Of a DNA stretch of 38,086 nt, positions 1 to 38,086 are shown piece after piece (position 1 is the first letter of the stretch; each line of letters begins with the position of its first letter). The DNA is from Acaryochloris sp. IP29b_bin.137 (GTDB lineage: Bacteria; Cyanobacteriota; Cyanobacteriia; Thermosynechococcales; Thermosynechococcaceae). The notes below the pieces were generated by a model that saw nothing but the letters and a program-made list of their open reading frames with translations, was not told the DNA's origin and searched no databases. The stretch spans positions 1 through 38,086 of the forward strand of contig NZ_JANQOP010000221.1 of assembly GCF_028285745.1 (NCBI RefSeq). Direction: 5' to 3'. The translations under genes and the position numbers were made by a program.

Positions 1-97
1 ATAGGGTAGTCGTTTCGGCCACCCTATTTTCTTTGAAATCACACTGCCCTATCTACTGCTGACTCTAGATTTGAAGTACCTTGTCATCCCCAAAGGT
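1..97. repeat. Left copy of a 97-bp terminal inverted repeat
   Basis: Bases 1-97 match the reverse complement of 37990-38086 without a mismatch; the match stops at base 98 (c here, t in the other copy). The outermost 27 bases contain ATAGGGT (1-7) and ACCCTAT (21-27), which can pair as a hairpin around a TTT loop. The last 33 bases supply the final ten codons and the stop of the gene at 65-1192. Most likely this is the end of an insertion sequence whose body lies outside the window; the family cannot be named from 97 bases. Confidence 0.9.
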
Positions 98-1192
98 CAA
101 CGAACCAAATAAGTAAGAAAATGAGCCAGATAGAAATGTCTGTCGATTGAAGTTATAGGTGACTTTGGCACTTAGTTGATGCCGAATGTCTAAATTATCT
201 GCACCAATAAAATCATCAATGATGACTCGATAGCCTAGCTGTCCAGTTAGTTTAGGTGCTAAATCATAGTTTAAGTTTAACCCTATACGATGAGAGAATC
301 GATCGCTATTCATAGTACTGGTAAATATTGTTAAAAAGTCATATTGAGAATTAAGCGTCAACTTATTTGCTGAAACTCCTGTGAGTAAATCTTCTCGATA
401 CAAGGTAAGCTGAGCTGCATTCTCCACTAAGTCATTTGTTGAACCTACTCCAAATACGTCTCTTCTAACCCATCCCAGTTGTCCAATTGTTTTATTCCCA
501 AACCGTTGTTGTAATCCAAGCTTTGTATTGATTGAATTAAAACCTGATGACTTAGTAAATCGGATAAATCTGCCTTCTATTTCCCCAATTAAGTTAGTCT
601 TTGCTCCCAATTTAGGTGTTGCTTGCAGGGTAGCACTGTTAGTAAATTGAGTGCGAGCGGGAATCGTAGCAGCAATACCAGAGGTTGTGTTGACGGAAGA
701 TCGTAATTTCAACCGTACATATTTCTTTTTCTGCTTAGAAACTGGTCTTAATCCTACATCAGATTTACCAGGAGTAAAGAGCTGATCAGGAGGAGGTGGT
801 GGTGGAGTAGGGAAATCAGTTGATCTTTCCTCAGTTAAAGTGCTATCTGCTTGGAGAGGTATGTGTTGTAATAGATCAACTGCACTATGAGAGCTATATG
901 TAGTAGATCCAGGTTCACTATTATTACCAATTTTGTCAAGTTCTTTGATAATAGTAGATGAAGTACCTGGATCTTCAGTTGCATATAGTCTCAAAGATTT
1001 TTTTGGGCTTATATGGTTTTCAAATAGGAATCTTTTTTTTGAGAGAAATGAATAATTACTATCAGACTTTTTGGAAGAATAATTTATCTCAGTTTGATCT
1101 GCTATTGGTTTGGGTTTAGCATTAGTGATTCGATTTAAATCCCATATAAGCCAACTAGATACAATGCCAACTAAAACAAGCGAATTGTGCAT
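65..1192 (-). CDS. Outer-membrane beta-barrel-like protein, C-terminus replaced by repeat
   Basis: A 375-residue protein with a hydrophobic N-terminus (about residues 3-18), a Ser/Thr-rich low-complexity stretch, a PTPPPPPPDQ proline run near residue 130, and then repeated amphipathic strands alternating polar and hydrophobic residues with many Asn, Gly, Leu and Thr, as in outer-membrane beta-barrels. I cannot assign a precise family. The last ten residues (TFGDDKVLQI) and the stop are encoded by the terminal repeat, so the native C-terminus, which normally carries the last barrel strand, is probably missing. It lies 246 bp downstream of the FecR-domain gene in the same direction, so the two may be transcribed together. 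AT-rich codon use differs from the core genes to the right. Barrel assignment is inference from strand pattern. Confidence 0.6.
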   Translation of the reverse strand: MHNSLVLVGIVSSWLIWDLNRITNAKPKPIADQTEINYSSKKSDSNYSFLSKKRFLFENHISPKKSLRLYATEDPGTSSTIIKELDKIGNNSEPGSTTYSSHSAVDLLQHIPLQADSTLTEERSTDFPTPPPPPPDQLFTPGKSDVGLRPVSKQKKKYVRLKLRSSVNTTSGIAATIPARTQFTNSATLQATPKLGAKTNLIGEIEGRFIRFTKSSGFNSINTKLGLQQRFGNKTIGQLGWVRRDVFGVGSTNDLVENAAQLTLYREDLLTGVSANKLTLNSQYDFLTIFTSTMNSDRFSHRIGLNLNYDLAPKLTGQLGYRVIIDDFIGADNLDIRHQLSAKVTYNFNRQTFLSGSFSYLFGSLTFGDDKVLQI

Positions 1193-1438
1193 GCTTACTG
1201 TCCCAAATAATTATTAATCCATCTAATTTTAGTAGAATAGGATTTTTCAACGTTTTTGATAGTCTTTATGTATTGAAATGATCGCAGACTAAGATCTACT
1301 GTTATTAAAAATATTTTGTGAATGACTGTATCAGATTAAGTTTGAATTAAATCACTAAATTTAGAAAGAACACATGATAAAAGGCTTTTATTAGCTTTTT
1401 AAAAAGTATCTAGAGTATTCCTTGTTATTGAGATTTAT

Positions 1439-2347
1439 TTATTCTAAAGGAGCTGTTGTACCATCTAGATTTTGATCTTCTAAAGGAGCTGTTGTACCAT
1501 TGAGATCCACTGTTCCTGGGAGTGGATCGTCGGGACCCACATTATTGGAAGGGCTGCCTTCTGGGCCTGGACTATTTAAATCACTTTCTGGTCCACTGAT
1601 AGGAATTGCCTTTACAGTTTCTTCTCTAACGGCAAAAAGCATTTCTTGAATATCTCTGGGTTGCTGCCTGATGTAGTTTATATCTTCTTGAGTAGGGCCT
1701 AACCCAAGAGTGAGACGATTATTTTGATAGAATGCTCTTAAATTAATGTCTATTGGCGTACTAATTTCTCCATCGATCGTAATATTTACTTCTTTCCCTA
1801 CTCCTAGTAGAATTCTTTCACCTGTCCTATTACTTGTGACAGTAACACCACTGTCTTTTGTCAGAACGCCAACAGTTGTTCCTTGCGTTTTATCGTGAAT
1901 GATATATAACGCTGTTCCAGATGATCGTGTTGTAGCTGATGGCGTAATTGTCTCGCAAGCTGAATCAGGTGCCGGCCCTTTGTGCAAATAGACAACTTCG
2001 CCTTGGGCTAAATGTAATTTACATTTTTTTGTTGGTGCGAATTGGGTTTCAGTTCTTACTCCTTGGAAATATCCAGTTTTACGAGATCCCGTACTACGAA
2101 GCTTAAGAAATAAATTAAGTCCACTCCTATCACCAGAACGTACCCATTCCTCTTTTAATAAATATTGCTTACTAGATGGAATAGTTGACCAATTTTTTCC
2201 TCTACCTATACGGACATCCCCTTTAATCTCTACCAAATCTACACGTTCGAAAGCCAAACTAGGAATATTTAAAATCAGTACTAAACAGGCGCTAGCTAAA
2301 AGGTCTCGGCTTAGAGAAAGAATTGAATGATTTATTGATTTAGCCAC
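1439..2347 (-). CDS. FecR-domain secreted protein
   Basis: A 302-residue protein with an N-terminal signal-like segment (hydrophobic core about residues 13-32, ending SLAFE). It is followed by a FecR-type domain: the start VDLVEIKGDVRIG, the middle VRSGDRSGLNLFLKL, and a later GTALYIIHD/TTVGVLTKDSGVTVTS section are the usual landmarks. In cyanobacteria such stand-alone FecR proteins are usually extracytoplasmic proteins of unknown role rather than iron sigma regulators, and no ECF sigma factor is present here. The C-terminal 45 residues are a Pro/Gly/Asp-rich tail that ends in two copies of a GTTAPLE motif. The gene sits upstream of the beta-barrel-like gene and both may act at the cell surface. 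Its function is not known to me. Confidence 0.75.
   Translation of the reverse strand: MAKSINHSILSLSRDLLASACLVLILNIPSLAFERVDLVEIKGDVRIGRGKNWSTIPSSKQYLLKEEWVRSGDRSGLNLFLKLRSTGSRKTGYFQGVRTETQFAPTKKCKLHLAQGEVVYLHKGPAPDSACETITPSATTRSSGTALYIIHDKTQGTTVGVLTKDSGVTVTSNRTGERILLGVGKEVNITIDGEISTPIDINLRAFYQNNRLTLGLGPTQEDINYIRQQPRDIQEMLFAVREETVKAIPISGPESDLNSPGPEGSPSNNVGPDDPLPGTVDLNGTTAPLEDQNLDGTTAPLE
1442..1500 (-). repeat. Two 23-bp direct repeats at the 3' end of the FecR-domain gene
   Basis: The 23-bp word at 1442-1464 recurs exactly at 1478-1500, a period of 36 bp (12 codons). In frame it encodes GTTAPLE twice at the extreme C-terminus, separated by DQNLD or similar. It looks like a recent in-frame tandem duplication. 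Confidence 0.9.
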
Positions 2348-2968
2348 TGATAATCTCCTCTTATTACAGTATCTATATCTGATATTTTATGGTTTATTTT
2401 TTTGATTACCTCAAACTAATTTCTTAGTAGTTTAATGAATTGCATAACAATGGAAACCGCCTAATCAGCTTAAAGCCATATTAGGAAAGGGCTTGATGCT
2501 TCTATAATTCTGAAAACCGCTATGGCTTTGTTAGCTTTATTTTCTTTGATTTAACTTCTGCAAGAGCTGATATATTTATCAATTCAAAATCTTGAATAAG
2601 TCTACAAGAAAAATATCGGTAGTTTCAAACAAAAGACTATTGAGAAAAAACAAACATAATATATAAACTTCTTACCTATATTTTTCGGCTAGCAACCTTA
2701 GTAATACGCTTCATGAAATAAAACTTAACTAAATTAGTTACACTAAAAAAAGCTCTACAACTTGTTTATATTTTGGTTGTAAATAGTTTGACTTAAATAG
2801 CTAACATATTTTCTTCGCGAGGAAAATCGCAGAAATTTATCTAGTGATTTTTAGTATGTATTCTTTGGGCACTATTCAGCTAAAGAGTGACACATTCAAT
2901 CCCTCTGGCTGTCTATATCAGAGGAGAAAAATTGCTTTATCGCAATATATGGTTTTAGTGAAGAGGGT
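2348..2968. other. AT-rich stretch with no gene seen
   Basis: About 620 bp upstream of the FecR-domain gene. No open frame of convincing composition is visible on either strand. The FecR promoter should lie near its right-hand side of 2348. The left border of the decayed transposase at 2969 is not sharply defined, so part of this stretch may be unrecognisable element sequence. Confidence 0.6.
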
Positions 2969-3487
2969 TCAAATTGCTGCAATCTGGCATTGGCAAATAT
3001 CTGAGGAGTGAAGGAACCATGGGTGGTGATGACTGATGAATCACGCACTTTACAGACCGTGTGGCAATACGCTTTGAGGTCCCAAGTAGAGTAATTATTT
3101 CTCGATAGTAAATCTGGAGTATTTGAGCTAGAAGAGTTGACAATTCTCTGTGCTGATGCCCTTGAACGGCTTTACTTGGTTGCTGCTAGCACTACTCAGG
3201 GGATGGCTGTTCTCATTAAAGGGCTGTGCCAACAGGTTGATCTGCATTGACAACGAGGCATGAGTTATCTCAAGATTGGATTGCGATGCTTCAAAGGGGC
3301 TGACCATAAAGGACGGGAGTTGTTGAGATCAGCTCTCCTATTCATCAATGATCCACAACTGTGCTTTGCCTCTAAAAAAGCCCACAAGAAACACTACAAC
3401 AAAATTTGACTCTTCCGTATCCGCTCTTTACAGCTCAAGGCTTTATTGAAGATCTGTCAGGCAGTCAGGGATAGGAGGCTAATTTGA
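2969..3487 (+). pseudogene. Decayed IS4-type transposase, C-terminal half
   Basis: One reading frame translates into recognisable fragments of an IS4-type transposase of the kind common in cyanobacteria: VKEPWVVMTDES, LFLDSKSGVFELEEL (the conserved E of the DDE triad lies in the preceding VE* segment), ALERLYLVAA, TTQGMAVLIKGLCQQVD, MSYLKIGL, LCFASKKAHKKHY. The frame is broken by stops at 3002 (TGA), 3092 (TAA), 3248 (TGA) and 3407 (TGA) and ends at TGA 3485-3487. About five residues appear to be missing before TTQGM. No start codon or N-terminal half was found. All fragments stay in one frame, so decay was mainly by nonsense changes. Family assignment is from remembered motifs. Confidence 0.8.
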
Positions 3488-3498
3488 GTGACATCGGT

Positions 3499-3780
3499 TT
3501 ACCTAATCGTTGAGCAATCAGCCGAATCTCCTGAGCAAAGGGGACAAAATGTTGCTAGCTCAACCAACACCCGTCGGCCAGATACTCTTACCTGGGCTGC
3601 ACCATTAATCAAGGCACATCGCAAACGTTCCCTCTGGACCTTTGCCAACACAGTTCCACGAGCCGCTTAACGTAAAGTGATCATCAGTAGATAAGCTACT
3701 TGCGCTAAAAACAGGCGAAACTGATTAGCCGTAAAGTTGCGACAACTAAGATCCCCACATCTGAACTCAAGTCAAGGTCT
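3499..3780 (-). pseudogene. Decayed IS1380-type transposase, C-terminal fragment
   Basis: On the minus strand one frame reads DLSCRNFTANQFRLFLAQVA, then YLLMITLR, a TAA stop (about 3668), then ARGTVLAKVQRERLR, RVSGRRVLVELA and a final TAA at 3501-3499. The pattern S-C-x-x-F-x-A-N-Q-F-R-L-x-L followed by A-x-Y-x-L-M and a late R-R-V-x-V-x-L-A is that of the C-terminal region of IS1380-family transposases. A further stop lies just upstream (about 3772). The remnant ends 12 bp from the end of the oppositely oriented IS4-type remnant, so the two decayed elements abut tail to tail. Only the C-terminal part is recognisable. Confidence 0.7.
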
Positions 3781-4383
3781 GCAAATTTTACACACATACG
3801 GATGTTGCTGGTAAAAGTCGAAGGTTACATCACTGTCACAGGTTGTCATGCCACAATAACGCTACAAATTCTTTGGAAAGCTTAAGTCTACTATGGTTCA
3901 CGCTCTTTTCCCTATAACAGTGAAACTATTCATGAATAATCCAGGCTCAAGGCCGCCGCATTCTCCTGGCTCAAATTAAAACATGTGTATTATTGAGATT
4001 GCATAAGTCATTTAATGATCTACGTAAATCCCCTGATTTTTTGGTACAGTTCTTGAATTATGCTTAGCCTAGGCCATTACAGAAGTCTTGTGCTTACTTC
4101 GTTTAAGATAAAGACTAGGCCAATATGCAGGTAGATTTAGACCGTCTGAGTTTTCATGTTGTCTATGATCTAGTCCAAGCAAAATAAAGGGAAACTTTAC
4201 GAGCTTCCTGGTTCTCATTGTGATTTTGCAATTCTAACCATGAACCCGAAATAATAGCACCTGGTTGATTTAAACAGAAATTCTCGTGAAAATACGGAGT
4301 ATCCAAAGTTAGCTAGATAGTCCTAGCAGGGAATCCTTAAGTGAAGAGCTGTGGGTCTCATGGAGGTAAAAGGGAAAAGAGAC
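3781..4383. other. Intergenic region, possibly old element sequence; no gene
   Basis: No credible coding frame on either strand. A small palindrome ATTCATGAAT lies near 3928-3937, next to CCAGGCTCAAGG; this could be debris from the left end of the neighbouring IS1380-type remnant, but that is a guess. The right part should hold the promoter of the response regulator at 4384. Confidence 0.5.
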
Positions 4384-4764
4384 ATGACAACAGTAATGGT
4401 AGTTGATGACAGCCCCACCATGCGCGCCATGTTAACAGATATGTTGCAGCGGAATGGTTTAGACGTCATTGAAGCAGAAGATGGATTAGCAGCCAAAACA
4501 ATGCTGCAATCCAGTCGTTACCCAGACTTGGTAATCACCGATATTGTGATGCCCCGGATGAATGGCTATGAACTGTGCCGTTGGGTAAAAAACGATCTGA
4601 AAGATCTCAACTTACCCGTCATTATGTGCTCCACCAAAGGAGAGGCATTTGATCGTCATTGGGGGATGAAACAAGGAGGGGATGCCTACATTACCAAGCC
4701 CTTTAATCCTACAGAGATGTTGGAACTGATTCGTAAGCTCCTAAAGACCCGCGCAGAATCCTAG
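4384..4764 (+). CDS. CheY/PilH-like single-domain response regulator
   Basis: A 126-residue stand-alone receiver domain. Visible landmarks are the acidic pair D8-D9 (VVDDSPTMR), the phospho-acceptor D53 in DLVITDIVMPRMNG, S83/T84 after VIMC, and K105 in ITKPF. No output domain follows, so it should signal by protein contact, as CheY and PilH/PixH do; the HWGMKQGGDAYITKPF section resembles PilH/PixH-type regulators of cyanobacterial pilus and phototaxis systems. The frame is open from a GTG at 4351, but I prefer ATG 4384: the sequence starting MTTVMVVDDS has family length, and a GGAGG lies upstream at about 4362. No histidine kinase is adjacent. Confidence 0.88.
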   Translation: MTTVMVVDDSPTMRAMLTDMLQRNGLDVIEAEDGLAAKTMLQSSRYPDLVITDIVMPRMNGYELCRWVKNDLKDLNLPVIMCSTKGEAFDRHWGMKQGGDAYITKPFNPTEMLELIRKLLKTRAES

Positions 4765-4785
4765 CTAGGGTTTGGGTCAACCACG

Positions 4786-5253
4786 ATGGGAATCGAGATT
4801 GAACGCAAATTTCTAGTCATCAGTGAAACATGGCGATCGATGGGGTCTGGAGTCCCTCTTATTCAAGGGTATTTAGCTGACAGCAATCCAACCACGGTTA
4901 GAGTTCGTATCGCAGGTGAGAAAGCTTTTCTCACTATAAAAGGCAAAGTCCAAAATTTAACGAGACAAGAGTTTGAATATAAGATTCCAGTCGCTGATGC
5001 TCAAGCGATGATGAATCTTTGCTACCCAAGAGTCGTTGAAAAAACGCGTTATAAAATTGCTGTTTCGGATCTGATCTGGGAGATTGATGAATTTTCAGGG
5101 ACCAATCAGGGGTTAGTCCTTGCTGAAGTAGAGCTGTCCGCTCCCGATCAATCGGTCATCTTACCAGACTGGGTGGGCCAGGAAGTGTCTGATGATCCCA
5201 GATACTTTAATTCTTATTTGGCTGCTCATCCCTATTCAACTTGGGGAGGGTAG
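4786..5253 (+). CDS. CYTH-domain (triphosphate tunnel metalloenzyme) protein
   Basis: A 155-residue protein that starts with the CYTH signature E4-I-E6-R-K8 (ExExK) and continues with RVRI, AFLTIKGK, EFEYKIP, VEKTRYKI, WEIDEFSG and LVLAEVEL: the alternating charged strands that line the tunnel of this family. CYTH/TTM enzymes bind triphosphate with two divalent metals. Bacterial single-domain members of this length are mostly inorganic triphosphatases, and that is the likeliest activity here; adenylate cyclase activity is less likely. It follows the response regulator by 21 bp on the same strand, so co-transcription is plausible. It is convergent with the prohibitin-like gene. Confidence 0.92.
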   Translation: MGIEIERKFLVISETWRSMGSGVPLIQGYLADSNPTTVRVRIAGEKAFLTIKGKVQNLTRQEFEYKIPVADAQAMMNLCYPRVVEKTRYKIAVSDLIWEIDEFSGTNQGLVLAEVELSAPDQSVILPDWVGQEVSDDPRYFNSYLAAHPYSTWGG

Positions 5254-5288
5254 ATCATTACCGATAGAGGAATGGGAGCCAAGCGGGT

Positions 5289-6116
5289 TTATCCCTTGCT
5301 ATCCGCATTGACGTTAAAGAGAAACGGTACTTGGCCCCCGTCTTTCCCACTGATTAAAACGCGAGGCATTTGGGAACCTCCCTGTCTCCAGGCTTCGATG
5401 GCTTCCTTTTGCAGCACCAATTTTCCCCCTTGATCTTTCAGAGTTTCGGCTAGTAAGCGTTGGGCTTCTGCTTTACCTTTAGCTCGATTTACTTCAGCTA
5501 GGGCTTCTTGCTCGGCTTCTCGAGCTATATAAACCGCGCGTTGGGCGCGTTGTTCGGCAATTTGTTTTTCTTCGACGGCCTGGGCAAATTCGGGAGAAAA
5601 GTCCAGATCGACTACACTCGTATCCAGAACAATGATGCCGTATTTTTCCAGACGCTTGCTCAATGCCTCATCAAAATCCGATTTCAGCACTTCCCGTTCA
5701 GTAATGGCTTCCTCTACCGTGCGACGGGAGGCGGCAATTTTGAAGGACTCTTGCGTCTGCGGTGCAATAATTTTGGAAACAATATTTTGTAGCGATCCTT
5801 GCTTGCGTCTGACTTCTACCACTTCTGTGGCATCAAGTCGAAAGTTAATAGCAAAACGCGCTGTTAGATCTTGTAAGTCTTTGGTGGAACTTTGTGCAGG
5901 CACTTCAAATTTTTGGACCGTCAAATCGTAGATATCGACCCTGGAGATAAAGGGCGCTTTAATGTGAATACCTTCTAAGAGGGCCCCATCGCGCGCTTTA
6001 CCCAAAATACTGAGAACACCAGCTTGGCCTGGGTTAATGATCACAACGGAATTGAGACCCAACAGTACGAGTAGTGCAATAATAATTCCAAGATTTGCTG
6101 GATTCCAATCCTTCAT
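5289..6116 (-). CDS. Prohibitin/band-7 (SPFH) membrane protein
   Basis: A 275-residue protein with one N-terminal transmembrane helix (about residues 8-27), then a SPFH/band-7 domain: VVIINPGQAGVL, LLEGIHIKAPF, and the long helical part rich in Glu, Ala and Arg from about residue 180 (FAQAVEEKQIAEQRAQRA). Order and length match the cyanobacterial prohibitin homologues, which form large ring-like assemblies at the plasma or thylakoid membrane and are thought to scaffold or protect proteases. The start at ATG 6116 places the hydrophobic anchor correctly. It is the last of three same-strand genes (hemJ, histidine kinase, this gene), with a 30-bp gap after the kinase. Confidence 0.92.
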   Translation of the reverse strand: MKDWNPANLGIIIALLVLLGLNSVVIINPGQAGVLSILGKARDGALLEGIHIKAPFISRVDIYDLTVQKFEVPAQSSTKDLQDLTARFAINFRLDATEVVEVRRKQGSLQNIVSKIIAPQTQESFKIAASRRTVEEAITEREVLKSDFDEALSKRLEKYGIIVLDTSVVDLDFSPEFAQAVEEKQIAEQRAQRAVYIAREAEQEALAEVNRAKGKAEAQRLLAETLKDQGGKLVLQKEAIEAWRQGGSQMPRVLISGKDGGQVPFLFNVNADSKG

Positions 6117-6146
6117 GCCTGAGCCTTCTTGCTGATCTTGCCTTTC

Positions 6147-7565
6147 TCAGGGTAGCTGATTTATCCCTTTCGAGGGAACGGATTTGGCTTCGATTTTCTT
6201 CGATCGCTGTTTAGGCAGCAGAACCGTGAAGGTGGTTCCCTGTTGCAAGGCGCTGTTAACCGTCATCTGACCCTGGTGATTGTGGCAAATTGCTTGTGCG
6301 ATCGCAAGTCCTAACCCCGTTCCCATAACTTTCCCTGAGGGAGACGGGTGATGATGTTCCCTTGCAGGGACCAAAGACCGCTGTCGGGCGGGATCCACTC
6401 GATAAAACCGATCAAAAACGTGGGGCAGCGCGTCCGCTGGAATGCCCATCCCCTCATCCTGAATGGCAGCTTCGAGATATGGGATGCCCTGGTGGAGACG
6501 CTGTTTCAGAGCAAGACTGACCGTCCCTGCTGAGGGAGTATATTGGATGCCATTACTAACCAGATTGGTAAACAACCGGACCAGCTGATCATAATCACCA
6601 ATGACAGAAAAAGGCTCTTCGCCTGGGATCGTTGGTGGTTTAGCTTCATCTAAACTCAGGCGCAGATGGATCCCTTTACTCGTTGCTAAGGCTTGTTGCT
6701 CTTCGATGACTTCCATCAATACTGCATCCAAAGGGCAGGACTGAAGATCAAGCTGGAGCATTCCACTATCTTGACGGGCTAGAAATAGCAGATCATCCAC
6801 CAGGCGACCGAGCCGCTGAGTCAGCCGCTCAATCACTTCTAACTGCTGACGCTGTTCCGGGACGTTGAGTTCTGGGTCTGCTAAAGCGACCTGGACATTG
6901 GTCTGAATCAAGGCAATGGGATTGCGCAGTTCGTGAGAGGCATCGGCTGTGAACTGTTTAAGGTGTTGGTAAGAATCTTGGATGGGTTCAATGGCTAATC
7001 CAGAGAGAAACCAACCCGTTGCTGCGACTAACCCCACCAGTAAACTGGTTCCCAAACTTAAATCAATAAATAATTGTCGGGCGGGTTTAGTGACCTCAAA
7101 CCAAGGATGGCTGACTCTCAGGTAGCCCAATACATTGTCGTTAAACACAACCCGTTGGGTCAACTGACGCAACAAGTAATCTTCCGCAATTTCGACCGTT
7201 TCACCCCGATAGCCCAAACGAATCGGAACATCTAGCGGTTCAGATAGGGTAGACCATAATAAATTTCCCTCTGCATTAAACCACTCCAGATCAATCCGAT
7301 CATCATCCACTTCATCCGGAGGATCGCCAAAACTCGCTTCAATATTGACTTTTAGTGAAGACGCTACCAGGGAAGACTCGGCATGACTGGCTTCCACGAC
7401 TAAGGATCGTTGAACCACTTCTACAACATGGCTCAATGTGTCATCGACCCGCTCGATCAGCGTGCCCCGAACGTATAGATAAAAACCACTAGCAAACACC
7501 AGCAGCAGGATGGCGGTGACTCCGGTGTACCAGAGTGCTAACCGTCGCCGAGTAGTTTGGAACAT
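6147..7565 (-). CDS. Membrane sensor histidine kinase, no partner regulator nearby
   Basis: A 472-residue kinase: first membrane helix at about residues 9-30, an extracytoplasmic sensor region of about 135 residues, a second helix at about 168-190, then the H-box DASHELRNP (phospho-His near 211), the N-box (FTNLVSNGIQYTPS), G1 (DEGMGIP), F-box (FDRFYRVD) and G2 (GTGLGLAIAQ). Between F and G2 sits an insertion with HHH (RSLVPAREHHHPSPSGK), longer than usual for the ATP lid. The H-box neighbourhood resembles the RppB/NrsS-type kinases of cyanobacteria, but the response regulator that accompanies those is absent. It follows hemJ by 10 bp, so it is probably transcribed with it. Confidence 0.93.
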   Translation of the reverse strand: MFQTTRRRLALWYTGVTAILLLVFASGFYLYVRGTLIERVDDTLSHVVEVVQRSLVVEASHAESSLVASSLKVNIEASFGDPPDEVDDDRIDLEWFNAEGNLLWSTLSEPLDVPIRLGYRGETVEIAEDYLLRQLTQRVVFNDNVLGYLRVSHPWFEVTKPARQLFIDLSLGTSLLVGLVAATGWFLSGLAIEPIQDSYQHLKQFTADASHELRNPIALIQTNVQVALADPELNVPEQRQQLEVIERLTQRLGRLVDDLLFLARQDSGMLQLDLQSCPLDAVLMEVIEEQQALATSKGIHLRLSLDEAKPPTIPGEEPFSVIGDYDQLVRLFTNLVSNGIQYTPSAGTVSLALKQRLHQGIPYLEAAIQDEGMGIPADALPHVFDRFYRVDPARQRSLVPAREHHHPSPSGKVMGTGLGLAIAQAICHNHQGQMTVNSALQQGTTFTVLLPKQRSKKIEAKSVPSKGINQLP

Positions 7566-7575
7566 ACTGTAAGCG

Positions 7576-8145
7576 TTATTCTGAAGCTGTTTCCAGTGCT
7601 AATCGCTCTTTATCCCGCTTGCGCTTCTTAGCGTAAAGCTGAATGGTAACGGCCATGGCAATAACCAGGGCAAAGATAACCCAAACCGTTGCATCGGTGG
7701 GGAGGCTATTTTTAAAGACTGCTAGTAACACAATTGCCACCAGCATCAAGGTGGGGGCCTCATTTAAGGCGCGCAATTGCTGGCCGGACCATCCACAGGT
7801 GCCTTCCTCCAGCTTTTTCATCAACCGTCGGCAGTAGAAGTGATAAATCAGCAACAGGGCGACAAATGCAAGTTTGACGTGCAGCCATCCTTGTTTCAGA
7901 AGTTCTGGCTGGGTCCCTAGCATACCAATCGCCATAGCAACGGTGACCATCATGCCAGGGTTGGTAATGATCCCGTAGAGTCTTTTCTCCATCAGCGTGT
8001 ATTGCTGTTTGAGGATAGCCGGTGCGGGTTCGGGTTCGTCGTTGGCTTCCACATGATAGATAAACAGGCGGACTAGGTAGAAAAGTCCAGCGAACCAAAC
8101 GACCACTCCAATAATATGAAATGCCTTAAACCAAAAGTAAGCCAT
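7576..8145 (-). CDS. hemJ: Protoporphyrinogen IX oxidase HemJ
   Basis: A 189-residue integral membrane protein with about four to five hydrophobic helices. The start WFKAFHIIGVVVWFAGLFYL carries the conserved His (residue 10) that is a heme-binding ligand in HemJ; LHVKLAFVALLLIYHFYC has the conserved Lys and the helix typical of the family; NEAPTLMLVAIV is also typical. HemJ converts protoporphyrinogen IX to protoporphyrin IX, the last step shared by heme and chlorophyll synthesis, and replaces HemG/HemY in most cyanobacteria. A charged tail (KKRKRDKER) follows the last helix. The first gene of the hemJ-kinase-prohibitin run. Confidence 0.94.
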   Translation of the reverse strand: MAYFWFKAFHIIGVVVWFAGLFYLVRLFIYHVEANDEPEPAPAILKQQYTLMEKRLYGIITNPGMMVTVAMAIGMLGTQPELLKQGWLHVKLAFVALLLIYHFYCRRLMKKLEEGTCGWSGQQLRALNEAPTLMLVAIVLLAVFKNSLPTDATVWVIFALVIAMAVTIQLYAKKRKRDKERLALETASE

Positions 8146-8377
8146 GACTGTGCTAACACCGCAAACAACCTAAAATCCATCCTAAACTACCCTTGCCCAG
8201 GCAGGAGAGGGAACAGCCGTTGCGTTATCTTCCTTAAAGATTAAGGGTGCCCCTCATCGATGTGCAGGGATGACTCGTCTTAAGTTGGGTGGGTTTGATT
8301 AGTCTGGAGAATGTCCTAGATCTGTGTTACTTCGTCACCGTATTGATGAGCATTGCCAGAGCAATACCGTTTCAGTC

Positions 8378-9034
8378 TTATGCTTCAACGAGGGGAGGAC
8401 AAGTTACGCGAGTGCCGCCAAGGCCGCAGTAGCCCCCTGGATTCTTGGCTAAATATTGCTGATGATATGCTTCAGCATAGTAAAACTCAGGAGCGTCCAA
8501 TATTTCAGTCGTAATCCCACCTAACCCTGCTTGGGCTAGTGCATCCTGATAGATTTTCTGGGAAGCCAACGCTAGCACCTGTTGCTGATGGGTGTACGTG
8601 TAAATTCCTGAGCGATACTGGGTTCCGACATCATTCCCCTGCTGCATCCCTTGCGTTGGATTGTGGCTTTCCCAGAAAACTTGGAGCAGTTTTTCATAAC
8701 TAATGACTGATGGGTCGAAGATTACCCTAACCACTTCGTTATGCCCCGTCATCCCGGTGCAGACTTCCTGATAGGTCGGATTAGGAGTTAAGCCGCTTGC
8801 ATAACCAACTGCAGTGACGTAAACCCCCTCTTGTTGCCAAAAACGTCGCTCTGCTCCCCAAAAACATCCCAAACCAAACATTGCCTGCTCCATCTCTTCA
8901 GGAAAAGGGGGAGTCAAAGGATTGCCATTCACATAATGCTGATCAGGGACAGACATAGAAGTGGAGCGACCAGGTAAGGCTTCGTCTGCCGAAGGTAAGG
9001 TTAGCTTTTTCCCAAATAATCCAAAAAGAGACAT
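8378..9034 (-). CDS. msrA: Peptide methionine sulfoxide reductase MsrA
   Basis: A 218-residue protein. The active-site motif is [10 protein letters not shown], with catalytic Cys57; YASG, the [12 protein letters not shown] strand, [20 protein letters not shown] and YHQQYL are all standard MsrA landmarks. The C-terminal Cys203 and Cys212 are positioned to act as resolving cysteines. It reduces methionine-S-sulfoxide in proteins using thioredoxin. The roughly 45-residue N-terminal extension before the conserved core is normal for cyanobacterial members. The upstream region carries two short palindromes (9075-9098). Confidence 0.96.
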
Positions 9035-9298
9035 GATGATCCGTAATTCGATGCGAAAGAATAGAGAGGTATTACCTTAAGGTTAACGAATGATTCGTAC
9101 CTTAGTGCAGGGTCAGGCTTTAATTCTGATGCGATGAACCGACGGTCGGGTTCATTCAGGTTTGATCACCTGACAACATACCCCACTAGTAGGGAGATTG
9201 AGAGGATCGCAGGTAGAGTGGATTACAATTGTGGGGTGCTTTGCCCTCAAAACGCTGACTTCAGTCTCCCAATCGATGGTCGTCCGACACTAGAAAAA

Positions 9299-9877
9299 CT
9301 AACTGCAAAGCGCTTGGCGCATATGCTTCATATTCCCCGGTAAATCTGCGCGGATGGCCTCTTGGATAAAGATAGAAGGCACGGGTATTAGCGGTGTAGC
9401 GGCAACGGAATAGGTCAGAATGGTGCCTTCCCCACAATCTTGCAAGGTGAGGTCAGCAGAAAAGTCACTAAAGCTGCCGCGTTCTAGAGAAAATTGGATC
9501 TGCTCTTGGCACTGTTCCGACACTCGCAGGAAGATTTCCACATCAATGGACAGTAGGAAAAATGTTTTACGGGCGGCCTGGTAGAGGCGATGAGTATGAT
9601 CCGTTGTGTGGGAAGAATTTTCCAGTATCTCGCTTTTGACAATATCAGGGAAGAACCGAACCCAACGGCTATAGTTGGTGAGCTGGGACCAAATCTGCGA
9701 TCGCACCCGAGGCAGATACATCTTTGCCGTTACCGCACCTCCCCAACTCGTGTGAGAACGAATATCTAACAGGATTTCACCTTGCAATAGATCAACCATT
9801 TGTTGAGGAGAGAGGGGAGATTGAGTTGGATTAACCGCTAGGGAAGAGACACTCATAGCAGGATCAAGATGGGACAT
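9299..9877 (-). CDS. SRPBCC (polyketide cyclase/START-like) protein
   Basis: A 192-residue protein whose central part (about residues 45-185) follows the SRPBCC ligand-binding fold: GGAVTAKMYLPRVRSQIWSQ, then LTNYSRWVRFFPDIVKSEIL, IDVEIFLRV, and a C-terminal helix after PLIPVPSIFIQEAIRADLPG. The pattern VWxxLTDYxxxxxFxPxxxxS is typical of the cyanobacterial and plastid COQ10/cyclase-dehydrase-like group. Members bind lipids or other hydrophobic ligands, but the specific role here is unknown. Met8 is an alternative start. It stands alone between msrA and the TRAP permease genes, all on the minus strand. Confidence 0.85.
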   Translation of the reverse strand: MSHLDPAMSVSSLAVNPTQSPLSPQQMVDLLQGEILLDIRSHTSWGGAVTAKMYLPRVRSQIWSQLTNYSRWVRFFPDIVKSEILENSSHTTDHTHRLYQAARKTFFLLSIDVEIFLRVSEQCQEQIQFSLERGSFSDFSADLTLQDCGEGTILTYSVAATPLIPVPSIFIQEAIRADLPGNMKHMRQALCS

Positions 9878-10113
9878 GACCGTTAAACCCCTAATGGAGG
9901 AATAACTGTCAGGGCCATCATAGCTCTATTGATTAAAAAATATGTATTTTGAGTCACAGGCTGTCCCGGGAGTGTCATAGAAGTTATCGCAACAAGAGGT
10001 CACAAATACGCAACGTCCCCTAACCGCTTCGCTTGTTAACGCCTAGTATTCCCAAATACCAACCATTGGTCATCACATGGCCTGTCTTTTCCCTTTTCAG
10101 CATAAAAATCTCA

Positions 10114-11478
10114 TCATGCGCCACCCGTTGGAGATGTTTTTAGGGAAGGTAAGAACGTCACAATCTCTGGGAACTGCACCAAAATCACTAATACCAGCAG
10201 TTGCAAGATAATAAAAGGTATGGCGCCGCGATAAATATCTGACGTTTTGATCTCGGGTGGAGCCACTCCCCGTAAATAAAACAGAGCAAAGCCAAAGGGG
10301 GGGGTTAAAAAAGATGTCTGTAAATTCACTCCCAACAAAATGCCGTACCACAGCAAGTCCATGCCCATGGCTTGGGCAATGGGTCGAAAAATGGGCACCA
10401 CAATAAAGGCAATTTGAAAAAAGTCGATAAAGAAACCTAGCAAAAACACCGTCAGCATACTGACCAGTAAGAAACTGAGTTCCCCACCGGGTAGATTTTG
10501 CAATGCATCGGAGACAAGGATGTTCCCGTTCAACCCAATAAACACTAAGCTAAAGGCCCGAGAACCGATTAGAATCAGCATCACCATACTGGTGATGCGT
10601 AGGGTGGACTCTGACACTTCCAACAGTCGTTTTAAGGACAACTGACCGTTGACCCCGGCCAAAATAATAGCGCCTAACGCCCCTAGTGCTCCCGCTTCTG
10701 TGGGGGTTGCGATTCCCCAAAAGATACTGCCTAAGACCAAAAAAATCAGGGATAAGGGCGGAATGAGAACCTTGATCACTCGAGCTGCCAGTTCTTTTCC
10801 CTGCATTTCCCGCACGGTGAGGGGCAAGGCCGGAGCAGCCTCCGGTTTAAAGATGGCAATCATGACAACATGCAGAGCAAACAGTCCGGCAATCATTAAG
10901 CCTGGAATTAAAGCCCCTAGGAATAAATCTCCCACAGGTACACCGAGTTGATCGCCCAATACCACCAGCACTACGCTGGGGGGGATAATTTGTCCCAAAG
11001 TACCCGAGGCGACAATCACTCCGGCAGTCAGCTCCTTACTGTAGTTGTAGCGGAGCATGATCGGCAGCGAGATCAGACCCATCGCTACGACAGAGGCGGC
11101 GACAACACCCGTTGTGGCTGCCAGCAAAGCCCCCACAAACACCACGGCTAAAGCGAGTCCGCCCCGAATTGGCCCAAAGAGAATGCCAATGGTTTCTAGC
11201 AGCTTTTCAGCCAGGCCTGATTTCTCCAGCATGGCTCCCATAAAAATAAAGTAGGGAATTGCCAGGAGCGTATTGCTCATCATGGTGGCGAAAATTTCCT
11301 GAGGCATCGCCAGCAGATTGGGATCTACCAAAATTTCTGGATCCACCCAGCTGATCGCGGTGGGTAACATGCAGAATAACAGGGCCACACCACTCAACGT
11401 GAAGGCCACCGGATAACCTGCCGACAGGAGGACTAAGGCGACCCCAAACATGGCTAGGCTCAGCCAGCTATAGTCCAT
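10114..11478 (-). CDS. dctM: TRAP transporter large permease (DctM type)
   Basis: A 454-residue polytopic membrane protein with about 11-12 hydrophobic helices. Family landmarks are GAMLEKSGLAEKLLE, the FVGALLAATTGVVAASVVAMG stretch, SGTLGQIIPPSVVLVVLG, TPTEAGALGALGAI, and FFIDFFQIAFIVVPI with TPPFGFALFYLRGVAPPE near the C-terminus. This is the ion-coupled transport subunit of a tripartite ATP-independent periplasmic transporter, which imports organic acids. Cyanobacterial examples include the Na+-dependent glutamate TRAP system, but the substrate cannot be read from the permease. It overlaps the small-permease gene by 11 bp. No DctP substrate-binding protein gene lies in this window. Confidence 0.95.
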   Translation of the reverse strand: MDYSWLSLAMFGVALVLLSAGYPVAFTLSGVALLFCMLPTAISWVDPEILVDPNLLAMPQEIFATMMSNTLLAIPYFIFMGAMLEKSGLAEKLLETIGILFGPIRGGLALAVVFVGALLAATTGVVAASVVAMGLISLPIMLRYNYSKELTAGVIVASGTLGQIIPPSVVLVVLGDQLGVPVGDLFLGALIPGLMIAGLFALHVVMIAIFKPEAAPALPLTVREMQGKELAARVIKVLIPPLSLIFLVLGSIFWGIATPTEAGALGALGAIILAGVNGQLSLKRLLEVSESTLRITSMVMLILIGSRAFSLVFIGLNGNILVSDALQNLPGGELSFLLVSMLTVFLLGFFIDFFQIAFIVVPIFRPIAQAMGMDLLWYGILLGVNLQTSFLTPPFGFALFYLRGVAPPEIKTSDIYRGAIPFIILQLLVLVILVQFPEIVTFLPSLKTSPTGGA

Positions 11479-12043
11479 GGTCGGTTTCTCCTTCTTGGCC
11501 TAAACTGAGTCGCTTAATTTTGACGCCATTTTTGATCGCTTCCGAAATCCCTTGCAGCAAAAGCAAGACGAAGAATATGCAGACGACTGATTTAATGGGA
11601 TAAAGGGGAAGACCCCCAGCATCCGGCGAGACTTCCCAGACCTCCCAGGATTGGACGATGGGAGTCCACACATAGTAAATCATCAGACTACAAAAGGGGA
11701 TGACAAACAGTAATGCCCCTAAGAAGTTGACCCAAGCTTGTCGTTTGGGGGGCCAGCGATCATAAAATGCATCCACACGCACATGGCCGTTGTGCTTAAG
11801 GGTATAGGCGGCCCCCAGCAAAAAGGTGAGGGCAAATAAATATTCCTGTCCTTCAATGAGGGAATTAGAACTGAGGTTTTGGCCAATCAAGTTGCCAATT
11901 TTCCGCCCCAAGGTATTCCAAACCCCAATCATGATCATCAAAGGAATCAGCAAAATGGTAAATTTGCCTACGCCTTCATTGATCGCATCAATGATCTGGG
12001 ATAGTCGCAACAGCTTCTGCAATCTTCTAGGGACCTCCACCAT
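11468..12043 (-). CDS. dctQ: TRAP transporter small permease (DctQ type)
   Basis: A 191-residue membrane protein with four helices (about residues 25-43, 65-85, 107-127, 150-168). The segments FALTFLLGAAYTLKHNGHVRVDAFYDRWPPKRQAWV and the following helices are diagnostic of DctQ; the family motif is H-x-R-V-D. DctQ partners DctM in the TRAP membrane complex. The stop overlaps the start of dctM, indicating translational coupling. It lies 66 bp downstream of the M23 peptidase gene on the same strand. Confidence 0.93.
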   Translation of the reverse strand: MVEVPRRLQKLLRLSQIIDAINEGVGKFTILLIPLMIMIGVWNTLGRKIGNLIGQNLSSNSLIEGQEYLFALTFLLGAAYTLKHNGHVRVDAFYDRWPPKRQAWVNFLGALLFVIPFCSLMIYYVWTPIVQSWEVWEVSPDAGGLPLYPIKSVVCIFFVLLLLQGISEAIKNGVKIKRLSLGQEGETDHGL

Positions 12044-12109
12044 CTATCTGAGACCTATCCTCTCAGATCACGGCCCTGAATCAGAAAGCAGAGAAAAAAA
12101 CGGACGTTA

Positions 12110-12976
12110 TTACTGGAATCCCCATTTCAGCCACGGAGTGGGATCGACGGCTTGACCATTCACATTTAACCCAAAGTGCAGGTGAGGACCAGTTGAAGCG
12201 CCGGTAGAACCCACCGTGCCGATAATTTCGCCTGCCCGCACCATTTGACCTTCTTTGACTTTAATATCTCGCAAATGTAAATAGACCGTATTAACCCCTT
12301 GACCGTGGTCAATACCCACAATGTTGCCATGAAGTTGAAATCCCTTGGATTCATATCCAACAAGTCGAACTTGTCCTGCAGCTGAGGCTTTAACCGGAGA
12401 GCCACCCCAACCAGCATAATCTAATCCTCGATGGTAATCGGGATCAGAGTAATCGCCATTGTAAATGCGCGTAATCCCATACCCAGCAGTGAGGGGCCCA
12501 TTATTGGGACGCAGGAACTTGCCGCTCCAGAGTTTTTTGGGAGAAACAATCGCCTTAAAGGCATCCACACGATCAAATTCGAAGTCTGTGCCTGACCCTT
12601 TACCTGGTGGTAACCAAATGCTCTGGGTCCGGAACCATTGTTTACCAATCCACAGCATCATATTGCGAGTGCGTTGATTCCCGGTCACGATTAGGCTGCG
12701 ACGACCATGTTTTTCTAAGGGAATGGTGGGTAAAAAAGCCCGCCAGCGGTTGGTCGCGATGGGATAGACGGGCAGTTTTTTCCCTGCAACTTTGACAACG
12801 GGTGCTTGAGTGAGTTGCTCGCCTGGATCTGGCTTGATGGTAATGGCCAGAGTGTCACCCAGATTGGGTCTCTTAGGGGTTACAGTGACGTCTAAGGCTT
12901 GGGCGGGTAGGGAGGTAGCACTTTCTAATGTTGCCAAAAGAAGAAAGCTCAGCCAACGAAGGTTTTTATAAGTCAT
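12110..12976 (-). CDS. Exported M23-family (LytM-type) peptidase
   Basis: A 288-residue protein with a signal peptide (hydrophobic core about residues 8-23, cleavage likely after LPAQA). An all-beta middle part (about 28-120) is followed by a C-terminal M23 metallopeptidase domain. The zinc ligands are visible: HRGLD (H and D of HxxxD), and the second His pair in GASTGPHLHFGL. Because both motifs are intact, it should be an active peptidoglycan endopeptidase rather than a degenerate LytM activator. No LysM or coiled-coil region is present. Just upstream is a perfect 18-bp tandem repeat at 13001-13036, 25-60 bp before the start codon. Confidence 0.94.
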   Translation of the reverse strand: MTYKNLRWLSFLLLATLESATSLPAQALDVTVTPKRPNLGDTLAITIKPDPGEQLTQAPVVKVAGKKLPVYPIATNRWRAFLPTIPLEKHGRRSLIVTGNQRTRNMMLWIGKQWFRTQSIWLPPGKGSGTDFEFDRVDAFKAIVSPKKLWSGKFLRPNNGPLTAGYGITRIYNGDYSDPDYHRGLDYAGWGGSPVKASAAGQVRLVGYESKGFQLHGNIVGIDHGQGVNTVYLHLRDIKVKEGQMVRAGEIIGTVGSTGASTGPHLHFGLNVNGQAVDPTPWLKWGFQ

Positions 12977-13000
12977 GCAGAGATAAACGATGCAGTCTAT

Positions 13001-13036
13001 AAATACATAGTCTAGATGAAATACATAGTCTAGATG
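13001..13036. repeat. Two tandem 18-bp repeats upstream of the M23 peptidase
   Basis: AAATACATAGTCTAGATG occurs at 13001-13018 and again, directly abutting, at 13019-13036. Each unit contains the palindrome TCTAGA. The position, 25-60 bp upstream of the M23 start codon, would suit a promoter or operator, but no function is demonstrated. Confidence 0.9.
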
Positions 13037-13061
13037 GTAATGGCTGGAGTTCCGCTAGCGG

Positions 13062-13400
13062 TTATCCCAGCCAGGATACGCCTTCATGTAAAGTATTTGG
13101 GATGGGCGATTGAGGGGGTTGACCCGATAAAGGCCGTTGACGCCGAGTCAAGCCGTCTTGCATGTCTGCTTCAACTGTTGTGTCACGTTCTGGCAGCACG
13201 ACCCTTTTCATGATGAATTCAATGGTCTGCTCCTTCACCCACCCCCGGGCCACGACAATTTCCCCAAAAGGCATCGCTGTAACAGTTTGGTCGGCTAACG
13301 CGACACCGACTTGAGCATCGGTCAGCAAGCCTGCCTCCACTAAATAAGCCCCTATCGGTTGATAGGGATGAGACTTCCGGCGGTCAACCCCCTGGTTCAT
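13062..13400 (-). CDS. Small protein with GspE/PilB N-terminal-like domain
   Basis: About 112 residues from ATG 13400 (MNQGVDRRKS); an AAGGA lies about 10 bases upstream, so this is preferred over the TTG at 13448. Residues about 12-75 read IGAYLVEAGLLTDAQVGVAL, then MPFGEIVVARGWVKEQTIEF, which is the two-helix-pair pattern of the GspE/MshE N-terminal domain (LGxxLVExGLLTxxQLxxAL...LGEILVxxGxVxxxxL). No ATPase part follows. The C-terminal 40 residues are Pro/Gln/Arg-rich and probably disordered. It lies downstream of hfq on the same strand. Function unknown; the domain usually recognises partners in type IV pilus, secretion or c-di-GMP systems. Confidence 0.75.
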   Translation of the reverse strand: MNQGVDRRKSHPYQPIGAYLVEAGLLTDAQVGVALADQTVTAMPFGEIVVARGWVKEQTIEFIMKRVVLPERDTTVEADMQDGLTRRQRPLSGQPPQSPIPNTLHEGVSWLG

Positions 13401-13552
13401 GGTTCGTTTCCTTCCACTGCAAACCAATCTGAACATTTTGCCCCTCAACCGTTTGGGTTTGATGTTGAGCGAGCGCTGGCGGAAATTAAAGGCTCGATGG
13501 TATCAGGCTGAGTTCAGGTCTTAACCTCATCATCTTACACCTGGGCACTTGA

Positions 13553-13768
13553 CTAAGGTTTAGGCTTGAGGAAGACGATAGCTTGCTTCCAGACGATGGT
13601 TGGCTGATCATAGTGATCCAATAAGCAAATACAGAAATTATCTTGCCAACGGACTTTGCCCACGAGTAAATCATTGGTGATCAATTTGATTTCGACTTCC
13701 GATTCTTCCTGAATCAGGGTTTGCATTTGCCGAAAACTAGGCAGTTTGACATCAAGTTCGGTTGACAT
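13553..13768 (-). CDS. hfq: Hfq homologue, short cyanobacterial type
   Basis: A 71-residue Sm-like protein. It has the Sm1 part (EVEIKLITNDLLVGKVRWQD) and a short Sm2 part ending in QPTIVWKQAIVFLKP, in place of the KHAIS of enteric Hfq. This is the divergent cyanobacterial form; in Synechocystis the homologue is needed for type IV pilus motility and binds the pilus ATPase PilB1, and classical RNA-chaperone activity is doubtful. It is divergent from dapF with about 170 bp between the start codons, an arrangement seen in many cyanobacteria, which supports the call. Confidence 0.92.
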   Translation of the reverse strand: MSTELDVKLPSFRQMQTLIQEESEVEIKLITNDLLVGKVRWQDNFCICLLDHYDQPTIVWKQAIVFLKPKP

Positions 13769-13937
13769 TATTTTCGTTGCGAGATGGATAAATGGACAAA
13801 TAAGTCAATGCGGAGGTGATCCGTGGAGCCATTATAGAGATGGTTTATCCTGCCATGATACCCATAAAATCTTGGCATAGACTTCTTGAGTTGCCGGAGT
13901 AGTATAGAGAGACGCTGTTTGTGCCGAAGGAATGCTG

Positions 13938-14789
13938 ATGCGGGTTGAGTTTACAAAATATCAAGGATTGGGAAATGATTTTATCCTGATTGATAATCGC
14001 CACCACGCTCAGACCTGTTTGACGCCAGAACAAGCGATACAGATGTGCGATCGCAACTTTGGTATCGGTGGTGACGGCGTTATCTTCGCTTTGCCTGCCG
14101 AAGGCGACACGGACTATACGATGCGCATCTATAACTCCGACGGCTCTGAACCGGAGATGTGCGGGAATGGCATTCGTTGTCTAGCTCGCTTCCTAGCCCA
14201 CTTGGAAGGTAAGCCACCTCAAACAGAGATTACCTATCGCATCCATACCTTGGCAGGAACGATTACCCCTAGCCTACAAGCTGATGGTCTAGTTCAGGTG
14301 GATATGGGCCCCCCCTATCTCGTTCCCCAAGAGATTCCAACGACCTTAGGGCAAGGCACCGAGCCAGTCGTCAATCAACCCCTAGAAGTGGGGGGACAGT
14401 CTTGGTTAGTGACCTGTGTGAGTATGGGCAACCCCCATTGCATCACGTTTGTTGAAGACTTAGAAACCCTTGAGTTTCAGACCCTCGGTCCTCAGTTCGA
14501 ACATCATCCTGTGTTCCCTCAACGGATCAACACTGAGTTTATTCAGGTCATCCGTCCAGATTATTTAAAAATGCTGGTGTGGGAACGCGGTGCTGGTCCA
14601 ACCCTAGCTTGTGGCACTGGGGCATGTGCGGTTCTAGTGGCAGGAGTTCTCACGGGCAAAAGCCAATCGCAAGCAACGATTGAGCTTCCAGGCGGGCCTT
14701 TGCGAATTAGCTGGGATGGAGCAGGCCAGTCCGTTTATATGACCGGTCCAGCTGAAAAAGTATTTACGGGGATTTATGAGGTGGGCTAA
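13938..14789 (+). CDS. dapF: Diaminopimelate epimerase DapF
   Basis: A 283-residue enzyme that interconverts LL- and meso-diaminopimelate in the lysine and peptidoglycan pathway. Both catalytic cysteines are visible: PEMCGNGIRCLARF (first Cys) and GAGPTLACGTGACAVLV (second Cys). The N-terminal FTKYQGLGNDFILIDN and FGIGGDGVIF are family signatures. I chose ATG 13938 over ATG 13932 because GAAGG at 13926-13930 is then seven bases away. The 3' end is convergent with ycf54, 44 bp apart. Confidence 0.97.
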   Translation: MRVEFTKYQGLGNDFILIDNRHHAQTCLTPEQAIQMCDRNFGIGGDGVIFALPAEGDTDYTMRIYNSDGSEPEMCGNGIRCLARFLAHLEGKPPQTEITYRIHTLAGTITPSLQADGLVQVDMGPPYLVPQEIPTTLGQGTEPVVNQPLEVGGQSWLVTCVSMGNPHCITFVEDLETLEFQTLGPQFEHHPVFPQRINTEFIQVIRPDYLKMLVWERGAGPTLACGTGACAVLVAGVLTGKSQSQATIELPGGPLRISWDGAGQSVYMTGPAEKVFTGIYEVG

Positions 14790-14833
14790 GGCTACCGCCA
14801 TTACCAAACGCTCAGTAGCCTCAACCCTCAGAC

Positions 14834-15160
14834 TTAGACAGACGCCAAAGACGCTAGGGGATCAGGGATGGCTTCTGAGGGGGCTTGAAACTCACCGACG
14901 TACACATATTCCAAACGCAGCTTTAACCAGGTCACAAAGGTGGGATTGGTGGAGACAATAGCCGCACAGGGTTGAGGGCACTTAGCCTTAATGTCTTGCA
15001 TTTCCGGCAGCTCTAAAAAGGCAGGCTGCTTAACAACCCAAAAATCGATCTCTTTATTTTTCTCTTGGTAGTAGCGATGCCGTTCTTTGAGAACTTCTTC
15101 AAACGGCTCTTCTTCAAAGAGATAGTGCTGACTGGCAAGGGCGTAGTGGTAGGTTTGCAT
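14834..15160 (-). CDS. ycf54: Ycf54, subunit of Mg-protoporphyrin IX monomethyl ester cyclase
   Basis: A 108-residue protein with the highly conserved Ycf54 sequence: YHYALASQHYLFEEEP, RHRYYQEKNKEIDFWVV, QPAFLELPEM, CPQPCAAIVSTNPTFVTWLK and LEYVYVGEF. Ycf54 associates with the aerobic cyclase (AcsF/CycI) that forms the fifth ring of chlorophyll and is needed for its accumulation and activity. It is confined to oxygenic phototrophs, so it helps fix the window as cyanobacterial. It lies downstream of the PEP-synthase-like gene's stop region, on the same strand but with its own start 64 bp past that stop. Confidence 0.95.
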   Translation of the reverse strand: MQTYHYALASQHYLFEEEPFEEVLKERHRYYQEKNKEIDFWVVKQPAFLELPEMQDIKAKCPQPCAAIVSTNPTFVTWLKLRLEYVYVGEFQAPSEAIPDPLASLASV

Positions 15161-15224
15161 GGCTGAGAAAAGACAAATGAACGAAGACGTATTGAGGGAC
15201 GCCCACCGCCATTATCTCAGCCCA

Positions 15225-17546
15225 TCAACCGTTTTGGATAGTTGAAGATGATTTGAGTTGTGCTTCAGCCGTTGCGATCGCAGCCTGAGTTTCCAGCACT
15301 GCAGATATATCCACCGAAATTGCTGTTGCCCCCCATTCAATAAACTTTGGGATCAACTCGGGATGTTGAACAGGCGCCTGGCCACAGATGGAGCAGGGAA
15401 TTTCCAATGCTTTAGCTGTCTTGATTAATTGGGAGAGGGCAGCAAGGACGGCGGGATGATCAACCGTATATCGCTCCGTTAGATAAGTATTATCTCGATC
15501 AACGCCTAGGAGCAGCTGTGTTAAATCATTCGTGCCGATCGCAATTCCCTGAACACCAGCAGCGACAAATTCTGGGAGCTGAAATAAAACCGCAGGAACT
15601 TCCGCCATCATCCAGACCTGCAGATGTTCCCACAGATTTGCAGCTTGAAGCCGATGTCGGCAAAAGACGAATTCTTCGACGGAACGAATGAAGGGGAGAA
15701 TCAAGCATAGGTTCCGGCAGCCATGGTGGCGAAGGCGTGCTAGGGCCTGCAGCTCCAGATCAAAAAGCGTAGTGTCAAACATATACTGTGCTCCCCCTCG
15801 TAACCCCAACATCGAGTGTGCTGTCTGGGAAGGGCGGCCCTTGGATTGAGTGTGCACATCATATTTACCATCTAGAGAACGATAAAAGACTGGTCGGGGA
15901 TGCCACGCTTGGACAAACCCTTGTAAATGATGGCTCAAATGATTGACGAACGCTTCAGTACCCCGTTGTCGTAACCAGTCAGACGGGAATTGTCCTTGAC
16001 AGATATTGAGGAGAAACCACTCCGCTCTGAGTAAGCCGACACCATGGACAGGGAGTTGCAAAGCGCGCTCTAATCGTTGAGATTGGCTTAAGTTGACCCA
16101 CAACTGAGTTGTTTGCAGTTCTAGATTTGGGCTGGACTGAGCATCCGTAGCGCGTGGTGTGGTGCTTTCGGTTATTTGGGATAGGGACGCAGCAAACACC
16201 TTACCTTGGTTGCCGTCTAGCAAGACCAGTTGACCTGATTGGAATGTCTCTAAAGCCTCACCAATACCTACGACAGCAGGTAACCCCAATTCACGGGCCA
16301 TAATAGCGCCATGAGACGTATGACCTCCAGTGGTACAAATTAATCCAGCGACTCGTTGTAACCAGGCTAAATCAGAAGGTACAACTTGTTTCAGTACCAC
16401 AATCCGATTAGCCACGTCCTGGGGCTGGAGTAGACTGCTGTCCTGGCAGACGAGGATAGGAGCGGTCGCTTGTCCAACCGCTGCACCTAGCCCTGCTGCA
16501 AGGTAAGACGGTTGCTCTTTGTCTGGGCCTTTCGGTGAGCGATGTAGTCCCGATAAAGGTAGTGTGGGTCTTAATCCAGCCACGGTCAGAGGCGTGGACT
16601 CTCCCTCAGGGAATACCCATTCTACGATCGGACAGGAGGTATCTAAATCCGGTAAATCATGGGCTAAGCCCAGCAGGTAGTCTAATTGGTGCTGATCCAA
16701 TACTGGATGCTCAGGAGTAGGATTCAAGAGGGTTTGGACAAGACCTTGCTGCTTCAGTCCCTGCGTTTCTGGCATGGAGGGATGGGCCTGGTAAGTGCAC
16801 GTAATATGTCCCGCGTCTCGATGCCACTGTTGTGTCTGGCGGTCAAAGATATACGTATCCGGCAAGACCTCGCCCATTAGGATGTTGTGACTGAGACCGT
16901 GGGTTGCTTGAATGTGGAGATGAGTCTCAGTGATTTTCAAAAATCCAGACACCTGTGCTGAATGGACGGGTTGTAACAGTAAACCCAGCCGAATTTGATC
17001 AAGGGGGATAGCCCATTCCTGCATCAGTAAAAGTAACCGGGCTGTAAATAAGCTTTTCCATGCCTGTTTAATCAGGTTGCCCAGGGCAGGTAATGAACCA
17101 TATTGAATAGGCAATATTTCCATTAAGTGCGGCGTGAATTTGGCCCAAGGCTTTGGTAGCGCTACAGATGGAACCAATCGCCAGTCATTGGACAAATGCT
17201 GTAAATCCGCTACAACTGTCTGTAACCAAAGTGGAGGAATGGGGGTTTGCTCAAAGCTATAAGAGATTTCTTTCGCAACTGCTTGTAGTTGAAAGGGTTG
17301 GGCGGCCTGTAGGCGTAAACTTAAATGTGGAAAATCGCTCAGAAAAGGAGAAGACCAGGCAATTGAACGACAAAATTGCTGAAAAGACTCTGGGCTTAAG
17401 ACCGCACTCGTTAAAACAGGACATTGCGCCTTGTGTAACTGAGCTAACCCTAAGGAAATCTGCCCCATCCATGATGAGTGAGCAGTCTCTGGTTTGTTTA
17501 ACCAATACAGGCTTTCCACAAAATTGTCTTGAACAGACGATCTCAT
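15225..17546 (-). CDS. PEP-synthase-like protein with a degenerate ATP-grasp half
   Basis: A 773-residue protein with the three-domain order of PEP synthase. The central phosphohistidine domain is intact: TTGGHTSHGAIMARELGLPA, phospho-His H412. The C-terminal PEP-binding barrel is recognisable: GVGLLRAEWF, LCLILPFIRSVEEF, GIAIGTNDLTQLLLGVDRD and the catalytic-type Cys in CSICGQAP. Some barrel residues differ from the norm (FYRSLDGK, AEVPAVLF). The N-terminal 330 residues align only loosely: LGLLLQPVHSAQVSGFL and VEW...GLRP remain, but the VRSSATAEDLPDASFAGQ-type nucleotide-binding segment is replaced by an unrelated stretch around residues 123-150. ATP-driven PEP synthesis is therefore doubtful; a phosphotransfer or regulatory role is possible. 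Confidence 0.85.
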   Translation of the reverse strand: MRSSVQDNFVESLYWLNKPETAHSSWMGQISLGLAQLHKAQCPVLTSAVLSPESFQQFCRSIAWSSPFLSDFPHLSLRLQAAQPFQLQAVAKEISYSFEQTPIPPLWLQTVVADLQHLSNDWRLVPSVALPKPWAKFTPHLMEILPIQYGSLPALGNLIKQAWKSLFTARLLLLMQEWAIPLDQIRLGLLLQPVHSAQVSGFLKITETHLHIQATHGLSHNILMGEVLPDTYIFDRQTQQWHRDAGHITCTYQAHPSMPETQGLKQQGLVQTLLNPTPEHPVLDQHQLDYLLGLAHDLPDLDTSCPIVEWVFPEGESTPLTVAGLRPTLPLSGLHRSPKGPDKEQPSYLAAGLGAAVGQATAPILVCQDSSLLQPQDVANRIVVLKQVVPSDLAWLQRVAGLICTTGGHTSHGAIMARELGLPAVVGIGEALETFQSGQLVLLDGNQGKVFAASLSQITESTTPRATDAQSSPNLELQTTQLWVNLSQSQRLERALQLPVHGVGLLRAEWFLLNICQGQFPSDWLRQRGTEAFVNHLSHHLQGFVQAWHPRPVFYRSLDGKYDVHTQSKGRPSQTAHSMLGLRGGAQYMFDTTLFDLELQALARLRHHGCRNLCLILPFIRSVEEFVFCRHRLQAANLWEHLQVWMMAEVPAVLFQLPEFVAAGVQGIAIGTNDLTQLLLGVDRDNTYLTERYTVDHPAVLAALSQLIKTAKALEIPCSICGQAPVQHPELIPKFIEWGATAISVDISAVLETQAAIATAEAQLKSSSTIQNG

Positions 17547-17702
17547 CCTAATCCAAACGCCTGAATGTCAAGGAGATATCACATAACCCATGAAGCAATA
17601 TATCGATATCTTGAGTTCCAGATCGTAATATGAAAAACAATCTGAATAATATCTCTAAGCAAAACGTTTTGTCAGAGGCCCAATGACTCTCAAGAACAAA
17701 AT

Positions 17703-18368
17703 ATGGATGTCGAAGTGAAGAATATGTTTCTCGAAACACTGTGGCAGATGATTCTCAGGCCACGGTGTTCAATGTGTGAACGATTTGCTGCGGGGGCCTT
17801 TTGCTTAGACTGTCATCATCAACTTGAGTCTTGTCGATTATCCACCCCTATCATATGGGTCGATCACAAACCTTTGTTGGCATGGGGAAGATATCAAGGG
17901 CCGCTCAAACAGGCACTGGCACACCTAAAATATGATCGTCGGCCGCAAGTGGGTCAGTTCCTAGGGCAGAAGTTGGGAGTGGCGTGGTTAGACGTAAAGT
18001 CTGACCGCCGGGACTTAGTCGTTGTTCCTATTCCCCTACACCATCAACGGGAGAGGGCACGAGGCTATAATCAGTCGGCCTTACTTGCTGAAAGCTTTTG
18101 CCATGTAACAGGTCTTGCTTTGGCGATAAATAGGCTAGTCAGAGTGAGGGATACAGCAGCTCAGTTTAGTTTATCGCCACGTGAGCGCTTCACTAACGTT
18201 GCTCAAGCTTTCAGACTAGGAGCTTACTTTAATTCAAGCGTCTGTAGAAAATCTGTTGTGCTGGTGGATGACATTTACACTACGGGTGCAACGATTCACT
18301 CAGCTGCCGAGACGCTAAGTCAAGCGGGCATACAGATTTATGGCATTGCAGTGGTTGCTAAAGCTTAG
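17703..18368 (+). CDS. ComF-family phosphoribosyltransferase-like protein
   Basis: A 221-residue protein with the ComF layout: an N-terminal four-cysteine zinc site (CSMC near residue 20 and CLDC near 34), LKQALAHLKYDRRP, VVPIPLHHQRERARGYNQSALLAE, and a C-terminal PRPP-loop VVLVDDIYTTGAT. ComF proteins are linked to DNA uptake and natural competence; in cyanobacteria comF is needed for transformation together with type IV pili. ATG 17724 (MFLETLWQ) is an alternative start and would fit the usual family N-terminus. It is divergent from the PEP-synthase-like gene across about 155 bp and its stop overlaps that of the small gene at 18365. Confidence 0.92.
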   Translation: MDVEVKNMFLETLWQMILRPRCSMCERFAAGAFCLDCHHQLESCRLSTPIIWVDHKPLLAWGRYQGPLKQALAHLKYDRRPQVGQFLGQKLGVAWLDVKSDRRDLVVVPIPLHHQRERARGYNQSALLAESFCHVTGLALAINRLVRVRDTAAQFSLSPRERFTNVAQAFRLGAYFNSSVCRKSVVLVDDIYTTGATIHSAAETLSQAGIQIYGIAVVAKA

Positions 18369-18517
18369 CCCAATTGGCTTACTAGGTATGCAGTTTCCAA
18401 GCTCCAGCCAATTAAAAGGCCGATGCTGCCAAAAATGATGATTGCAGACAATGCAACCGTGATGGGATTATCAGCATTGTCAAACTTCATGATGCCTTTG
18501 TTGAAATCAGAAGACAT
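18365..18517 (-). CDS. 50-residue single-span membrane protein
   Basis: An open frame of 50 codons: a polar N-terminus (MSSDFNKGIMKFDNADNP), one hydrophobic helix (about residues 19-37: ITVALSAIIIFGSIGLLIGW) and a short tail (SLETAYLVSQLG). GGGAG lies about ten bases before ATG 18517, a good ribosome site. Its 3' end overlaps the comF-family stop by four bases, tail to tail. The shape (short polar start, single helix) is like many small thylakoid or NDH/photosystem-associated peptides of cyanobacteria, but I do not recognise the family and give no function. A perfect 18-bp palindrome lies 84 bp upstream. Confidence 0.7.
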   Translation of the reverse strand: MSSDFNKGIMKFDNADNPITVALSAIIIFGSIGLLIGWSLETAYLVSQLG

Positions 18518-18600
18518 GAATCTTGCTCCCTTAGTTACGAAGGTTGTTAACTAAAGTTAACTTAACATATTTTAATTCTTGTTGCTAGTATGCCCAAACT

Positions 18601-18618
18601 CATGCTTCATGAAGCATG
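18601..18618. promoter_or_regulatory. Perfect 18-bp palindrome, candidate operator
   Basis: CATGCTTCATGAAGCATG reads the same on both strands. It lies in the 463-bp gap between the 50-residue membrane protein gene (start 18517, minus) and queC (start 18981, plus), so it could serve either, but is nearer the former. No T-run follows on either strand, so it is not a rho-independent terminator. The rest of the gap (18518-18980) shows no gene. Confidence 0.5.
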
Positions 18619-18980
18619 CAAGCTCAGTTTATATAAACAGTATTTTTTGTAAGTTTTACTCTGTAAGACTTTTGGCGGTATTGAAGGATTTAAGCTTGCT
18701 GGTGTTCTAGTAGCCAGGAACGGCTAAATGCATGTTTCAAGAGCGAATTTTTTAACCGAACTTAACAAAGTCTTATAGTTTTGCGTTGACAAAGTTCTGA
18801 TGACAGGAATCTCCATCACAGTCCTGAAATCGATACAATAGGTCACCAGTCTTTATTGCTGTCCCAGGCTGGATAGCCAATGTAAAGGACCAGATCTGGA
18901 TACTTGCTTTTTGATCGATTTCCCCCGTGGCCAAACGATCCAGCGACTATCCATAACTTTAGACTCCAGGAAGATTGAGC

Positions 18981-19667
18981 ATGAAAGCAGTTGTTTTGCT
19001 GTCAGGTGGATTGGACTCCTCAACCGTTTTGTATCAAGCCAAAGCCAGTGGGGCTGACTGTTATGCCATTTCGTTTGACTATCAGCAGCGTCATCGTCAG
19101 GAATTGGATGCAGCGGTTGCGATCGCAAAATCAGCCCAAGTCACGCAACATCAAATTGTGGCTTTCGACCTCAGGCTTTGGGGCGGGTCAGCCCTGACAG
19201 ATACTCAAATGGATTTACCGTCTCGCTCTATAGAAGAGATGGCCGATCATATCCCTGTGACCTATGTCCCGGCCCGCAATACAATCTTTTTAAGCTTTGC
19301 GCTCGCCTATGCAGAAACCATTTCAGCAGAGCAGGTATATATCGGCGTCAACCAACTGGATTACTCAGGATATCCTGACTGTCGCCCTGACTTTATTCAA
19401 GCCATGCAAGAGGTGTTCCGGCTAGGGACCAAGCTCGGCCGTGAGGGCCAAGCTATCGAAATTTGTACCCCTCTGATTAACTTACATAAATCTGCCATTA
19501 TCGAATTAGGCAACGAGTTAGGCGTGCCTTGGGAGCAAACCTGGTCCTGCTACAGTGATGGCGGTGGCTCGCCTCCAAGAGCCTGTGGCCGATGTGATTC
19601 CTGTCAATTGCGATTAGCGGCATTTGCCCAGCTCGGTTTACCCGATCCGCTACCCTATATGACCTGA
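18981..19667 (+). CDS. queC: 7-cyano-7-deazaguanine synthase QueC
   Basis: A 228-residue ATP-dependent ligase that turns 7-carboxy-7-deazaguanine into preQ0, a queuosine precursor. It has the PP-loop VVLLSGGLDSSTVLYQAKA at the N-terminus, SFDYQQRHRQEL, YVPARNTIFLSFALAYAE, the NQLDYSGYPDCRPDFI segment, and a C-terminal zinc site (TWSCYSDG then CGRCDSCQLR). ATG 18981 is preceded by CCAGGAAG; the frame is open from a TTG at 18975, which is less likely. queE follows 28 bp downstream, so the two steps form one transcription unit. No preQ1 riboswitch was recognised upstream. Confidence 0.97.
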   Translation: MKAVVLLSGGLDSSTVLYQAKASGADCYAISFDYQQRHRQELDAAVAIAKSAQVTQHQIVAFDLRLWGGSALTDTQMDLPSRSIEEMADHIPVTYVPARNTIFLSFALAYAETISAEQVYIGVNQLDYSGYPDCRPDFIQAMQEVFRLGTKLGREGQAIEICTPLINLHKSAIIELGNELGVPWEQTWSCYSDGGGSPPRACGRCDSCQLRLAAFAQLGLPDPLPYMT

Positions 19668-19695
19668 CGTCAGCCCCTAACGCTGTAGTCGCCCG

Positions 19696-20502
19696 ATGGA
19701 GCTGGCCCCTACTCCCTCAGTATTGATTTCCATGAACGCTTTACCCACCGTCAACTTAGTTGAAATTTTCTCCGCGATTCAAGGGGAGGGGCTGAATGTG
19801 GGTACCCGTCAGATTTTTATTCGCTTTGCGGGCTGTGATCTACGGTGCCATTTCTGCGATAGTGCCCATACCTGGACGCCCAAAAGTAGCTGCCAAATTG
19901 AAAGAACACCGGGCTGTCGTGATTTTGTCCGTTATTCCAATCCAGTCACTCTTGCTCAGATCCTAGCGTGGGTTCAGGATCAGGATCAGTCTGGGATTCA
20001 TGACAGTATTAGTCTGACAGGGGGAGAACCCCTATTACAGGTGGCATTTTTACAGGAGTTGTTACCGCTGCTGAAGCAGCAGACCTCATTACCCATCTAT
20101 TTAGAGACTGGCGGTCATCATCCTGGTCCCCTGGAGCAACTTTTACCTGACCTAGATAGTGTTGGCATGGATTTGAAACTGCCTAGCGTCAGCGGTGAGA
20201 CTCACTGGCTTCAACATCGTCAATGCTTAGAGTTGTGCTATCAAGCCAATGTAGAGGTGTTTTGTAAGCTGATTGTTGGCGAACAAACCGATTGGACAGA
20301 TTTAGTTACAGCTGTTCAACTAGTGGCTGAGATTAGCCCAACCATGGCGATTTTCTTACAGCCTGTGACTCCCTTGTCTGCTCAGCACCCTGTTCAGCCT
20401 CCAACACCGGACCAAGTGTTAGCATGGCAAGGGAATTTAAAACAGATTTGCCAACAGATCCGTGTCGTGCCCCAAACCCATAAGTTTCTAGGGCAGCTTT
20501 AA
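19696..20502 (+). CDS. queE: 7-carboxy-7-deazaguanine synthase QueE
   Basis: A 268-residue radical SAM enzyme. The iron-sulfur motif CDLRCHFCD (CxxxCxxC) follows FIRFAGC, and EIFSAIQGEGLNVGTRQ is the QueE start signature. SLTGGEPLLQ is the SAM-binding GGE motif, and QPVTPLS lies near the C-terminus. There is a roughly 20-residue stretch between the cluster loop and the GGE region (SCQIERTPGCRDFVRYSN), as in other cyanobacterial QueE proteins. It produces the substrate for QueC, encoded just upstream. ATG 19732 (MNALPTVNLVEIF) is an equally possible start. The stop overlaps that of the nuclease gene on the other strand. Confidence 0.95.
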   Translation: MELAPTPSVLISMNALPTVNLVEIFSAIQGEGLNVGTRQIFIRFAGCDLRCHFCDSAHTWTPKSSCQIERTPGCRDFVRYSNPVTLAQILAWVQDQDQSGIHDSISLTGGEPLLQVAFLQELLPLLKQQTSLPIYLETGGHHPGPLEQLLPDLDSVGMDLKLPSVSGETHWLQHRQCLELCYQANVEVFCKLIVGEQTDWTDLVTAVQLVAEISPTMAIFLQPVTPLSAQHPVQPPTPDQVLAWQGNLKQICQQIRVVPQTHKFLGQL

Positions 20503-21440
20503 GTTGTGTTTCCGCGTAACCAGTTTTTCAAATCGTCTTCATGATTGAAATCTAACAGGGCTTCTCCCAAATCCTCGACTTGATTGACGGGCAAGCTTCG
20601 AACCTGAGCTTCAAGGTCTGGATTGAGATCCCCAATTCGCCGTTTTAGCAGCCGAAATACCAGGCTCAGTGCTTCTCGTTCGGCCCCCTGTTGCTGATTG
20701 GCTTGGGTTGTACTGGTGAGTAGATTGGTAATCCGCTCCCGCTCAAGCAGGCCCATCCGTTCCATCTCGGTTTGCAAGACCTGTTCTTCGGTAGCATTGA
20801 GATGCAGGAACGCTTCAATAAATTGAGAGATGACCTTGACTTTCTTGGCATCCAAGCGCAAGTTGGTCAACAATCGTAGACACTCCGCCTTAACGACTGG
20901 GCGATCAAAGGTCTGGACATTCATGGTGGGCATTAATGCGGCTGCCACAGGATTGCGTCGTTGCAAAAAATCCCGCCAGTTTAAGCGATGAAGTTGAATG
21001 GCAACAAAGCTAAAATCTAAAACTTTCCGATCCACAAACTCGACTCGATACCCGTTGGTTTCTAAGCGTTGGGAAGACTCTGTGGACTGTAAAATAATGG
21101 GGTAAATGGGTAAGTTATATTTTTCATCGAGGCGAGCAAAGGTGTGAAAAATACGTCGCTCTAACTTGATAGTGGTCTCTGATGAATTCTCTAGATGAAC
21201 CCAAAAGCATGATTCTTGGCCTCGCAACCGTACCTGTACCAAGACATTAGAACTGGCCCCTTCTTTCGGTGGGGCAGGAGCATTCTCTCCCTGCTCCTGT
21301 GGTTTAGGGGAAGCTTCATCTTCTAGAAATCGAATCGATTTGGGGTCGATAGCGACCGCAATTTTGGGAAAGAATAGATCGACAAATTCTAGAAAGAAGT
21401 TTTTGAGTAAGTCCCTAAATAGACGATCGCGATCGACCAT
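20499..21440 (-). CDS. Rpn/PD-(D/E)XK nuclease-like protein with DUF4351-type C-terminus
   Basis: A 313-residue protein. The N-terminus (LFRDLLKNFFLEFVDLFFP, then IRFLEDEA) and the segment VLVQVRLRGQESCFWVHLENS match the Rpn/Yhg-type nuclease core, in which D-x(n)-(E/Q)xR supplies the catalytic residues. A Pro/Glu-rich insertion (about residues 44-63) separates the first two core strands. The C-terminal 60 residues (ALSLVFRLLKRRIGDLNPDL, VEDLGEALLDF) are the DUF4351 module that is frequent in cyanobacteria. Such genes occur in many paralogues per genome and are called putative transposases or recombination-promoting nucleases; the cellular role is unsettled. Convergent with queE. Confidence 0.85.
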   Translation of the reverse strand: MVDRDRLFRDLLKNFFLEFVDLFFPKIAVAIDPKSIRFLEDEASPKPQEQGENAPAPPKEGASSNVLVQVRLRGQESCFWVHLENSSETTIKLERRIFHTFARLDEKYNLPIYPIILQSTESSQRLETNGYRVEFVDRKVLDFSFVAIQLHRLNWRDFLQRRNPVAAALMPTMNVQTFDRPVVKAECLRLLTNLRLDAKKVKVISQFIEAFLHLNATEEQVLQTEMERMGLLERERITNLLTSTTQANQQQGAEREALSLVFRLLKRRIGDLNPDLEAQVRSLPVNQVEDLGEALLDFNHEDDLKNWLRGNTT

Positions 21441-21576
21441 CGTTACTGTCTACCCCACAACTAAATCGTATTTACCCTAACATCCTCGGATGGTATTCAT
21501 GCTTTTCCTCCTAAAAGTCAATTCGATTTTGAGAGAAAAAACAGCGAAATATACCCATACTAATGTAAAACACTAT

Positions 21577-22308
21577 TCATTTTGCTAGGGACATCCCATC
21601 GGCAGTTGCTAATCCCAGATAGCGAATTCCTGCTGGTGTAATTTCAAATCGGCAGGGGAAAAGCTCTACACCTGCTGAAACGGCTTCCCTTAAAAGCTTT
21701 CCATACTCTGGATCCGCCTGATCGCCAGGGGCAAAAGTCGTACAATCAGACCGATTGATAAAGAATAATAAGCAAGCTCGGGCTTCAGATAGTACCGACA
21801 TCAACTCCCGAATATGCTTTTGCCCACGAGTCGTAACGGTGTCTGGAAATAATGCTTGCTGCCCTATGGCCCAAGTTGTACTTTTAACCTCAATATAAGT
21901 GGGTTGGGTTGTGCCGGTCAGCAAAAAATCAATGCGACTTTTTTCTTGACCGTAGCGAACTTCGGATTGAATCTGATCATAGTCCCCCAAAGCCGGTAAG
22001 AGACGATCTTGCAGGAGGTTTTTGACCACAAGATTGGGAATTTGGGTATTCACCCCAACCCAGGTGGGATGGGTGTCGCAGACCTCAATTAGCTCCCAGG
22101 TGTAGGCTAATTTGCGTTTGGGATTGTTGCTTTTGGAGACTTGTATGCGGCTATGGGGAGCGGATAGCCCGGTCATGGGACCCGTGTTTGGGCAATGGGC
22201 AGTGACGACCTCACCGGTGTCTAATTCAACGTCGGCCAGAAAACGTTTATATCGTTTAATCAGTTTGCCTGCCAGCAAGGGAGGGTATTGGTACAACCAG
22301 TCCGACAT
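21577..22308 (-). CDS. sfsA: SfsA family DNA/RNA-binding nuclease-like protein
   Basis: A 243-residue protein with the complete SfsA pattern: an N-terminal OB-like part (LIKRYKRFLADVELDTGEVV, AHCPNTGPMTGL) and a PD-(D/E)XK-like core (RIDFLLTG, then PTYIEVKSTTW with the E-x-K), FPDTVTTRGQKHIREL and CLLFFINRSDC. SfsA was first described as a sugar-fermentation stimulation protein in E. coli and has a nuclease fold; its physiological role is unresolved. It stands alone downstream of the sigma factor terminator. Confidence 0.96.
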   Translation of the reverse strand: MSDWLYQYPPLLAGKLIKRYKRFLADVELDTGEVVTAHCPNTGPMTGLSAPHSRIQVSKSNNPKRKLAYTWELIEVCDTHPTWVGVNTQIPNLVVKNLLQDRLLPALGDYDQIQSEVRYGQEKSRIDFLLTGTTQPTYIEVKSTTWAIGQQALFPDTVTTRGQKHIRELMSVLSEARACLLFFINRSDCTTFAPGDQADPEYGKLLREAVSAGVELFPCRFEITPAGIRYLGLATADGMSLAK

Positions 22309-22375
22309 CGGTCTTTTCGCTCCGCGATAATGGGCTGAACTAATGTACCGCGTCCCCTTAGAATTGTCAGAAGTC

Positions 22376-22414
22376 CCATAAAAATACCCTCTTGGGCATG
22401 CCCAAGAGGGTATT
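22376..22414 (-). terminator. Rho-independent terminator of the sigma factor gene
   Basis: A perfect 32-bp palindrome spans 22383-22414; the arms read AATACCCTCTTGGGCA and its complement. On the minus strand it is followed by a T-rich run (TATTTTTATGG). It begins about 30 bp past the sigma factor stop at 22445, in the correct orientation. Because the arms are symmetric, an A-run also precedes it on the plus strand, but no plus-strand gene ends here. Confidence 0.88.
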
Positions 22415-22444
22415 AGGAGATATGAAAGGCATTAAAGAGACGGT

Positions 22445-23428
22445 CTAGCTGGCGATATACTCCCGCACTTCGCCTTTACGGCGACGCAGGTAGTCTAAGG
22501 CTTGCCGCTCTAACTGTCGAACCCGTTCTCGACTCAGGCTCAGCTGTTGGCCGACTTTAGCAAGGGATAATTCCTTGCCGTTGTTGAGGCCAAACCGCAA
22601 CATTAAGACATCTCGTTGCTGGGAGGGTAACTCTTTAAGCAACTGGTTAACGTCATCCCGGAGAGCTTCGGTTGTGGTGAATTGCTCAGGTGATTGCCCA
22701 TCATCTTCCAATAGATCTCGCAACTCGGTATCTTGATTGTCACCGACTCTGAGATCTAGAGAAATGGGCTGACGAGCGATGGTGAGGTAATCCCGGATTT
22801 GGCTGGGTTCAAGTTCTAAGGCTTCTGCTATTTCTGCAGGTGTAGCACTGCGACCTAGCTTTTGAGATAACTCCCGCTGCGCTTTTTTGATTTTGTTGAG
22901 CTTTTCGGTGATGTGAATGGGGAGTCGGATGGTGCGAGCTTGCTGTGCGATCGCACGGGTGATGGCTTGTCGAATCCACCAATAGGCATAGGTCGAAAAC
23001 TTATACCCTCGGGTCGGATCAAACTTCTCAACCCCTCGCTCCAATCCCAAGGTTCCTTCTTGAATCAGGTCCAAGAGTTCTAGATTTCGCTTCTGGTACT
23101 TTTTGGCCACGGAAACAACGAGCCTGAGATTGGCTTCAATCATCTTTTGCTTGGCTTGCTGTCCGGTATGCAACGTGAGTTCCAACTGGGATGGGCTTAG
23201 ATTGGCTCTCTGGGCCCATTCTGCTTGAGAAGGCTCATATCCGAATTCATCCATTAACGTTTTCCGTAGGTCAAACAGTGCCATCATGGCTTGTACTTGC
23301 TTACCAAAAACGATTTCTTGCTCATGGGTCAACAAAGGCACTCGACCAATCTCATGAAGATAAGTACGAACCATGTCTGTTGTTGTCGACACAGAGATAG
23401 CGGGTTGCTGAGTTTTGGTATTGGACAT
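22445..23428 (-). CDS. Group 2 RpoD-like sigma factor (SigB/SigD type)
   Basis: A 327-residue sigma-70 protein. Region 1.2 ([20 protein letters not shown]) is followed by region 2 ([46 protein letters not shown]), region 3 ([20 protein letters not shown]) and region 4 with the -35 helix-turn-helix ([20 protein letters not shown]). It lacks the long region 1.1 and non-conserved insert of the primary SigA, so it belongs to the non-essential group 2 sigmas that cyanobacteria use for light, redox and nutrient responses. Which of SigB-E it matches cannot be settled by eye. It ends at a strong terminator. Confidence 0.95.
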
Positions 23429-23631
23429 GGACTTGAGCTACCCCCTTTCAGAAGGTGATGTTGGCGTTAGGACTATCAGCAATGAAGACGATAGTTGAGT
23501 GATGCGAGTCAATAAAATCGGTAAGATAAATTAAAAACGAAGTCAGTATGAGTTTGCTCTTCCATACTAATCCATTTATCTGGGCTTGGTAAAGTTGCAA
23601 AGCGTGCGGTTTCCCGCATCTGCTCACCCTA

Positions 23632-23862
23632 TTTTTGTTTACCTGCTTTCCCCTGATATTGGTTATCAATAAGCAAAACTTTAATGCGCTTCTCCATCTG
23701 AAGACTGTTTTGTAGTCTATTAAGTTTCAAAGCTACTACATCCTCTCCTATTTTCCTGAAAGGACCCTGAGAGGAAGCGATGGTCAAGTAAATTGGCACC
23801 CAGCAATTTCCCAAATGCAATGGCGGCAGATATACGGCATAGAGTACCCAAGCGTAATGCAT
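23632..23862 (-). CDS. Possible small protein of unknown function upstream of the sigma factor
   Basis: An open frame of about 77 codons with protein-like composition: aromatic and hydrophobic first half (MHYAWVLYAVYLPPLHLGNC, WVPIYLTIA), then a charged helical part (EDVVALKLNRLQNSLQMEKR) and a basic tail. No Shine-Dalgarno sequence stands before ATG 23862. It runs in the direction of the sigma factor, whose start is about 200 bp downstream. I do not recognise a family; it could be a chance frame. Confidence 0.4.
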
Positions 23863-24081
23863 TTTTTACTGTTTGACGTCATGTGACACTAATCTCAACA
23901 AGCATTGAGCTGATGGGCTGCGGTCTAAATGGAGTGCTTGGCTGAGCCTTGATCGCATTGGCGTGAGGTCTATGTCAAAGACTCAATATCCGTATTAAGA
24001 TAAGTAAATTGAATAAGTGTTAATTATTAACCTAAAAAGTTGCTTTTTATCACCTTTTGACCACATAACACCTTAGTTCCA

Positions 24082-24885
24082 ATGAGATATCCTTCTGTTC
24101 ATCGTGTGTTCGCAGCTTGCATCGGTCTCCTGCTAGGCCTGGGAATTTGGGTCCATGCGCTACCGGCCCAAGCCTTCAATGCGCCGGAGCTATTACCCGA
24201 GGAACCGACCTCTATCGTGGATCTAGCCCAAGCCCTCACCAACACTCAGAAAAGCAAGTTGGACAAAGACTTGGATGACTTTGAACAAAACACGGGTTGG
24301 AAGTTGCGGATCTTAACGCAATACGATCGCACACCTGGGCGAGCCGTTAAGGATTTTTGGAGCTTGGATGAAAAAAGTGTGCTCTTGGTTGCCGATTCGC
24401 GGGGGGGGAATATTCTTAACTTCAATGTGGGTGATTCTGTCTATCAACTATTACCTCGAACCTTTTGGGTCGAGCTGCAAACTCGGTTCGGTAACCAGTA
24501 CTTCGTGCAGGAAAATGGCGAAGATGAATCGATCATTCAAGCCATTAATTCCGTTAAAACTTGTCTCAGTCAAGGCGGCTGTCGAGTTGTTCCTGGCCTT
24601 CCCAAGGAGCAATGGATCTTTACCTTAATCACATCTGTTATTGGCGGGATTATCTGTGGCTTTTCCGCCCATCCTCGTAAGCCAGATCAAGTGTTTGCAT
24701 GGCAGTGGATGTTGATCTTTTCACCTCTGTGGGGTATTTGCTTCTTCTCCTTTGGGATTGGCCCTGTGGTTGCTCGGACTTCAGAATGGTTGCCCATCGC
24801 CCGCAACGTAGCCGGCTTCTTGATTGGCTTCCTAATTGCTTTTTTAACCCCGATTTACAAGGCTCCTCCCACTTCTGAGGTTTAA
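24082..24885 (+). CDS. psb32: TPM-domain thylakoid protein, Psb32-like
   Basis: A 267-residue protein with a signal peptide (hydrophobic about residues 11-27, cleavage probably after LPAQA). A lumenal TPM domain follows (about 38-175: SIVDLAQALTNTQKSKLDKD, then GWKLRILTQYDRTPG, SVLLVADSRGGNILNFNVG), and then three C-terminal membrane helices (about 187-200, 210-233, 243-260). The family includes Synechocystis Psb32 and the plant TLP18.3 protein, which help protect and repair photosystem II. The residue order and length fit. It is transcribed alone; the PHP gene starts about 150 bp later on the same strand. Confidence 0.85.
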   Translation: MRYPSVHRVFAACIGLLLGLGIWVHALPAQAFNAPELLPEEPTSIVDLAQALTNTQKSKLDKDLDDFEQNTGWKLRILTQYDRTPGRAVKDFWSLDEKSVLLVADSRGGNILNFNVGDSVYQLLPRTFWVELQTRFGNQYFVQENGEDESIIQAINSVKTCLSQGGCRVVPGLPKEQWIFTLITSVIGGIICGFSAHPRKPDQVFAWQWMLIFSPLWGICFFSFGIGPVVARTSEWLPIARNVAGFLIGFLIAFLTPIYKAPPTSEV

Positions 24886-25033
24886 GGCTGCTGATCACAC
24901 CAGGCTTTTCAAGCATCAGAATTTAGGGGTGAACACATATCCCAAGGGATGTTTGCTAAATTTGCCACTGAACATCTCAAAAATATTGGGATATAGTTGG
25001 AGTCCGGGGGAATCGCATTCAAGTAAATGCTTC

Positions 25034-25714
25034 GTGACGGTTAAGAGTAAGTTCCAAACAGATTTAGAGGGATTGCAAGCAGCTTTTCAGTCCATTACCG
25101 CTGCCAGCTGTCCTCATACCTATAATTTCCATCTTCATACCCTGCACTCGGATGGACGATTGGACCCCCAAGATCTGATTCAACAGGCTATTGACATCAA
25201 CCTGGTTGGCTTGGCTATTACTGATCACCACAGTGTCGATGGCTATTGGCAAGCTGCAGATAGTCTTCAAGTCCAAGCCAAAAGGAGGTCTCAACCTCTA
25301 CCGCAACTGTGGACAGGTATTGAAATCACGTCCGCTTTAATAGAAACGCAGGTTCATATTCTAGGCTATGGCTTCAACCCGTTTCATTCGGCGCTTCAGC
25401 CTTATCTTTGTGGGTCAGCTCCATTGGGGCTGACTGCCGAAGCGTCGCAGGTTATCTATGCAATTCATCGAGCGGGTGGGCTAGCGATTTTGGCCCACCC
25501 GGCCCGCTACCGCCGGTCTTTTAAAGAACTGGTTGGTGCAGCCATTCAGATCGGGATTGATGGGATTGAAACGTTCTATTGCTATGGTAACAACGACCCC
25601 TGGGAACCCACTCCCTCCCAAACTAATGCCTTGATGCGCATAGCCAGTCGGTACAATTTATTACAAACCTGTGGTACCGATACCCATGGTTTAGATATTT
25701 GCCGCCGCTGTTGA
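25034..25714 (+). CDS. PHP-domain metal-dependent phosphoesterase
   Basis: A 226-residue protein with the PHP motifs in order: NFHLHTLHSDG (motif I), AITDHHSV (motif II), a GIEIT segment, AILAHPARYRR (motif III) and CGTDTHG (motif IV). Together these His/Asp/Glu residues bind a metal cluster. Members of this stand-alone group hydrolyse nucleoside or sugar phosphates or act as RNases; the substrate here is not known. The frame is open from GTG 24929, but the first 35 residues there look non-native, and GTG 25034 gives an N-terminus (MTVKSKFQ) of the usual length. The rluD-like gene starts 17 bp past the stop, so they are likely co-transcribed. Confidence 0.87.
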   Translation: MTVKSKFQTDLEGLQAAFQSITAASCPHTYNFHLHTLHSDGRLDPQDLIQQAIDINLVGLAITDHHSVDGYWQAADSLQVQAKRRSQPLPQLWTGIEITSALIETQVHILGYGFNPFHSALQPYLCGSAPLGLTAEASQVIYAIHRAGGLAILAHPARYRRSFKELVGAAIQIGIDGIETFYCYGNNDPWEPTPSQTNALMRIASRYNLLQTCGTDTHGLDICRRC

Positions 25715-25731
25715 CTCGAACTCCCTTGACA

Positions 25732-26709
25732 ATGGAGAAACTGGAATTTTCCCTTGAGAAATCTGCTGGCAGGATTGATCGCTGGCTGGCGACCCGGATC
25801 AGTTCCTTGTCGCGATCGCATATTCAAAAACTGATTGAACAGGGCCATGTCCAAATCAATCATCAGGTTTGCACGTCCAAGAAATATCCCCTGCACATCG
25901 GTGACCAAGTTCAAGTTCGCATTCCTGCGCCTGAGCCCTTAGCGCTGGAGCCAGAACCGATGGATTTGGAAATCCTATTTGAGGATGAACATTTTCTGAT
26001 TGTCAATAAGCCTGCTGGCCTGGTGGTCCACCCAGCTCCCGGTCATCCCCATGGAACTCTGGTTCATGGACTCTTGGCCCATTGCCAAGCGGAGCAAGGT
26101 TCAACCCTATCGGGTATCGGTGGTGTAGAGCGACCGGGCATCGTTCACCGCTTGGATAAAGACACCACCGGGGCCATTATGGTGGCTAAAACGGATCAAG
26201 CCCATCGACATCTCCAGGCCCAGATTGCAGCAAAAACAGCGTTACGTGAGTATGTAGGAATTGTCTATGGCCGTCCGCCCGCCGCCATGGGACGCATGGA
26301 GTTCCCGATTGGCCGCCATCCGACTGATCGGATCAAAATGGCGGTCGTACCTGAAGATCATGGAGGTAAAGCTGCGGTAACGCACTGGCAAATGCTCCAA
26401 CCCTTGGGCAATTATGCCCTGGTTAAGTTTCAGCTAGAGACCGGACGTACCCACCAAATTCGGGTTCATTGTGCTCAGATGGGCTGTCCCATTGTTGGTG
26501 ACCCCCTCTATAGTCGGGGCCGATCGGTGGGGGTTAATGTGTCAGGGCAAGTCCTCCATGCATGGCGTTTGAGCCTTAAACATCCTGTATCTGGCTTCGA
26601 GATTAAAGTACAGGCGCCTTTACCTGCAGATTTCACTAAGGTGCTCAACCGCCTCCAGCAACAAGCGAATCTCAGGTCCACCAACCTCCAGGAACTACAC
26701 ATTGGTTGA
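25732..26709 (+). CDS. RluA/RluD-family 23S rRNA pseudouridine synthase
   Basis: A 325-residue enzyme: N-terminal S4 RNA-binding domain (RIDRWLATRISSLSRSHIQK, LIEQGHVQINH), then the RluA catalytic domain with LIVNKPAGLVVHPAPGHPHG, the catalytic-Asp motif VHRLDKDTTG, AKTALREYVGIVYG, and LETGRTHQIRVHCAQMGCPI. The presence of S4 and the H-R-L-D-K-D-T-T-G motif fit RluD, which modifies helix 69 of 23S rRNA. ATG 25732 is chosen because the upstream in-frame start (TTG 25699) overlaps the PHP gene and adds no family sequence. Confidence 0.95.
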   Translation: MEKLEFSLEKSAGRIDRWLATRISSLSRSHIQKLIEQGHVQINHQVCTSKKYPLHIGDQVQVRIPAPEPLALEPEPMDLEILFEDEHFLIVNKPAGLVVHPAPGHPHGTLVHGLLAHCQAEQGSTLSGIGGVERPGIVHRLDKDTTGAIMVAKTDQAHRHLQAQIAAKTALREYVGIVYGRPPAAMGRMEFPIGRHPTDRIKMAVVPEDHGGKAAVTHWQMLQPLGNYALVKFQLETGRTHQIRVHCAQMGCPIVGDPLYSRGRSVGVNVSGQVLHAWRLSLKHPVSGFEIKVQAPLPADFTKVLNRLQQQANLRSTNLQELHIG

Positions 26710-27398
26710 CTCGCTGCGATCTCATGTTGGTTCTTTCCCAGGGTGATTAGCTACCAGCAGAAGTCCGAGAGGACAAAGCTGATGAAGACGGCCAGGATAA
26801 TGGTAGGCGTACCCGACTGTTGGATGAGGTCCCAGAGTCCACTTTCCTAACCTTTGGATAGGCCCGATGTTGGTTTAGCTCATTGAACGACTCACACGAA
26901 AAATGTCGCTATCACAACATACAGCGCCATTGCAGATTAGGGTAATTTTGATCGACAAAAACCTATTGGATTTACTTATCAAATAATATAATTTGCCTCA
27001 ACCAAAAAATCTGGCCTTTTGATTCACTAGTTTGACCTAAAACCTTTGAATTGGTCGATTTATGGGCGTATCACATATCCTGTTATTCCGAAAGTCAGGC
27101 CCATAAAGATGTCTGCGGTTTTCATCGATGATGTTTCTAGAGCCTTCTAAATGTCTGATTTTCGCGCGGTTTCTCAAAAACTATATTGAACCCATTCAAA
27201 CCTGCAAATTCATTGCAGACTTCGCTGAGCCTGATCCAGTTTTGCATGTGATCCAAGTCAATTACATTCTCTCGCAAACGAGTTATTGTAGAAATGTGTA
27301 GAAGCTTCCTGCCTGTACATTACTTCTTTTGACTTTATAGTTCTAGACTATCCCACTGACCAAAAAACTATTGTTCCTCTCTAACCAATCCTAAGGCG
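26710..27398. other. Long intergenic region before the Wzc-like gene; no gene
   Basis: About 690 bp without a convincing gene. On the minus strand a 30-codon frame (near 26751-26845) reads like a membrane helix (PTIILAVFISFVLSDF) but has no start codon. The 26940-27060 part is AT-rich. An inverted repeat CTGCAA-attca-TTGCAG lies at 27202-27218, about 180 bp before the Wzc-like start. A long regulatory leader is possible. Confidence 0.6.
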
Positions 27399-29741
27399 AT
27401 GACCCCTAGCCCTAACTCCAGAATAACCCGACTACAGCGACTGGAAAGTGCCAAAGAAAATCCTTCCCCCGCCCTAACCCTTCTGCCCCAGTCTTTTGCC
27501 GCAGGCGCTGAAGAAGAAGGCGGACTGAACCTGGGTCAGTTATTGGGAGCCATCCGTCGTCGTCTTCCCATCGTTGTTCTTGTAACTGCAGTCGTAGCCG
27601 TTGGAACATTGTATTGGAGCCGAACCCGTCCATCAAGCTACAAGGGAGAGTTTCGACTCTTAATTGAACCTGTGACGGCAGAGAGTGAAGTCGTCTCAGC
27701 AATTAGTGGAGATCAACCATCCGTTGAAAGCCAAGAGCTAGGGGGGGCACAGGCCTCTGAAACAGTCCTAGATTATCCTACCCAAATTCAAATACTCCTT
27801 AGTCCTCAAATTTTAGAACCTGTTGTTAGAAGTTTACATGAAAAATACCCTGAGTTAACCTATGAGCAGTTATCCGAAACTTTAAAAATTCAACGTGTTG
27901 CTGAAGGTAAATACGAAACCAAGATTTTATCCGTTGAATTTAATGCTCCAGACGAAGAGTTTGCTACAAAAGTTCTGGATGTCGTGTCCAAGCAATATAT
28001 CAAATACAGTATTGAAGAACGGCAAACTAACTTAGGTCGAGCCCTTGAGTTTTTGGATAAGCAGTTACCCAAAGTTGAAGGCCAAGTCCGCCAGTATGAA
28101 GGACTGTTGCAACAGTTTCGGGAAAAGTATCAACTGCTAGATCCTGCTACGTTTGGTGGGGAGGTTTCTACTCAGGCGGGTGCGATTCAAGGGCAACTGG
28201 CGGAGAACCAGATTCAGTTGATGCAGACTCGGCAGATGTATACCTCGTTGCAACAGCAACTGCAGCTTTCTCCATCTACTGCTGAGGCTGCAACGGTCCT
28301 TACCGAATCTCCCAGTTACCAAAAATTACGGGATCAGTTACAAGATATTGAATCTCAGCTAGCTATTAAATCTGCTGAGCTCACCAGTAATCATCCTGAG
28401 GTCGTTGAGCTGAATGAACAGCGGAACAAATTGTTGCCGTTAATTAATCAAGCCGCCAGAAACAGCTTGGGTCGCAGCTTGTCCAATAAAATTTCTGATA
28501 CCTCAGCCCTTCCTTATCAAGACTCACTTCGTAAAGGATTGAGTAAGCAATTCGTTGAGGCAGCCATCCAACTACAGGTATTGGAAGCACAACGCCAGGG
28601 TATTCTGGGAGCCCAACGCTCACTCCAGCAAAAGATGGGGCAATTACCTGGAATCACTCGTCAATACGAGACTTTGCAGCGAAAACTCCAGATTGCCAAT
28701 GAAACCTATCGTAAGTTTTTAGAACAAAGAGAACAATTACTCATTAATTCAGCGCGTAACGAAGTTCCTTGGGAGATGTTGGGTGATCCTGCCATCATTG
28801 AAGACTCCAGTGCTAGCTTACCCCGTGACCTAGTATTAGGAACTATTTTGGGCCTTCTTCTGGGCGTGGGGATTGCCATTTTGCTGGACAAAACCAATGA
28901 TGCAATCCATTCATTACAGGATTTACGGGCGGAGGTCAATCGTCCCATTTTGGGAATTATCCCTTTCCACAAGCAACTCGAGGAATCCCCGTTTTTCCCT
29001 GCAGGGGATGATGGGCAGATCAGCGAGATGCGACTTTCACTGTTCGAAAGTCGGGAAACCCCTGCTGCCTTGACGAATAATGACCCACAATTTCCCTTAG
29101 GGGGTTGGGCAGGTTTAAAACAGACAAAAGGGTCAGAATATTCCTATTCGCCATTTCTAGAAGCCTTTCGTTCTCTTTACTCTCAACTTCACCTACTAAA
29201 TCCTGATGTACCTGTTTCTTCTCTGGTGATCTCGTCCTGTTCTCCTCAAGAGGGTAAATCTACGACGTCTATCCACTTAGCCCAGTCTGCTGCAGCCATG
29301 GGAAGGAAGGTATTGCTGGTTGATGCAGATTTGAGGGCTCCTAGTCTTAGCCGCATTCTCGATTTGCCCAATAGCCCAGGCTTAAGTGACCTAATGGCTA
29401 CAGAGGGTAATCTCCAGTCCACCATTCATCCCCTCCCTGGTTCTGAGAACCTCTTTGTTCTCACTGCTGGAATGTTGCCCTCAGACCCCACCCGTATTTT
29501 GGCTTGCCAAAAGATGCAGAAGTTGATGGGTGTGTTTGATGAGCAGTTTGACCTGGTCATTTATGACTGCCCACCCCTTAATCTCGCAGATTCAACTATC
29601 ATCGCACCTCAAACAGATGGATTAATGGTGGTGGCTCACCTGGGAAGTGTTCCTCGAAGCCTGTTAAAAGAAAGTCTACGCATGCTGGAAATTGCCCAAA
29701 TTCCCATCTTGGGCGTAGTCGCTAACGGCGCTAAAAACTAA
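27399..29741 (+). CDS. Wzc/BY-kinase-like exopolysaccharide chain-length protein
   Basis: A 780-residue protein with a Wzz-type membrane part (helices about residues 57-74 and 487-506) enclosing a long periplasmic coiled-coil region (about 200-470, rich in Gln, Leu and Glu), then a cytoplasmic BY-kinase/ParA-like ATPase. The Walker A motif is SPQEGKSTT (K620), Walker A' is LLVDADLRAPS (D642), and Walker B is VIYDCPPL (D723). It should set chain length in export of exopolysaccharide or S-layer glycan. The protein ends at GVVANGAKN, without the C-terminal tyrosine-rich cluster that is the autophosphorylation site in many Wzc and CapB proteins. Convergent with thiL, with five bases between the stops; no other polysaccharide genes are nearby. 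Confidence 0.92.
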   Translation: MTPSPNSRITRLQRLESAKENPSPALTLLPQSFAAGAEEEGGLNLGQLLGAIRRRLPIVVLVTAVVAVGTLYWSRTRPSSYKGEFRLLIEPVTAESEVVSAISGDQPSVESQELGGAQASETVLDYPTQIQILLSPQILEPVVRSLHEKYPELTYEQLSETLKIQRVAEGKYETKILSVEFNAPDEEFATKVLDVVSKQYIKYSIEERQTNLGRALEFLDKQLPKVEGQVRQYEGLLQQFREKYQLLDPATFGGEVSTQAGAIQGQLAENQIQLMQTRQMYTSLQQQLQLSPSTAEAATVLTESPSYQKLRDQLQDIESQLAIKSAELTSNHPEVVELNEQRNKLLPLINQAARNSLGRSLSNKISDTSALPYQDSLRKGLSKQFVEAAIQLQVLEAQRQGILGAQRSLQQKMGQLPGITRQYETLQRKLQIANETYRKFLEQREQLLINSARNEVPWEMLGDPAIIEDSSASLPRDLVLGTILGLLLGVGIAILLDKTNDAIHSLQDLRAEVNRPILGIIPFHKQLEESPFFPAGDDGQISEMRLSLFESRETPAALTNNDPQFPLGGWAGLKQTKGSEYSYSPFLEAFRSLYSQLHLLNPDVPVSSLVISSCSPQEGKSTTSIHLAQSAAAMGRKVLLVDADLRAPSLSRILDLPNSPGLSDLMATEGNLQSTIHPLPGSENLFVLTAGMLPSDPTRILACQKMQKLMGVFDEQFDLVIYDCPPLNLADSTIIAPQTDGLMVVAHLGSVPRSLLKESLRMLEIAQIPILGVVANGAKN

Positions 29742-29746
29742 AAAAA

Positions 29747-30757
29747 TTACCCGAAATGTTGAAAGCCTTTGTGCATTTCTAAAGTTTGTTCTTTACCCTC
29801 TAAATCTAATAGTTGGATGCACTCTTCAGATATGATTTCTCCAATAATCATTGCGTTAGAGTTGAGCTTTGCAACCCATTCATGGGCTGATTGAGGTGGG
29901 AGGCACAGCACCAGCTCAAAATCTTCTCCGCCGTAAAGCGACCATTGTAGAACTTGCTGCTGAGAAAAGACTGAAGAGTGTTGTAAAGCTTGTGGCAAGG
30001 AAATGCAATTCTGGTGAATAATAGCGCCAACCCCGCTTGCTCTACAAATTTGGAGGATGGCATCGGCGAGACCGTCGCTACTGTCCATGCCTGTGACTCT
30101 GGGCTTGGGCGTCAGTTGTTGGAGTAATGGAATTACATCTAATCTCGGTCGAGGGCGTTGATGAGCAGTATAGAGATGGACGCGCTCTTCGGGCTTTAAC
30201 GCCTCTGCTAATTCTGGATGTAAGAGAAGCTCCAATCCAGCGCGCGCCGCACCGTGGGGTCCGGAAACAACAATTGCATCACCTGGTCTAGCGGTAGAGC
30301 GCAATATTTGCTCGTCCGGTAAGACTTCGCCAAAAGCGGTTATGCTAACCGTAATCGATGTAGCGCGACTGATATCTCCGCCAACGATGCTGGTGTCATA
30401 AGCCCTTAAACAACTCGCAATGCCCTCATAAAGTTGCTCCAGCCAATGTACTTTGAGGTGATGAGGAAGACCTAAACTAACGGTTATACCTAACGGTTTG
30501 GCCCCCATCGCGGCTAAATCGGATAAATTAGCCGTAGTAGAGCGCCAGCCGATATCAGTGGGAGAAGTGGTGCGATCGCTAAAGTGAACGCCATCCACCA
30601 ACATATCTGTTGTTACCACCACGTGGTGATTGGGTTGGGGAGTCAGGACTGCTGCGTCATCCCCCACCTGGTCTGACGAGCAAAACTGAAATAAGCGTCT
30701 AAGTAGTTGCTGTTCTCCGAGGGAGGCAACTGTTAGATCGGTATTGGGATTCTCCAT
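29747..30757 (-). CDS. thiL: Thiamine-monophosphate kinase ThiL
   Basis: A 336-residue enzyme that phosphorylates thiamine monophosphate to thiamine diphosphate. Visible family landmarks are VGDDAAVL (metal/ATP-binding Asp pair), VTTDMLVDGVHF, ANLSDLAAMGAKPLG, VGGDISRA, VVSGPHGAARAGL, RVTGMDSSDGLAD (substrate and metal site) and YGGEDFELV. Length is normal. It has its own start at ATG 30757; between it and the upstream cyclophilin gene lies a 14-bp stem-loop (30774-30814). Confidence 0.96.
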   Translation of the reverse strand: MENPNTDLTVASLGEQQLLRRLFQFCSSDQVGDDAAVLTPQPNHHVVVTTDMLVDGVHFSDRTTSPTDIGWRSTTANLSDLAAMGAKPLGITVSLGLPHHLKVHWLEQLYEGIASCLRAYDTSIVGGDISRATSITVSITAFGEVLPDEQILRSTARPGDAIVVSGPHGAARAGLELLLHPELAEALKPEERVHLYTAHQRPRPRLDVIPLLQQLTPKPRVTGMDSSDGLADAILQICRASGVGAIIHQNCISLPQALQHSSVFSQQQVLQWSLYGGEDFELVLCLPPQSAHEWVAKLNSNAMIIGEIISEECIQLLDLEGKEQTLEMHKGFQHFG

Positions 30758-30773
30758 CGCCTAATCCTAGTAA

Positions 30774-30814
30774 ATTAGGCTTGGGGAGCTTGCTTGATCA
30801 TCCCCAAGCCTAAT
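30774..30814. terminator. 14-bp stem-loop between cyclophilin and thiL genes
   Basis: ATTAGGCTTGGGGA at 30774-30787 pairs exactly with 30801-30814 around a 13-base loop. It lies 40 bp past the cyclophilin stop and 17 bp before the thiL start on the minus strand. No T-run of note follows (only ATTTACT), so as a rho-independent terminator it would be weak; it may instead protect the cyclophilin mRNA 3' end or attenuate thiL. Confidence 0.5.
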
Positions 30815-30853
30815 GACAATGACTAATGACTCATTCAAGCTGGATTTAAGAGA

Positions 30854-31948
30854 CTAGACGAGATTTTCAGCCCCTTGAATCACCCGCGCAGATTCAATTC
30901 TATCGCCTGGTTTAACGGTTCCAAGGACATCTTGCCCTTCAATTACATAGCCAAAGACAGCATAACGGCCATCTAATAAATTCGAACCGGCAGGCGTCAA
31001 TTCGGGCTCAAACAATAGAAAGAAGAACTGGGAAGAGCCACCGTTTGGATCATCTCCCGGTCGAGCCATCGCCATTGTGCCATAAGAAGAGAAGGTTAAT
31101 ACGGGCTCATCGAGATAAATCCCAGCATCTTCAAGCGTGATGCCATAGATAGGTTCAGAGTCTCCTTTCACCATTATCTCCAGGGGAATAGCGCGATATT
31201 CCCCGGTGTTGGGATCGATGAAACCGGCATCGGGACCATCTGGATCGCCCGTTTGGACAACATAGGATTCTTCTGCTCGCGTAAACTCTAAACCGTCATA
31301 GAATTTACGCTGTACGAGATCCACAAAATTGCCTGCGGTGACAGGTGCGGTATAGCCATCCACCACAACCGTCATCTCTCCCTTGTTCGTCTGAATGGCG
31401 ATCGTTGCTCGCCCTTTGAGCTGCGGTAAATCTTGATATGCTTCAGGGACGTCAAAGGGGAACTCCGTGATCATGGCTTCTTCGATAATGCCCACTCGAT
31501 CAGCCAGGGGCCTACGAATTGCATTGAACTGGTCAATATCTTTGGCCGCAACCGCGTCTTCAAGCTCCAATAACCCTTGGGCAATAAAATCCAGTTGCTC
31601 GGATGCAACGGCTTGTTGATCTGTTGTAACCGCTGCCAAGATGTCAGAACGATGCTTTTCAATGGTTCGTTTCGCTTTCCCTAACCCCTTACGAATCTCG
31701 GGCCACCGCTTACCCCGGATTTGAGGTGTTGTGCCTTCCATGGCGTTTTGAATCTCCCGAATGTAGGGTTCATTAATGGGCAGGGCAAAACGAAGAATGC
31801 TGCTGCCATCTTTTACAGCATTCGCCGTCGGTAACACAGAGAAGGGCAGAAACGGTGCAGACCAGGCTGGCCCGCTCAGACTAAGAGAGAAGGCGCAGGT
31901 CAGCAGCAACAATGCTGTTTTTTTCAACCAAGATTGGAGACTATACAT
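30854..31948 (-). CDS. Lumenal cyclophilin-type peptidyl-prolyl isomerase (TLP40/CYP38 type)
   Basis: A 364-residue protein with an N-terminal signal peptide (hydrophobic core about residues 11-25, cleavage near WSA). A helical PsbQ-like domain follows (about 50-165, including GTTPQIRGKRWPEIRKGLGK and LDFIAQGLLELEDAVAAKDI), and the C-terminal cyclophilin domain is divergent (about 183-360: TNKGEMTVVVDGYTAPVTAG, NFVDLVQRKFYDGLEF, GSSQFFFLLFEPELTPAG, DGRYAVFGYVIEG). This two-domain layout is that of plant TLP40/CYP38 and its cyanobacterial homologues, which assist photosystem II assembly. Like those, the isomerase site may be weak. Start ATG 31948 is preceded by AGGA. Confidence 0.93.
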   Translation of the reverse strand: MYSLQSWLKKTALLLLTCAFSLSLSGPAWSAPFLPFSVLPTANAVKDGSSILRFALPINEPYIREIQNAMEGTTPQIRGKRWPEIRKGLGKAKRTIEKHRSDILAAVTTDQQAVASEQLDFIAQGLLELEDAVAAKDIDQFNAIRRPLADRVGIIEEAMITEFPFDVPEAYQDLPQLKGRATIAIQTNKGEMTVVVDGYTAPVTAGNFVDLVQRKFYDGLEFTRAEESYVVQTGDPDGPDAGFIDPNTGEYRAIPLEIMVKGDSEPIYGITLEDAGIYLDEPVLTFSSYGTMAMARPGDDPNGGSSQFFFLLFEPELTPAGSNLLDGRYAVFGYVIEGQDVLGTVKPGDRIESARVIQGAENLV

Positions 31949-32149
31949 AAGATCCTAAAATTGCAACTTAAATAAAGCCAGCTTAACCGTGAGCCATTGA
32001 ACAAGGCGAGGATTGTTGCTTGGAACAAACCCCATCAACCGAGTCAAACCGATCATTGACGATTGACATCCGTCAACGGGAGTGACTGTAACGCGTTTGC
32101 GAGTCTCCGCCGAACATGAAGGACAGCAATCTTGAGCTGGCTAATCGCC

Positions 32150-33064
32150 TTAAATCTGTTCAACCGCTTCAACAGATTGTGGTGAGGCCAGTTTAGGCAA
32201 GATGACTTTCTCAACGACTGGCAGAAACCCTAGCCATTGGTAGGATAACTCAGCGAACTGCTCGGGACAACCACTGACAAAGAAACGAGTGGATGGAGAT
32301 GCACCTAAATAATTGAGCTGTAATAGCTCCAACTCTTGCTTAGCTGCAGCAGTGATATGTACCGCTGGATCAACGGTTTTGACCCGTGAAGGTAAGAGTT
32401 GCCCAATAACATCAGACAAATGAGGATAATGGGTACACCCATAGACAAGGGTGTCAATCTCTTGTTGGAGTAATGGTTTTAAGTGTTGGTGAACAATATG
32501 CAGCGTTTCAGGTTCACGAATGCGATTGTGCTCGATCAAAGGCACAAATTCTGGACAGGCTTCTTGAAAAACCTGCGAAGGAGAGTCAATTTCTCGAATG
32601 GCTTGGAGATAGCTGTCGCTGGCGACTGTCGCGGGCGTGGCAATCACACCAATGCGTTTCCCTTGTTTAACGGCGGCACGCGCCCCAGGCAGAATAATCC
32701 CTAAGATGGGAATATCAAACTCAGCGCGAACTTCATCCAGGGCTAGAGCTGAGCTTGTGTTACAGGCCATAATGGCCATTTTGATCGGTTGTGATGTCAT
32801 CCAAGTCAGAATTTGGCGGACAAACCCAAGAATCTCAGCACGATTGCGGGTTCCATAAGGAACATTGGCGGTATCCCCAAAGTATAAGAAAGACTCCTGA
32901 GGCAGTTGAGTCTGGAGTTCCTTGAGAACGGTTAAGCCACCCACACCACTGTCAAAAACACCAATGGGGAGGGCCTGGGGAGAAAATGCAATCGCATTTC
33001 TGCGAATTTGTCTTGGGATGCTGTCGAGATCACCTTCGCTTTTTTTCAGCACAACGAGCGTCAC
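32150..33064 (-). CDS. murI: Glutamate racemase MurI
   Basis: A 304-residue cofactor-independent racemase supplying D-glutamate for peptidoglycan. It has both catalytic cysteines (MACNTSSA and VYGCTHYP), the N-terminal PIGVFDSGVGGLTVLKEL with the proton-relay Asp, and YFGDTANVPYGTR. The frame begins at GTG 33064, about 30 residues before the conserved core; GTG 33052 is an alternative, with GAGGAG better spaced for it. Both starts give a slightly longer N-terminus than usual. Confidence 0.96.
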   Translation of the reverse strand: MTLVVLKKSEGDLDSIPRQIRRNAIAFSPQALPIGVFDSGVGGLTVLKELQTQLPQESFLYFGDTANVPYGTRNRAEILGFVRQILTWMTSQPIKMAIMACNTSSALALDEVRAEFDIPILGIILPGARAAVKQGKRIGVIATPATVASDSYLQAIREIDSPSQVFQEACPEFVPLIEHNRIREPETLHIVHQHLKPLLQQEIDTLVYGCTHYPHLSDVIGQLLPSRVKTVDPAVHITAAAKQELELLQLNYLGASPSTRFFVSGCPEQFAELSYQWLGFLPVVEKVILPKLASPQSVEAVEQI

Positions 33065-33452
33065 TCCTCACAAACACAAACTCAAACACACACACTTGAC
33101 TACGCATTATTGCTTAGAACATGCATTTTTGCCTAGAGGCTCCTGTCAATATTACCCAGGGTTAATAGATTTCCTCCCTTCTAAAGAAAAATGTAACCTT
33201 CGTGCATCAGTATTAGCGGTGACTGTCAGCAGATTAAGTCTGTGATCCAAGCACCTACCGTGAAGACCAGGCTTGACAGGCCTGCTTTATATAAAAAGTA
33301 AGAGGTTGATCTTAGGATAGGTAAAAGGTGTTCATAATCTATCAGTATTTAAAAGAAATAGGTGAGTCAATTTGGGTGCATGTTCAAAAAAAGTGATGCG
33401 GTTTATGCATGAAAACCGCATCACAAAGAATTGGAGTAAAGATGGAATGACC
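33065..33452. other. Intergenic region between murI and the EF-G-like gene
   Basis: About 390 bp. It holds the murI promoter region (murI reads away to the left), a CA-rich stretch right after the murI start, a short repeat CAGGC...GCCTG near 33270-33286 and the terminator of the EF-G-like gene. No coding frame of convincing composition. Confidence 0.6.
33386..33424 (-). terminator. Rho-independent terminator of the EF-G-like gene
   Basis: A 12-bp perfect stem (33393-33404 with 33413-33424; arm GTGATGCGGTTT) around an 8-base loop. On the minus strand it is followed at once by seven T residues (the A-run at 33386-33392). It lies 29 bp past the stop of the EF-G-like gene, in the right orientation. 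Confidence 0.9.
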
Positions 33453-35471
33453 CTAGACTTCCGTTTCTACTCTCGCGAGAACGCGCTCGGCAACCTTGTC
33501 GGGAACAACTTCTAAATGGTCGTCTCGCCAAATAAAGAATCCGATGCCTTGGGTGAGTGATCGCAACTCAATAATCAAACTCTGCATCTCGGCCATGGGG
33601 AAGTAAGCCGAAATTTCATCCCAGCCATCCCAACCGACTTTACCCTCGTACCCCAAGACTTGCCCGCGATGGTTACTAATTAAGCCCAGAACTTTGGAAG
33701 TGAACTCTGTGGGAGTTGAGAGGGTTACCCGCTCAATGGGTTCCAAAAGTACAGGTTGACAGTTGGGGAGTCCAGACTGCATAGCAATCCGAGCAGCCTG
33801 CTTAAAGGCCTGTTCTGAGCTATCCACAGAATGATAGGACCCATCCGTCAAGGTGACATCAATGTCGACAATCGGGAAACCTAACACCCCATGATGGAGG
33901 AATTCGCGAACCCCCATTTCCACCCCAGGAATATACTGACGGGGCACAACACCCCCCACAATGGTTTCACTAAAGCTAAATCCTTCCCCTCTGGCTTTGG
34001 GTTTGATATCTAAACGCACATCCCCAAATTGGCCATGTCCACCAGTTTGGTGCTTATAGCGACCATGACTGGACGTTGACTTGCGGATACTTTCCTTATA
34101 GGGAACGTGAGGGGTATGGGTTTTAATCGGCAGTTTATGCTTACGCTCTAGCCGATCGGTGGCAATTTGCAAGTGGATATCCCCTTGTCCCCACAGCACC
34201 ATTTCATGGGTGGTTTCTCGATGTTCCCAACTCAAACTCGGATCTTCTTCGAGCAGCTTGCTGATGGCATTACTAATTTTGACTTCATCTTTGCGATTCC
34301 TGGGTGAGATCGCAAGCGAATACACCGGTTCAAGATGCTGGGCTGTTCGCAACTCTGGAGGGGCAGATCCATTGACCACCACTAGGGTATCCCCCGTTTT
34401 AACGCCATCCAGACGGCTGAGGGCAACAATATCTCCGGCTTCTGCTTGGGTAAGGCTTTGCTGTTGCTGGCCCATAAGCCGATAAATGCCGCCCACCCGG
34501 ACTTGGTTTAGGGTCATACCATCCGTCAGAGTTCCTTGCCAGACTCGCACCAAGGATAGTTTGCCGCCTTGAGGCGAAAAGTAATTTTTGAGGACCTGAG
34601 CCACCAGGCGATCAGAACTGGGGTTTAGATCCCTTGTCTGAGCCGTGTCGTTGGCGTCTGGGGCTTCTTTCTCTAGGGCTTCCAATAGAGGTCTCACCCC
34701 AAAGCACTGCTCCGCAACGCCGACAAATACTGGCACGATCAGGTCAGCGCCGAGGTCTGTTTTCAAATCTTGTAAAACTTCAGATTGCGGAGGCTCTATA
34801 TCTTCTAATAATTCTTCTAAAAGGTGATCATCAAAATCAGCGAGCGTTTCTAACATTTCAGTATGGGCAGCCTTCTCCTGATCCGCGAGCTCTGCAGGCA
34901 GCGGCATCGGATCTGCGGGAGAGTCAGGATGATAATGGAAGGCTTGTTCAGAGACCAGATCAATAAATCCCTGGAGATCTTCGTTTTGACCAATGGGGTA
35001 TTGATGAAGGACCAGGGGACGACTGGACACCTGTTTTAAGGCATCCAGAACCTCGCTAAAAGGGGAATTGGCGCGGTCCATTTTATTGATAAACACGAGA
35101 TGGGGAATCTCCCATTCATCTAGGGTTTGAAACAAGGGTGCCAAGGTGAGGACTTTCTGAGGCTCTGGCTCACAAACCACCACAGCGGCATCGACCCCAA
35201 CCAAGCAGTTTAGGGTTTCTTGCAATAACTCAACTGAACCTGGGCAGTCTAAAAAGGTAAAAGAAAGGCCGCCATGTTCAAAACTGGCAGCCGTTACTTC
35301 GGTACTCATTTGGCGCTCCCGGGCTTCAGCACTGGCATCCCCCACGGTGTTGCCTTCTTTTATGGACCCTTTACGGGTCGTGACCTCCGTCACATGGAGT
35401 AAACTTTCGAGGAGTGTGGTTTTGCCACTGGAATAGGGACCCACCAGGGCAATATTACGGAAACTAGTCAT
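33453..35471 (-). CDS. EF-G-like translational GTPase lacking the catalytic His
   Basis: A 672-residue protein with the five-domain order of elongation factor G. The GTPase motifs differ from canonical EF-G: the P-loop is GPYSSGKTT (residues 11-19, canonical AHIDAGKTT), G3 is DCPGS (75-79) where canonical EF-G has DTPGH, so the His that activates water is Ser79, while G4 NKMD (129-132) is intact. Later segments ARGEGFSFSETIVGGVVPRQ, YIPGVEMGVREFLHHGVLGF and the final EF-G IV/V domains are recognisable. This is the EF-G-like paralogue family (EF-G2 type) of cyanobacteria and others; its role in translation is unclear. GAGG six bases before ATG 35471 decides the start. Confidence 0.92.
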   Translation of the reverse strand: MTSFRNIALVGPYSSGKTTLLESLLHVTEVTTRKGSIKEGNTVGDASAEARERQMSTEVTAASFEHGGLSFTFLDCPGSVELLQETLNCLVGVDAAVVVCEPEPQKVLTLAPLFQTLDEWEIPHLVFINKMDRANSPFSEVLDALKQVSSRPLVLHQYPIGQNEDLQGFIDLVSEQAFHYHPDSPADPMPLPAELADQEKAAHTEMLETLADFDDHLLEELLEDIEPPQSEVLQDLKTDLGADLIVPVFVGVAEQCFGVRPLLEALEKEAPDANDTAQTRDLNPSSDRLVAQVLKNYFSPQGGKLSLVRVWQGTLTDGMTLNQVRVGGIYRLMGQQQQSLTQAEAGDIVALSRLDGVKTGDTLVVVNGSAPPELRTAQHLEPVYSLAISPRNRKDEVKISNAISKLLEEDPSLSWEHRETTHEMVLWGQGDIHLQIATDRLERKHKLPIKTHTPHVPYKESIRKSTSSHGRYKHQTGGHGQFGDVRLDIKPKARGEGFSFSETIVGGVVPRQYIPGVEMGVREFLHHGVLGFPIVDIDVTLTDGSYHSVDSSEQAFKQAARIAMQSGLPNCQPVLLEPIERVTLSTPTEFTSKVLGLISNHRGQVLGYEGKVGWDGWDEISAYFPMAEMQSLIIELRSLTQGIGFFIWRDDHLEVVPDKVAERVLARVETEV

Positions 35472-35717
35472 AGTTACCTCGTTGATGGACGATATTTTAG
35501 CGATCAAGCGCAGCTTGCAAAAGGATGAAAATTGAAACTAGAAGAGATAAATCTCAGTCTCGTAAATGAAGGAGTTCCTGCTCGTAGACTGTAGAGACTT
35601 GAGACTTACCTCTGGTGTAACTCAGGATTCAGTTTGTTTAGGCAAAAATGCCATTTCTTTTAAGGCAGGGTTAACAACAGTGAAGTATGTTGACGTTTTC
35701 GTAACCAGGAGAGATGA

Positions 35718-36818
35718 ATGTTAAGCTTTCGGCACCTCAGCACCCGTTTTTTCTTACTGCTGGGAGTTGGATTCATTATCCCTGTATGTGATATCCCCGT
35801 TCAAGCTGAACCCATCGCTCAGGTCAACAAAGATCGCCAACTGTTTCAGCTCTTTAAAAAAGGTAAAGAGTTGGTGGATGCCAAAAACTTTGATATGGCT
35901 TTGCAAGCCTACCGACAAGCCTCCTTGCTGGATACTAAAAATCCCCGCATCTTTTCGGCTATTGGCTATATTCAAGCCCAACGAGGGGATTATCCCCGGG
36001 CTGTAGAGGCCTATAAAAAAGCGATCGCACTCGATGGCAAAAATGCCAATTTTCACTATGCCTTGGGATATAGCTTGGGTAACTCAGGCCAAAATGAGCA
36101 GGCCGCTGCTGCTTATCAGAAAGTGATCGAGTTGGAACCTAAAAATGTTCGAGCCTATGAAGGTTTGGCAGTGATTTACAGTCGCCAAAAGAAATATGAC
36201 GAAGCGTTCCAAAACTTCCAAAAGGTCATTGAAATTAACCCTAAAAATGGGGAGGCCTATAACTCTATTGGGTTGATTCACTTGAAAAAAAATCAGGTCC
36301 AGCCTGCCATTACTAATTTGGAAAAAGCCGCTGCCCTCTCTCCCAAGAATGGCGAAATTCAGATGAATTTGGCTTTGGCCTATTCCGCTCAAGGCAAGAC
36401 TCAAGAAGGATTAGTAGCGTTAGACAATGCCGTTAAATTAGATCCGAGAAATCCCAAAGTTCATTTGCGAACGGGACAGTTATTGCAGAGCCAAGGAAAT
36501 CATGAGCGAGCCTTAGCCGCCTATAAACAGGCCTTGCGACATGACAAAGATTTAGGGGCTGCTCACGAAGGGATTGGTGATCTGCTGATGCAGAAAGGGG
36601 ATGCATTAGGAGCTGTCGTTGCCTTTCGTCAGGCCACCAAATTGGCACAGCGCAATCCCAGTGCCTTCTATAAGCTGGCAAAAGCACTGATTGCCCGAAA
36701 TCGGCATCGAGAAGCAATTCCTGAGTTACGTAAAGCGCGGCAACTCTACCAACTTCAGCGCCAAGCAGATGGGGTTAAGAAAGTCGATGCTTTGTTGAAG
36801 AAACTATCGGTGAGTTAG
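35718..36818 (+). CDS. Exported TPR-repeat protein
   Basis: A 366-residue protein with a signal peptide (hydrophobic about residues 10-25, cleavage near VQA) and about eight to nine tandem TPR units from residue 40 to 340. Examples are RGDYPRAVEAYKKAIALDGK, NEQAAAAYQKVIELEPKN and KYDEAFQNFQKVIEINPKN. No enzymatic domain is present; it should be a protein-binding scaffold in the periplasm or thylakoid lumen. AGGAGAG at 35707-35713 supports ATG 35718. It is convergent with the M16 peptidase gene. Confidence 0.93.
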   Translation: MLSFRHLSTRFFLLLGVGFIIPVCDIPVQAEPIAQVNKDRQLFQLFKKGKELVDAKNFDMALQAYRQASLLDTKNPRIFSAIGYIQAQRGDYPRAVEAYKKAIALDGKNANFHYALGYSLGNSGQNEQAAAAYQKVIELEPKNVRAYEGLAVIYSRQKKYDEAFQNFQKVIEINPKNGEAYNSIGLIHLKKNQVQPAITNLEKAAALSPKNGEIQMNLALAYSAQGKTQEGLVALDNAVKLDPRNPKVHLRTGQLLQSQGNHERALAAYKQALRHDKDLGAAHEGIGDLLMQKGDALGAVVAFRQATKLAQRNPSAFYKLAKALIARNRHREAIPELRKARQLYQLQRQADGVKKVDALLKKLSVS

Positions 36819-36828
36819 GGTCACTTAG

Positions 36829-38016
36829 CTAAGAGGGCTTGGGCAGTAGGGTTAACACTCGATAAGCAGTGGCGGAGAGGTAGGTCTGAGCAGACTGTTG
36901 CAGATTGGCAGGGGTGAGTTGCTGAATGGCCTGCGGATAAAGGAGTCCTGCCTCTAGATTATGGGAGATCGCATGATGGTATCCATACAAACTGGCTCGA
37001 CTGGATGGGCTTTCCGTCCTAAATAAATGTTGATTTATCATTTGCCGCTGTCGTCGTTCTAACTCCGATGTGGGCACCTCCTCATTGTGAAGCTGCTGCA
37101 CGTGGTTGATGATTTCTGCTTCTACCCGCTCTAAATTTTGGGTAGAGAGCTGAACAGAGATCCAAAAGAGCCCTTGCCAGACTTGGGTGAGATTACTAAC
37201 GGAAATCCGTTCCACCCACTGTTTCTCCTCCCGGAGGGATTTGACCAAACGGGAATTTCGGCCACCCCCTAAAATCTTTGCCAACACATCTAAGCCATAG
37301 GTTTGAGAGAGGTGTTGAATGCCTGGGACTTGCCAGAGCAATACTAACCGGGCTTGAGTTAGCTTCGGATCAACGACGGTTTGGCGCGTGATGCTCGTGT
37401 AAGGGGGGTCGAGAGCCTGATCTAGAGCGGAGGATGGTGGTCGAGCGGGGGTGGCACATTCTTGGGCAACGGTTCCGATCATCTGCTCGACAGGCAGATT
37501 CCCCACCACAACGGCAGTCAGATTTTCAGGGTGATACCAAGACTGATGATGGTTATACATCTGCTCTGGAGCTAGGGATTGGATCACCTCAGCAGGACCT
37601 AGGATAGGTCGCCGATAAGGGAGGTGGGCATACCCCAGGGTCATGGCGTGCTGAAATAACCGACGGCGAACATTATCGTCAGAGCGACGAATTTCCTCTA
37701 AAACTACCAGCCGTTCCCGTTCAAAGCTCTCGGCATCTAAACGGGCATTAAGGGTGAGATCGATTTGCAGGGGTGCGATCGCAGCAAAATCCTGAGGCGC
37801 AACCGTCACATAAAAACAGGTATAGTCCTGGCTAGTGACGGCATTGGTGACCCCGCCTCGGGCTTCGACTTGACGCTCAAACTCGCCTTCAGGCAGCCGC
37901 TCTGTGCCCTTAAACACCATATGCTCCAAGAAATGAGCCATACCATTGATGGCATCGGCTTCCACCGCCGACCCAGCATTGACCCACAAACCTTTGGGGA
38001 TGACAAGGTACTTCAA
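36829..38016 (-). CDS. M16-family zinc peptidase, N-terminus replaced by repeat
   Basis: The frame gives 395 residues with the inverted zinc motif GMAHFLEHMVFKGTE (H28, E31, H32) and the downstream Glu pair in VVLEEIRRSDD (107-108), so the active-site residues are intact. Cyanobacterial M16 proteins of this type carry about 30 more residues before LWVNAGSAVE. Here the first nine codons (from TTG 38016) lie in the terminal repeat, and an in-frame TAG sits at 38085-38083, so the native N-terminal strand is lost. The truncated gene is probably not functional, or the true start lies across an element boundary outside the window. M16 proteins of this group degrade peptides or process precursors. 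Confidence 0.85.
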   Translation of the reverse strand: MKYLVIPKGLWVNAGSAVEADAINGMAHFLEHMVFKGTERLPEGEFERQVEARGGVTNAVTSQDYTCFYVTVAPQDFAAIAPLQIDLTLNARLDAESFERERLVVLEEIRRSDDNVRRRLFQHAMTLGYAHLPYRRPILGPAEVIQSLAPEQMYNHHQSWYHPENLTAVVVGNLPVEQMIGTVAQECATPARPPSSALDQALDPPYTSITRQTVVDPKLTQARLVLLWQVPGIQHLSQTYGLDVLAKILGGGRNSRLVKSLREEKQWVERISVSNLTQVWQGLFWISVQLSTQNLERVEAEIINHVQQLHNEEVPTSELERRQRQMINQHLFRTESPSSRASLYGYHHAISHNLEAGLLYPQAIQQLTPANLQQSAQTYLSATAYRVLTLLPKPS

Positions 38017-38086
38017 ATCTAGAGTCAGCAGTAGATAGGGCAGTGTGATTTCAAAGAAAATAGGGTGGCCGAAACGACTACCCTAT
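37990..38086. repeat. Right copy of the 97-bp terminal inverted repeat
   Basis: Exact reverse complement of 1-97. Its inner border (37990) coincides with the point where M16 family similarity begins (the codon before LWVNAGS). As at the left end, it is best read as the end of an insertion sequence that continues beyond the window. Confidence 0.9.

Follow-up and report, generated by a model that had tools for sequence, protein, structure and literature searches.

The analysed window, a stretch of 38,086 nucleotides, is the entire contig C200 (1–38086) of the 5.52-Mb, 373-contig genome of Acaryochloris sp. IP29b_bin.137. Comparing the window with itself revealed that bases 1–97 are the exact reverse complement of 37990–38086, and that past base 97 the identity between the two borders falls to chance level, with 43 of the next 200 bases matching. 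A perfect 97-base match at both extremes cannot be chance, and as the window is a whole contig, the repeats sit at true contig ends and not at an arbitrary cut. The perfect inverted repeat including the outermost base, as described in the initial annotation, is thereby confirmed, with the element itself contributing 95 bases per border. The left border (1–95, minus strand) belongs to an IS4-family insertion sequence (IS), of which it comprises the terminal 95 bp on the left side, upstream of where the transposase starts; the right border (37992–38086, plus strand) comprises the same portion of a second copy in the opposite orientation. In the left-border copy the 17-bp terminal repeat CCTTGTCATCCCCAAAG occupies positions 79–95, the remainder of the element lying outside the contig. 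The two further shared bases, GT at 96–97, are the beginnings of two different target sites, GTCAACGAA on the left and GTTTGTGGG on the right, and their agreement is a coincidence.

Adjacent to these overhangs we identified 9-bp target-site duplications: GTCAACGAA at 96–104, whose second copy is found in contig C191 beside the right end of the element, and CCCACAAAC (GTTTGTGGG on the minus strand) at 37983–37991, whose second copy lies at the end of contig C185. The initial annotation had the inner borders cutting into two unrelated genes, which we could identify, both on the minus strand, as a beta-barrel porin-like gene (PF10082, BBP2_2; 96–1192) interrupted near its 3′ end and an M16 peptidase gene (PF00675/PF05193; 36829–37991) that has lost its start. 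These assignments are based on Pfam searches of the joined frames, obtained by fusing each partner contig to the window flank with one copy of the duplication removed. Joining C191 to the left flank yielded a 398-codon open frame with the junction at codon 368, placing the final ~30 codons of the porin-like gene in C191, with a weak PF10082 match just over the cut-off; the 375-aa open reading frame listed at 65–1192 runs on into the element. Likewise, joining C185 to the right flank yielded a 455-codon open frame with the junction at codon 71, corresponding to an M16 peptidase (PF00675, PF05193) whose 5′ part is located in C185, and the TTG start of the open reading frame listed up to 38016 falls within the element. 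The peptidase gene is uninterrupted in the two congeners G001 and G002, where the homologues of the window and C185 portions abut with a duplication-sized overlap. Across this empty site, a gap-free alignment of the 120 joined bases matches at 110 positions in G001 and 108 in G002. Both border genes are presumably inactivated by the element.

Inside the window, two further repeated stretches were observed. Positions 2978–3470 match ~17 places in G001 at 77–79% identity and two weak places in the own genome, probably being the decayed remnant of a different insertion sequence, and an 85-bp repeat at 2439–2523 with four relatives in G001 (78–87%) and two in the own genome is possibly a small non-autonomous element. 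An Rfam search of the window yielded no match. Relative to G001 the window has a mosaic structure, its four blocks corresponding to widely separated loci (C1 3.405 Mb, plus; C1 2.87 Mb, minus; C1 1.62 Mb, minus; C2 0.475 Mb, plus), with breaks at 9091–9300, 26673–27393 and 28900–29753.

Searching the own genome with the 97 bases returned what the initial annotation had anticipated for an insertion sequence, namely identical copies with variable flanks at 32 places (100% identity over 93–97 bases), all of them no more than 4 bp from a contig end. Three further matches were weaker, one in the interior of contig C328 (96%, at the left end of the element), one in C51 (92%), where the left end stands alone, and one of 43 bp in C348. 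Alignment of the borders showed that identity stops at base 95, ending in CCTTGTCATCCCCAAAG or, in one copy, CCCCAAAA, with the flanks diverging beyond and the GT at 96–97 common to only a few copies. With the C328 copy as query, the right end of the element was detected at 34 other contig ends at 89–91% identity, in two variants one base apart (16 and 18 copies). Together, these data establish that one element has expanded to more than 30 copies in this genome and that it interrupts the two genes at the window borders. The interior of the abundant variant is absent from the assembly; its copies presumably collapsed into one contig of ~1.3 kb that was not retained, as all listed contigs are longer than 3.2 kb. 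The only full copy is the diverged and frameshifted one in C328, and for the two window borders we infer the interior of the element from assembly data. In C51 (L010:2503–2600) only the left end of the element is present, ~98 bp long and with ~91% identity, and no right end lies nearby.

Terminal inverted repeats, with which a linear replicon or a phage genome may naturally end, would likewise give a record with perfectly mirrored ends. Against this origin, a further 30 contig ends finish in the same bases, each border gene is carried on in another contig with a 9-bp duplication at the junction, and the window content consists of ordinary chromosomal genes. Such a replicon would require a repeat confined to its termini, instead of the 32 copies found in the genome; the restored border genes refute this origin, leaving it with a negligible probability.

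The complete copy in C328 runs from CTTTGGGGATGACAAGG to CCTTGTCATCCCCAAAG and is bordered by its own 9-bp duplication, AAAAAATTC, defining an element of ~1,313 bp with 17-bp terminal repeats. Its transposase is split over two frames, both halves matching NCBIfam transpos_IS4_2 as well as Pfam DDE_Tnp_1, the second half just under the Pfam cut-off. The YREK motif of the DDE transposase, Y-(2)-R-(3)-E-(6)-K, reads YACRWGMEMMFKDCK in C328 and YACRWGIEMMFKDCK in the congener copy L096. As L096 reads through the site of the C328 frameshift, the break in C328 looks like decay, and we judged programmed frameshifting unlikely. IS4-family elements have one transposase ORF with no frameshift; in the C328 and G001 copies this frame is frameshifted or broken at differing places, in keeping with decay. 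The target duplication is exactly 9 bp in 23 pairs, fitting the ~10 bp of the IS4 family as opposed to the 4–6 bp of IS701, ISH3 and IS1634. Judging by the motif, the transpos_IS4_2 match (NF033591; 263 bits at a cut-off of 152) and the duplication length, the element belongs to the IS4 family. Within this family the IS10 subgroup, tabulated with 1200–1350 bp, 5′-CT ends and a 9-bp duplication (De Palmenaer et al. 2008, PMC2266710), is the best fit by gross features, with 1,313 bp, 5′-CT ends (CTTTGGGG…), a 9-bp duplication, the YREK motif (YACRWGIEMMFKDCK) and the transpos_IS4_2 match observed likewise here. A search of the solved structures in the PDB gave no sequence match for the transposase. 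The element is an ordinary member of an IS family and does not constitute a new system.

Relatives were found in the 8.1-Mb genome of the congener G001, with full or near-full copies at three places and fragments at a fourth. They share 89–92% DNA identity along the element and identical terminal repeats, but they have frameshifts or breaks, and their number is much lower than the more than 30 copies here. Two copies are customarily called one element above a limit of ~95% identity, and the G001 copies fall under this threshold. Using the full diverged element, a plasmid search returned only relatives of 63–69% identity, in Acaryochloris and other cyanobacteria, along with one short end at 85%, and a scan of the contigs of other genomes revealed relatives at 40–64% protein identity in other cyanobacteria. 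A similarly heavy load of near-identical copies, many of them frameshifted, has been described for IS-rich Acaryochloris genomes, with ISAm1 as an active element (PMC8763236).

The position of the repeat exactly at the contig ends could also suggest an assembly artefact in the form of an adapter or chimeric palindrome. This origin has a negligible probability, as the 95 bases correspond to one end of the complete transposon copy within C328 and copies of ~89–92% DNA identity lie inside long contigs of the congener, whereas an artefact would require all contig interiors to lack the element. A unique assembly error is likewise excluded. The assembler determines only where the contig stops, the repeat itself being real.

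Comparing the 32 left with the 34 right ends of the insertion sequence yielded 23 left/right pairs with an exact 9-bp duplication, none of which extends to 10 bp, while the controls gave no left/left pairs, no right/right pairs and none at five shifted offsets. Through GTCAACGAA the left border of the window is matched to the beginning of C191, and GTTTGTGGG links the right border to the end of C185, whose other end pairs with C288. These pairings imply the order C288-IS-C185-IS-C200-IS-C191 at the time of insertion. Nine left and eleven right ends are without an exact-duplication partner, for which missing short contigs could be the cause. One unpaired left end, L037 (C196 right end), and one unpaired right end, L043 (C373 start), carry duplications one base apart (CTTTTGGAG and CTTTTGGAT), reflecting either a mutated duplication or a coincidence. 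Among the target duplications of the 23 paired left ends, 21 have G or C at position 1 and 16 have either of these bases at position 9, hinting at a target preference.

We therefore consider it almost certain that the contig is bounded by two oppositely oriented copies of a multicopy IS4-family element, at which the assembly breaks. This is directly supported by the copy number, the end positions, the duplications, the restoration of the genes and the empty site at the right border. The proposal of the initial annotation, two oppositely oriented copies of one insertion sequence beyond the window borders, is borne out by the copies, the 9-bp duplications and the restored genes. The two copies are inserted in opposite orientation in the porin-like and the M16 peptidase gene, probably by cut-and-paste transposition through the DDE transposase, and a short-read de Bruijn assembler would have been unable to cross the repeat, with contigs halting about one k-mer (~95–99 bp) inside. 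As both copies show their left end to the contig, the overhangs form a perfect inverted repeat. For the left ends, adding the length of the element part to that of the flank that happens to agree with another left-end contig gives 96–100, most often 99, consistent with de Bruijn assembly at a k near 99. Three contigs carry the element at both ends (C200, C196, C185), all of them mirror-image, at a chance expectation of 2.9 and 1.4 for mirror-image ones (P = 0.17 for three or more). The window is not special among the contigs bounded by the element, and the phenomenon is an ordinary one.

In addition to this explanation, and not in its place, the 38-kb segment could, as the initial annotation suggested, invert, or could stand inverted, via recombination between the flanking copies, which are opposite in orientation, 38 kb apart and identical across at least the 95 bp visible. 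We regard this as unlikely, and a segment flipping in the population through the inverted copies, giving a reversible arrangement, as slightly less likely still. The contigs would be identical in both orientations, and an assembly with collapsed repeats carries no sign of inversion; the target duplications record the order at insertion only and are hence blind to a later one. The relatives G001 and G002 are collinear over the right border without the element. The left border is collinear with G001 after skipping a variable stretch (window 1–3980, C191 1–6500), G001 setting C191 from 6.5 kb inward beside window position 3981 in the orientation predicted by the duplications. The breaks in gene order relative to G001 lie inside the window, near 9.1–9.3, 26.7–27.4 and 28.9–29.8 kb, away from the copies.

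Taken together, the copies of the IS4-family element account for the contig boundary, and their 9-bp duplications allow fragmented contigs to be ordered without reads, over ~150 kb here and with 23 joins overall.
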